Positions 1 through 45,033 of a DNA stretch of 45,033 nucleotides are shown in pieces (positions within the stretch are counted from its first letter, which is position 1; every line of letters begins with the position of its first letter). A program made the position numbers and the translations under genes. Source of the stretch: an uncultured Ruminococcus sp. (lineage in GTDB: Bacteria > Bacillota > Clostridia > Oscillospirales > Acutalibacteraceae). A model generated the notes under the pieces. The model did no database searches and was not told where the DNA came from. It worked only from the letters and a program-made list of their open reading frames with translations. The stretch lies in NCBI GenBank assembly GCA_902768825.1, contig CACXMR010000031.1, positions 19,973 to 65,005 on the forward strand, read 5' to 3'.

Positions 1-114
1 CGGGGTGCGCTTCACTGCGTTTCGCTTTGTGTACGAGCCGAAAATGCACCCTCGCGGCTGATAATTGTTCCGAAAGACGACAGCACAAAAGTTTCGGCGG
101 CAAGCTTGCCACCT
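1..114. repeat. Mosaic intergenic repeat, copy R1 (partial)
   Basis: Positions 1-95 align with 22080-22175: shared words include GCTTCACT, TGTGTAC, TGCACCCTCGC and AAAGTTT. Positions 99-110 form the palindrome GGCAAGCTTGCC, a variant of the GCGGCA-AGC-TGCCGC hairpin of the other copies. The segment CACAAAAGTTT followed by GGCGGCAAGC is also present at 44941-44962. Confidence 0.6.
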
Positions 115-216
115 GATTCCGAATGGTATCAGCCCGTTTTTGTTGCACTTCAAAAGGAAGCTGAAGCTTGCAGGAAGAAGATGTTAGTCTATCCATTAGC
201 AAAGCTTTACTTATAA
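1..216 (+). pseudogene. 3' end of an open frame entering from the left edge, unrecognised
   Basis: One frame is open from the first base to a TAA at 214-216, about 71 codons. The last 34 residues, starting at PDSEWYQPVF, look like ordinary protein and end in LAKLYL. The first 38 codons lie inside a copy of the dispersed intergenic repeat, related to the copy near 22080-22180. The frame is followed at once by a terminator hairpin. It could be the true C-terminus of a gene that has taken up the repeat, or a remnant whose front half was replaced. No start codon with a ribosome binding site is visible in the window. No family is recognised. Confidence 0.35.
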
Positions 217-221
217 AAAAA

Positions 222-260
222 CAGAGTCGATGAAGCATAACGCTCCATCGGCTCTTTTTT
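222..260. terminator. Bidirectional terminator between the left-edge frame and gatB
   Basis: A stem AGAGTCGATG paired with CATCGGCTCT is followed by a T6 run on the plus strand. On the minus strand the T run lies at 215-221. It can end both the left-edge frame and the gatCAB operon. Confidence 0.8.
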
Positions 261-278
261 GTGAACATCATACGGTCA

Positions 279-1697
279 TCAAAGCTCGCTTATCAGTGCC
301 TTGATCTTCTCCTCAGCAGCAACGGCGTCGGCCTTGCCACGGCTGTTCTTCATTACGAAGCCCACTATGGACTTGATAGCCTTTTCCTTGCCGTTCTTGA
401 AGTCAGCAACGGCCTTCGGGTTTGCCTCAACCGCCTGTCTGCACAGATCGTTAAAGGTGTTTTCGTCAAGCCCTGCCATGTCGCTGTCAGAAATCAGCTC
501 CTTCACCTTTTTGCCTGTTTCAAGCATCTGGTCAAGGGTGGTCTTGGCAAGGTTCATCCTTATCTTGCCGCTGTCAATCAGCTTGATGAGTTCATTAAGA
601 TCCTCAGCTGTAACCTTGATATCAAAGTTTTCCTTCTCGCTCTCGTTTTCAACAGACCTGAATATCTGACCGATGATAAAGTTAGATGCGGTCTTGGGGG
701 TCTTGGTGCCTTCAATGGCCTTTTCAAAAAATTCAGCCACTTTACGATACTTGACGATAAGGGAAGCATCCTTCTCCGGCAAACCAAGCTCCTCCACATA
801 TCTTTTCTGCTTTGCAAAGGGCAGCTCAGGCAATGAAGCCTTTATCTCCTCTACCCTTTCCCTGGGCACGTTGATGGTAACAAGGTCAGGGTCACGGAAA
901 TAACGGTAATCGTTGGCGTCCTCCTTACCTCTCATACCCGAGGTGGTATTGGTAACGTCGTCGTATCTTAGTGTTTCCTGGATGACCTTTTCGCCGCTCT
1001 CGATGAGATCCACCTGACGGCCAAACTCATACTCCATAGCCTTGGCTATAAAGTTGATGGAGTTCATGTTCTTGATCTCGGTTCTGGTGCCAAGTTTTTC
1101 GCTGCCCTCAGGACGAACGGATATATTTACATCGCAGCGCATGGAGCCCTCCTGCATCTTACAGTCGGAAACGCCGATATATCTCATGATAAGCTGGAGC
1201 TTTTCAACATACTCCTTCGCCTCTTCAACGCTGCGGATATCCGGCTCGGAGACGATTTCAATAAGCGGAACGCCGCCGCGGTTGTAGTCCACCATTGTGC
1301 TGCCTCTGCTGTGTACCAGCTTGCCGGCGTCCTCTTCTATGTGTATGCGCAGAATGCGTATCTTCCTGCCGTTGGAAAGCTCTATATAGCCGTGGTTGCA
1401 AAGGGGCATATCATACTGTGATATCTGATAAGCCTTGGGCAGATCGGGATAGCAATAATTCTTTCTGTCCATCTTTGAAATCTCTGCAATTTCGCAGTTG
1501 GTGGCGAGTCCCGCACGGATTGCATACTCAACGACCTTCTTGTTGAGCTTTGGCAGAGTGCCGGGAAGTCCTATGCAGATAGGACAGCAATGCGTGTTGG
1601 GTTCTCCCCCGAACTTAGTGGTACAAGAGCAGAATATCTTTGTGTCTGTGGAAAGCTCCACGTGAGTCTCGAAGCCTGCTACAAGTTCATATTTCAT
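279..1697 (-). CDS. gatB: Asp-tRNA(Asn)/Glu-tRNA(Gln) amidotransferase subunit B
   Basis: GatB binds the misacylated tRNA and activates the Glu or Asp carboxylate with ATP before amidation. The protein has 472 residues, the usual length. It opens with the family signature region (FETHVELST), followed by zinc-binding cysteines (FCSC and CCPIC, followed by IGLPGTLP). The C-terminal part is the helical YqeY-like tail domain that holds the tRNA, ending in KIKALISEL. It starts 22 nt after the gatA stop, so it is the last gene of a gatC-gatA-gatB operon, and a terminator follows. The ATG start gives the standard N-terminus. Identification is firm. Confidence 0.97.
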   Translation of the reverse strand: MKYELVAGFETHVELSTDTKIFCSCTTKFGGEPNTHCCPICIGLPGTLPKLNKKVVEYAIRAGLATNCEIAEISKMDRKNYCYPDLPKAYQISQYDMPLCNHGYIELSNGRKIRILRIHIEEDAGKLVHSRGSTMVDYNRGGVPLIEIVSEPDIRSVEEAKEYVEKLQLIMRYIGVSDCKMQEGSMRCDVNISVRPEGSEKLGTRTEIKNMNSINFIAKAMEYEFGRQVDLIESGEKVIQETLRYDDVTNTTSGMRGKEDANDYRYFRDPDLVTINVPRERVEEIKASLPELPFAKQKRYVEELGLPEKDASLIVKYRKVAEFFEKAIEGTKTPKTASNFIIGQIFRSVENESEKENFDIKVTAEDLNELIKLIDSGKIRMNLAKTTLDQMLETGKKVKELISDSDMAGLDENTFNDLCRQAVEANPKAVADFKNGKEKAIKSIVGFVMKNSRGKADAVAAEEKIKALISEL

Positions 1698-1719
1698 TTC
1701 AGCCTAACTCCTTCCTCAC

Positions 1720-3180
1720 TCAGATCTTCACGCCGAAGTCGGCGGCTCTGTAGATATTTGCAGCATTCTCATACTGCCATGCGGCATTGAGTATCTTAGC
1801 CTCACAGAAGCTGTTGCCGATAAGCTGCATACCAATTGGCATACCCTTTGCATTATAGCCGCAGGGCACTGAAACTCCCGGCAGACCTGCGATATTCACA
1901 GGCACGGTGCAGATATCGGTAAGATATGTTTCAACCGGGTCGCTGACCGCATGACCATTTTCAAAGGCGGTCATAGGCACTGTGGGGGCAAGTATCACGT
2001 CGCAGGACTCAAAGGCCTTTTTAAAGGCGTTTACGATGGTACCTCTCAGATTCTGAGCCTTTTTGTAGTAAGCGTCATAGTAGCCCGAGCTGAGAACGTA
2101 TGTGCCGAGAAGGATTCTTCTCTTTACCTCTTCGCCAAAGCCCGTACTCCTGGTCTTTTTGATCATATCGTTTACATCTGTATAGCGTTCAGCCTTATAG
2201 CCATATCTGATACCGTCATATCTGCCCAGGTTTGATGAAGCCTCGGCACAGGCAAGGATATAATAAACCGGAAGCGCATACTTGAGTGCAGGCAGGTCAA
2301 AATAAACTATCTCCGCACCCAGAGACCTGTAAATCTCTGCTGCGTTTTCCACGGCCTGTCTTACGTCATCCCTCACGCCGTCCATATATTCACTGGCAAT
2401 GCCTATTTTCATGCCCTTAATGTCCTTTTTGAGGGTATCGCACACCGGAGCGCCCTTTCTGCCCTGGGATGTGGAATCCATGGGGTCATACTCAGACACT
2501 GCGTCATAGACTATAGCCGTATCCTCTACGCTGGTAGTTATCGGACCTATCTGGTCAAAGCTTGACGCATAGGCTATAAGACCAAATCTTGAAACAGCGC
2601 CGTAAGTAGGCTTCATACCCACTATGCCGCAGAAGCTGGCAGGCTGACGTATCGAACCGCCTGTGTCAGAGCCAAGGCCGTAAACAGCGATATTTCCTCC
2701 CACTGCGCTGGCAACGCCGCCTGAGCTGCCGCCTGCCACATGGCCCAGGTTATGGGGATTTTTAGCCCCTCCGAAATATGAAGTCTCGCAGGACGAGCCC
2801 ATAGCAAACTCATCCATGTTAGTCTTGCCCAGAAGAACAGCATTCTGCGCCTTCAGCAGCTTCCATACAGTAGCGTCATAAATGGGCACATAGTCCTCCA
2901 GAATCTTTGAGCAGCAGGTAGTTCTTATATTCTCTGTAGAAATATTATCCTTGAGGGTCATAGGAATACCCTCCAGCAGGCCGATGCTCTCGCCGGCTGC
3001 TATTTTTTTGTCAACGGCCTTTGCCGTTTCCAGAGCTGTCTCAGGGGTCAGGGTAACATAGGCATTAAGCTTTTCGTTATCCCTTCCTGCAGCCTCGATA
3101 TAGGACTTTGTCAGCTCCACACAGGATATCTCCCTGGCTTCCAGCATGGAGTGGAGCTTTCCTATCATACTTTCACTCAT
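1720..3180 (-). CDS. gatA: Asp-tRNA(Asn)/Glu-tRNA(Gln) amidotransferase subunit A
   Basis: GatA is the amidase-signature glutaminase that supplies ammonia to GatB. The 486 residues carry the Ser-cisSer-Lys triad at the expected spacing: Lys77 in GIPMTLKDN, Ser152 in AGGSSGG and Ser176 in GSDTGGSIRQP. The glycine-rich amidase signature is intact. The gene starts 20 nt after gatC and ends 22 nt before gatB. With GatB and GatC it makes Gln-tRNA(Gln) and possibly Asn-tRNA(Asn) by the indirect route. No glnS or asnS lies in this window, so its tRNA range cannot be read here. Confidence 0.97.
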   Translation of the reverse strand: MSESMIGKLHSMLEAREISCVELTKSYIEAAGRDNEKLNAYVTLTPETALETAKAVDKKIAAGESIGLLEGIPMTLKDNISTENIRTTCCSKILEDYVPIYDATVWKLLKAQNAVLLGKTNMDEFAMGSSCETSYFGGAKNPHNLGHVAGGSSGGVASAVGGNIAVYGLGSDTGGSIRQPASFCGIVGMKPTYGAVSRFGLIAYASSFDQIGPITTSVEDTAIVYDAVSEYDPMDSTSQGRKGAPVCDTLKKDIKGMKIGIASEYMDGVRDDVRQAVENAAEIYRSLGAEIVYFDLPALKYALPVYYILACAEASSNLGRYDGIRYGYKAERYTDVNDMIKKTRSTGFGEEVKRRILLGTYVLSSGYYDAYYKKAQNLRGTIVNAFKKAFESCDVILAPTVPMTAFENGHAVSDPVETYLTDICTVPVNIAGLPGVSVPCGYNAKGMPIGMQLIGNSFCEAKILNAAWQYENAANIYRAADFGVKI

Positions 3181-3200
3181 TATTTCAACCTCCGGCGGTA

Positions 3201-3482
3201 TTATTTCATTATGTTCTTCACGAGGAAGCAGCCCTCATCGCTGTCCTTTGCGTTTTTGAGTATCTTCTCCCTGTCGCAGGATGGCTTTACCTCATCCTCT
3301 CGCAGCACGTTGCACAGGTTGTTGATATTATCAAACTCTACGCCCTCGTCAGCCGCATTATTGATCGTATCCGCAAAGGAAATTATCCTCGACATATCCT
3401 CAGTCAGCTTCTCGATCTCGTCATCCGCCACAAAAAGCTTAGACAATATCGCTATCTTCATTATTTCTTCTTTTTCCACCAT
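3201..3482 (-). CDS. gatC: Asp-tRNA(Asn)/Glu-tRNA(Gln) amidotransferase subunit C
   Basis: GatC is the small belt-like subunit that stabilises the GatA-GatB interface. The protein has 93 residues with the family pattern: an N-terminal helical part (KIAILSKLFV then EIEKLTEDMSRII) and the later VLREDEV stretch. I place the start at the ATG at 3482, because AGGGG at 3495-3491 sits 8 nt upstream. The longer frame would begin at a GTG at 3491 that overlaps this ribosome binding site. Upstream lies a mosaic repeat with no clear promoter, so the operon promoter is unknown. Confidence 0.88.
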   Translation of the reverse strand: MVEKEEIMKIAILSKLFVADDEIEKLTEDMSRIISFADTINNAADEGVEFDNINNLCNVLREDEVKPSCDREKILKNAKDSDEGCFLVKNIMK

Positions 3483-3499
3483 TGTTTTCACCCCTTTGT

Positions 3500-3790
3500 T
3501 ATGTCAGAGGGCGTTGCCCTCCGAACCTCCTACGAGGGACTCTGTCCCTCGACCCTGCAAGCCTTTGAAAAGGCTTGAGCGAAACTTGCGGCAAGCTGCC
3601 GCTCCCTTGTTCGCGCTGTAGGAGTATCTGATTTGTTACTTTACTGGTTGCGGTTCTTACTTTCTTCCATCCCGCGGACATTGAGGTATAGCGCCTCAAT
3701 GACATTCATTGCGAACAGGGGTCCAGCGTCACGCTGGCCGGCGGCACGAGAAACAGGCCGGGGGACTTTTTCGCAAAAGTCCCCACGACC
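3500..3790. repeat. Mosaic intergenic repeat, copy R2, with six perfect hairpins
   Basis: This 323-nt gap between the VWA gene and gatC is filled by short perfect inverted repeats in series: GAGGGC-GTT-GCCCTC (3507-3521), CGAGGGAC-TCT-GTCCCTCG (3533-3551), CAAGCCTTT-GA-AAAGGCTTG (3558-3577), GCGGCA-AGC-TGCCGC (3588-3602), CCAGCGT-C-ACGCTGG (3723-3737) and GGGGACTTTT-TCGC-AAAAGTCCCC (3761-3784). The last three are shared with other copies in the window. The last lies 21 nt past the probable VWA stop and could act in termination. No gatC promoter was recognised here. Confidence 0.75.
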
Positions 3791-3816
3791 AGTATTATCG
3801 CTCAATTAATCACGCT

Positions 3817-5967
3817 TTATATAAAAGGAAGGATCATCGCCGTTGTTGATGCTGTAATTGCTTTGATCTGCGCTTGCATTGGGGTCATAACCACCCATGC
3901 CGAAGCCCTGCTGGTTGTACCGTTGGGGTCATAGCCGCCCATGCCGAAGCCCTGCTGATTATATCCGGTGTTCTGATCGTAGCCGCTGTCCTCTTCGTTA
4001 TCGTCTTCATACTGATCGTCAAGGCCGTGATCCTCGTAGACATCATCATCCTCGCCGAACTCGTCATAGTCCTCCTCTTCGGGAAGCTTGTCGGTACCTA
4101 CGGCAAAGGTATTGTCAGGGCCCTTCTTGACAAGCTTTTCAAGAGCCTCATCGGTCTTGTAATCGTCTGCGTTAGCTGCAAAGGCCTCTTCAGGACCCTT
4201 CTTAATAAGGTTTTCTATAGCGTCATGCTCTACAAGCTCATAATTTACCAGATCAGGATCCTTTGCCTCAGGCATGACAATGGGTTTCTCAGGCACATAG
4301 GGCTGCTTGGGAGCTTCCTTCTCCGGCACAGGCTCCTCAAACTTCACCTCGCCGCCCAGAGCCTTCTCAGGAATCTTTGAGCGAATGATCGATATGATAA
4401 TCACAACACCGATACCCATAGCTATGACAATAGCTATTATCATTACAGTGAACCATGCGTTGCCGCTGTCCTCAGGAATGCTATAGGTCTGGTCGCCCAT
4501 GTAGCCATCGCCCAGCTTGACCTTACCCAGATATTCCTCAGTGTACTGACCGGTATTCACCATCGTGTTAGTATATTCGCTTATGGGAAGGATAGAATAG
4601 ATGTCCCCGATAGTTTCCCTCTTGAATTTAGAGTTTTCAACAGTACTCTTTATCTCGGCCTTTGCTGTATCATCCACGAGCCATTCCACATAATACTTTC
4701 CGTCCTCGTCAGAGGGCACCATGGTAAGTGTGGTCATCTTACCGTTTTCCTTTGCGATGGTAGCAGCAATGTTAAGCGTTTTGAGGAGATTCTTGTCGGT
4801 AACGATACCGTCCTGATCCCTTACGGTAGTTTCAATGCGGACCTTTGCACCCTTAGGAAGGTAATCCGTTACAGTGATGCCTTCCTCTCCTGAAGCCAGT
4901 ATCTCTCTGATCTGCTGCTCAAGATAGACTGAGTAATAGTCCATTCTTGTTACCTTGACAGGGCTGCTGTCTGCGCCGTTTATCTTCAGGGTCCACTCAC
5001 CCTCCTGGGGCTTGGTAATCTTGAGCATTGTGTAGTTGCCGGTGGATGACAGGGAAACGCCGTCTGCGTCCTTGAGGGAAATCGTCTCACCATTGGGGTT
5101 TACCAGCACCAGATCCAGCTGATCCAGTGAAAGCGCAGACTGGATGATAAGGTTAATATCAGAAACGGTGCTGTCGGTAACATCCACAGACACCTTGCCG
5201 TCCTTGACAGTCTCTTCCTCACCCGTAATCTGATTTACCTTGCCGAATATCTCGGAGAATATCTGCAAAAGCTCCTCAGAGCTGTGGGTCTCATACCATG
5301 CGCCCTCAGTCTCATCAGATATATGCTGCAGTTCCTCAGCCTTCATCTTGCCGTTGTAGTTAAGACCTACAGAATATACAGGGATCTGGCGGTCATGGAG
5401 AGCAAGGAGCGTCTTATCCAGCTCATCGTTTGATTCCTCCAGCGACCTGCCGTCCTTGGGGAGAGCGGTGTTACCGTCAGTCAGAAGAATGACCAGCTTT
5501 TCTCTGTGGTCTGTCTCGATCTCCTGGGTGGTCAGCATATCCTTTGCCTTTGTAAGACCAAGAGCGATATCCGTAAAGCCCTGAAGATCATACTTTACTG
5601 CAGCCATCTTTTTCTTTGTGGCCTCCAGCGCCTCTGTCTCGCTGGTATCAACTATTTCGCCGGTGTCCAGCAGCTCATGGGAGAATACCACATAGCCGAT
5701 GCCGCAGGTATTGTCCAGCATTTCTACAAACATTCTGTAGGCGTCGATTGCTATTTTCTTCGGGTCTGATTTTGTCATGGAACCGCTGGCGTCAAGCACA
5801 AACACCACGTCGAGATTCATCTGTCCGTTATTTTTTACAGACTCGCTTGCAGTGCCGGAGCTTTGCTCTGGTTTGCTCTGGTCAGCAAAAGCCTGAAGGA
5901 ACAGACAGCTGAAGGCAATCATTGCAGCAAGCAGCCCGATAGCTGTCCTTTTCAGAATACGTTTCAT
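3817..5967 (-). CDS. Secreted, membrane-anchored von Willebrand factor A domain protein with frameshifted tail
   Basis: The 716-residue frame starts at ATG 5967, which has AGGGGG about 9 nt upstream; a longer TTG start lacks support. It begins with a signal peptide, then a VWA domain whose MIDAS motif is intact (Asp59, Ser61, Ser63 in LDASGSM) and a LTDGNT strand. Extracellular beta-rich segments follow, then one membrane helix (MIIAIVIAMGIGVVIIISII). The cytoplasmic tail is acidic and contains two related stretches (LIKKGPEEAFA and LVKKGPDNTFA). The tail ends in a 44-bp tandem repeat at 3876-3963. Because 44 is not a multiple of three, the second unit is read out of frame; the other frame repeats QQGFGMGGYDPN and stops at 3806-3808. 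The gene starts 54 nt after aspS. Adhesion or envelope function is likely; the ligand is unknown. Confidence 0.85.
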   Translation of the reverse strand: MKRILKRTAIGLLAAMIAFSCLFLQAFADQSKPEQSSGTASESVKNNGQMNLDVVFVLDASGSMTKSDPKKIAIDAYRMFVEMLDNTCGIGYVVFSHELLDTGEIVDTSETEALEATKKKMAAVKYDLQGFTDIALGLTKAKDMLTTQEIETDHREKLVILLTDGNTALPKDGRSLEESNDELDKTLLALHDRQIPVYSVGLNYNGKMKAEELQHISDETEGAWYETHSSEELLQIFSEIFGKVNQITGEEETVKDGKVSVDVTDSTVSDINLIIQSALSLDQLDLVLVNPNGETISLKDADGVSLSSTGNYTMLKITKPQEGEWTLKINGADSSPVKVTRMDYYSVYLEQQIREILASGEEGITVTDYLPKGAKVRIETTVRDQDGIVTDKNLLKTLNIAATIAKENGKMTTLTMVPSDEDGKYYVEWLVDDTAKAEIKSTVENSKFKRETIGDIYSILPISEYTNTMVNTGQYTEEYLGKVKLGDGYMGDQTYSIPEDSGNAWFTVMIIAIVIAMGIGVVIIISIIRSKIPEKALGGEVKFEEPVPEKEAPKQPYVPEKPIVMPEAKDPDLVNYELVEHDAIENLIKKGPEEAFAANADDYKTDEALEKLVKKGPDNTFAVGTDKLPEEEDYDEFGEDDDVYEDHGLDDQYEDDNEEDSGYDQNTGYNQQGFGMGGYDPNGTTSRASAWVVMTPMQAQIKAITASTTAMILPFI
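3876..3963 (-). repeat. 44-bp tandem repeat (two units) in the 3' end of the VWA gene
   Basis: Unit 1 is 3963-3920 and unit 2 is 3919-3876 on the minus strand. They match at nearly all positions. Read in one frame each, both encode a NQQGFGMGGYDPN peptide. The unit length of 44 bp shifts the frame by one base between them. Confidence 0.9.
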
Positions 5968-6021
5968 TATTACAGACCCCCTTGTATTATTTCTCCGCAA
6001 AGCCGGAGATTCTTCCTTGTT

Positions 6022-7770
6022 TTATCTGATCTTTATATGAACCTCACGGAGCTGCTGCTCAGTGACCTCTGTGGGTGAACCCAAAAGAAGATCCTGCGCA
6101 TTGCTGTTCATGGGGAAGGCTATGACCTCACGGATATTTTCCTCCTCAGCAAGAAGCATGAGCATTCTGTCAACACCGGGAGCCATGCCGGCATGAGGCG
6201 GAGCGCCGTATTTGAAAGCATTGTAAAGTGACTTAAACTTGGTTTTCAGATCATCTTCGGTGTAGCCTGCTATTTCAAAGGCCTTTATCATTATATCCAG
6301 GTCATGGTTTCTTACTGCGCCGGATGAAAGCTCTACGCCGTTGCACACTATGTCATACTGATATGCCAGCACCTCTGTAGGCTCCTTGTTAAGCAGAGCC
6401 TCCATGCCGCCCTGGGGCATAGAGAAGGGGTTGTGAGTAAATATAACCTTGCCGGTTTCCTCGTCTATCTCATACATGGGGAAGTCTGTGATGAAGCACA
6501 TCTCAAAGCGGCTGGTATCTATCATATCAAGACGCTTTGCCACCTCTGTCCTGATCTGTCCTGCCAGCTTTGGCGCCATGTCCTTGGAGTCTGCAATGAA
6601 GTAGATCACGTCTCCTGCCTTGGAGCCGTTGATCTCGATGAGCTTTTCCCTGTCGCCCTCCTTGAGGAACTTGTCAATGGGACCATCGAAGGTCAGGTCA
6701 TCCCTTACCTTCACATAGCCCAGGCCCTTCATGCCGATGGAAAGAGCGAACTCCTCCATATTCTTAAACCACTTTTTGGACTGTGCTGCCGCTCCTGGCA
6801 CATTGATGCTGCGCACCGTCTTTTTTCTGAAGGGTGCGAAATCCGTCTCCTCAAACATGGGGCTGATATCCTTAATGAGCAGCGGGTTTCTGAGGTCAGG
6901 CTTGTCAGTGCCGTAGGTAAGCATTGCCTCTGCAAAGGGTATCCTGCGGAAGGGCGGCTTTGAGACATCTTTTTTAGAGAACTTTGTGAATGCGGCGTAG
7001 AGGATATCCTCGGCTGCTGCAAACACATCCTCCTGCTCAGAGAATGCCATCTCAAAGTCAAGCTGATAAAACTCACCGGGTGAACGGTCAGCCCTTGCGT
7101 CCTCATCACGGAAGCAGGGAGCTATCTGGAAATACTTATCAAAACCGGAAACCATCAGCAGCTGCTTGAATATCTGGGGAGCCTGAGGCAGTGCATAAAA
7201 CATACCCTTGTGCTTTCTGCTGGGGATGAGGTAATCTCTCGCACCCTCAGGAGATGAGCAGGAAAGGATAGGCGTCTGTATCTCAAGGAATCCCATCTCT
7301 GACATCTTGCTGCGAAGGAAGGAGATAAGCTGTGAACGCATCACAATATTCTCATGGACCTTCTTGTTCCTCAGGTCAAGGAAGCGATATCTCAGCCTTA
7401 TGTCCTCCTTGACATCGGTGGAATTCTGTACCTCGAAGGGAAGATTCTGCGGAGCCTTGCCAAGAACCAGAATATTATCGGAATGAATCTCCACTGTACC
7501 TGTAGCTATCTTGGGATTTATGGTATCCTCGTCACGCTTTGTGACCTTGCCGCTGACAGTCACGGAGCACTCCCTGTTGATGCTGTCAAGTATCCTGTCA
7601 TCATGGACAACCACCTGCACTACTCCATAGTGGTCACGGATATCAAGGAACATTACGCCGCCGTGGTCACGGATATTTTCTACCCAGCCTGCGACTCTCA
7701 CATCCTTGCCGATATCGGACTCTCTCAGTTCACCGCAGTAGTGTGTGCGGTACTTGTTTTCTTTTCTCAT
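6022..7770 (-). CDS. aspS: Aspartyl-tRNA synthetase, bacterial type
   Basis: Class II synthetase that charges tRNA(Asp) and, in organisms with GatCAB, sometimes also tRNA(Asn). The 582 residues show the N-terminal OB-fold anticodon domain (VAGWVENIRDHGGV), class II motif 2 (FRDEDARADRSPGEFYQLD), the bacterial GAD insertion domain and motif 3 (GMAPGVDRMLML). I chose ATG 7770 because AAGGGGA lies about 9 nt upstream; the longer frame adds 15 unsupported residues. The His in RDHGG is the residue type often linked to non-discriminating AspRS; discriminating enzymes such as E. coli have Leu there. A consensus-like promoter precedes it. The VWA gene follows 54 nt later. Confidence 0.96.
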   Translation of the reverse strand: MRKENKYRTHYCGELRESDIGKDVRVAGWVENIRDHGGVMFLDIRDHYGVVQVVVHDDRILDSINRECSVTVSGKVTKRDEDTINPKIATGTVEIHSDNILVLGKAPQNLPFEVQNSTDVKEDIRLRYRFLDLRNKKVHENIVMRSQLISFLRSKMSEMGFLEIQTPILSCSSPEGARDYLIPSRKHKGMFYALPQAPQIFKQLLMVSGFDKYFQIAPCFRDEDARADRSPGEFYQLDFEMAFSEQEDVFAAAEDILYAAFTKFSKKDVSKPPFRRIPFAEAMLTYGTDKPDLRNPLLIKDISPMFEETDFAPFRKKTVRSINVPGAAAQSKKWFKNMEEFALSIGMKGLGYVKVRDDLTFDGPIDKFLKEGDREKLIEINGSKAGDVIYFIADSKDMAPKLAGQIRTEVAKRLDMIDTSRFEMCFITDFPMYEIDEETGKVIFTHNPFSMPQGGMEALLNKEPTEVLAYQYDIVCNGVELSSGAVRNHDLDIMIKAFEIAGYTEDDLKTKFKSLYNAFKYGAPPHAGMAPGVDRMLMLLAEEENIREVIAFPMNSNAQDLLLGSPTEVTEQQLREVHIKIR

Positions 7771-7857
7771 ATAAGATCTTCCCCTTCTCAGAATTTGCAT
7801 ATTTCTATCATACAATCATCATCGTATCATAAAAAAACATAATACTCTAACTGTAAC

Positions 7858-7886
7858 ATTATACCATCAAAGACACAAGGTTGCAA
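7858..7886 (-). promoter_or_regulatory. Promoter of aspS
   Basis: Minus strand: TTGCAA (7886-7881), 17-bp spacer, TATAAT (7863-7858). Transcription would start near 7851, giving a leader of about 80 nt to the aspS ATG at 7770. Confidence 0.8.
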
Positions 7887-7919
7887 GTAAAATTCAATAA
7901 TAATTACGGTTCACCAAAG

Positions 7920-7965
7920 CAAAAAGCCCCTTCAAGACTCAAAGAAGACCTGAAGGGGACTTTGT
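7920..7965 (-). terminator. Terminator of the P-loop kinase gene
   Basis: CCCCTTCA and TGAAGGGG pair around a loop of about 20 nt. On the minus strand the stem is followed by CTTTTTG. It lies just after the stop of the gene at 8002-8595. Confidence 0.7.
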
Positions 7966-8001
7966 ATCATGTTTTGTATACCGCAGTGCGTCAAAAGCCG
8001 C

Positions 8002-8595
8002 TCAGTCATAGTCCTTGAAAAACTCCATCAGCTCATGGAAGCTCTCCTCGGACTGCTCGTCCGTAGAATTGTAGTAAAGCAGAAGGCTGCCGTTATCATC
8101 GGGATCACGAAGGTTTTCAGGCACGTTAAAGTTAAGAGAAGCGAGATACTCATCCCAGTGCTCAAGCTTCCACACATCTCTGTCTGAATTCCTGTTTATC
8201 ATTCTCTGGTGGCAAACCTCCGGGTCGGTAACTATCCAGATCACCGTGAGCTTTGCTCCTGCCTCGGCAAGCTTCTCCCTGAGTGCCTTGATATAGTCGT
8301 TATCCCTGATCTCCCTTGTGAAGGGGGCATTCACCATCACCAGATCGGCATATTTCAGTGCTTCAAAGGCAAGGTCCAGGATGACCTCATACTCATAGTC
8401 ACGGATCTCCCTCTCAAAGAACTTTGAGCTTCTATTATATTCCTCCCCTGCGATCTTAAAGATCTGCTTAGACAGGGGTATAAGTGTATCCTTATCAAGA
8501 TAGACGATGTGTTTCAGCTCTGTTGCAAGCTTTTTTGCAAGTCTTGTCTTTCCGCAGGCCGGCGGAGAAGTCACAAATATAAGTCTCTTTTCCAT
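8002..8595 (-). CDS. P-loop kinase-like ATPase, AAA_33/zeta-type, substrate unknown
   Basis: A 197-residue soluble protein with a Walker A loop at residues 10-17 (SPPACGKT) and a basic lid-like stretch (CHQRMINRNSDRD). This layout is typical of small nucleoside or nucleotide kinases and of zeta-toxin or chloramphenicol-phosphotransferase-like enzymes that phosphorylate small molecules. It is a stand-alone gene with its own terminator and a good ribosome binding site (GAGGGAG, about 9 nt before ATG). No antitoxin-like partner is next to it, so a toxin role is unlikely. The substrate cannot be told from the sequence. Confidence 0.75.
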   Translation of the reverse strand: MEKRLIFVTSPPACGKTRLAKKLATELKHIVYLDKDTLIPLSKQIFKIAGEEYNRSSKFFEREIRDYEYEVILDLAFEALKYADLVMVNAPFTREIRDNDYIKALREKLAEAGAKLTVIWIVTDPEVCHQRMINRNSDRDVWKLEHWDEYLASLNFNVPENLRDPDDNGSLLLYYNSTDEQSEESFHELMEFFKDYD

Positions 8596-8647
8596 TAAAA
8601 AAACTCCCTCTTACGAATATTATATTCCATAGCCCCCTACGGAGCCG

Positions 8648-8676
8648 ATATTAAATTACAAACCCTGTCGGAACAA
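8648..8676 (-). promoter_or_regulatory. Possible promoter of the P-loop kinase gene
   Basis: Minus strand: TTGTTC (8676-8671), 17-bp spacer, TAATAT (8653-8648). It lies about 50 nt upstream of the ATG. The hexamers are only moderate. Confidence 0.4.
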
Positions 8677-8879
8677 TAATTATCCCTATGAGCCTAATAT
8701 ATAATAACATATCTCTTCCAAAAAATCCATACATTTTTTTAATTTCGTAAACAAAATAATTCTTTTCTAATTCTTTACACTGTCTGACTGCCATTCTCCG
8801 GCCCAAGCAAGGATATCCTGCTCTCTGACCCTCCCTGTCCGGAAGGGATTACCCAGAGTCTGCACTGCCATTTTGTGTA

Positions 8880-8908
8880 TTGAAAAAACCAACTCAAAAT
8901 GTTAGAAT
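8880..8908 (+). promoter_or_regulatory. Promoter of the ybaK-MoxR-DUF58-transglutaminase cluster
   Basis: TTGAAA (8880-8885), 17-bp spacer, TAGAAT (8903-8908). The leader would be about 32 nt, with AGGGAG just before the ATG at 8947. Confidence 0.65.
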
Positions 8909-8946
8909 AATACTTGACAGGTAATAATGAATAAGGGAGCTGTAAA

Positions 8947-9429
8947 ATGGCTAAGGATAATAAAACTAACGCTATGCGAAAGCTTGACAGCATGGGAATA
9001 AGCTACAAGGAACATTACTATACCGAAACAGGAGCCGTCAGCGGACTGGAAACTGCCAGAGCACTGGGAGAGGACCCGGAGCAGGTGTTCAAGACCCTGG
9101 TAACTACGGGCAAATCAGGGGAGCACTATGTTTTTCTCGTGCCTGTGGCCCATGAGCTTGACCTCAAAAAGGCTGCCGCTGCAGTGGGAGAAAAATCTAT
9201 CGTCATGCTCAAGTCAAAGGAGCTTCTTCCCCTTACAGGATATATCCACGGTGGCTGCTCACCCATCGGGATGAAAAAGCTTTTCACTACAGTCATAAAC
9301 GAAACAGCGGAGCTTTTTGATACGGTCTTTTTCAGCGGCGGAAAAATAGGCTTCCAGATTGAGATGAGCCTTGACGATCTGCAAAGAGTCATACCCTTTA
9401 CTTTGCACGACATCACAGTAGACGGATAG
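8947..9429 (+). CDS. ybaK: YbaK/EbsC-type aminoacyl-tRNA deacylase
   Basis: YbaK proteins remove cysteine wrongly attached to tRNA(Pro), working with prolyl-tRNA synthetase. The 160 residues follow the family closely: the catalytic-lysine region QVFKTLVTTG, an acidic-hydrophobic strand ending in VPVAHELDLKKAA, the GGCSPIGMKK loop and the late GGKIGFQIEMSLDDL stretch. The start ATG has AGGGAG upstream. It is the first gene of the only plus-strand block. The MoxR gene starts 55 nt later, so the two may share a transcript although their roles are unrelated. Cys-tRNA(Pro) deacylase is the best call; other members act on other tRNAs. Confidence 0.92.
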   Translation: MAKDNKTNAMRKLDSMGISYKEHYYTETGAVSGLETARALGEDPEQVFKTLVTTGKSGEHYVFLVPVAHELDLKKAAAAVGEKSIVMLKSKELLPLTGYIHGGCSPIGMKKLFTTVINETAELFDTVFFSGGKIGFQIEMSLDDLQRVIPFTLHDITVDG

Positions 9430-9484
9430 ATTATGCAGGGCTTTGCCCTCAGGCAACACACGACCTTGAAAGGAAGGAAAACAA

Positions 9485-10438
9485 ATGGGAACAGAATTGG
9501 TTGAAAGAGCACATCAGGTGCTCAGGGAGGTCGATAAGGTGATCCTCGGCAAACAGACGGAAACTGCCGAGATACTCACCGCATTTCTGGCAAACGGTCA
9601 TGTTTTGCTGGAGGATATTCCCGGAGTGGGCAAAACCACCCTTGCCACAGCGTTTTCAAAGGCAATGGGCCTTGAGTGCCGGAGAGTACAGTTCACTCCG
9701 GACGTAATGCCCTCTGATCTCACAGGCTTCTCTGTCTACCGCAGGGATCAGGACAAGTTTGTATATCAGGAGGGCAGCATATTCTGCAATATACTGCTTG
9801 CCGACGAGATAAACCGTACATCCCCAAAAACCCAGTCTGCTCTGCTTGAGGTAATGGAAGAGAGAAAGGTCTCGGTTGACGGAGTTACAAGGGATGCACC
9901 TGTCCCGTTCCTGGTCATCGCCACCCAGAACCCTTCGGGAGCCGCAGGAACCCAGCTTTTGCCTGAGGCACAGATCGACCGTTTTATGATAACCCTGTCT
10001 CTGGGATATCCTGATTACCTCAGCGAGCTGGAGATAGCCCGCACCACAGGCAAAAAAGCAAGGACGGACGATACCTCTCCCGTCATCACCAGAGAAGAGT
10101 TTATCTCCATGCAGGAGCAGATCCATGAGGTATACATCAAGGATATAGTATATGATTATATTATAAAGCTGATAACCGCCACAAGAAATCATCCTTACAT
10201 TGAAAGGGGCGCAAGCCCCAGAGCCACCATCGCCCTTGTAAAAAGCTCCAAGGCATACGCATGGCTCCAGGGCAGGGACTATGTTATCCCGATGGACGTG
10301 ATTACCCAGCTTCCTTATGTCCTGATGCACAGGCTGACCCTTAACATGGCGGCAAGGATGAACGGCAGCAGCAGGAATGACATTATAGCTGATCTGCTTA
10401 AAACCACACCCCAGCCCTATCTTGGTGGCACGAAATGA
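9485..10438 (+). CDS. MoxR-family AAA+ ATPase
   Basis: MoxR ATPases are cytoplasmic AAA+ proteins thought to act as chaperones for DUF58 and VWA partners. The 317 residues show Walker A at 46-52 (PGVGKTT), Walker B at 102-108 (ILLADEINR region), sensor 1 (VIATQNP) and an arginine-finger region (EAQIDRFM). A strong AAGGAAGG ribosome binding site precedes the ATG. The stop overlaps the next start by 4 nt (ATGA), so translation of the DUF58 gene is coupled. The set MoxR-DUF58-transglutaminase is a conserved arrangement in bacteria; its molecular job is poorly known. Confidence 0.93.
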   Translation: MGTELVERAHQVLREVDKVILGKQTETAEILTAFLANGHVLLEDIPGVGKTTLATAFSKAMGLECRRVQFTPDVMPSDLTGFSVYRRDQDKFVYQEGSIFCNILLADEINRTSPKTQSALLEVMEERKVSVDGVTRDAPVPFLVIATQNPSGAAGTQLLPEAQIDRFMITLSLGYPDYLSELEIARTTGKKARTDDTSPVITREEFISMQEQIHEVYIKDIVYDYIIKLITATRNHPYIERGASPRATIALVKSSKAYAWLQGRDYVIPMDVITQLPYVLMHRLTLNMAARMNGSSRNDIIADLLKTTPQPYLGGTK

Positions 10439-11523
10439 AGGGGCTGACAACAATACTCACGATGCTTGCTATATGGTACTTTGCGGGCATGTTCAGGCAG
10501 ACATGGATGATGGTGCTCGCTGTGACCATAGGCGTCATCACCATTCTGATGACAGCCGCAGCCATCTATCAGCAAAGAAAGCTCACCATAGAGCTGCAAA
10601 AAAAGCGCTCCATAGCCTTTAAGAAGCTTGAAAAGGATATATCCATATCAGCCATAAACAAAAGCCGGCTGCCTGTCAACAGGTATAGAGTAAAGATGAA
10701 ATTGCATTACTCCACCGACAAGGACGGCTCCAGGCGCACCCTCAGCGGCTGTGCAAACGGCAAGGGCTCCAAAGAGGATAATCTGTCGGAGTTTTATATC
10801 ACCGCCCCATACTGCGGTGTGATAAACATTGAGCTGAAAAAGGTCAGAGTCTATGATCCGCTTACGCTGTTTTCATCCACCCGCAGGCTGAGAGAATCCG
10901 GAGAGATAATTGTGTTCCCGGTAGAGAAGCGCATGAACATCATCATGCCCGCAGTGGGCAGCTATGACGACATTCCCCTGACTGAGACCCGCACCCCGAA
11001 AAAGGGCGATGATCACAGTGAGGTGCATCTTATCCGTGAGTACATCCCCGGCGACCTGACAAGACATATCCATCACAACTTCAGTGCTAAGACCGATTCC
11101 ATCTGGGTAAAGGAATTTACAAAGGACAACGACCTGATATTTGACCTGTTCCTGGACACATCAGGCTCTGACACGCTGCAAACCGATGAGTGGGACGCAT
11201 TCTATGAGATAGTATTCTCTGTGCTCATAGCTCTGGTCCGCAAGGAAGTCGCCCTTAACGTGCATTATTTCGACAGGGCAAGGGGCGGTATCGTGCAGTT
11301 CACCGCAGACACAGAGGAGCTCTGTGCCGAGCTTCTTGCAAAGCTCTACCTTGCCGACAAAAGCTGCAGACCGGAGGAGCTTTTCAGCGGCACAGACACC
11401 CGTTCTCCCGGCAGAATGGTCATCACCACCGGTCTTGAGTGGTACTTTTCGGGCCGTCCGGTCTATCGCTTTCACAAGGAAAAGACAGAGGCGGAGCTGT
11501 CGGCTCTTGCCTTCCGGCTATGA
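10435..11523 (+). CDS. DUF58 membrane protein, MoxR partner
   Basis: A 362-residue protein with a hydrophobic N-terminal hairpin (TTILTMLAIWYFAG and a second segment near residues 25-45), then a soluble part. The DUF58 core is clear: REYIPGDLTRHIHHNFSAK followed by WVKEF, and then a VWA-like fold beginning FDLFLDTSGSD. The MIDAS-like DTSGS is intact (Asp-x-Ser-x-Ser). It overlaps the MoxR stop by 4 nt and is followed closely by the transglutaminase gene. The likely role is a membrane-bound adaptor between the ATPase and the surface enzyme; this is inferred from neighbourhood. Confidence 0.88.
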   Translation: MKGLTTILTMLAIWYFAGMFRQTWMMVLAVTIGVITILMTAAAIYQQRKLTIELQKKRSIAFKKLEKDISISAINKSRLPVNRYRVKMKLHYSTDKDGSRRTLSGCANGKGSKEDNLSEFYITAPYCGVINIELKKVRVYDPLTLFSSTRRLRESGEIIVFPVEKRMNIIMPAVGSYDDIPLTETRTPKKGDDHSEVHLIREYIPGDLTRHIHHNFSAKTDSIWVKEFTKDNDLIFDLFLDTSGSDTLQTDEWDAFYEIVFSVLIALVRKEVALNVHYFDRARGGIVQFTADTEELCAELLAKLYLADKSCRPEELFSGTDTRSPGRMVITTGLEWYFSGRPVYRFHKEKTEAELSALAFRL

Positions 11524-11641
11524 AGGCAGGTGATGCGCTATAAAGAATAAAACAAAAAACAAACCCCAAAAAATTATAATCACCACGGTCCACAACTATA
11601 AGGACAAGCGTGAGCGCCGCAAAGAGGAACAGGAACGGCGC

Positions 11642-14011
11642 ATGATCGACAGATCTCCCTTGCTGCCGGCAGTCTACATCCTTGGCATTGTAAGCATGAT
11701 CCTGAGCATCGGTGATCTGCTGGGTCTGAGCTTCAGGTATTATTTGATGATCTTTACCTCGACCACGCTGCTGACCATGGTATTCTGGTATCTCTACACA
11801 AGGCACAAAAGGATTTTTATCTATGCTACCGGCATCATCACCGTGACTGCAGGGTTGATAATGATCCCACAGGTCTATTCTGTGACCTCAAGGATAAAAT
11901 ATCTTGTCACACACAACTATCCCCTGAGCGGACTATCCCTTGATACCGTTTTCCTGCTGACCACTTTGGTGCTGCTGACCTTTTTCCTGTTCTGTCTGGA
12001 ATTTGTCATCCGCAGCCATGCCCTGATGTTTGCCATAGGCATCGTGCTGATGATACTGACGCCCATCTTCGGACACACCATGGCTATCCCCAATATGGTT
12101 ATGCTTGTGCTCTTTGAGACAGGTTTTGCCGTCATCAACATGACAGAGCGCCGCAGCATCAAGAACGTCATGAAAATGAAAAGACGTTCCCGCATAAACG
12201 TGCTGAGTATGGTGCTGGTTTTTGCAATAGCGGTCATTGCCCTGGTCCCTGCCCTCATAATAGAGCGCAGCAACGAAAACGAGCTTTTCAGCCTTGCCTA
12301 TCAGACAGACAACCTCATCAAGGAGGGCATCACAAGGCTCATGGGCGACACCATCTCCGGCGACCTGAACGGAGGAAGCATCAACCGTGGAAACCTCTAT
12401 CAGTCCGGCGCAGAACAGCTATCCGTCACAGTGAACAAGATACCCACCGAAACCTTCTATATCAAAGGCTTTGTGGGCAAAAACTATTCCGACAGCAACT
12501 GGAGCAACGCCTATGTCATGGGAAGCTCCGGCTCGGACGGCAGTGCCTATATGGAACCGTTTATGGATGATGTTTTTGAATTTGCCCTCGAAAGGTATCT
12601 CCGTTCCTCTGCCGAACCTCTGCCCTATCCCTATTATTATCTCCACTCCGACCTGTCCGACCCGATCTCGGAGTTGCACTACCTATTAGCCAAGGATACC
12701 ACCCTGAACGACAAATACTACAGCGAGGTGGAAATAGACGGCTCAAGGTATCTCAAATTGGAGAGTGAACAGCAGTCTGTGGGCTTCTTTCTCAACGAAA
12801 AGGCTACCGACGTAACCTTTGGCAGCCTTAGTCCCGCCACTCAAAAGACGCTTTTTGTGCCATATTACGGCAAATACAGCCCGTCAAGGTCAATCACCAC
12901 AGCGGATTATTCTATCGAGGCATATCCAAACAGCTTTTTGTCGGTCAATGATATCAAGCGGTCAGATGACGATGATGAGCTGACCATTTACAAGTGCATC
13001 GAGGATGAATATGAAAGTGTTCTTCCGTCTCATTACACAAGCTATCCTGGCGGGACCTTCAAAAGGCTTGAAGAGCTTTGCAAGGAGACTCCCCTGACCG
13101 ACCTGAACTCCATCACTACCTTTATCCTTGTGACCCTGCAAAACCGTGCCGTTTATACCACCACCCCAGGCACCACTCCCTATAACAAGGATGTCATTGA
13201 TTATTTCCTTTTTGAAAACGGAAAGGGCTACTGTGTGCACTTTGCCTCAGCCGCCACCCTCATGTACCGGATGTACGGCATACCCGCACGATATGTAACC
13301 GGATACACCGCAAGCCCCACCGACTTTCGTTATAACCGCATAAACAGGGGGTATTTCACGGCAACACTGACCGACAAGTCCGCCCATGCCTGGGTCGAGA
13401 TATATCTCAAGGACTACGGCTGGGTACCCGTAGAGGTGACCCCTGCCACTGACGGACTGATGCACGCTTCCTATCCCGGTTATAACGAGTCTGTCATGCG
13501 ATTCATCATGGACCGCTACGGCTGGAAGTTCAACGGCGACTCCAATGCCACAACCACCACGGTTGACGATAACGGCGATGACGTCGCAGCGGAAGCGTCA
13601 TCCGGCATGATATCCGGTTTTGCTCTGCTCATAATTGCCGCAGCAGCCGGCGTTGTTGCCTTCTTGCTGATACGCAGACACCGGATAATACGCAGTCTGT
13701 CATCAATGAGCTGCATAAATCTCTTTGACCGCATAATGAGGATGCTGCACTATTCAAAGGAGCTGACCGACAAGACCGGTTCCGAAAAGGATTTCCCAAA
13801 GCTTCTGAGCGAAAGTATATCCTCACTGAGCTACGAGGACTGCGAGCGGCTCATAAACACCCTGCTCACAGCTAACTATTCCAACCGTGAGGTGACTCCT
13901 GAGGACAGAGATCACGTTGAAGATTGCTGCAGGAGAATTTCCCTTGAGCTTTACGGCAGATGCAATTTCCTTAAGAAGCTGTCCTTCAGGTTTATCCGGG
14001 CCTTCATATAG
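11642..14011 (+). CDS. TgpA-like membrane transglutaminase
   Basis: A 789-residue protein with about six N-terminal membrane helices, an extracytoplasmic part, the transglutaminase core, another helix (FALLIIAAAAGVVAFLLI) and a cytoplasmic tail. The catalytic residues are Cys531 (KGYCVHFA), His582 (HAWVE) and Glu598 (VPVEVTP) where classic enzymes have Asp; Glu is also seen in Firmicute relatives. The ATG has AGGA 7 nt upstream. However, the same frame stays open for 36 codons upstream with a basic, helical-looking sequence, and a better-coupled ATG at 11533 lies one base out of frame. Either this ATG is right or the gene has lost a base. It ends the MoxR-DUF58 operon. Confidence 0.85.
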   Translation: MIDRSPLLPAVYILGIVSMILSIGDLLGLSFRYYLMIFTSTTLLTMVFWYLYTRHKRIFIYATGIITVTAGLIMIPQVYSVTSRIKYLVTHNYPLSGLSLDTVFLLTTLVLLTFFLFCLEFVIRSHALMFAIGIVLMILTPIFGHTMAIPNMVMLVLFETGFAVINMTERRSIKNVMKMKRRSRINVLSMVLVFAIAVIALVPALIIERSNENELFSLAYQTDNLIKEGITRLMGDTISGDLNGGSINRGNLYQSGAEQLSVTVNKIPTETFYIKGFVGKNYSDSNWSNAYVMGSSGSDGSAYMEPFMDDVFEFALERYLRSSAEPLPYPYYYLHSDLSDPISELHYLLAKDTTLNDKYYSEVEIDGSRYLKLESEQQSVGFFLNEKATDVTFGSLSPATQKTLFVPYYGKYSPSRSITTADYSIEAYPNSFLSVNDIKRSDDDDELTIYKCIEDEYESVLPSHYTSYPGGTFKRLEELCKETPLTDLNSITTFILVTLQNRAVYTTTPGTTPYNKDVIDYFLFENGKGYCVHFASAATLMYRMYGIPARYVTGYTASPTDFRYNRINRGYFTATLTDKSAHAWVEIYLKDYGWVPVEVTPATDGLMHASYPGYNESVMRFIMDRYGWKFNGDSNATTTTVDDNGDDVAAEASSGMISGFALLIIAAAAGVVAFLLIRRHRIIRSLSSMSCINLFDRIMRMLHYSKELTDKTGSEKDFPKLLSESISSLSYEDCERLINTLLTANYSNREVTPEDRDHVEDCCRRISLELYGRCNFLKKLSFRFIRAFI

Positions 14012-14169
14012 CAGTAACATTTTGCCGATGCAGGTTTATACAAATATTCAAAAGAAAATAAAGTTTTTATGCGTCTGAGAAATCAGGGGCTTTCAGCCCC
14101 TTACCCCTGACCAAAGGCTCTGTCTTGGGATTCCGCAAGCTTTTGATTTTGTAATTTTTCAAGCGACAA

Positions 14170-14213
14170 TAGTAAAGTCCTGACTCCGTAAAGGAATCAG
14201 GACTGTTTTTTTG
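14170..14213. terminator. Terminator between the convergent transglutaminase and rpoC genes
   Basis: AGTCCTGA and TCAGGACT (14176-14204) pair, with TCC/GGA extending the stem past one mismatch. A T7 run follows on the plus strand. The minus-strand side has only TTTACT, so it is stronger for the plus-strand operon. The 14012-14169 stretch holds only a small GGGGCT-TTC-AGCCCC hairpin and no gene. Confidence 0.85.
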
Positions 14214-14254
14214 CTCAGGCTATGCGCCGAAGCTGTTCATTTGTAATGCTTTTA

Positions 14255-17200
14255 TCATTCGCTAACTGCGCCGGCAGCCTCGATCTCTACATCGCTGTAG
14301 CGGTGCATACCGGTTCCTGCAGGAACAAGCTTTCCGATGATGACGTTCTCCTTGAGTCCCATCAGCGGGTCGGACTTGCCCTTGATAGCAGCGTCTGTGA
14401 GCACCCTTGTGGTCTCCTGGAAGGACGCAGCCGACAGGAAGGAATCCGTGGCAAGGGATGCCTTGGTGATACCAAGCAGCAGCGGAGTGTAGGTGGCAAG
14501 CTCCAGACCTTCTTCGCCTTCGGCTATGCGCCTCTCTACAGCCTCGTTCTCTGCATAGAACTCACCCTTGTCAACCAGTGATCCCGGCAGCAGGTTAGTG
14601 GAGCCTGCCTCGTCGATCCTGATCTTGCGCATCATCTGACGGATGATTACTTCAATGTGCTTATCGTTGATATCAACACCCTGCAGTCTGTAGGCAAGCT
14701 GTACTTCCTGTATCAGGTAGTCCTGTACGGCAGCAGTGCCCTTTATGGTCAGTACATCGTGGGGGTTTACAGAACCCTCTGTAATAAGATCGCCAGCCTC
14801 GATGATCTGACCTTCCTCAACCTTCGGCCTTGAACCAAAGGGAATGAGATATTCCTTCTTCTCTCCGGTCTCAGGATTGGTGATAACTGCATGACGGTTC
14901 TTCTTTATCTCCTCAAAAGTCACCTTGCCGCCGATCTCGCTGATGATAGCAAGATGCTTTGGCTTTCTGGCCTCGAAGAGCTCTTCAACTCTCGGCAGAC
15001 CCTGTGTGATATCCTCACCGCCTGCAACACCGCCGGTATGGAAGGTTCTCATGGTGAGCTGTGTGCCGGGCTCTCCGATGGACTGTGCGGCTATGATTCC
15101 TACTGCCTCGCCGATAGTCACAGGCATACCGTTTGCAAGGTTTGATCCATAGCACTTGCGGCACACACCATGCTTTGCACGGCAGTCAATGATAGAGCGG
15201 ATCTTGATTGAGGTCACGCCCTTGCCAACTATAATGTCAGCGTCATGGTCATCCATCATCTTATTCTTGGAAACCAGCACCTCGCCTGTCTCACTGTCAA
15301 CGAAGTCATCACACAGATATCTGCCCAGAAGTCTCTCGTGCATTGACTCGGTAACTGACTTGCCGTCCATCAGGTCATAGACAACGATACCGTCTGTAGT
15401 GCCGCAGTCCTCCTCACGGATGATGACCTCCTGCGAAACGTCAACAAGACGTCTTGTGAGGTATCCTGAGTCGGCGGTACGAAGAGCCGTATCTGCCAGT
15501 CCCTTACGGGCGCCACGGGATGAAATGAAGTATTCGAGAATGTTAAGACCTTCACGATAGTTAGCCCTGATGGGGATCTCGATGGTCTTACCTGATGTGT
15601 TTGCGATAAGTCCTCGCATACCTGCGAGCTGTCTGATCTGGCTCATAGAACCACGGGCGCCTGAATCCGCCATCATGAAGATGGGGTTATACTGTCCCAG
15701 GTTGCCCTGAAGAGCGGCGGTAACGTCATTTGTAGCCTTGTCCCAGATCTTGAGCACCTTCTCATAGCGCTCCTGGTTTGACATGAAGCCTCTGCGGAAC
15801 ATCTTGGTCACCTTGTCGATCTCGGCCTCGGCGCCCTTGATGATCTCCTTCTTTGCCGGGGGTATCTCTGCGTCGCAGACTGCAACGGTGATAGCTCCCT
15901 TTGTGGAGTATTTATAGCCCTGGGCCTTGACATCGTCCAGCACACGGGATGTGATCTGTGTGCCGTGCTTCTTAATGCACTTGTCAATGATCTTTCCCAG
16001 CTGCTTCTTCCCTACGAGGAAGTCTATCTCGTATTTCATGAAGTTTTCGGGCTTGCTTCTGTCCACATAACCCAGATCCTGAGGAATGGGTCTGTTAAAG
16101 ATGATGCGTCCTACGGTGGTGTCGATGAGCACACTGCGCTTTTCGCCGTTCCACTCACCCTCACGGCGCACCTTTATCTTTGCATGGAGGCTTACGACCT
16201 TTGTTTCATAGGCCATGATAGCCTCGTCCGTATCTCTGAATATCTTGCCTTCGCCGGGTTCACCGTCCTTGTTGAGGGTCAGGTAATATGAACCCAGCAC
16301 CATGTCCTGAGTAGGCACGGTAACAGGCTTACCGTCTGAAGGCTTGAGCAGGTTGTTGGCGGCAAGCATGAGGAAACGAGCCTCTGCCTGAGCCTCTGCG
16401 GAAAGGGGAACGTGCACAGCCATCTGGTCGCCGTCAAAGTCAGCGTTGAATGCTGTACAAGCGAGGGGATGGAGCTTGAGGGCCTTACCCTCTACAAGCA
16501 CAGGCTCAAATGCCTGAATGCCCAGTCTGTGAAGTGTAGGTGCACGGTTGAGCATTACAGGATGACCCTTGATAACCCTCTCCAGTGCGTCCCAGACCTC
16601 GGGCTTTGCACGCTCGACGGCCTTTCTTGCGGCCTTTATGTTCTGAGCGGAACCGCTCTCTACAAGAATCTTCATTACAAAGGGCTTAAACAGCTCCAGA
16701 GCCATCTCCTTAGGCAGACCGCACTGATACATTTTCAGCTCAGGGCCTACGACGATAACGGAACGGCCCGAATAGTCAACACGCTTGCCCAGAAGGTTCT
16801 GACGGAAACGTCCCTGCTTGCCCTTGAGCATATCCGAAAGTGACTTGAGTGCTCTGTTGTTGGGGCCTGTTACAGGTCTGCCTCTTCTGCCGTTGTCGAT
16901 AAGTGCGTCAACTGCCTCCTGAAGCATACGCTTCTCGTTGCGGATGATGATATCGGGAGCCTTGAGCTCTAAAAGCCTTCTGAGACGGTTATTTCTGTTT
17001 ATGACCCTGCGGTAAAGATCGTTGAGGTCAGAGGTCGCAAACCTGCCGCCGTCCAGCTGTACCATAGGACGGATATCCGGCGGGATAACCGGGATAACGT
17101 CAAGGATCATCCACTCGGGACGGTTGCCCGAAAGACGGAAGGACTCTACCACCTCAAGCCTTTTGAGGATCCTTACTCTCTTCTGGCCGCCGGAGACCTC

Positions 17201-17797
17201 CAGCTCTGCCTTGAGGTCCTCAGACAGTGCCTCCAGGTCAATATCCTTGAGAAGCTTCTGAATAGCCTCAGCGCCCATCATTGCCTCAAAGTCGTTCTCA
17301 TACTTCTCCTTCATGTCGGCGTATTCCTTTTCGCTCAGGCACTGCTGCATCGTAAGCTCACGGGCAGCAGGGCTGTCCTCGTCAACTCTTGTGACGATGT
17401 ACATAGCGAAATAGAGCACCTTTTCAAGGGTCCTGGGAGAGATATCAAGTATCAGACCCATTCTTGAAGGAATACCCTTGAAATACCATATATGTGAAAC
17501 GGGAGCCGCAAGCTCAATATGTCCCATTCTCTCACGGCGCACCTTAGCTCTTGTTATCTCAACGTGGCAGCGGTCGCACTTTCTGCCCTTGAAATGTATC
17601 TTCTTATACTTGCCGCAGTGACACTCCCAGTCCTTCTGAGGACCGAAAATAGCCTCGCAGAAGAGGCCGTCCTTTTCGGGCTTCAGTGTACGGTAGTTGA
17701 TAGTTTCGGGCTTTGTGACCTCACCGTATGACCATTCTCTGATCAGGTCAGGAGACGCCAGACCGATCTTTATTGATTCAAATTCATTAAACTCCAT
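14255..17797 (-). CDS. rpoC: RNA polymerase beta' subunit
   Basis: Largest subunit of RNA polymerase, forming one side of the active-site cleft. The 1180 residues show the N-terminal zinc module ([19 protein letters not shown]), the catalytic NADFDGDQM motif that holds magnesium, the trigger-loop region and the second zinc cluster ([13 protein letters not shown]). Length matches Gram-positive homologues, without the large insertions of proteobacteria. It starts 17 nt after the rpoB stop, so both are translated from one message. A shared terminator lies past its end. Confidence 0.99.
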
Positions 17798-17814
17798 TGA
17801 ACCTTGTCCTCCTC

Positions 17815-20800
17815 TCAGTTGTCATCCCCCAGGCCTGATATATCATCAAACAGATTGTCGTCATCGCCGCTCTTGTAATAATCCTCTTCCTCCTCATCAT
17901 AGACAAACTCTTCACCGTTTTCGTCCGTGATCTGATAGCCGTAGGGATCATCATATTCAAGAATGTTCTTTTCGTTGTATGCCGAGCCGTCTGCTTCTCC
18001 GTCGCCGTCAGGACCCTTATCGGTGACAATATCCATGTCGTCATCCAGATCCTGCTGGAGGTTGATCTCATTCTGATTTCTGTCAAGCACTCTGATATCC
18101 AGAGCAAGGGACTGGAGCTCCTTGATGAGCACCTTGAAGGATTCGGGGATACCGGGCTTGGGTATGTTCTGACCCTTTACGATAGACTCGTAGGTCTTTA
18201 CTCTGCCCACCACGTCGTCGGACTTGACTGTAAGTATCTCCTGGAGAGTATAGGCAGCGCCGTATGCCTCCAGTGCCCACACTTCCATCTCTCCGAAGCG
18301 CTGGCCGCCGAACTGGGCCTTGCCGCCGAGAGGCTGCTGTGTGACAAGTGAGTAGGGGCCTGTGGAACGGGCGTGGATCTTATCGTCAACCAGGTGATGG
18401 AGCTTGAGATAATACATATAGCCTACGGTTACAGGGTTGTCAAAGTATTCGCCGGTTCTGCCGTCCTTGAGCCATATCTTGCCGTCCTCGCTGATGCCTG
18501 CGTCACGGAAGCACTGGAAAATATCCTGCTCGTGAGCACCGTCAAACACAGGGGTCATGATCTTCCAGCCGAGAGCCTTAGCCGCATAGCCCAGATGCAC
18601 CTCAAGCACCTGACCGATGTTCATTCGTGAAGGAACGCCCAAGGGGTTGAGCACGATGTCGAGAGGTCTGCCGTCGGGCAGGAAGGGCATATCCTCCTCA
18701 GGAAGTATTCTTGAGACGACACCCTTGTTACCATGACGTCCTGCCATCTTGTCGCCGACCTGGATCTTTCTCTTCTGAGCGATGTAGCAGCGCACCACCT
18801 TGTTTACACCGGGTGCCAGCTCGTCGCCGCTGTCCTCTTTGGTAAATACCTTTACGTCAACGATAATGCCGTATTCACCGTGAGGCACTCTCAGTGAGGT
18901 GTCACGCACCTCTCTTGACTTTTCACCGAAGATAGCCCTCAGCAGTCTTTCCTCTGCTGTAAGCTCGGTCTCTCCCTTAGGCGTTACCTTACCTACAAGG
19001 ATATCGCCTGCATGGACCTCGGCGCCTATGTGAATGATACCGTTCTCGTCCAGGTCTCTGAGCTGATCGTCACCGATGTTGGGTATCTCTCTGGTGATCT
19101 CCTCCGGACCCAGCTTGGTATCTCTTGCTTCTGTTTCATACTCCTCGATGTGGATGGAGGTGTATACGTCGTCACGGACGATCTTTTCATTGATAAGTAC
19201 GGCGTCCTCGTAGTTGTAGCCCTCCCAGGTCATAAAGCCAATGAGAGCATTTTTTCCGAGACTGATCTCGCCGTTGTGGGTAGCGGGTCCGTCAGCCAGC
19301 ACCTCATTCTTTTCGACCCTCTGACCAACGGAAACTATCGGAACCTGGTTAATGCAGGTGCCCTGGTTAGAACGCAGGAACTTGGTCACCTGGAAGGTCT
19401 GCACCCTGCCGGAATCATACTGCACCCTGATCTGGTCTGCACTGACATATTTGACTACGCCCGGCTCCTCACTGAGGATACAAACGCCGGAGTCAACGCC
19501 TGCCTTATATTCCATACCTGTGCCAACGATCGGGGACTCTGTGGAGAGCAGCGGCACTGCCTGCCTCTGCATGTTGGAGCCCATAAGTGCACGGTTTGCG
19601 TCGTCGTTTTCAAGGAAGGGGATCATAGCAGTAGCTACTGATACAACCATCTTCGGTGAAACGTCCATATAGTCGGCCTTGCTTTTCTCGACTTCAACGA
19701 ACTCGTCCTTGAAACGGCCGACGATCTTTGCGTTCATGAAGTGACCCTCAGCGTCAAGAGGTTCATTTGCCTGAGCAACGATGTAGTTATCCTCCACGTC
19801 TGCGGTCATATATTCAACCTGATTGGTGACTATGCCCTTCTCCTTGTCAACCTTGCGGAAGGGAGCCTCGATAAGACCATACTCATTGATCTTTGCAAAT
19901 GTGGCAAGATATGAGATAAGTCCGATGTTAGGACCTTCAGGAGTCTCGATAGGACACATTCTGCCGTAGTGTGTATAGTGAACGTCACGGACCTCAAATC
20001 CTGCACGGTCTCTCGAAAGACCGCCGGGACCCAGTGCCGAAAGACGTCTCTTGTGTGTAAGCTCTGCAAGGGGATTGTTCTGATCCATGAACTGGGACAG
20101 CGGCGAGGATCCGAAGAATTCCTTGATTGCTGCCGTCACCGGACGGATGTTAATGAGTGCGTTGGGAGCCAGGGCATTGAGGTCGGAAGCCTGCAGACCC
20201 ATTCTCTCACGGATGACTCTTTCAAGTCTTGAGAAGCCTATTCTTACCTGGTTCTGGAGCAGCTCACCCACTGAACGGATCCTTCTGTTGCCCAGATGGT
20301 CGATGTCATCGGTATTGCCCACTCCGCAGGCAAGAGAGTTCATATAGTTAATGCTTGCGAGAATATCGTCAACGATTATGTGCTTGGGTACAAGCTCGTC
20401 CTTGCGCATACGGAGCATCTTTTTCAGCTCAGCCTCATCGCTGCAGGAGTCAAGTATCTCCCTGAGCACCTTGAAGCGAACCCTCTCGTTGATGCCGCAT
20501 TCCTCTTCGGGGTCAAAGCTGATGTACTTCTTGATATCCACCATGCCGTTGGAGATGATCTTTACGGCACGGTCGTTGTGGTTGAGGACATAAGCGAAGG
20601 TAACGCCCTGATCCTCGATCTCCATAGCTCTTTCCTTTGAGATAAACTCACCTGCATCAGCAAGTATCTCACCTGTCAGGGGGCTTACCACCGGCTCAGC
20701 AAGCACATGGTTGGCAAGTCTGTTGGAGATGCCCAGCTTCTTGTTGAACTTATATCTGCCGACCCTTGACATATCATAGCGTCTCGGATCGAAGAAGAGC

Positions 20801-21591
20801 ATATCTATCTGAGCCTGTGCGCTCTCGACTGTAGGAGGCTCACTGGGGCGAAGCTTTCTGTAAACCTCTTTGAGAGCGTCGTCACGGTTATCTGTGGGAT
20901 CCTTCTCAAGGGTAGCGAGTATCCTCTCGTCATCCTCACCAAAGAATTCCTTGATCTCAGCATCTGTGCCCAGACCCAGTGCCCTGATGAACACCGTTAC
21001 AGGCAGCTTCCTGTTTTTATCTATACGGACATAAAACACATCGTTTATGTCGTTTTCATATTCAAGCCATGCGCCTCTGTTAGGAATGACCGTCGAGCTG
21101 AAGAGCTCCTTGCCGGTCTTGTCGTGATCCATCTTGTAATAAACGCCGGGCGATCTGACAAGCTGTGATACGATAACACGTTCAGCTCCGTTTATAACGA
21201 AGGTTCCGCTGGGAGTCATCAGAGGGAAGTCGCCAAAATAGACGTCACTTTCCTTAATAGCCTCAAGACTGCTGACTGCGGCCTTATTGTGGAGCCTTAC
21301 TCTTACCCTCAGAGGTGCTGCATAGGTAGTATCCCTTTCCTTACACTCCGCTATGGTATTTTTCGGCTTATCCGTTTCGATCTTGTAATCAACAAAGCTC
21401 ACCACAAGATTTCCCGAATGATCGGTAATACCCGAAACGTCCTCAAACACCTCCTTCAGTCCCTTTTCAAGGAACCACTTATAGGAATCCTTCTGGATCT
21501 CAATAAGGTTAGGCATTTCAATGATCTCGTCGGTGTGAGAAAAGCTCATTCGCTCGGTTTTACCCAAACGCACGGGTCTGGCGTTTACCAT
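17815..21591 (-). CDS. rpoB: RNA polymerase beta subunit
   Basis: Second-largest RNA polymerase subunit and the rifampicin target. I start it at ATG 21591 ([10 protein letters not shown]), which has GGAG 7 nt upstream; the open frame continues 15 codons further without support. This gives 1258 residues. The rifampicin pocket reads [20 protein letters not shown] with the common sensitive residues in place (His, Ser); one position reads Pro where E. coli has Gln510. The last roughly 90 residues form an acidic tail ending GLGDDN, a feature seen in Firmicute RpoB. Unlike the usual order, rplJ and rplL are not upstream; a private promoter and leader are (21592-21859). Confidence 0.98.
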
Positions 21592-21830
21592 ATTATCACT
21601 CCATTCAACGACCACACATATCCGCACCGTTGCCAATGCTTCCGGTGCAAAACTCTGCTGGTCACCCAGCTCTGACAGGCAGTTCTGACGCTTTTGGGAG
21701 GTCCTTACATCACATTTTCACTGTTACGAAAAAAGCACTTGATTTTTTGGCTCAAGTATGGTAGTATTTTCGTAAGCTTCGTTTTGGGATTCCCCAAAAG
21801 AGGGCACTCTTCTACTATGTGCATTTTATA
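21592..21830 (-). promoter_or_regulatory. Structured 5' leader of rpoB-rpoC, about 230 nt
   Basis: In transcript order, the leader can form TTTTGGG-GAAT-CCCAAAA (21799-21782). Next comes a two-tier stem: TTACGAAAA with TTTTCGTAA (21775-21724) enclosing ACTTGA with TCAAGT. The inner stem is followed by GCTTTTTT, so it looks like a weak terminator. Then come GCTGG-GTGA-CCAGC (21670-21657) and GCACCG with CGGTGC (21648-21624), close to the rpoB start. No leader peptide with a good ribosome binding site is obvious. I cannot assign a known leader family. Confidence 0.55.
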
Positions 21831-21859
21831 ATTATATAACACAAGCGGCTTTCTGTCAA
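21831..21859 (-). promoter_or_regulatory. Consensus promoter of rpoB-rpoC
   Basis: Minus strand: TTGACA (21859-21854), 17-bp spacer, TATAAT (21836-21831), a perfect housekeeping promoter. Transcription should start near 21824. Confidence 0.9.
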
Positions 21860-21984
21860 GCATTTGAGACAGGAGCCGCTTATTTTCTGGTATTTTTCTA
21901 CGTTTTACACAAAACTGTCCGAACCATGCTGAAAGGGAACTCCCGGCGGCGTGTATGGTATTTTTCAGTGGCAAGTCTGCTGGC

Positions 21985-22185
21985 TCAGACCCTGCGGTCA
22001 GGGGGACTTTTGCGAAAAAGTCCCCCCAACACCCCCGAAAACGGCGGCAAGCTGCCAGCGCAGAGCCTGCGCTCCCAATTCGCGTTGCACGCTTCACTCC
22101 GTTCCGCTCTGTGTACAAACCGAAGCTGCACCCTCGCAATTGTTACTTCCAACATGCGGACACTAAAGTTTTTTCTGTTATAACT
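21985..22185. repeat. Mosaic intergenic repeat, copy R3
   Basis: It contains GGGGACTTTT-GCGA-AAAAGTCCCC (22002-22025), which is the hairpin of R2 and R4 in reverse orientation. The GGCA-AGC-TGCC core (22046-22056) follows, and then the 22080-22175 segment shared with R1. It fills most of the 700-nt gap between the glucokinase gene and the rpoB promoter. Open frames through it are not supported as genes. Confidence 0.75.
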
Positions 22186-22243
22186 GATAATGCGAACATA
22201 GCACCGACAGACCCTAACGGCACGACCTTTGCCCGTGACATAT

Positions 22244-22286
22244 AAAGAAAAAAGCCTGACCCCATAAGGAATCAGGCATTTTTTGT
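22244..22286. terminator. Terminator of the ROK glucokinase gene
   Basis: GCCTGA (22254-22259) pairs with TCAGGC (22272-22277). The minus strand continues TTTTTTCTTT, and the plus-strand side also has a T6 run, so it can work both ways. Confidence 0.85.
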
Positions 22287-22292
22287 ATTCGA

Positions 22293-23246
22293 TTATTTGC
22301 CAAGGAATGCAGCGCCGATAAGTCCGGCGTCATTGCCCAGCATGCACAGACAAACCTCTGTCTGCTTGTCGTTGTGCTTTGTGTAGCGCTCTGACTCAAC
22401 GATCTTTCTCAGAGGATCGATCAGTGCACTGCCCTGATAGCTCACACCGCCGCCGATGCAGAGGATCTCAGGCTGGAAGATATTGATAATGTTCACGATA
22501 CCTGTGCCAAGATATGAGATATACTCGTCAACGATAGCCTTACCTACAGGACAGCCGGCATGCATTGCATCAAATGCAGTCTTGCCGGTAATCTTTGAAA
22601 CATCTCCGTCGATCATCTTGTAGAGAATGGAATCAAAGTTATAGGGATTGACCATTGCTTCCCTTGTCATGTTGATAATGCCTGTTGCAGAAGAGTAAGC
22701 CTCCCAGCAGCCCTTTCTGCCGCAGGGGCACTGACGTCCGCCGTGATGGATGACCATGTGTCCGAGCTCTGCGCCTGCATAGTTGGAGCCGCTGTAGATC
22801 TGACCGTCAATGATGATACCGCCGCCCACGCCAGTGCCGAGGGTGATAACGATAGCATCGGTTGCGTCCTTTGCAGCGCCGACACAGAATTCGCCGTATG
22901 CAGCAGCGTTTGCATCGTTCTCGACATAGATATCAAGACCCAGACGCTCTTTCATCATATCGCCGATAGCCCAGTTGTGGAAACCGAAGTTGCTGGTAAA
23001 CTCAATAACGCCAGTAGCACCGTTGACTGCACCCGGAGCGCCTATTCCGATATAGTTGATATCGTTCTTTGTAAGGCCTGCACTCTCCAGAGCCTTCAAA
23101 GCAACGCTTGCCATATCGTCACAGATTTCCTCCTGTGAGCGGGGAATATTGGTCTTACAGCTTGCTTTTACTATTACATTGCCTTCCTCGTCAACAACGC
23201 CGGCCACGATATTGGTTCCGCCGAGATCAATACCAAGATAATACAT
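22293..23246 (-). CDS. glcK: ROK-family glucokinase
   Basis: ROK kinases phosphorylate glucose or a related sugar in the cytoplasm. The 317 residues have the ATP-binding N-terminus (GIDLGGTNIVAG), the catalytic base Asp111 in VENDANAAA, the phosphate loop LGTGVGGGII and the zinc site CPCGRKGC at 173-180. There is no helix-turn-helix domain, so it is an enzyme, not a ROK repressor. It is transcribed alone, with its own promoter and terminator. A perfect palindrome covers the -10 element, which suggests repression. Glucokinase is the default call; another hexose such as mannose, or an N-acetyl sugar, is possible. Confidence 0.9.
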   Translation of the reverse strand: MYYLGIDLGGTNIVAGVVDEEGNVIVKASCKTNIPRSQEEICDDMASVALKALESAGLTKNDINYIGIGAPGAVNGATGVIEFTSNFGFHNWAIGDMMKERLGLDIYVENDANAAAYGEFCVGAAKDATDAIVITLGTGVGGGIIIDGQIYSGSNYAGAELGHMVIHHGGRQCPCGRKGCWEAYSSATGIINMTREAMVNPYNFDSILYKMIDGDVSKITGKTAFDAMHAGCPVGKAIVDEYISYLGTGIVNIINIFQPEILCIGGGVSYQGSALIDPLRKIVESERYTKHNDKQTEVCLCMLGNDAGLIGAAFLGK

Positions 23247-23281
23247 AATGCTCTTCCTCCCAAAATAAAGATTTCTACTAA

Positions 23282-23300
23282 TGCATTATAACATAATGCA
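23282..23300 (-). promoter_or_regulatory. Extended -10 promoter of glcK overlapped by a perfect palindrome
   Basis: On the minus strand TATAAT (23290-23285) is preceded by TGT, an extended -10. No good -35 is seen. The plus strand reads TGCATTAT-AAC-ATAATGCA (23282-23300), two perfect 8-bp arms around a 3-bp centre. A dimeric repressor bound there would block the promoter. The rest of the spacer, 23301-23390, is A+T-rich and holds no gene. Confidence 0.6.
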
Positions 23301-23390
23301 CAGTTTATTAAAAGAGCATTTAAAAAAATTAAATAAAACTGTCATTTCCGACAATTTTTTAATCCAAAAAATAGCATTACGCACAATCTA

Positions 23391-23600
23391 CCGAGCGGCA
23401 AGCTGCCGCTCCCAATTTTACGATGTTAGTCACTCGGACAACATACTTTTGCGCCCGCGTGAAGATAGTATAAACCACGAGAGTGTAGTTACAAGTCATT
23501 TCATCTGCCCCTGCGAACACGGAAGCGCAGTGAAACAAGTGCCATTGGGGTGCCGACAGGCGAGATCGGGGGAACTTTTTCGCAAAAGTCCCCCCGACCG
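23391..23600. repeat. Mosaic intergenic repeat, copy R4
   Basis: It contains GCGGCA-AGC-TGCCGC (23395-23409) followed by TCCCAATTTT. A GCGTGAAGATAGTA word related to R5 and R6 lies near 23457-23470. A hairpin like GGGGACTTTT-TCGC-AAAAGTCCCC (23568-23595, one mismatch) ends 6 nt after the stop of the ABC permease. It could serve as that operon's terminator. Confidence 0.75.
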
Positions 23601-23601
23601 C

Positions 23602-24420
23602 TTATTTGACATCCTTCCTGTTCATGACCCTGATGGTAATGGGAACGAAAACAAGGATAAGAACTGCACCGCTGATGAGCGCCGCCCAGATACTGATCGG
23701 AGTTAAGCTGAGCATCTGATCGGGCATATACTTGCCGATATCAAATTGCTCCAGATGGAAAAGCATCTTTACGCCAAAGCTTATGGGCATATAGATCACT
23801 CCCAGCGCACCTGTGCCAAAGATCACAGCCATCACAATGCCAAGAGCCTTGTTGCACAAGCCTGAAGTAAAAAACAGCAATACCGCATTCAAACCGCACA
23901 GTATCAGCCACTTCAGAGCAAACTCCAGCAGTGCGCCTCCCATGTCGCCCTCGCCAAAGGTCACGCCTCTTGAAGCCAGTGTACCAATGACACTGCCCGC
24001 AAAACCGCACACCATAAAAATCAGACCCTGCAAACACACAGCCGCATACTTTCCGTAGCAGGAATGTCCCCTGCTGGGTATCTGACCGGCGATGTTTTTT
24101 ATGTATCCGCCGCCAATATCCAAAAACAGATAGCTTGCGGCAGCCAGGAATACCAGTATCAGCACGATGGACAGACCACCAAAGGGCATGCGGATGAGAG
24201 ATGAAATATCCACCGGTCTGTTAAATTCTTCCACAAGGACCTTTGCCTCTTTTATTGCATCTGCCTCGCCGCTGTTCTTGACGATATCGTAAAGCACGTT
24301 GGATAATATCTTGCCAATTATCGGAATGATGATTGTGACCACAAAGCAGGCAATACCGGCTCCCCAGGTCAGCTTGTGCTTGCGCATCTTAAAAAGCTCC
24401 ATCCTGAACAGATTACCCAT
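23602..24420 (-). CDS. ABC-2 type permease of a BcrA-like exporter
   Basis: A 272-residue membrane protein with about six hydrophobic segments, including LSIVLILVFLAAASYLFLDI and a C-terminal ISIWAALISGAVLILVFVPI. It fits the permease partner of BcrA/NatA-type ATPases, which pump peptides, antibiotics or ions. The start is ATG 24420 (MGNLFRMELFK): GGAGGAGG lies upstream and inside the end of the ATPase gene, with which it overlaps by 8 nt. Upstream codons of the open frame are within the ATPase. The substrate is unknown; lantibiotic or bacitracin self-defence is typical of this class. Confidence 0.82.
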   Translation of the reverse strand: MGNLFRMELFKMRKHKLTWGAGIACFVVTIIIPIIGKILSNVLYDIVKNSGEADAIKEAKVLVEEFNRPVDISSLIRMPFGGLSIVLILVFLAAASYLFLDIGGGYIKNIAGQIPSRGHSCYGKYAAVCLQGLIFMVCGFAGSVIGTLASRGVTFGEGDMGGALLEFALKWLILCGLNAVLLFFTSGLCNKALGIVMAVIFGTGALGVIYMPISFGVKMLFHLEQFDIGKYMPDQMLSLTPISIWAALISGAVLILVFVPITIRVMNRKDVK

Positions 24421-25330
24421 TTGCCTGACCTCCTCCCGTAACTCTGAGGAAATAATCCTCAAGAGAAAACTCTTCGTTCACAACTTCCTTGACAAAGATA
24501 TCCTTCCCGACAAGGAACTTCACTACGTCTCTGTCCCTGTCAAGAGCACCTTCTATAATAATCCTGCCGTCCGAGTCCATTTTGCCCTCGGCAATGCCTG
24601 AGGCATTTATCAGCTTCAGAGCCTTTTCGTTGTCATCCGTCACGATATGAGTATTGTTGCCGCTCTTGATCTGCAGGTCATCCTTTGTAAACTGATCCAC
24701 CAGCAGACCGTCGTTTATTATAGCATACGAATCCGCAAGCTTGCCCAGCTCCTCAAGGATATGGCTGGAGATCATTATTGTGATCTTTCTCTCATCCCTG
24801 AGCCTTGCAAGGATATTCCTCACCTCAACGATACCCTGGGGATCAAGTCCGTTAATTGGCTCATCAAGGATTATCAGCTCCGGTTCACCCGCAAGGGCAA
24901 GAGCGATGCCCAGTCTCTGTCTCATGCCGAGAGAGAATGCGCCGGCCTTCTTCTTCCCCGTGTCGGAAAGTCCCACAAGCTCCAGCAGATCTTTGACATA
25001 TTGAGGAGTATAGACCCCCAATCCCAGACACTTCACCTTCAGATTGTCATAGGCGTTCATGTGGGGATATATGCCCGGAGCCTCAATGAGCACCCCTACC
25101 TTGTGAAGCTCTCCCCTGACGTCCTTTCCCACCTTGCCAAAAAGCGTATAGCTTCCGCTGGTGGGGGTAGACAGTCCGCTGAGCATACGCATGATCGTGG
25201 TTTTTCCTGCGCCGTTCCTGCCTATCAGACCATAAATTTCTCCGCGCCTGATTCGTATGTCGATATCCTTCGCCGCTGAAACACGCCCGTATTTCTTGGT
25301 CAGCTTATCCGTTGTAAGCACGTATTCCAT
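24413..25330 (-). CDS. ABC transporter ATPase, BcrA/NatA-like
   Basis: A 305-residue ATPase with Walker A at 37-44 (GRNGAGKT), signature FSLGMRQRLGIA, Walker B LIILDEPINGLDP and the switch His in ISSHI. The roughly 90-residue C-terminal extension past the ATPase core is normal for DrrA/BcrA-type proteins. I start it at ATG 25330 (MEYVLTTDKL), where the family normally begins; GTG 25354 has no spaced ribosome binding site. It overlaps the permease gene by 8 nt and has its own promoter, so these two genes form a complete exporter. Confidence 0.92.
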   Translation of the reverse strand: MEYVLTTDKLTKKYGRVSAAKDIDIRIRRGEIYGLIGRNGAGKTTIMRMLSGLSTPTSGSYTLFGKVGKDVRGELHKVGVLIEAPGIYPHMNAYDNLKVKCLGLGVYTPQYVKDLLELVGLSDTGKKKAGAFSLGMRQRLGIALALAGEPELIILDEPINGLDPQGIVEVRNILARLRDERKITIMISSHILEELGKLADSYAIINDGLLVDQFTKDDLQIKSGNNTHIVTDDNEKALKLINASGIAEGKMDSDGRIIIEGALDRDRDVVKFLVGKDIFVKEVVNEEFSLEDYFLRVTGGGQANG

Positions 25331-25391
25331 AAATTCCTGCAAATGGCCGTTCACCCTTGCAGTTTCTCTCCTCTCTTTGTTTTTTTACCTC

Positions 25392-25449
25392 TGAACCGTC
25401 GGGTTCAAAGGCCCACACAGATTATACCACTTTTTGATAATCAGGACAA
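25392..25449 (-). promoter_or_regulatory. Promoter and leader dyad of the BcrA-like exporter
   Basis: Minus strand: TTGTCC (25449-25444), 17-bp spacer, TATAAT (25426-25421). Downstream, TGAACC-CGAC-GGTTCA (25407-25392) is a perfect 6-bp dyad in the leader, possibly an operator or a stem. Confidence 0.7.
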
Positions 25450-25474
25450 CACTCTTTTTTGTGAGAATTCCGCC

Positions 25475-25957
25475 TCATTTGTGATATTTCCCGCCGCCGT
25501 TGATCTGAAAAGCCCTGTATATCTGTTCGCAAAGCATTACCCTTGCAAGCTGATGCGGGAAAGTCATATCAGACATAGACAGTTTTATCCCCGCAGCACT
25601 TTTAACCTCATCCGAAAGCCCCCACGAGCCGCCGATAACAAAGGCTATGCTGCCGCTGCCGGAAAGTGCCAGCTCTTCAAGCTGACGGGCAAGTTTTTCT
25701 GAAGAAAGCTGACGTCCCTCGATACACATAGCAAAAATAAAAGCGCCCTTAGGCACCGCTGAGAGTAATCTCTTTCCTTCTTTTTCAAGGGTATTCTTTA
25801 TACTGCTGTGGGACGGGACTTCCGGCATTTTTTCCTCATCGACCTCGACTATAGAAAAATTACAAGTCCCTCTCAGTCTCTTTGAATATTCTGCGCAGGC
25901 TTCAGTCCAATAACGCTCCTTGAGCTTACCCACGCAGACGATAGAAATATTCATCAT
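25475..25957 (-). CDS. rlmH: 23S rRNA (pseudouridine-1915 N3) methyltransferase
   Basis: RlmH is a SPOUT-family enzyme that methylates pseudouridine 1915 of 23S rRNA, using S-adenosylmethionine. The 160 residues show the N-terminal strand ISIVCVGKLKERYW, the FVIGGSWGLSDEV cofactor loop and the C-terminal trefoil LSMSDMTFPHQLARVMLCEQIYRA, ending GGKYHK as usual. The start is ATG 25957, 8 nt after AGGAG. The longer frame would take in 22 codons of the mosaic repeat and is rejected. Confidence 0.96.
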   Translation of the reverse strand: MMNISIVCVGKLKERYWTEACAEYSKRLRGTCNFSIVEVDEEKMPEVPSHSSIKNTLEKEGKRLLSAVPKGAFIFAMCIEGRQLSSEKLARQLEELALSGSGSIAFVIGGSWGLSDEVKSAAGIKLSMSDMTFPHQLARVMLCEQIYRAFQINGGGKYHK

Positions 25958-25975
25958 ATTGATCGCTCCTTTTTC

Positions 25976-26165
25976 AGCGGCAAGCTGCCGGTGCCCAGCG
26001 TAACGCTGGACCCAATTTCGCACCGTATGTCATTGTGATGCTATACTTTAGTTTCTGCGTGATGATAGTAACAACCGCAACCGGCAAGCTATAAGTCCAA
26101 AATCCCTTGCTATGCGAACAACGTTTTCGGGGGGTGCGGGCGTCCGGTGGACGGTTTTTTAAGAG
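25976..26165. repeat. Mosaic intergenic repeat, copy R5
   Basis: It contains CGGCA-AGC-TGCCG (25978-25990), CCAGCGT-A-ACGCTGG (25995-26009) and GCGTGATGATAGTA (about 26057-26070, shared with R6). It fills the gap between the YycJ-like gene and rlmH. The remaining stretch, 26166-26252, shows no gene. Confidence 0.75.
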
Positions 26166-26252
26166 GGGACGGCCTGGGAAAGAGGACGTCCCCTGCTAAC
26201 AGTTCAGAGTAAAGTATTCCAAGCTGATAGGCTTGCAGTACAAGTATGACAT

Positions 26253-27044
26253 TCAATATATCACCGTTTTGCCGGTGGATATTTCCGGCACGACGGTCAG
26301 CTGATAGTCTATGTTAAGCTTCATGCCCTTCTGTTCCAGCTCACAGAGCGACGCTTGCCGTGCAAGCTCGGGTACGTTGTTCTCACGGCTCAGGTGAGCA
26401 AGAAACAACCTTGTGGTGCCTGTCTCCACTAACTTTGCACAGGTCTGCGCACAAACCTCATTGGAGAGATGCCCCCTGTCTGAAAGTATACGCCTTTTCA
26501 GTATGTATGGGTATGAACCGTATTTCAGCATTCCCACATCGTGGTTGGATTCCAGCACGACAGTATCGCATCCGGTCAGGGCACTCTCTATCTCCGGAGT
26601 AATTATTCCCGTGTCGGTGGCAAAGGCAGTCCTGCGCCCGTCACGAGTCTCTACACAATATCCGAAGCCCTCCGCACAGTCATGGGATATCCTGAAAGGC
26701 TTCACCAGCATATCGTCAAGCTCCATGCCATCAGGTGAAATGACCCTCATATCCACCTTGTCGTTTATTATTCCGCCGCTTTTGAGAGCATACACCGTCC
26801 CGGCAGACGCAAAAACCGGTATCCTGTGCCGTGAAGAAAATACCCTCAGTGCACTGACGTGATCGGTGTGCTCATGGGTAACAAAGATCGCCCTGATCCT
26901 GCTTATGTCTATTTCATTTTCCTGCAAAGCACACTCGATCTGCTTCGCACTGCGCCCGCAGTCGATGAGTATGCCGCTGCCTGACGCCTCAAGATAATAG
27001 CTGTTTCCTGAACTTCCGCTGAAAAGCGGACAAAGCTTTGCCAT
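26253..27044 (-). CDS. yycJ: YycJ/WalJ-like metallo-beta-lactamase-fold hydrolase
   Basis: A 263-residue cytoplasmic metal-dependent hydrolase. The opening LFSGSSGNSYYLE and the metal site THEHTDHV (His57, His59, Asp61, His62) are typical of YycJ, which in other Firmicutes sits with the WalRK cell-wall regulators and is linked to DNA repair and division. Further metal ligands are in the SHDCAEG and FATDTG stretches. Here it has no walRK neighbours; it lies between murA and rlmH. The ATG has GGTGG just upstream. The precise substrate is unknown. Confidence 0.85.
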   Translation of the reverse strand: MAKLCPLFSGSSGNSYYLEASGSGILIDCGRSAKQIECALQENEIDISRIRAIFVTHEHTDHVSALRVFSSRHRIPVFASAGTVYALKSGGIINDKVDMRVISPDGMELDDMLVKPFRISHDCAEGFGYCVETRDGRRTAFATDTGIITPEIESALTGCDTVVLESNHDVGMLKYGSYPYILKRRILSDRGHLSNEVCAQTCAKLVETGTTRLFLAHLSRENNVPELARQASLCELEQKGMKLNIDYQLTVVPEISTGKTVIY

Positions 27045-27157
27045 AATTCCACCCGCCGGATAGTATTTTTAGGGCAATACCTCACAAAGATAGTGCTGCA
27101 CATATGCGGCGCTAAGCCGTAAGGCGTTCTTAGTGCGGTGTTGTCTTAGTTTTATAC

Positions 27158-27196
27158 ATAAAAATGCACGGTAAACATAGCCATATCTACCGTGCA
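27158..27196 (-). terminator. Terminator of murA
   Basis: GCACGGTA and TACCGTGC (27166-27195) make an 8-bp stem. On the minus strand it is followed by ATTTTTAT. The next 60 nt toward the YycJ-like gene hold a second stem, GCGCTAAG with CTTAGTGC (27109-27136), without a T run. Confidence 0.85.
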
Positions 27197-27228
27197 AAAA
27201 AACATATTCGGATGTCCCCCAAAAAGAC

Positions 27229-28509
27229 TCAGGCTCTCCTTGCAATGGGATCATCAGTGTAAATAAGTCGGATATCCGCTCCAAGAGCAGTGAGCTTTTC
27301 AACCACGTCCTCATATCCACGCTCGATATGCTCGATATCCTCAATATGGGTAACGCCCTTTGCGGAAAGTGCAGCGATTATCATAGCTGCGCCGGCACGA
27401 AGGTCAGTAGCCTTTACAGGTGCGCCGTTAAGCTCCTTGACGCCCTCTATCACTGCCACCTTACCGTCAACCGAAATCACCGCTCCCATGCGCTTCAGCT
27501 CCTCAACATAGCGGAACCTGTTATCCCACACTGCCTCTGTAACGATGCTGGTTCCCTGTGCGATGGAAAGCAGAGCAGCTATCTGGGGCTGCATATCTGT
27601 CGGGAAGCCGGGATGGGGCATTGTCTTGACATTGCACCTTCTCAGTTCGCCAGTCCTGCGCACCCTGACAGCATCCTCATATTCTTCTATCTGTACCCCG
27701 ATCTCACGCAGCTTTGCAGTGATGGATTCGAGGTGCTTTGTTATGACATTCTGGATTACCACATCTCCGCCAGTGGCTGCGGCAGCTACCATGTATGTAC
27801 CTGCCTCGATCTGGTCCGGGATTATCGAATAGGTCGTACCGTTCAGGTGCTTAACACCGTTGATCTTTATCACGTCGGTGCCTGCGCCCCTGACATCAGC
27901 TCCCATAGAATTGAGGAAGTTGGCAAGATCCACGATATGGGGCTCCTTGGCTGCGTTTTCGATTATCGTCCTGCCCTCAGCCCTGACCGCTGCAAGCATG
28001 ATATTGACTGTAGCGCCCACTGATACCACGTCAAGGTAAACGTGCCCGCCTACAAGGCGATCCGCCTTTACATTGATCATACCCTGCACCACGTTGTGAG
28101 TAGCACCCAGCACCGAAAAGCCCTTCAGGTGCTGGTCGATGGGTCTTACACCAAAGTCGCAGCCGCCGGGAAGAGCCACCTGAGCCTCAGAAAACTTGCC
28201 TAACAGGGCACCCAGCAGATAGCATGAAGCCCTCATTCTGCGGACAATATCATAAGCTGCAACAGGTCGTCTGATGTAGGTGGGATCAATATCGAGAGTT
28301 GTCTTGTTGACCCTGCTGACCCTTGCCCCCATCTCGTGAAGAATATTGGCGATCAGATTAACGTCCATTATATTAGGGATATTCTCAATACGGCAGATGC
28401 CGTCTGAAAGGATAACGGCAGGGATAATAGCCACGGCAGCATTTTTTGCTCCACTAATGCGCACTGCTCCGCTCAATCTGTTGCCGCCGTTAATAACGAT
28501 CTGTTTCAA
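27229..28509 (-). CDS. murA: UDP-N-acetylglucosamine 1-carboxyvinyltransferase
   Basis: MurA makes the first committed peptidoglycan step: enolpyruvyl transfer from PEP to UDP-GlcNAc. The 426 residues include Lys22-Asn23 in the GAKNAA substrate loop and the active-site Cys117 in GGCDFGVRP. The Cys predicts sensitivity to fosfomycin at the target level. The start codon is TTG 28509, with GGGGAG 9 nt upstream; the N-terminus MKQIVINGG is as expected. It is transcribed alone, from a strong promoter with a long leader carrying a terminator-like hairpin. Firmicutes often have two MurA genes, and I cannot tell which one this is. Confidence 0.96.
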   Translation of the reverse strand: MKQIVINGGNRLSGAVRISGAKNAAVAIIPAVILSDGICRIENIPNIMDVNLIANILHEMGARVSRVNKTTLDIDPTYIRRPVAAYDIVRRMRASCYLLGALLGKFSEAQVALPGGCDFGVRPIDQHLKGFSVLGATHNVVQGMINVKADRLVGGHVYLDVVSVGATVNIMLAAVRAEGRTIIENAAKEPHIVDLANFLNSMGADVRGAGTDVIKINGVKHLNGTTYSIIPDQIEAGTYMVAAAATGGDVVIQNVITKHLESITAKLREIGVQIEEYEDAVRVRRTGELRRCNVKTMPHPGFPTDMQPQIAALLSIAQGTSIVTEAVWDNRFRYVEELKRMGAVISVDGKVAVIEGVKELNGAPVKATDLRAGAAMIIAALSAKGVTHIEDIEHIERGYEDVVEKLTALGADIRLIYTDDPIARRA

Positions 28510-28670
28510 ATTGCAACACTCCCCATAGGTTTGTCAGATGAACATTCGGGATGTGCTCCCTGTGTATAGTCGAAAAAGCACCGTCATACTATTCGGTATG
28601 GCAGTGTTCCGTTTGTTAAACTTGCACGAAATAACAATGCTGTTTTAAGGCAAAAAATAAAAATCACTCT
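28510..28670 (-). promoter_or_regulatory. murA leader with terminator-like hairpin
   Basis: The leader is about 160 nt. On the minus strand CACTGCCATAC pairs with GTATGACGGTG around CGAATA (28606-28579) with one mismatch. CTTTTTC follows directly, as in an intrinsic terminator. It lies between the promoter and the TTG start, about 70 nt ahead of the latter. Confidence 0.6.
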
Positions 28671-28676
28671 TGTGTT

Positions 28677-28705
28677 ATCATAATACAAAGAAAACCGATT
28701 GTCAA
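28677..28705 (-). promoter_or_regulatory. Promoter of murA
   Basis: Minus strand: TTGACA (28705-28700), 17-bp spacer, TATGAT (28682-28677). A perfect hairpin GCAAAAT-CCTT-ATTTTGC (28754-28737) lies about 30 bp upstream and may be an upstream operator. Confidence 0.85.
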
Positions 28706-28762
28706 TATCAAATCCGCTTTATTACATTATTGTTACGCAAAATAAGGATTTTGCATAATAAA

Positions 28763-28805
28763 ACCGGATCCCCGCAAGCTCTTTTACTGTATATTTCCAT
28801 CCGGT
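28763..28805 (-). terminator. Terminator of the aminopeptidase operon
   Basis: ACCGGAT and ATCCGGT form a 7-bp stem with a long loop of about 29 nt. The minus strand continues TTTTATTAT. It lies 120 nt past the M18 stop. The 28806-28924 stretch contains only imperfect dyads. Confidence 0.55.
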
Positions 28806-28924
28806 TCATACTCCTCCGGAAATATGGAGCTAAAGCCACTTTCTGTCATTCACGGAAAGCGGGAAGAGGCTGTAAAGTATATTGCTTCACAGTCTCAGCC
28901 CACCGTTTCCCCGTCGGTTTTTGC

Positions 28925-30349
28925 TCACGCATTATAAAACTCAAAAAGTGCCCTATAGGTCTCAAAAACATCTATTTTTGAAACTATCTCAAAGGGTGCA
29001 TGCATACAGAGCACAGGCACTCCAAGATCGACTACATCCGCATTGAGGTTTGCAACAAACTTTGCGATAGTACCGCCGCCGCCGCCGTCAACCTTGCCAA
29101 GCTCACCCGTCTGCCAGAGCACCTTCTTGTCATCGAGTATCCTTCTGACCCATGCCACAAACTCTGCGGTAGCGTCAGATGTGCTATACTTGCCGCCGCT
29201 GCCGGTATACTTTGTGATAACTGCGCCGTTGTTGATAAAGCAGGCGTTGTTTGTCTCATAAGCCGAAGCGTAGGTGGGGTCAAACGCCGCATTGACATCT
29301 GCGGAAAGACAGGTGGTCATTGCCATAACGTGACGAAGCTCCATGCCGTCTGCATTGGCAAGATCAGAGATAAAGTCAGCCATATAGGTTGATTTCATGC
29401 CTGTAGCGCCGTCACTGCCTATCTCCTCACGGTCAGTCAGCACCGAAATGACAGTTCTCTCAGGGACAGCAGTATCAAAGGCTGCCATCACCGCAGGATA
29501 AGCGCACACCTTGTCGTCATGTCCGTAAGCCCCGATCATGCTCCTGTCAAAGCCCACATCCCTTGCCTTGCCTGCCGGCACCATGGTCAGCTCTGCGGAA
29601 ACAAAATCGCTCTCAACAAAGCCATACTTTTCATAGAGTATGTTCATTATGTTAAGCTTGACGGACTCACTTTCCTCGTCCTTGCGGAAGGGTCTGCTGC
29701 CGATAAGCACATTGAGCAGCTCGCCATTGAATGCCTTTGTCATCACCTTTGACATCTGGTCCACTGCAAGATGAGGGAGCAGGTCGGTAACTACAAAGCA
29801 AGGCTCGCTTTCCTCATCACCTATCCTCACCTTTATTACTGTGCCGTCCTTGAGTGCCACAACTCCGTGAAGCGCAAGGGGCACTGTGGGCCACTGATAC
29901 TTCTTGATGCCGCCGTAGTAATGGGTCTTGAACATAGCAAGGTCATTGCTCTCATAAAGGGGATTTGGCTTGAGGTCAAGGCGGGGTGAGTCAATGTGTG
30001 CGATTCCCAGTCTGACGCCATTTTTAGTGCCGTTTTTGCCCATAACGCAGAGCATCAGTGCCCTGCCTCTGTTGTTGACATAGACTCTGTCTCCGGGCTG
30101 ATACTCCTTTGTGCGGTCATACTCTGTAAAGCCCTGAGCCTTTGCAGCCTGGAGGGTATAGTCAACAGCATCCCTCTCCGTCTTTGCATTGTCGAGAAAT
30201 TCTACATATCCCCTGCAAAACTCATCTGCCTTTGCGATTTCCTCCTGCGGCAGCGTCTTTGCTCCGCTCTCTGTCTTGACAAGGAGCTTTTCCTTCAGCA
30301 GGTCAGTCTCCGTCTTTTCCTTCTTTTCTTCCTTGATGTCTTCTGGCAT
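28925..30349 (-). CDS. M18-family zinc aminopeptidase
   Basis: M18 enzymes are large oligomeric cytosolic aminopeptidases that prefer acidic or hydrophobic N-termini. The 474 residues show the metal ligands His118 and Asp120 (GIAHIDSPRLDLK), the catalytic Glu pair in LTDREEIGSDGATG, and late GGGGGTIAKF and CMHAPFE stretches that carry the last ligand. Length is normal. There is no signal peptide. The N-terminus is lysine- and glutamate-rich (EDIKEEKKEKTETD). It starts 37 nt after the lipoprotein gene and closes the five-gene operon that begins with threonylcarbamoyl-AMP synthase. Confidence 0.92.
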   Translation of the reverse strand: MPEDIKEEKKEKTETDLLKEKLLVKTESGAKTLPQEEIAKADEFCRGYVEFLDNAKTERDAVDYTLQAAKAQGFTEYDRTKEYQPGDRVYVNNRGRALMLCVMGKNGTKNGVRLGIAHIDSPRLDLKPNPLYESNDLAMFKTHYYGGIKKYQWPTVPLALHGVVALKDGTVIKVRIGDEESEPCFVVTDLLPHLAVDQMSKVMTKAFNGELLNVLIGSRPFRKDEESESVKLNIMNILYEKYGFVESDFVSAELTMVPAGKARDVGFDRSMIGAYGHDDKVCAYPAVMAAFDTAVPERTVISVLTDREEIGSDGATGMKSTYMADFISDLANADGMELRHVMAMTTCLSADVNAAFDPTYASAYETNNACFINNGAVITKYTGSGGKYSTSDATAEFVAWVRRILDDKKVLWQTGELGKVDGGGGGTIAKFVANLNADVVDLGVPVLCMHAPFEIVSKIDVFETYRALFEFYNA

Positions 30350-30386
30350 TGTCTTCTCTCCTCTTTCTATGCTTTATTATGTATAA

Positions 30387-31220
30387 TTATGCGTTTTTCG
30401 CACAAAGCTCCTCAACCAATCTGACAAGGTTATCTCTTCTTTTTTCGGGACCGGACTCAGCATCCTCCATTGGCTTTTCATAGTCAACGGTTCCTATCAG
30501 CTGTGAGTCGAGATAAACTTCATACTCCCTGCGGGAATTGTCCTTGCAATAAAAAATCAAATACAGCTTGTCTCCGATGGTATGCTTCAACACCGTATTT
30601 GAATAATAAAGACCATCGATATCTCCCACCTCCGGTATATCGAACTGCTCCACAGCCTGCTGCGGTGTAATCTTCTCCTGTGAATTGATCCTTTTTAAGA
30701 AAGGCTCGCCGCAGTAGCCCACATAGCCGCCCGACAGCGTATAGCCGTCAGCCTTTACCACCACAAGCTCACCGTTCTCAACAGGCGTTATTGACTCATA
30801 CTCCTTCTCGTGTTTATCCTGATCCGTAGTATAATCCATCCTGTAAAGATGATCGTTGGCCTTGAAAAACAGGAAGGGCTTGTCCTCAAAGCTATTATCG
30901 TAAAGCTGATCGGGATAGCCATACTCATCAGAGTATTCCTTCGATTCTTCTGAAGGCTCACTGCTCTCGGGCATGGAGCTTCCTTCAGGCTCACTAAAGG
31001 GAGTGCTGCTTTCGGGCACTGAGCTTTCCGGCTTTGCCACAGAAGCCTCGCTGCTCTGAGCCTGCTTATCCTGTGATATCTCAGTCACAGACGAGCTGTC
31101 AGAAACGGACACATCGGTCTTATCCGAATTACTGCTGCCAGTATCCTGCTTTGCTGCCGAACATCCTCCCGCACATAAAAACAGTGCTGAGAGAGCTATC
31201 ACAACTGTCCTTTTCTTCAT
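30387..31220 (-). CDS. Ser-rich lipoprotein of unknown function
   Basis: A 277-residue exported protein. It begins with a short signal sequence ending in a lipobox (FLCAGGC), so the Cys would be lipid-modified. Then comes a serine-, glutamate- and proline-rich linker of about 70 residues with PESS-type repeats, typical of surface spacers. The C-terminal domain, from about residue 100, is unrecognised; it has an alternating beta pattern (KLYLIFYCKDNSRREYEVYL). It lies between the lytic transglycosylase and the aminopeptidase, so a wall-associated role is plausible but unproven. Confidence 0.8.
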   Translation of the reverse strand: MKKRTVVIALSALFLCAGGCSAAKQDTGSSNSDKTDVSVSDSSSVTEISQDKQAQSSEASVAKPESSVPESSTPFSEPEGSSMPESSEPSEESKEYSDEYGYPDQLYDNSFEDKPFLFFKANDHLYRMDYTTDQDKHEKEYESITPVENGELVVVKADGYTLSGGYVGYCGEPFLKRINSQEKITPQQAVEQFDIPEVGDIDGLYYSNTVLKHTIGDKLYLIFYCKDNSRREYEVYLDSQLIGTVDYEKPMEDAESGPEKRRDNLVRLVEELCAKNA

Positions 31221-31269
31221 TCTCTCTCCCCCTGTATGTTCGATTGTCCTGCACCCGTCAGCCTACCGG

Positions 31270-31848
31270 TCACTTAAAGTAGAGATTTGTGTATATGCTT
31301 TTGTTCCTTGCTACCTTTTTGCGATAGTTCTCCGTTTCCGAGAAGGGTACGGTCTTAAGGGTCTTGCCGTCATCCGAATACTCCGGATTCTTGAGCCATT
31401 CGTCAACATGACCGACTCCTCCGTTGTATGCGCACACCGCTGTATCCTCGTTACCGTCATACCTTTTGATAAGCACCGACAGCACCTCTACACCATAGTC
31501 GATGTTTATCGCCGGATCGTACAGATCCTCAAAAACATAGCTGTTCTCATCTTTATAATATGTCTGCATCCAGGTAAAGGTGTCATCCATCAACTGCATG
31601 AGACCGATAGCCCCTGCCGATGACTTTGCCTTGGGGTCAAAATCGCTCTCCGTCTTTATGACCCCGTATATCAGAGCCTTGTCAACTCCGTATTTTTTTG
31701 AGGCGGCCTCAATCTCCTGCTCGTAGGAAAGCGGGTAGGCGTCCTCCGTATATTTTTTGTTCAGATACTTCAGCCCGAAGGCAGCTCCCGTAATGACTGC
31801 CGCTGTGACCAGCAGCGCAATAACGGTCTTGAGCGTAATCCTCTTCAT
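31270..31848 (-). CDS. Membrane-anchored lytic transglycosylase, SLT domain
   Basis: It cleaves the MurNAc-GlcNAc bond of peptidoglycan, making 1,6-anhydro ends. The 192 residues have one N-terminal membrane helix (VIALLVTAAVITGAAFGL) and an SLT domain. The catalytic Glu67 is in GVIKTESDF, followed by the family stretch SSAGAIGLMQLM and the late AYNGGVG motif. The domain is compact, as in small Firmicute SLT enzymes. The ATG at 31848 directly follows the coaE stop (31850), with GAGGTG upstream; the 7 extra codons in the longer frame lie inside coaE. Confidence 0.92.
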   Translation of the reverse strand: MKRITLKTVIALLVTAAVITGAAFGLKYLNKKYTEDAYPLSYEQEIEAASKKYGVDKALIYGVIKTESDFDPKAKSSAGAIGLMQLMDDTFTWMQTYYKDENSYVFEDLYDPAINIDYGVEVLSVLIKRYDGNEDTAVCAYNGGVGHVDEWLKNPEYSDDGKTLKTVPFSETENYRKKVARNKSIYTNLYFK

Positions 31849-31849
31849 T

Positions 31850-32458
31850 TTACACCTCGTCCGAATCAATTTTTTTAAGTATATTCCTTAGCTCTTTCTC
31901 GACAAGAGACAGCTCCTGGGCTCCGTTGATCACATGGTCCGCCCTTGACGTATAAAACCCATCCTCATGCTGAGCCCTGATTCTTTGCATAGCCTCATCA
32001 CGGGTAATACCGTCACGCCGCATTATCCTGTCAAGTCTCAGCTCCACAGGAGCGATGACAGCTATCACACTGTCGCACAGCCTGTCTCCGCCGCTTTCGT
32101 AAAGCAGTGCTGCGTCAAGGATGATAATGCCCTCCCGCTCTGCTTTATACCTTTCAATATATTCCTCTGAACGACGGATTATCCAGGGATGTGTGATCCT
32201 GTTGAGAAGATCTGTCCTTTCCCTGCTTGCAAAGGCTCTTTCAGCCAGCAGCTTTCTTATGCAGCGGCCCTCACTGTCTATTATATCACATCCGAAGCAG
32301 TCTGCAAGTCTTTTCAGGCAATCCGACCCCGGAGAGAGAGCTTCTCCCGCTATCCGGTCACAATCCACTACCCTGCATGACATTTCTTCGGCAAGCCTTG
32401 CAACAGTGCTTTTTCCGGCGCCTGTCTGTCCGGTCAGACCGATAACCCTATTTTTCAC
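31850..32458 (-). CDS. coaE: Dephospho-CoA kinase
   Basis: Last enzyme of coenzyme A synthesis: it phosphorylates the 3'-OH of dephospho-CoA. The 202 residues begin MKNRVIGLTG and have the P-loop at 9-17 (TGQTGAGKS), then the acceptor-site Asp (VVDCDRIA) and the lid arginines (LRLDRIMRRDG). I start it at GTG 32458, because GGGAG lies 8 nt upstream. The longer start at GTG 32467 overlaps this ribosome binding site. It sits between the threonylcarbamoyl-AMP synthase and transglycosylase genes with almost no spacing. Confidence 0.93.
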   Translation of the reverse strand: MKNRVIGLTGQTGAGKSTVARLAEEMSCRVVDCDRIAGEALSPGSDCLKRLADCFGCDIIDSEGRCIRKLLAERAFASRERTDLLNRITHPWIIRRSEEYIERYKAEREGIIILDAALLYESGGDRLCDSVIAVIAPVELRLDRIMRRDGITRDEAMQRIRAQHEDGFYTSRADHVINGAQELSLVEKELRNILKKIDSDEV

Positions 32459-32479
32459 AGTCAACACTCCCGTTCCGGC

Positions 32480-33487
32480 TCAGAGCTCCACTATCTTGAA
32501 GCCTGCAGCTCTTATCATCCTGTTATAAACCGCAAGACCCACACCCTCAGTGCCCGGACAATGGGCAAACACCCGCTCAAAGCCCTTGTCATCGGCTTCA
32601 CGCAGGGCAGAAAACAGTCTGCTTGCCTGCACATGATAGTCCTTAGCCCTGCCCAGAGGGATAAACGGCAGTCTGAGATCATCTATTTCCTCGTCATAGC
32701 AGAGCACTGCGGTTTTACCGTCCTTACGGCTGTTGACATATCTGAGGAAGCTTTCCTCACTGCCCCTGAGCAGAGTCAGCTCCGCCTTTGGTGCATAGTG
32801 CTTATACTTCATGCCCGGACTTGCAGCCTTTTCTCCGTTTTTGAGGGGATTGAGCACGGCATCGTCAAGTATCACCTCGCCTATTGCCTCACGCAGCTGC
32901 TCAAGGGTTATTCCGCCCGGTCTGAGCAGTCTCGGCGGGTCAGTCGCAAGGGTAATGACAGTGGACTCCACTCCCACATCACACTCACCGCCATCGATTA
33001 TCGCATCTATCCTGCCATCCATATCATTAAGCACGTGCTGTGCGCTGGTGGGGCTGGGGCTTCCGGACAGATTGGCAGAAGGTGCGGCAAGGGGACACGA
33101 CAGGCTTATGAGCTTTCTTGCGTTGGGGTCTGATGGGCAGCGCACCGCCACGGTATCAAGACCGGCGCTCACCTCATCGGGGATTTTGTCAGACTTGGGA
33201 AGTATCATAGTAAGCGGTCCCGGCCAGAACCTGTCCGCAAGGCGCCTTGCCTTATCCGGAAACTCTCTTACAAGGCCGTAGATCTGCTCCAGCTCAGAAA
33301 TATGCACGATCAGCGGATTATCCATCGGTCTGCCCTTTGCCCTGAATATATTTGCCACCGCCTTACCGTTATAGGCGTCTGCGGCAAGGCCATAGACAGT
33401 TTCGGTAGGCATAGCCACAAGACCGCCCTCACGGATGATACGGGCAGCCGTTTCTATTTCGTCAACACTCAGCATCAAGGTTTTCAT
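32480..33487 (-). CDS. tsaC: L-threonylcarbamoyladenylate synthase, Sua5 type
   Basis: It makes threonylcarbamoyl-AMP from threonine, bicarbonate and ATP, the first step of the t6A37 tRNA modification. The 335 residues consist of the YrdC core (MPTETVYGLAADA and KGRPMDNPLIVH, which bind the substrates; then CPLAAPSANLSG) and a C-terminal Sua5 domain, so it is the long form. It is the first gene of the operon tsaC-coaE-SLT-lipoprotein-M18. In many Firmicutes this gene follows prfA and prmC; here prfA is 2.1 kb upstream and prmC is absent. Confidence 0.95.
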   Translation of the reverse strand: MKTLMLSVDEIETAARIIREGGLVAMPTETVYGLAADAYNGKAVANIFRAKGRPMDNPLIVHISELEQIYGLVREFPDKARRLADRFWPGPLTMILPKSDKIPDEVSAGLDTVAVRCPSDPNARKLISLSCPLAAPSANLSGSPSPTSAQHVLNDMDGRIDAIIDGGECDVGVESTVITLATDPPRLLRPGGITLEQLREAIGEVILDDAVLNPLKNGEKAASPGMKYKHYAPKAELTLLRGSEESFLRYVNSRKDGKTAVLCYDEEIDDLRLPFIPLGRAKDYHVQASRLFSALREADDKGFERVFAHCPGTEGVGLAVYNRMIRAAGFKIVEL

Positions 33488-33557
33488 TCACATCTTCCTT
33501 TTTTCTTACCAAAAGTGACAGCTCAAAAGCCTTCCACTCATAGCCTCACCACTATGC

Positions 33558-33593
33558 GGAAAAGCAAACAAGACGGGACAACGCCCGCCTTGC
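33558..33593 (-). terminator. Terminator after the paralogous membrane-protein genes
   Basis: On the minus strand AAGGCGGG pairs with CCCGTCTT (33591-33570), including one G-T pair. GTTTGCTTTTCC follows. It separates the pair of membrane-protein genes from tsaC. Confidence 0.6.
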
Positions 33594-33641
33594 AGCATTT
33601 GTTCATATCGGGCAGCAACGACGCCTGACAGCCGTGTGTCA

Positions 33642-34445
33642 TCAGGAATTATCGTTATTGCCGTTATTATAACCGTCCTCGTCGTCTTTGTCAAGTGCGC
33701 TCGGCTCCATCAGCCAGAAATCGTCACTCTTCGTGTGGTAAAGCGCCCTTGGTGCCGGCTCGTCGTTATCATCCTCTTTGTAAATGAAGGACACTGGCTT
33801 AGCCTTGCCCTTTTTGACACGGGAAAGGTAAATCGCATTTCTCAGAATAGGCAGAAGAAGAACCAGCAGAACTATAGCGACCACTATGCACCTGACAGCC
33901 ATGTTTGATATATCATCGTCAGTGGGCTGACTGTCGTGAACATCCATCGTTATATAAGCCCAGGAAAGATCATCCGCCGTCAGCCCAAACTTTGAAAGTG
34001 CATCGGACGTCAGACGCTTCTGCACCTCTATAGCATGCTTACCCTCCATGGTCTGCACCCTGCCGGAACAGAAGCACTCACCCAGTCCCTCTCCCTTTGA
34101 AGCCATCTCAATGCTGTAGTAGTCACCGATGCTGTCGGTCTCTCCGAAAAGATAGACTATCTTTTTCTGGGGAGTCTTGACAAAAAGATGTACATAGTCG
34201 GTATTGGCTCCTTTTTCATAAATATATAGCACTATATCCTCAGAGCCGATATAACCCTCCACCAGATCGCCCTCGCTGACATAATAAAGGCTGTTTATGT
34301 CAAATTCATGGTAGGGATAGCTGTTTCTCTTGTCAATGATATTAATGAGCATATAGATATGGTAGCCAAGTACAATAGTTAAAAGAATAATCATTGCAAT
34401 GTAGATCTTGAAAAATTTGATCGGTCTGTATTCCATCAGCTTCAT
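33642..34445 (-). CDS. Two-helix membrane protein of unknown function, paralog 1
   Basis: Not recognised. The 267 residues have an N-terminal helix (FFKIYIAMIILLTIVLGYHIYM), an extracytoplasmic domain of about 140 residues, a second helix (VRCIVVAIVLLVLLLPIL) and a short cytoplasmic tail that is acidic and Asn-rich. The extracytoplasmic domain matches the next gene's product in order: GDLVEGYIGSEDIVLYIYE then VDYVHLFV-like strands with KKIVYLF, and DDLSWAYITMD near its end. The gene follows the paralog by 24 nt and is followed by a terminator. The two likely work together, perhaps as a heterodimer. Confidence 0.75.
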   Translation of the reverse strand: MKLMEYRPIKFFKIYIAMIILLTIVLGYHIYMLINIIDKRNSYPYHEFDINSLYYVSEGDLVEGYIGSEDIVLYIYEKGANTDYVHLFVKTPQKKIVYLFGETDSIGDYYSIEMASKGEGLGECFCSGRVQTMEGKHAIEVQKRLTSDALSKFGLTADDLSWAYITMDVHDSQPTDDDISNMAVRCIVVAIVLLVLLLPILRNAIYLSRVKKGKAKPVSFIYKEDDNDEPAPRALYHTKSDDFWLMEPSALDKDDEDGYNNGNNDNS

Positions 34446-34469
34446 ACAATGCCCATCCTCTCCCGCAGA

Positions 34470-35546
34470 TCAATATCTGCGAATCTGTTCGCCGGGTATG
34501 TCTTCCTTCTTTTCCTCGGTGTTCTGATCCACGTAGAAGAATCCTTCCTCATTTACGCCGCCCTGATAGAACTCCACCGGCTCCTCCTTCAAATCCTTTT
34601 TGGCGAGGTTGTGACCCACAAGGCCATACAATCCCGATGAGGCGATAAACCGGTTGCTTGTAAGGATATTCCTGATCTCTTCGCTCTCCTTCTCCTGCTT
34701 CTCGGCACGCCTTTCCTCATCTATCTGCTCAGGAGTTTTTTCGTAGTCGGCGGTAAACTTGTAATCTCCCTTTATCGAGTCAGTGTCAAGCTCCGTGTTT
34801 ACATAGAAGTTTCCGCCTTCGTTTTCCGGAATGCTGTACGGGTCAAGATTTGTAAGCTCTATATCCTCCTTTTTGACCTTCAGCTCCGGCTCCAAAACTC
34901 CCTTCTGCACCAGCAGGCCATAGATAATATTATTGATGGACTTTCTGAGCAGGAACCACAGTCCAGCAAGGAGAGCAACCGTACCCATAAGCGTTGCGAT
35001 CAGAAGTACAGTCCATCTGTGGGTGTCATTGTCAAGGAGAGCTATATTCGTCCATGTGACGTCCTTTGAGTCAAATTTGTATTCGGTATACTTGTTGTGC
35101 ATGAAAAGATTGATCATCATACTGTCTCTGTATGTAAAAGTGAGGGTTCCCACCTTGCCCCTGAACTCAACAGACTGAGCCGTTTTGTTTGAGATACCGG
35201 TGAAGGCCTTTGATGTTTCTTTGGCAGTCTCGCTGTTTGCAGAAAAAACAATTACCTTCTTTTGCTCCGTGAGCACGGCATAGCAATCTACAATACTGCC
35301 GGAGGCAAGCTGATCCTGATATGTAAGTATCACATCTTCAGCGTCAAGCACACCCTGTACCAGCTCACCGCTTTTGAGGTTATCATAATCGGCTTTTGTG
35401 ATCTTCCTGTAATCAACGGAAATAGCCTGCACGATATTGACAAGAGAGACAAGCTGGACAATAAGAAGAACCATAAGGATTATTGAAAAAAACACCTTTA
35501 GCTTCAAAAGCTTCTGAGGCTGATAGTGCATATTCTTGATACTCAT
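34470..35546 (-). CDS. Two-helix membrane protein of unknown function, paralog 2
   Basis: Not recognised. The 358 residues have the same plan as the downstream paralog: a helix near the N-terminus (VFFSIILMVLLIVQLVSLV), an extracytoplasmic domain, a second helix (WTVLLIATLMGTVALLAGLWFL) and a cytoplasmic tail, here about 160 residues, charged and probably partly coiled (EQIDEERRAEKQEKESEE). Matching stretches include SGELVQGVLDAEDVILTY, EQKKVIVFSA and DVTWTNIALLD. The ATG has GGAGG 8 nt upstream. The promoter carries a tandem AGTGAC site shared with the ABC transporter at 44761. Sensing or envelope-stress roles are guesses. Confidence 0.75.
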   Translation of the reverse strand: MSIKNMHYQPQKLLKLKVFFSIILMVLLIVQLVSLVNIVQAISVDYRKITKADYDNLKSGELVQGVLDAEDVILTYQDQLASGSIVDCYAVLTEQKKVIVFSANSETAKETSKAFTGISNKTAQSVEFRGKVGTLTFTYRDSMMINLFMHNKYTEYKFDSKDVTWTNIALLDNDTHRWTVLLIATLMGTVALLAGLWFLLRKSINNIIYGLLVQKGVLEPELKVKKEDIELTNLDPYSIPENEGGNFYVNTELDTDSIKGDYKFTADYEKTPEQIDEERRAEKQEKESEEIRNILTSNRFIASSGLYGLVGHNLAKKDLKEEPVEFYQGGVNEEGFFYVDQNTEEKKEDIPGEQIRRY

Positions 35547-35583
35547 AACAGCATCCTCCGATCTGCGTTTTCATTGTGATATG

Positions 35584-35615
35584 ATAATATTCCCTCAAAG
35601 TGACATCTGAGTGAC
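35584..35615 (-). promoter_or_regulatory. Tandem AGTGAC operator and -10 of the paralog operon (site B)
   Basis: The plus strand reads ATAATA (35584-35589, the complement of a TATTAT -10), 6 bp, then CAAAGTGAC (35596-35604), ATCTG, AGTGAC (35610-35615). The repeats are 11 bp apart and cover the place of a -35, which is otherwise absent. It lies between the prfA stop and the ATG at 35546. Site A at 44813-44844 matches it in sequence and spacing. Confidence 0.65.
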
Positions 35616-35628
35616 CAAAAGAAAATAA

Positions 35629-36720
35629 TTATTCGCCGTTAGCAGACAGCGTTCCTGCTTCTGACAGCTGTGAAGCCCGTGCTGCCGTAATCAGGGGGTC
35701 TATCAGCTCATCCAGTGAGCCGTTGAGTATGTCGTCTATTTTGTACAGTGTCAGACCTATCCTGTGATCAGTCACCCTGCCCTGTGGGTAATTATACGTC
35801 CTGATCCGTTCGCTCCTGTCACCCGTACCCACCTGGTCATGGCGCTGGGCAGCCACCATGCTCTGCTGCTTATCTTTCTCAGCCTGCAGCAGTCTTGATT
35901 TCAGCACCTTCATGGCCTTATCCTTGTTTTTATACTGACTCCTTTCGTCCTGACACTCTACCACCAGACCCGTAGGTATGTGTGTTATCCTGATTGCAGA
36001 CTCAGTCTTGTTGATGTGCTGTCCTCCGGCTCCGCTTGCCCGGAAGGTATCTATTTTCAGCTCAGTCGGGTCAATGCTGACCTCCACGTCCTCAGCCTCA
36101 GGCAAAACCGCCACTGTGACAGTTGAGGTGTGTATCCTGCCCTGAGTCTCAGTCTCCGGAACCCTCTGTACCCTGTGGACACCGCTTTCATATTTCAGTC
36201 TCGAATAGGCTCCCTCGCCGCTGAGCATAAAGCTTATTTCCTTATAGCCCCCAAGCTCGGTGTCGGCTGCGTTCATTATCTCCATTTTATAGCCCCGCCT
36301 TACAGCATACATACTGTACATACGGAAAAGCACAGCCGCAAACAGAGCAGCCTCTTCACCTCCGGCGCCGCCTCTTATCTCCATAATGACATTTCTCTCG
36401 TCATTCGGGTCCTTTGGCAGAAGAAGTATCTTCAGCTCCTCCTCTATCCTCCTGATGTCTTCCTCCAGGGAGGCTATCTCCTCCTCAAGCATTTCCGCCA
36501 TTTCCTTGTCGGAATAATTGTCCTCCAGCATTTCCTCTGCCTCAGCCTTGTCCTGCTCCGCCTTTTTATATTCACGGTATTTGAGCGCAAGCGGCTCCAC
36601 CGACTTATATTCCTTCATTGTCTGTGCATACATTTCGGGGTCGCTTACGACCTTCTGGTCACACAGCTTTTCAGAAAGCTCCTCATATCTGTCCTCAAAG
36701 GCTTTTACACTCTCAAACAT
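35629..36720 (-). CDS. prfA: Peptide chain release factor 1
   Basis: RF1 ends translation at UAA and UAG. The 363 residues contain the stop-codon reading tripeptide PET at 188-190 (a PxT form) and the catalytic GGQ at 232-234 in [12 protein letters not shown]. The N-terminal coiled domain is normal. ATG 36720 has GAGG and AGG ribosome binding elements upstream. It follows the DUF951 gene by 35 nt. The usual downstream partner prmC, which methylates the GGQ glutamine, is not here; the paralogous membrane-protein pair occupies the position. Confidence 0.97.
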
Positions 36721-36755
36721 TTCCTGCCCTCACCTCTTCTTTTTTATTGAGCACC

Positions 36756-36944
36756 TCAGCTCTTAGTGATGCTTCTCAGCCCCTTTTCGACCCTGACCCT
36801 CGGCAGCATGATCTCATGTCCGCAGCCCATGCAGCTGAGCTTAAAATCCATGCCGATACGCAGCACACGAAAAAGCTTGTTGTTTTCCTTACCGCAGGGA
36901 TGGGGCTTTTTCATCTCGATAATATCACCTACAGCGATATCCAT
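36756..36944 (-). CDS. DUF951 small zinc-ribbon-like protein
   Basis: A 62-residue basic protein of the DUF951 family, common in Firmicutes. It has the expected layout: VGDIIEMKKPHPCG, then CMGCGHEIMLPR, giving three Cys and a His that could hold zinc or RNA. I place the start at ATG 36944, with AGAGG 8 nt upstream at the end of the peptidase gene. The GTG at 36953 overlaps this site. It begins 15 nt after the peptidase stop and precedes prfA. The function is not known; association with translation or DNA-binding genes is common. Confidence 0.85.
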   Translation of the reverse strand: MDIAVGDIIEMKKPHPCGKENNKLFRVLRIGMDFKLSCMGCGHEIMLPRVRVEKGLRSITKS

Positions 36945-36959
36945 ATCCTTCACCTCTGT

Positions 36960-39020
36960 TTATTTTCTTCGTATTGCTATTATGCCCACAACGAACAATC
37001 CGAAAGCTATCAATCCCAGCACCACAAATACTGTCACGACAACGCTTATCCAGCCCGATCCGTTCTCCGCTGAAACGGCAGAAGCAATGCTCTCAGAGGA
37101 TATCTCCTGTCCCGACTCCGGATGTGACGGCTGAAACACACTGCTCTCCGTCAGAGACACCTGTGAGCTCTGCTCATCCCTGCTGACCACAGAGCTTTCA
37201 TCCATGGCACTGCTTTCCTGTTGACGCTTTGCAGCATAGAAGGCATCCATTTCTCTGCCCATGCGGTCAATGTCGTAAAACCCTGAATAATTCACGCTTC
37301 CGTCGGCTGCTTTGGAGACAAAGCTCACATCCACAGGAACACCGTCATCCACGGTTTTCATATCCTTGTTCACAAATCTTGCGTAGGATGAAATAGCATA
37401 GATCACGCCGTCCGCCGTAGCTCTCTGCAAAACGGCGCAGGTGCCGCCCCCACACCGTTCTCCCATTATCATATATCCCTCATCCTTCATGATCGTCGGG
37501 AAAAGCGTGGCGCAGGAAAAGGACGACCCGCTTGTAAGCACCGCAAAATTGATGTCATCAAAGCTGACAAGCTTATCCTTTATGTCAATAACTCCGTCAA
37601 GATTTCTGTCAGTCAGATTTTTTTGTGTGACAGTCTGATCACCCAGCAGGTTCTGACCAAGGAAGCTGTAGTCTCCTATGATTATGCCCAGCACCTCATG
37701 GAGTGCAACAGTATCCCCTCCAAAATTAGTAGAGATATCCAGCACCACATTTCTCATTCCCTCTGAGCTTGCCCTGATAAGCCCGTTATAGAGTATGGAC
37801 ACGGTATCATCGGGCATAGAGCTGCTTTTGCCGCCCCAATAATCCCTCCAGCCCTGATAATCTACATCAAAGCTGTCAAAGCTTATAAGTGCTGTGCTGC
37901 CGCTGCTGAAATAATTTCCGCTGCCAAGGGCTTTATTCTTCAGCTCACTAAGATTCATATGGATCTCTTTGATATTGACGATTTTTCTGGTGTACTCATT
38001 AACCAGATCGTCAATATCGCTTATGCCGTTTGAATAATCCCTCCCGATGTCTGTGTCGTCTAACATAGACATCAAGGACTTATCTATTAGCAATCCCGTA
38101 TGTCCCCCGTCTGCAAGGTGATAATTGAACAGCCTGTCCATGCCTGCGATGTACTCTCCGGAGAGGGGGGAAAGCAGCAGCTCCTTTGTCCTGCCCTGAA
38201 GCTTTGTCAGCGCAGCGTCAAGACCGGAGCTTTTCATCTCAGCAGCAAAGGGGTTTCTGTCGCTGGGATAGCCGTAAAAATATTCAAGGGAAAACTGCAG
38301 CTCCTTATATGTCATGTCAATAACATCCTGCGGTCTCGAGCCGCTGCTCAATGAGCTGAGGCACGTAGAATCCTCGTTCCTCGCCTGTCCGCCGTTGATG
38401 TCGTCGTAATATGCCATGAAATAAATCTTTTCGTCAGAATAAACGCTTGTCACATAATCCACATTGCCAAAAAGATCGCTGAGGGTCACAAAGGGATAGT
38501 AAACCACCCCATCCTCCTCACGGATGTCAATGCCATACCTGCCAAGGTCGATGGTGACAGGCTTTGCCGGCTTGTCATAGCTTACAGACTCAGGCTTTAC
38601 AAGCAAATCTGGGCCATACATCACAAATTTTACTCCCTCCATCTTATACACAGGAGTAGCCACAAAGCTTGCCAGGTCGTCAGTGGTGAACGCATCCGTT
38701 ACCGTGTCCACCGTCGCAGCATCCCCGCACATGCTCTCAAGATAGGTATATTTGCCGCCTCCATGTGATGTGACCGTCATCTCCCCGTCAAAAAAGACCT
38801 TATAGTAAAGCTCCATGGACATATACGGCACGTTTGGCATATCATCGAAAAAAAGGCATTCCACAGTTTCATTCTCGTCCATGCTCCTGCGATAGACATG
38901 GATATCCCTTTTTTCGGCTCTCGTCTGGGGTGCAGCCTCCGCCCGTAAAAGCGGTGCCGTACCCGTCATAATTATCATTGCAGAAACTACCCATGCAATG
39001 CCCTTGGTGATACGCTTCAT
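36960..39020 (-). CDS. Membrane-anchored S41-like peptidase
   Basis: A 686-residue surface protein. It starts at ATG 39020 behind GGAGGAATAAA, the best ribosome binding site near it; 26 upstream codons are discarded. It has a signal peptide ending near AEAAPQ, an N-terminal beta-rich domain of about 190 residues, then an S41 tail-specific-protease-like region. That region has VVLDISTNFGGDT and the nucleophile loop SGSSFSCATLFP followed by GERCGGGTC. A Ser/Glu linker and one C-terminal helix (VVVTVFVVLGLIAFGLFVVGII) anchor it outside the cell. No PDZ domain is evident. It lies 22 nt after the histidine kinase gene, so it is probably part of its output or signal path. Confidence 0.85.
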   Translation of the reverse strand: MKRITKGIAWVVSAMIIMTGTAPLLRAEAAPQTRAEKRDIHVYRRSMDENETVECLFFDDMPNVPYMSMELYYKVFFDGEMTVTSHGGGKYTYLESMCGDAATVDTVTDAFTTDDLASFVATPVYKMEGVKFVMYGPDLLVKPESVSYDKPAKPVTIDLGRYGIDIREEDGVVYYPFVTLSDLFGNVDYVTSVYSDEKIYFMAYYDDINGGQARNEDSTCLSSLSSGSRPQDVIDMTYKELQFSLEYFYGYPSDRNPFAAEMKSSGLDAALTKLQGRTKELLLSPLSGEYIAGMDRLFNYHLADGGHTGLLIDKSLMSMLDDTDIGRDYSNGISDIDDLVNEYTRKIVNIKEIHMNLSELKNKALGSGNYFSSGSTALISFDSFDVDYQGWRDYWGGKSSSMPDDTVSILYNGLIRASSEGMRNVVLDISTNFGGDTVALHEVLGIIIGDYSFLGQNLLGDQTVTQKNLTDRNLDGVIDIKDKLVSFDDINFAVLTSGSSFSCATLFPTIMKDEGYMIMGERCGGGTCAVLQRATADGVIYAISSYARFVNKDMKTVDDGVPVDVSFVSKAADGSVNYSGFYDIDRMGREMDAFYAAKRQQESSAMDESSVVSRDEQSSQVSLTESSVFQPSHPESGQEISSESIASAVSAENGSGWISVVVTVFVVLGLIAFGLFVVGIIAIRRK

Positions 39021-39042
39021 TTTATTCCTCCGTCCATGCTGG

Positions 39043-40311
39043 TCACGGTTCATCCTCATCGGCAGCGTCACTGCCGTTATCAGGCAGTCTGTTGTCATTG
39101 TGAGGCAGCAGCTTGAAGAATTTTATAGTAAACTCGCTGCCCACGCCCTCCTCTGACTGCACGCTGATGTATCCTCCGCACTTCTCGATTATACTTTTTG
39201 ACAGCGCAAGGCCTATCCCCACGCTGGTATCCCCTGAGTTGCTGCCCTTATAGAATCTCTCAAATATATGCGGAAGATCCTTCTTTGATATGCCGCAGCC
39301 CGTATCTGATATTACCAGCTTTACCAACAGCGGATTGTCCTCCGCCCTGAGAGTCACCGATCCGCCCTTTTTTGTGTGCTCTATACAGTTTTTGACGATG
39401 TTTGTCACCGCCTCGCACACCCATTTCATGTCGCAGTTAAGGCTGATGTCCCCGCACTCACCCTTTACCTCGACCCCTTTATCAGCGGCTATTGCAGAGG
39501 TGTTTGATATGCTGATATTGATAATGTCCTCCACCTTCACCTTTTCGCTCTTAAAAACGATGGTGTTTGCGTCCAGCTTTGACAGTGTGAGCATAGACTG
39601 GGTCAGGAAGGTCAGGTGGAGCACCGAATTCCTGATATCACCCAAAAACTCCCTTTTCAGCTCCTCAGGCATATCGCCCTCCAGTATTCCGTCAAGCATT
39701 ATCATTATTGACGTAAGCGGCGTCTTGAGCTGGTGGGAAATATCAGCCAGGGAGTCCTTGAGCTTTTCCTTTTCCCCTGCAGAGCGCTCTGACTGTTCCC
39801 TGAGCATGACCGTAGTTTTATATATCTCACTGCTCAGCACCGAGACGTACTCCTCCTTGATGTCGTCAAAGCGCAGTCTGTAGTTTCCTCCGTTGATCTT
39901 TGAAAGGTACTGTGTCAGCTTCTTATCCTGTTTTTTCCGCAGGTTCACATACACTCCGAAGCATATCACGGAGACGCAGCCGAGTCCGAGGCAGGCTGAT
40001 ATTCCAAGAGAAACTGCCGCAGCGTAGTTGGTTTTGTTTTGAAGCACCGCTGCTTCCCTTTCGGTGATGCCGTATTTTCTCAGGACGTCCTCAGCCGAAT
40101 ATCCGCCCTCTGTAGAGTTAAGGATCTCTGCGATATCCCTTTCGTCCACATCGGGATATTTTTCCTTGACAAGGCCGACGATAGCAGAGATCGCCATTCG
40201 CTCAGAATCCATTGCGGCGGTAAGTCCTAACTGCACCAAAACCGCAGTCAGCAGCGCAAACGCCATAGTTATGACCGCAAATATTATGAAGAATTTTGAT
40301 GACAGCTTCAT
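39043..40311 (-). CDS. Sensor histidine kinase, two membrane helices
   Basis: A 422-residue kinase. Two helices (residues about 7-30 and 98-122) flank an extracytoplasmic loop of about 65 residues. That loop holds a helical, acidic stretch (KEKYPDVDERDIAEIL). Cytoplasmic parts are HAMP-like, then the H-box with His193 (DISHQLKTPLTS), N-box (EAVTNIVKNCIEH), G1 (DTGCGI) and G2 (GIGLALS). It overlaps the response regulator gene by 4 nt (ATGA). The loop is larger than in BceS-type sensors, so direct ligand sensing is possible. The signal is unknown; antimicrobial or wall stress is the likeliest theme given the neighbours. Confidence 0.93.
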   Translation of the reverse strand: MKLSSKFFIIFAVITMAFALLTAVLVQLGLTAAMDSERMAISAIVGLVKEKYPDVDERDIAEILNSTEGGYSAEDVLRKYGITEREAAVLQNKTNYAAAVSLGISACLGLGCVSVICFGVYVNLRKKQDKKLTQYLSKINGGNYRLRFDDIKEEYVSVLSSEIYKTTVMLREQSERSAGEKEKLKDSLADISHQLKTPLTSIMIMLDGILEGDMPEELKREFLGDIRNSVLHLTFLTQSMLTLSKLDANTIVFKSEKVKVEDIINISISNTSAIAADKGVEVKGECGDISLNCDMKWVCEAVTNIVKNCIEHTKKGGSVTLRAEDNPLLVKLVISDTGCGISKKDLPHIFERFYKGSNSGDTSVGIGLALSKSIIEKCGGYISVQSEEGVGSEFTIKFFKLLPHNDNRLPDNGSDAADEDEP

Positions 40312-40961
40312 TTTGCCTCCATTCTATAGCCGATGCCCTTTACGGTGCGTATCAGCTCTGTGTCCAGCTTTTGCCTGATCCTCTTTATGTAGACCGTCAG
40401 TGTATTATCGTTTACAAAATTTCCCGCAATATCCCATATCTTTTCAAGTATCAGCTCTCTTGTGACCACCTGGCCTGCGTTTTGCATCAGCATGATGAGT
40501 ATGCGGTATTCAAGAGCCGTCAGCTCCACCTCTGTGCCGTCCTTCATAACTATGTGTTTATCCGTATCCACCGAGATATTTCCCACGGTAATGACGCTTC
40601 CCTTGCCGTTAGCACTGTTATCAAAGCGCTTGATCCTTGCAAGCAGCTCCCTTGACGAGAAGGGCTTTGTGATATAGTCATCCGCTCCGAGCTCAAGCCC
40701 GCCCACGATATTATCCTCATCATCAAGCGCCGTCAGGAAGATCGCCGGAGCCTGATTGATCCTTCTGATCTCCTTGAACAAGTCAAAGCCGTTGCCGTCG
40801 GGCAGGGTAACATCCAGGATCATCAGGTCATACTCACCGCCGGAGCTTGCAATTGCGCTCTCGCAGTCCTCGCACAGTGTGACCTCATGTCCCTTTGACT
40901 TCAAAGTATATACCAGACCCTTAGAAATAATCCTGTTATCCTCAACCAGCAGAATGTGCAT
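40308..40961 (-). CDS. OmpR-family response regulator
   Basis: A 217-residue regulator with a receiver domain and a winged-helix DNA-binding domain. The phosphorylation site is Asp50 (LMILDVTLPDG), with acidic residues at VEDN and the conserved Lys in ITKPF. The C-terminal half has the OmpR/PhoB fold, with TVYIKRIRQKL as recognition helix region. The start is ATG 40961, with GGAG 9 nt upstream; a GTG one codon earlier is less likely. It precedes the kinase and the peptidase in one transcript from a consensus promoter. It is the best candidate to bind the tandem AGTGAC sites at 35596 and 44825. Confidence 0.95.
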   Translation of the reverse strand: MHILLVEDNRIISKGLVYTLKSKGHEVTLCEDCESAIASSGGEYDLMILDVTLPDGNGFDLFKEIRRINQAPAIFLTALDDEDNIVGGLELGADDYITKPFSSRELLARIKRFDNSANGKGSVITVGNISVDTDKHIVMKDGTEVELTALEYRILIMLMQNAGQVVTRELILEKIWDIAGNFVNDNTLTVYIKRIRQKLDTELIRTVKGIGYRMEAK

Positions 40962-41020
40962 CACATTTCACTCCTTATCACAAATTCTCCGCCATCACAA
41001 GGCTAATTGCCGTCACTAAT

Positions 41021-41049
41021 ATTATAATCTCTCAATAGCCCTATGTCAA
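41021..41049 (-). promoter_or_regulatory. Consensus promoter of the regulator-kinase-peptidase operon
   Basis: Minus strand: TTGACA (41049-41044), 17-bp spacer, TATAAT (41026-41021). It has no tandem AGTGAC site; only one AGTGAC half lies just downstream on the minus strand (41017-41012). Expression is probably constitutive. Confidence 0.85.
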
Positions 41050-41096
41050 ACTATCTTTCCCTTCAGCGGGGCAAAACAAATGTCATAACAAAGCAA

Positions 41097-41126
41097 AAGA
41101 GGAAAAGCCGGTAAGATACCGGCCTT
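41097..41126 (-). terminator. Terminator of the ABC transporter operon
   Basis: GCCGGTA and TACCGGC (41107-41123) form a perfect 7-bp stem with a 3-nt loop. The minus strand continues TTTTCCTCTTTTGC. It lies just after the permease stop. Confidence 0.85.
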
Positions 41127-41158
41127 TCTGGGTTGGAATATCGAAATGTGAGGAATAA

Positions 41159-44086
41159 TCAAATGTTGTCGTTGCGGATGGTCTCGATAATGTTCTGCTT
41201 GTTAAACTTTGCAATGGAGAATCTCATTATCGCAAAGAGCAGCAGGAGCACAAACAGCAGGCAGATCAGTATCGGCATCCAGGGCACCATATAGTAAACG
41301 TCCTTATATCCGTAACCGCCCATGGTGTTGCCGATTGCCCAGGCAAGACCCCAGCCGCTGAGCACTCCCAGCGGAACGCCTATGAGGAGCGACTTTGCTG
41401 TGTAGAGGGCGCTTTCGAGAAGTATCATCCTGTGAAGCTCCCTGCTTGTCGTGCCGATGGATCTCAGCATAGCAAACTCCTTCTGGCGGAGCTTCATGTT
41501 GGTGGTAACTGTATTGAACAGGTTAGTAATGCCTATGAGAGTGATGACTAAGATGAAGCTATAGACAAATATCTGAATTATCAGAAGCATTGATTTTGCG
41601 GTGCTCACAAGATGTGAATAGTTGACGACGCTATAAATGCTGTTGTTGCCGTTTTCCTGCTCCTCCTTCATCCTGTCCTCAAAGGCGTCAGGATCGCTGA
41701 CTCCGGCGTCTATATAGGCATAGCCTGTCTCACCGTATGCCTTGCTGAACGTCTCATCTGTCACGATGATGACCTTCTTTGAGTAGTTATCGCTTGCAAA
41801 GCTGGTAGCCGGTATATCCTCTATGGCGGCGGCTATCTCTATCTCCGCCTTGTGTGTCTCGGTGACTTCCTCATACAAGGAATCATAATCATATCCATCT
41901 TCGTAATATTCATCTTCGTTATTGCTGTTTTCTGCTGAGGCCTCGATCGTCTCCGGATCCTTCTCCACATATCTCACTGAGACGCACTCGCCCTTGAGCA
42001 CCAGTCCTACGGGATCCTTGAAGAGCTTAGTCTTCTCGGATTCTCTCAGAGTATAACCGTCCTCGCCACGGTCGATTATGTTATAGTTCCAGATAAAGCC
42101 CTTATCCTTGCACTGCTCATAGTCAAGGCCGCTCTTGTTGCAAAGCTCCTTGAAGCTGTCCTTATCTACAGCCATGATCCTGTAGCTCACCTTGTTATCC
42201 GCAATCACGTCCTGAGTAATGCGTGAATAATACTTTCCTCCGGGCTTTACCTCGTCACAGAGCCACTCGTCCTTTACCTCAAATTTGAAATCGTCAGAAG
42301 TATAGTTGATCCTGAACTTTGTAAGTCCTATTTCGGATGCAAGATTTTCGATATACTGCATCTGACCGTTCTTCGGGAAGAGGTAGCTATCATAGTACTC
42401 ATTGCCGCATTTTTCGTCTGCCGAGACCTGAACGGTAATGTTGTATTCGGAATTGGCTATTATGTAGTAATCCTCATTCTTCATCACGTTCATAACGTAT
42501 TCAACGCTGGAATTGATGGCAAGGAAGAGGAACACACTGACTATAATGGAGATAACCGTTGTGCGATACTGCTTGCGGCTGCGCTTCATATTCTTCCATG
42601 CGATGCTGCCGCCGATGCCGAACACCTTTGAAATCCACTTGGGTGTCTTATAGCCGTTCTTGAGCTGCTTCTTCGAGATATTGACGTCCTTGTTGCTCCT
42701 GATGGCTTCCATCGGTGAGGTGCGTGAAGCGCTCATTGCCGATGCCAGCGCCGAGAAGATTATCGTTACGATGCCGATCACCACAGCAAGGAGTATCGAA
42801 GACCAGTTCATTCCAAACACAAGGTCGTAGGAGCCGAGCTGCTCCTTAAGTAAGGTGTTTGAGAAGAACACAAGACCTGCTGCGATCCCTGTCCCCAGCA
42901 GCACTCCGAGAGGGATGCCGATAAGGCCCAGGAGGAAGGCTTCAAAGAAAACATTCTGTCTGATCTGTCTCGGAGTAGCGCCCACAGAGGAGAGCATACC
43001 ATAGAGACGGGTTTTTTCGGTGATGGAGATAGCGAAGCTGTTGCGGATGATGAAAACGCTGGCAAACATGACTATCACCATGCCGATAAGCATGACCTGG
43101 AAGGAGCTGAGGCTGAAGCCGCCGTTGTTCTGAGTAAGAATACCCTTTGCCGAAAGCAGACCGTTGTTTATACCGAAGTACATGATATGGAGAGGGTTGT
43201 TTTCAAGGGCAGCCGTTAGCTCTTCATCCGAAGTGCCGTTATACATTCCGTAGTTTGTGAGGTAACGGTCTATATTTCCTTCACCAACGCCCAAAAGCTC
43301 TGCGATAAATTCCAAATAATCCTTCTCGTACTCTTCTTTAAGGTCAACAAAGAGAATCTCTGATTTTTCCGGCTCCTTGAAGGTATATGCCCTTATAATG
43401 CTGGAGTAGGGAGAATTGGCGTAGGCGTCCGAGCTGAGGAAGCCGTTCTGGCTCTTGAGTATGCCGACCACCGTATAGGTCTTTCTTTCGGTGACCACCC
43501 ATTCCTCGTACTCGCCGAAATCGCCATAGGCATTCACGGGTATCTCACGGCCGCCAAAGAGTTCCACAAACATCTCTTCGTTGGGAGCGCCCTCTTTTAA
43601 CATACGCTTGCCGTTCTCCACCTCTATCTTGTCGCCGACCTGATACTGCTTTGCAGAGTAGCGGTTGATATCAGGTGAGAGAAGAAGCTCATCGTCCTTT
43701 TCGGGATAGCGTCCGCTGTCAAGCTTGCAGATGCTTGCGTCAAGAGTAGCATAGTTAGTGCCGTAGATCATGAAGTATTTTGTGTGGGTGTACTTGGGAT
43801 CCTCAAACCTATACTGTCCGATACTTTCAAGGGAATATATATCCTTGACCTTGCGGTTAGCCCTGATGGTGCGCATCTCCTCAGTCCCGAAATCGCCGTA
43901 AAAAAACACTTCATAATCTCCATCGCTGACCAGTGAGGAATTGTAGTTTGACAGGTCAAGGCTCGATACGATGCCTGCCACGGTAGTGATGAGCGCTACC
44001 GAAAGCATTATTCCTATTATGGTTACGATCGTCCTGCTTTTATTCATCAGCAGGTTCTTGATCGTCAGCCTTCTGAGTAGTTTCAC
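41159..44086 (-). CDS. FtsX/MacB-type ABC permease, two fused units
   Basis: A 975-residue permease. It holds two similar units, each with one helix, a large extracytoplasmic domain and three helices. The first helix is TIVTIIGIMLSVALITTVAGIV; the three-helix set near the middle includes MLIGMVIVMFASVFIIRNSF; the second unit begins TTVISIIVSVFLFLAI and ends with MPILICLLFVLLLLFAIM. This plan fits MacB-like mechanotransmission transporters acting on peptides or lipids at the outer face. The start is GTG 44086, with GAGGAGG 8 nt upstream inside the ATPase end; the gap to the ATPase stop is 3 nt. A short acidic stretch (EDEYYEDGYDYD) lies in the second outer domain. Confidence 0.9.
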   Translation of the reverse strand: MKLLRRLTIKNLLMNKSRTIVTIIGIMLSVALITTVAGIVSSLDLSNYNSSLVSDGDYEVFFYGDFGTEEMRTIRANRKVKDIYSLESIGQYRFEDPKYTHTKYFMIYGTNYATLDASICKLDSGRYPEKDDELLLSPDINRYSAKQYQVGDKIEVENGKRMLKEGAPNEEMFVELFGGREIPVNAYGDFGEYEEWVVTERKTYTVVGILKSQNGFLSSDAYANSPYSSIIRAYTFKEPEKSEILFVDLKEEYEKDYLEFIAELLGVGEGNIDRYLTNYGMYNGTSDEELTAALENNPLHIMYFGINNGLLSAKGILTQNNGGFSLSSFQVMLIGMVIVMFASVFIIRNSFAISITEKTRLYGMLSSVGATPRQIRQNVFFEAFLLGLIGIPLGVLLGTGIAAGLVFFSNTLLKEQLGSYDLVFGMNWSSILLAVVIGIVTIIFSALASAMSASRTSPMEAIRSNKDVNISKKQLKNGYKTPKWISKVFGIGGSIAWKNMKRSRKQYRTTVISIIVSVFLFLAINSSVEYVMNVMKNEDYYIIANSEYNITVQVSADEKCGNEYYDSYLFPKNGQMQYIENLASEIGLTKFRINYTSDDFKFEVKDEWLCDEVKPGGKYYSRITQDVIADNKVSYRIMAVDKDSFKELCNKSGLDYEQCKDKGFIWNYNIIDRGEDGYTLRESEKTKLFKDPVGLVLKGECVSVRYVEKDPETIEASAENSNNEDEYYEDGYDYDSLYEEVTETHKAEIEIAAAIEDIPATSFASDNYSKKVIIVTDETFSKAYGETGYAYIDAGVSDPDAFEDRMKEEQENGNNSIYSVVNYSHLVSTAKSMLLIIQIFVYSFILVITLIGITNLFNTVTTNMKLRQKEFAMLRSIGTTSRELHRMILLESALYTAKSLLIGVPLGVLSGWGLAWAIGNTMGGYGYKDVYYMVPWMPILICLLFVLLLLFAIMRFSIAKFNKQNIIETIRNDNI

Positions 44087-44089
44087 GGC

Positions 44090-44761
44090 TCATTCCTCCT
44101 CTGCAAGCTTACCGTCACTTATACGGATGATCCTGTCTGCCTCCTTGGCTATCTCCAGGTTATGTGTGATCATGATGATCGTCTGGTGGAAGGTCTTGTT
44201 TGTCATCTTGAGTATGCTTACAATATCGTCGGTTGCCTTTGAGTCAAGGTTTCCAGTAGGCTCGTCCGCAAGGAGTATTGCAGGATTGTTGATGATAGCT
44301 CTTGCTATTGAAACTCTCTGCTGCTGACCGCCCGAGAGCTGATTGGGAAGGTTCTTTTTCTTATCAGCAATGCCCAGGGCGTTCATTACCTCATCGACTC
44401 TCTCTTTATCCACGGTCCTGCCGTCCAGCTCCATGGGCAGGGTTATATTTTCCTCTGCTGTGAGGATCGGGATGAGGTTATAAAACTGATAGACTATACC
44501 GATCTGCCTTCTGCGGAAGATCGCCAGCTTATCATTGTTCATTTTATTTATTTCATTTCCATCGATGAAAATGCTGCCGCTTGTGGGTCTGTCAACGCCG
44601 CCGAGCATGTGCATAAGGGTGCTTTTACCGCTGCCGCTCTGACCGACAATTGCCACAAATTCCCCCTGCTGTACGCTCATTGAGATGCCGTCCACAGCAT
44701 TGAAGATATTTTCGCCGCTTCCGTATGTCTTTACAAGATTTTCCGTTCTGAGAATTTCCAT
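44090..44761 (-). CDS. ABC transporter ATPase, LolD/MacB type
   Basis: A 223-residue ATPase that powers the FtsX-type permease. Walker A is at 40-47 (GQSGSGKS), the signature is LSGGQQQRVSIARA, Walker B is ILLADEPTGNLD and the switch His is in IMITHN. I start it at ATG 44761 (MEILRTENLVK), 8 nt after AAAGGAG; the 39 extra codons of the longer frame run through the promoter and are rejected. The promoter (site A) has a tandem AGTGAC operator. The two-gene unit resembles antimicrobial peptide transporters found next to two-component systems. Confidence 0.95.
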   Translation of the reverse strand: MEILRTENLVKTYGSGENIFNAVDGISMSVQQGEFVAIVGQSGSGKSTLMHMLGGVDRPTSGSIFIDGNEINKMNNDKLAIFRRRQIGIVYQFYNLIPILTAEENITLPMELDGRTVDKERVDEVMNALGIADKKKNLPNQLSGGQQQRVSIARAIINNPAILLADEPTGNLDSKATDDIVSILKMTNKTFHQTIIMITHNLEIAKEADRIIRISDGKLAEEE

Positions 44762-44812
44762 ATCAAGCACTCCTTTAGCTGATCTTTGTTTGTCTGTCGC
44801 TTTCTGTAGATA

Positions 44813-44844
44813 ATAATACATGACCAAAGTGACTTCAAAGTGAC
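44813..44844 (-). promoter_or_regulatory. Tandem AGTGAC operator and -10 of the ABC transporter (site A)
   Basis: The plus strand reads ATAATA (44813-44818, the complement of a TATTAT -10), 6 bp, then CAAAGTGAC (44825-44833), TTCAA, AGTGAC (44839-44844). The repeats are 11 bp apart, as in site B, and no other -35 is present. The start point would be about 45 nt upstream of the ATG at 44761. Confidence 0.65.
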
Positions 44845-45033
44845 TGCCGCCAGCTTGACGCTGGACCCCTTTTCGCATTGATAGTCACTTCTATGGGATT
44901 GTTCAGTGTCGCGTGATGATAGTCGTTTCCAAACCGACAACACAAAAGTTTTGGCGGCAAGCTGCCGCTCCCGTGTTCGCGTTGGCAGAAAAACGTTCTC
45001 AAAGTTGGCTGCTCGCGGCTCATAGTCTTCCAA
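44845..45033. repeat. Mosaic intergenic repeat, copy R6 (runs to the window edge)
   Basis: It contains CCAGC-TTGAC-GCTGG (44850-44864), GCGTGATGATAGT (about 44911-44923, shared with R5), CACAAAAGTTTTGGCGGCAA (shared with R1) and GCGGCA-AGC-TGCCGC (44954-44968). The open frames crossing this stretch are made of repeat sequence and are not called as genes. Confidence 0.75.

Follow-up and report, generated by a model that had tools for sequence, protein, structure and literature searches.

In Escherichia coli the pho boxes take the place of the -35 element; among Bce-type modules the kinases are intramembrane-sensing, with almost no outer loop, and BceB has a layout with one large outer domain. 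The pho boxes are 11-nt direct repeats, built on CTGTCAT for PhoB of E. coli and on GTTCACC for PhoP of Streptomyces coelicolor, according to two papers (PMC4415409, PMC6988585). The second of these sources also gives GTnAC-n6-GTnAC as the site of AfsQ1 of S. coelicolor, which is said there not to regulate its own operon (PMC6988585). For RR_1586/CD1688 of C. difficile, two reports give the consensus DRTTAAGNWWW, present twice, and describe the regulator as a repressor of the tested promoters and of sporulation genes (PMC6222199, PMC9380558). In the vanG system of Enterococcus faecalis, the regulatory genes are reported to have a separate sigma-70 promoter whose elements are 17 bp apart, and the inducible output promoter combines a poor -35 with direct repeats for a VanR-type activator that does not regulate itself (PMC4405338).

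The locus compared here with these systems lies in a window of 45,033 nucleotides (the whole stretch of DNA that was analysed) from a rumen bacterium, an uncultured Ruminococcus sp. Two sites of its minus strand, 35615-35584 and 44844-44813, each read GTCACT-N5-GTCACT-N9-TATTAT, on the same strand as the genes. An earlier note had placed and drawn both sites, and direct reading of the minus-strand sequence bore out its coordinates and layout, including the identical 11-bp period and 9-bp gap to the -10 and the lack of a consensus -35 at either site. Its estimate that about 17 of 21 operator positions are shared becomes, on recount, 17 of 20 over CAAAGTGAC-N5-AGTGAC. The second site (44844-44813) also contains a weak TTGAAG-N17-TATTAT in a shifted register (9/12).

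35584..35615, minus strand: operator and -10 upstream of the gene of a 358-aa membrane protein; exact match to the full pattern
35610-35615 and 35599-35604, minus strand: half-sites of this operator, with the -10 TATTAT at 35584-35589, read from the sequence
44813..44844, minus strand: operator and -10 upstream of the ABC transporter operon; exact match to the full pattern, kept before ATPase orthologs
44839-44844 and 44828-44833, minus strand: half-sites of this operator, with the -10 TATTAT at 44813-44818, read from the sequence

The first operator is situated between prfA and the 358-aa gene. Drawn from 89 distinct sites, the logo has the form [AT]GTCACTTTA-N-[AT]GTCACTTTR followed by a TATAAT-like -10, and is preceded by an A-rich and then a T-rich stretch; conservation extends to bases that the search pattern did not specify, which favours a genuine site. 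With the conserved A seven bases past the -10 as the transcription start, the two repeat units would lie at about -38 to -21. The longest open reading frame call for the ATPase begins upstream of the second operator and runs across it (44771-44878), and automatic annotation that takes this start would bury the promoter within a gene.

The search proposed in the earlier note, for AGTGAC-N5-AGTGAC with ATAATA, gave a divided answer, since half-sites alone occur at chance level and it is the near-exact pattern with its -10 that is rare. GTCACTN5GTCACT with at most one mismatch was found 9 times in the whole genome and 17 times in the reversed control, the half-site pair with at most two mismatches 3 times in the window (2.79 expected), and the full pattern with at most three mismatches 25 times in the whole genome and 25 times in the control. 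The exact form GTCAC-N6-GTCAC-N10-TATNAT occurred three times in the 2.49-Mb genome, against none in the reversed control, and a fourth site matched the full pattern with one mismatch. Across 60 genomes, the own one included, this exact form occupied 12 places in 10 genomes, with 0 in the reversed control of all 60. A chance likeness of the two promoters, for which the chance-level frequency of half-site pairs alone might be invoked, retains a negligible probability in the face of these 12 places against 0, of the further counts of 15 against 0 in the genus and 7 against 0 in the class given below, and of the retention of the site in orthologs with 55-60% protein identity.

The near-exact sites of this genome lie in the promoters of the ABC transporter, of the pair of 358-aa and 267-aa membrane proteins, of a 333-aa lipoprotein and of a 410-aa membrane protein, the last two on another contig. 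With a position matrix trained on 86 sites without this genome and applied to 165 kb, the four own sites scored 28.5-42.9 bits, the next best 12.4 bits, and the reversed control at most 5.4 bits. No weaker members are claimed in this genome, either from the matches with two or three mismatches or from the matrix over the 165 kb. These results support a predicted regulon of at least four transcription units in this genome, not two. Within the genus, 12 of 64 genomes together have 15 occurrences of the stricter pattern GTCACTT-N4-GTCACTT-N8-TATNAT, nine before the ATPase, three before the lipoprotein family and three before the 358-aa family, whereas the control has none. In the class sample the same pattern had 7 places in 7 of 391 genomes, with 0 in the reversed control, and all seven precede MacB-type ABC ATPase genes, one being the own site and six others lying directly upstream. 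Five of these six ATPases share 47-64% identity with that of the window; at the sixth place (L246) the script chose another frame, but L246 is nearly the same as L245 in its promoter and first codons.

The transporter that recurs behind these sites is encoded in the window by two adjacent genes.

44090..44770, minus strand: ATPase of the ABC transporter, 226 aa, with its start set at 44770; ABC_tran 135 bits
41159..44086, minus strand: permease, 975 aa, with a duplicated FtsX layout and two large outer parts; FtsX and MacB_PCD above cut-off

In NCBIfam the ATPase is LolD/MacB-like, under the curated cut-offs. The permease matches FtsX at 118.6 bits and MacB_PCD at 29.5 bits (cut-off 27), and its model (mean pLDDT 78) has two outer parts; the fold search ranks YbbAP of E. 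coli first (TM 0.42 over the query, E 1.9e-15), ahead of MacB, LolE and BceB entries. FtsX permease domains, a MacB_PCD outer domain and a cognate ATPase are the combination that defines MacB/LolCDE/YbbAP (type VII) transporters, and the transporter of the window has it. Judging by the company that such transporters and two-component systems usually keep, the likeliest guess for the circuit would be action against envelope-active compounds.

The operator is kept before orthologs of the ATPase over a wide range. The permease is present in 34 of 61 genus genomes (E 1e-100 or better), and 29 of 31 distinct ATPase upstream regions carry the operator with at most three of 20 mismatches, the reversed control showing at least five; four of the 31 had entered only via the motif, and without these the count is 25 of 27. 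A single permease as query over the named genomes found no relative, and an alignment query, limited to the best 80 of 262 relatives, yielded 78 named loci. The ATPase promoter could be examined in 64 of these, and 47 of the 64 have the operator with at most three mismatches (reversed control at least five in all 64); since some named loci are the same DNA as other genus genomes, the counts for 31 regions and 64 loci are not independent. The more general box GT(A/C)A(C/T)TT-N4-GT(A/C)A(C/T)TT, with at most two mismatches, is found in 59 of the 64 promoters against one of 64 in the reversed control. The five promoters without it comprise the two transporters that have no regulator (L173 and L175), two with diverged boxes (L177 and L193) and one, L239, whose locus has a regulator, yet whose ATPase promoter lacks the box; the last three, all with a regulator in the locus, speak against the link between regulator and operator.

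Several relatives show variations on this arrangement. In Ruminococcus bromii (L198, L210) the operator of the module has diverged to TTCACTTTACAGTCATTT, followed by TATAAT, and the regulator shows EDNT instead of NDNT, which makes a cultured organism available for the diverged form. Two operator and -10 units follow one another in series at L045 (646 and 727), L133 (1501 and 1584) and L125 (1401 and 1501), positions referring to the matched strand, and such doubled units precede the ATPase or the lipoprotein gene. Two or more tandem permease genes are present in L114, L115, L118 and L120, some with an operator before the added copy.

The targets named in the earlier note, a MacB-type transporter and a membrane paralog pair, hold up in that the operator is kept before their closest orthologs.

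34470..35546, minus strand: 358-aa membrane protein, predicted target, with the operator 37 nt upstream of its start
33642..34445, minus strand: 267-aa paralog of the 358-aa protein, next gene and probable co-target; found with the 358-aa query at E 8.8e-10

For the 358-aa family, 30 of 51 matches were examined. The site is present in all four of the closest copies (at least 55% identity, own included) and in none of the 26 other loci examined (at most 37% identity), among which L101 has almost no upstream DNA. A paralog of the 267-aa type also lies downstream of the 358-aa gene in L105 and L123. The model of the 358-aa protein (mean pLDDT 69) has two membrane helices flanking an outer domain, for which the fold search gave weak OB-fold matches and none at E 0.001 or better. 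The 333-aa lipoprotein has the operator in all eight copies matched over near-full length, a count that excludes many matches confined to its last 120 residues, and the 410-aa protein has it in four of four copies with at least 40% identity and in none of four others, one of which (L284) starts inside the gene. In Pfam and NCBIfam no cut-off was reached by the lipoprotein or by the three membrane proteins (358, 267 and 410 aa), and the lipoprotein profile gave nothing convincing against solved structures.

The last 120 residues of the lipoprotein (L008:1634-2635) recur across the genus in short proteins (frames of about 150-200 aa) and in larger ones, and the lipoprotein copies of L252 and L253 have this domain twice. 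L253 has an additional operator with -10 (one mismatch) on its reverse strand, at position 330; it stands before an unrelated gene of some 330 codons that lies immediately upstream of the lipoprotein gene and may be another target in that species. Contig 26 of the own genome (L001:1501-1517) carries another tandem GTCACTTTCCCGTCACT, which faces the opposite way some 15 bp from the 410-aa operator, where a fumarase-like gene has its 3' end; no suitable -10 accompanies it (8.6 bits by matrix), and it could form a hairpin with the 410-aa operator.

That an OmpR-family regulator and a kinase lie between the two sites, as the earlier note had it, is confirmed by their domain matches.

40308..40961, minus strand: response regulator of the OmpR/PhoB family, 217 aa, which is proposed to read the operator; Response_reg and Trans_reg_C
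39043..40311, minus strand: histidine kinase, 422 aa, with two membrane segments; HisKA and HATPase_c

The regulator has a receiver domain (87.3 bits) and a Trans_reg_C winged helix (84.5 bits), both above their cut-offs. Orthologs were found in 36 of 64 genus genomes (E 1e-45), among them 11 of the 12 strict-motif genomes; the exact strict motif is present in only 11 of the 36 regulator-positive genomes, and looser forms are common. In four genomes whose ATPase promoter is visible no regulator was found. G018 and G012, both with a completeness rating of 100%, lack the operator (9 of 20 mismatches) before a transporter whose ATPase is 77% identical and which is followed by unrelated genes. In its stead the promoter reads TTGAAA-N17-TATAAT (11/12), with a -35 of the sort that selection would favour once an activator is lost. 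In the remaining two, G027 (81% complete) and G034 (79%), the operator persists, with 0 and 3 mismatches respectively; their regulator may be encoded in the missing DNA, or they may be cases against a link between regulator and operator.

The sequence of the regulator changes along with that of the operator. Residue 186, in a stretch that we take to be the recognition helix, is Asn at all 41 loci whose operator is of the GTC or TTC type and at both loci with the TTA form, and His at all 11 loci with a GTA operator; these counts leave out five loci without a found operator (all Asn) and one with an unrelated regulator. The replacement of Asn186 by His in the recognition helix accompanies that of GTCAC by GTAAC. 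As the GTA group represents one change on a tree of 59 rows, this covariation counts as one coincidence, placed where contact is expected.

It is conceivable that the operator is genuine and is read by another OmpR-family regulator, the neighbouring pair merely travelling with the transporter. The genome offers other candidates (17 at first look), OmpR-family half-sites resemble one another, and G027 and G034 have the operator with no regulator found; against this stand the loss of the operator from the two complete-rated genomes without the neighbouring regulator, the change of residue 186 in step with the operator, and the presence of the regulator in 11 of 12 strict-motif genomes, and we regard such a reader as unlikely. 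The neighbouring OmpR-family regulator is probably the reader of the operator. A regulon with a shared operator, the central proposal of the earlier note, gains support from the rarity of the full pattern, the four conserved orthologous promoters, the co-occurrence of the regulator, the missing operator in the two complete-rated genomes without regulator, and the covariation of residue and base.

The position of the site over the -35 place could also suit a repressor site, a bent-DNA element or a sigma-factor element, and some OmpR-family regulators do repress, RR_1586 of C. difficile with its 11-nt direct repeat being an example. However, no consensus -35 lies beneath the site, the complete-rated genomes without regulator have a good -35, as expected if an activator had supplied the -35 function, and the exact distance from operator to -10 is kept across distant relatives, so that a role mainly other than that of an activator site appears very improbable.

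The preferred reading, which we hold with high confidence, is that the tandem repeat is the site of the regulator encoded at 40308-40961, which, driven by the kinase, would act like PhoB as the activator of a small envelope regulon. Judging from the protein families, the kinase encoded at 39043-40311 would sense a signal and phosphorylate the regulator. A head-to-tail dimer of the regulator would then occupy a pair of GTCACTT half-sites with an 11-bp period, at the position of a -35, and the anatomy of the promoters suggests that it would recruit RNA polymerase to a -10 that has no -35 partner, as PhoB does at the pho box. The conserved sites predict as targets the ABC transporter operon, the 358/267-aa pair, the 333-aa lipoprotein and the 410-aa membrane protein. 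The regulator and kinase would be made constantly from their own consensus promoter, and only the output would be inducible.

The supply of the regulator and kinase can be read from the DNA between permease and regulator and from the gene that follows the kinase.

41102..41128, minus strand: terminator-like hairpin of 12 pairs in the gap between permease and regulator genes, from a pattern scan of the sequence
41021..41049, minus strand: perfect sigma-70 type promoter TTGACA-N17-TATAAT (12/12) upstream of the regulator gene
36960..39098, minus strand: S41-peptidase-like protein directly after the kinase, start uncertain; Peptidase_S41 34.7 bits

The region has 18 promoter-like matches, where shuffles predict 12.6, and the promoter at 41021..41049 is the only one of them that reaches 12/12. 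That the operator drives the regulator and kinase too, since they follow the transporter on the same strand, is made improbable here by the hairpin and by this perfect promoter of their own. In relatives, promoter matches of 11 or 12 of 12 occur in 26 of 48 permease-regulator gaps, a raw count that includes some near-copies, and no GTC-form operator was found in the 45 gaps that are long enough (best 6 mismatches). Six gaps measure only 9-44 nt, and in such relatives transporter and regulator may share a common transcript. In the window, regulator and kinase appear to be outside the control of the operator and to have their own consensus promoter, and the layout suggests a sensor that is produced all the time and an output that is induced. 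The S41-peptidase-like gene, which follows the kinase also in L104, L105 and L119, is possibly part of the regulator-kinase transcript, and its product could be part of the signal input.

The breadth of the module and two natural experiments are the standout points. On a wider and more tentative reading, to which we give somewhat less than even chances, this is a widespread unnamed module of gut Clostridia and some Bacilli that uses GT(C/A)A(C/T)TT-N4-GT(C/A)A(C/T)TT for the -35 and joins one MacB/YbbP-like transporter family to further targets that differ by lineage (a membrane pair with an outer domain, a lipoprotein whose domain recurs elsewhere and a multi-span protein). If true, it would represent a common envelope or antimicrobial stress response in which the supply of regulator shifts between constant and self-amplifying. 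A two-component system of gut bacteria gains an operator sequence, a likely reader and a list of targets, and three protein families below the Pfam and NCBIfam cut-offs gain a first regulatory context. The natural experiments, a missing regulator with a -35 present and Asn-to-His with GTC-to-GTA, make for sharp predictions on the joint change of OmpR-family regulators and their sites.

Among the matches listed from open-licence full texts we found no description of this operator or circuit, which is weak evidence of absence. The nearest relatives in form are the pho boxes of PhoB and PhoP, which likewise combine an OmpR-family regulator with head-to-tail 11-nt units of seven conserved and four looser positions; the half-site core GTCA(C/T) is near the E. 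coli pho box and differs by its CTT end. The Pho regulon itself does not fit, as the regulator scores 167.7 bits against TIGR02154 (PhoB; cut-off 296.2) and the four near-exact sites of this genome precede no phosphate gene. The operator also fits the GTnAC-n6-GTnAC of AfsQ1, and AfsQ1 is said, as is proposed here, not to control its own operon; AfsQ1 however belongs to another phylum and has antibiotic and nitrogen genes as targets, whereas the operator described here has a conserved, fixed distance to the -10 and a CTT extension. RR_1586/CD1688 is likewise an OmpR-family regulator of Clostridia with an 11-nt direct repeat, and differs in its half-site RTTAAG. The circuit of the window resembles the vanG system in the separate promoter of the regulator, in a predicted inducible output with poor -35 and direct repeats, and in the apparent lack of self-regulation by the activator; vanG differs by 12-bp repeats, another consensus, sites upstream of the -35 and the extra repressor VanU, and the regulator falls far below the VanR families (vanR-B 145.3 against 480 bits, vanR_ACDEGLN 141.7 against 350 bits). 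A Bce module is contradicted by the roughly 60 residues that hydropathy places between the two membrane segments of the kinase, and by a permease model with two outer parts that ranks YbbAP first and BceB entries lower, even if the BceRS-BceAB antimicrobial-peptide modules also place a two-component system next to an ABC transporter of the FtsX type whose outer parts are large (PMC3023708). On sequence grounds it is well supported that the predicted regulon is a new one, of the PhoB-type tandem-repeat activator kind, and distinct from the PhoB, VanR and Bce modules.
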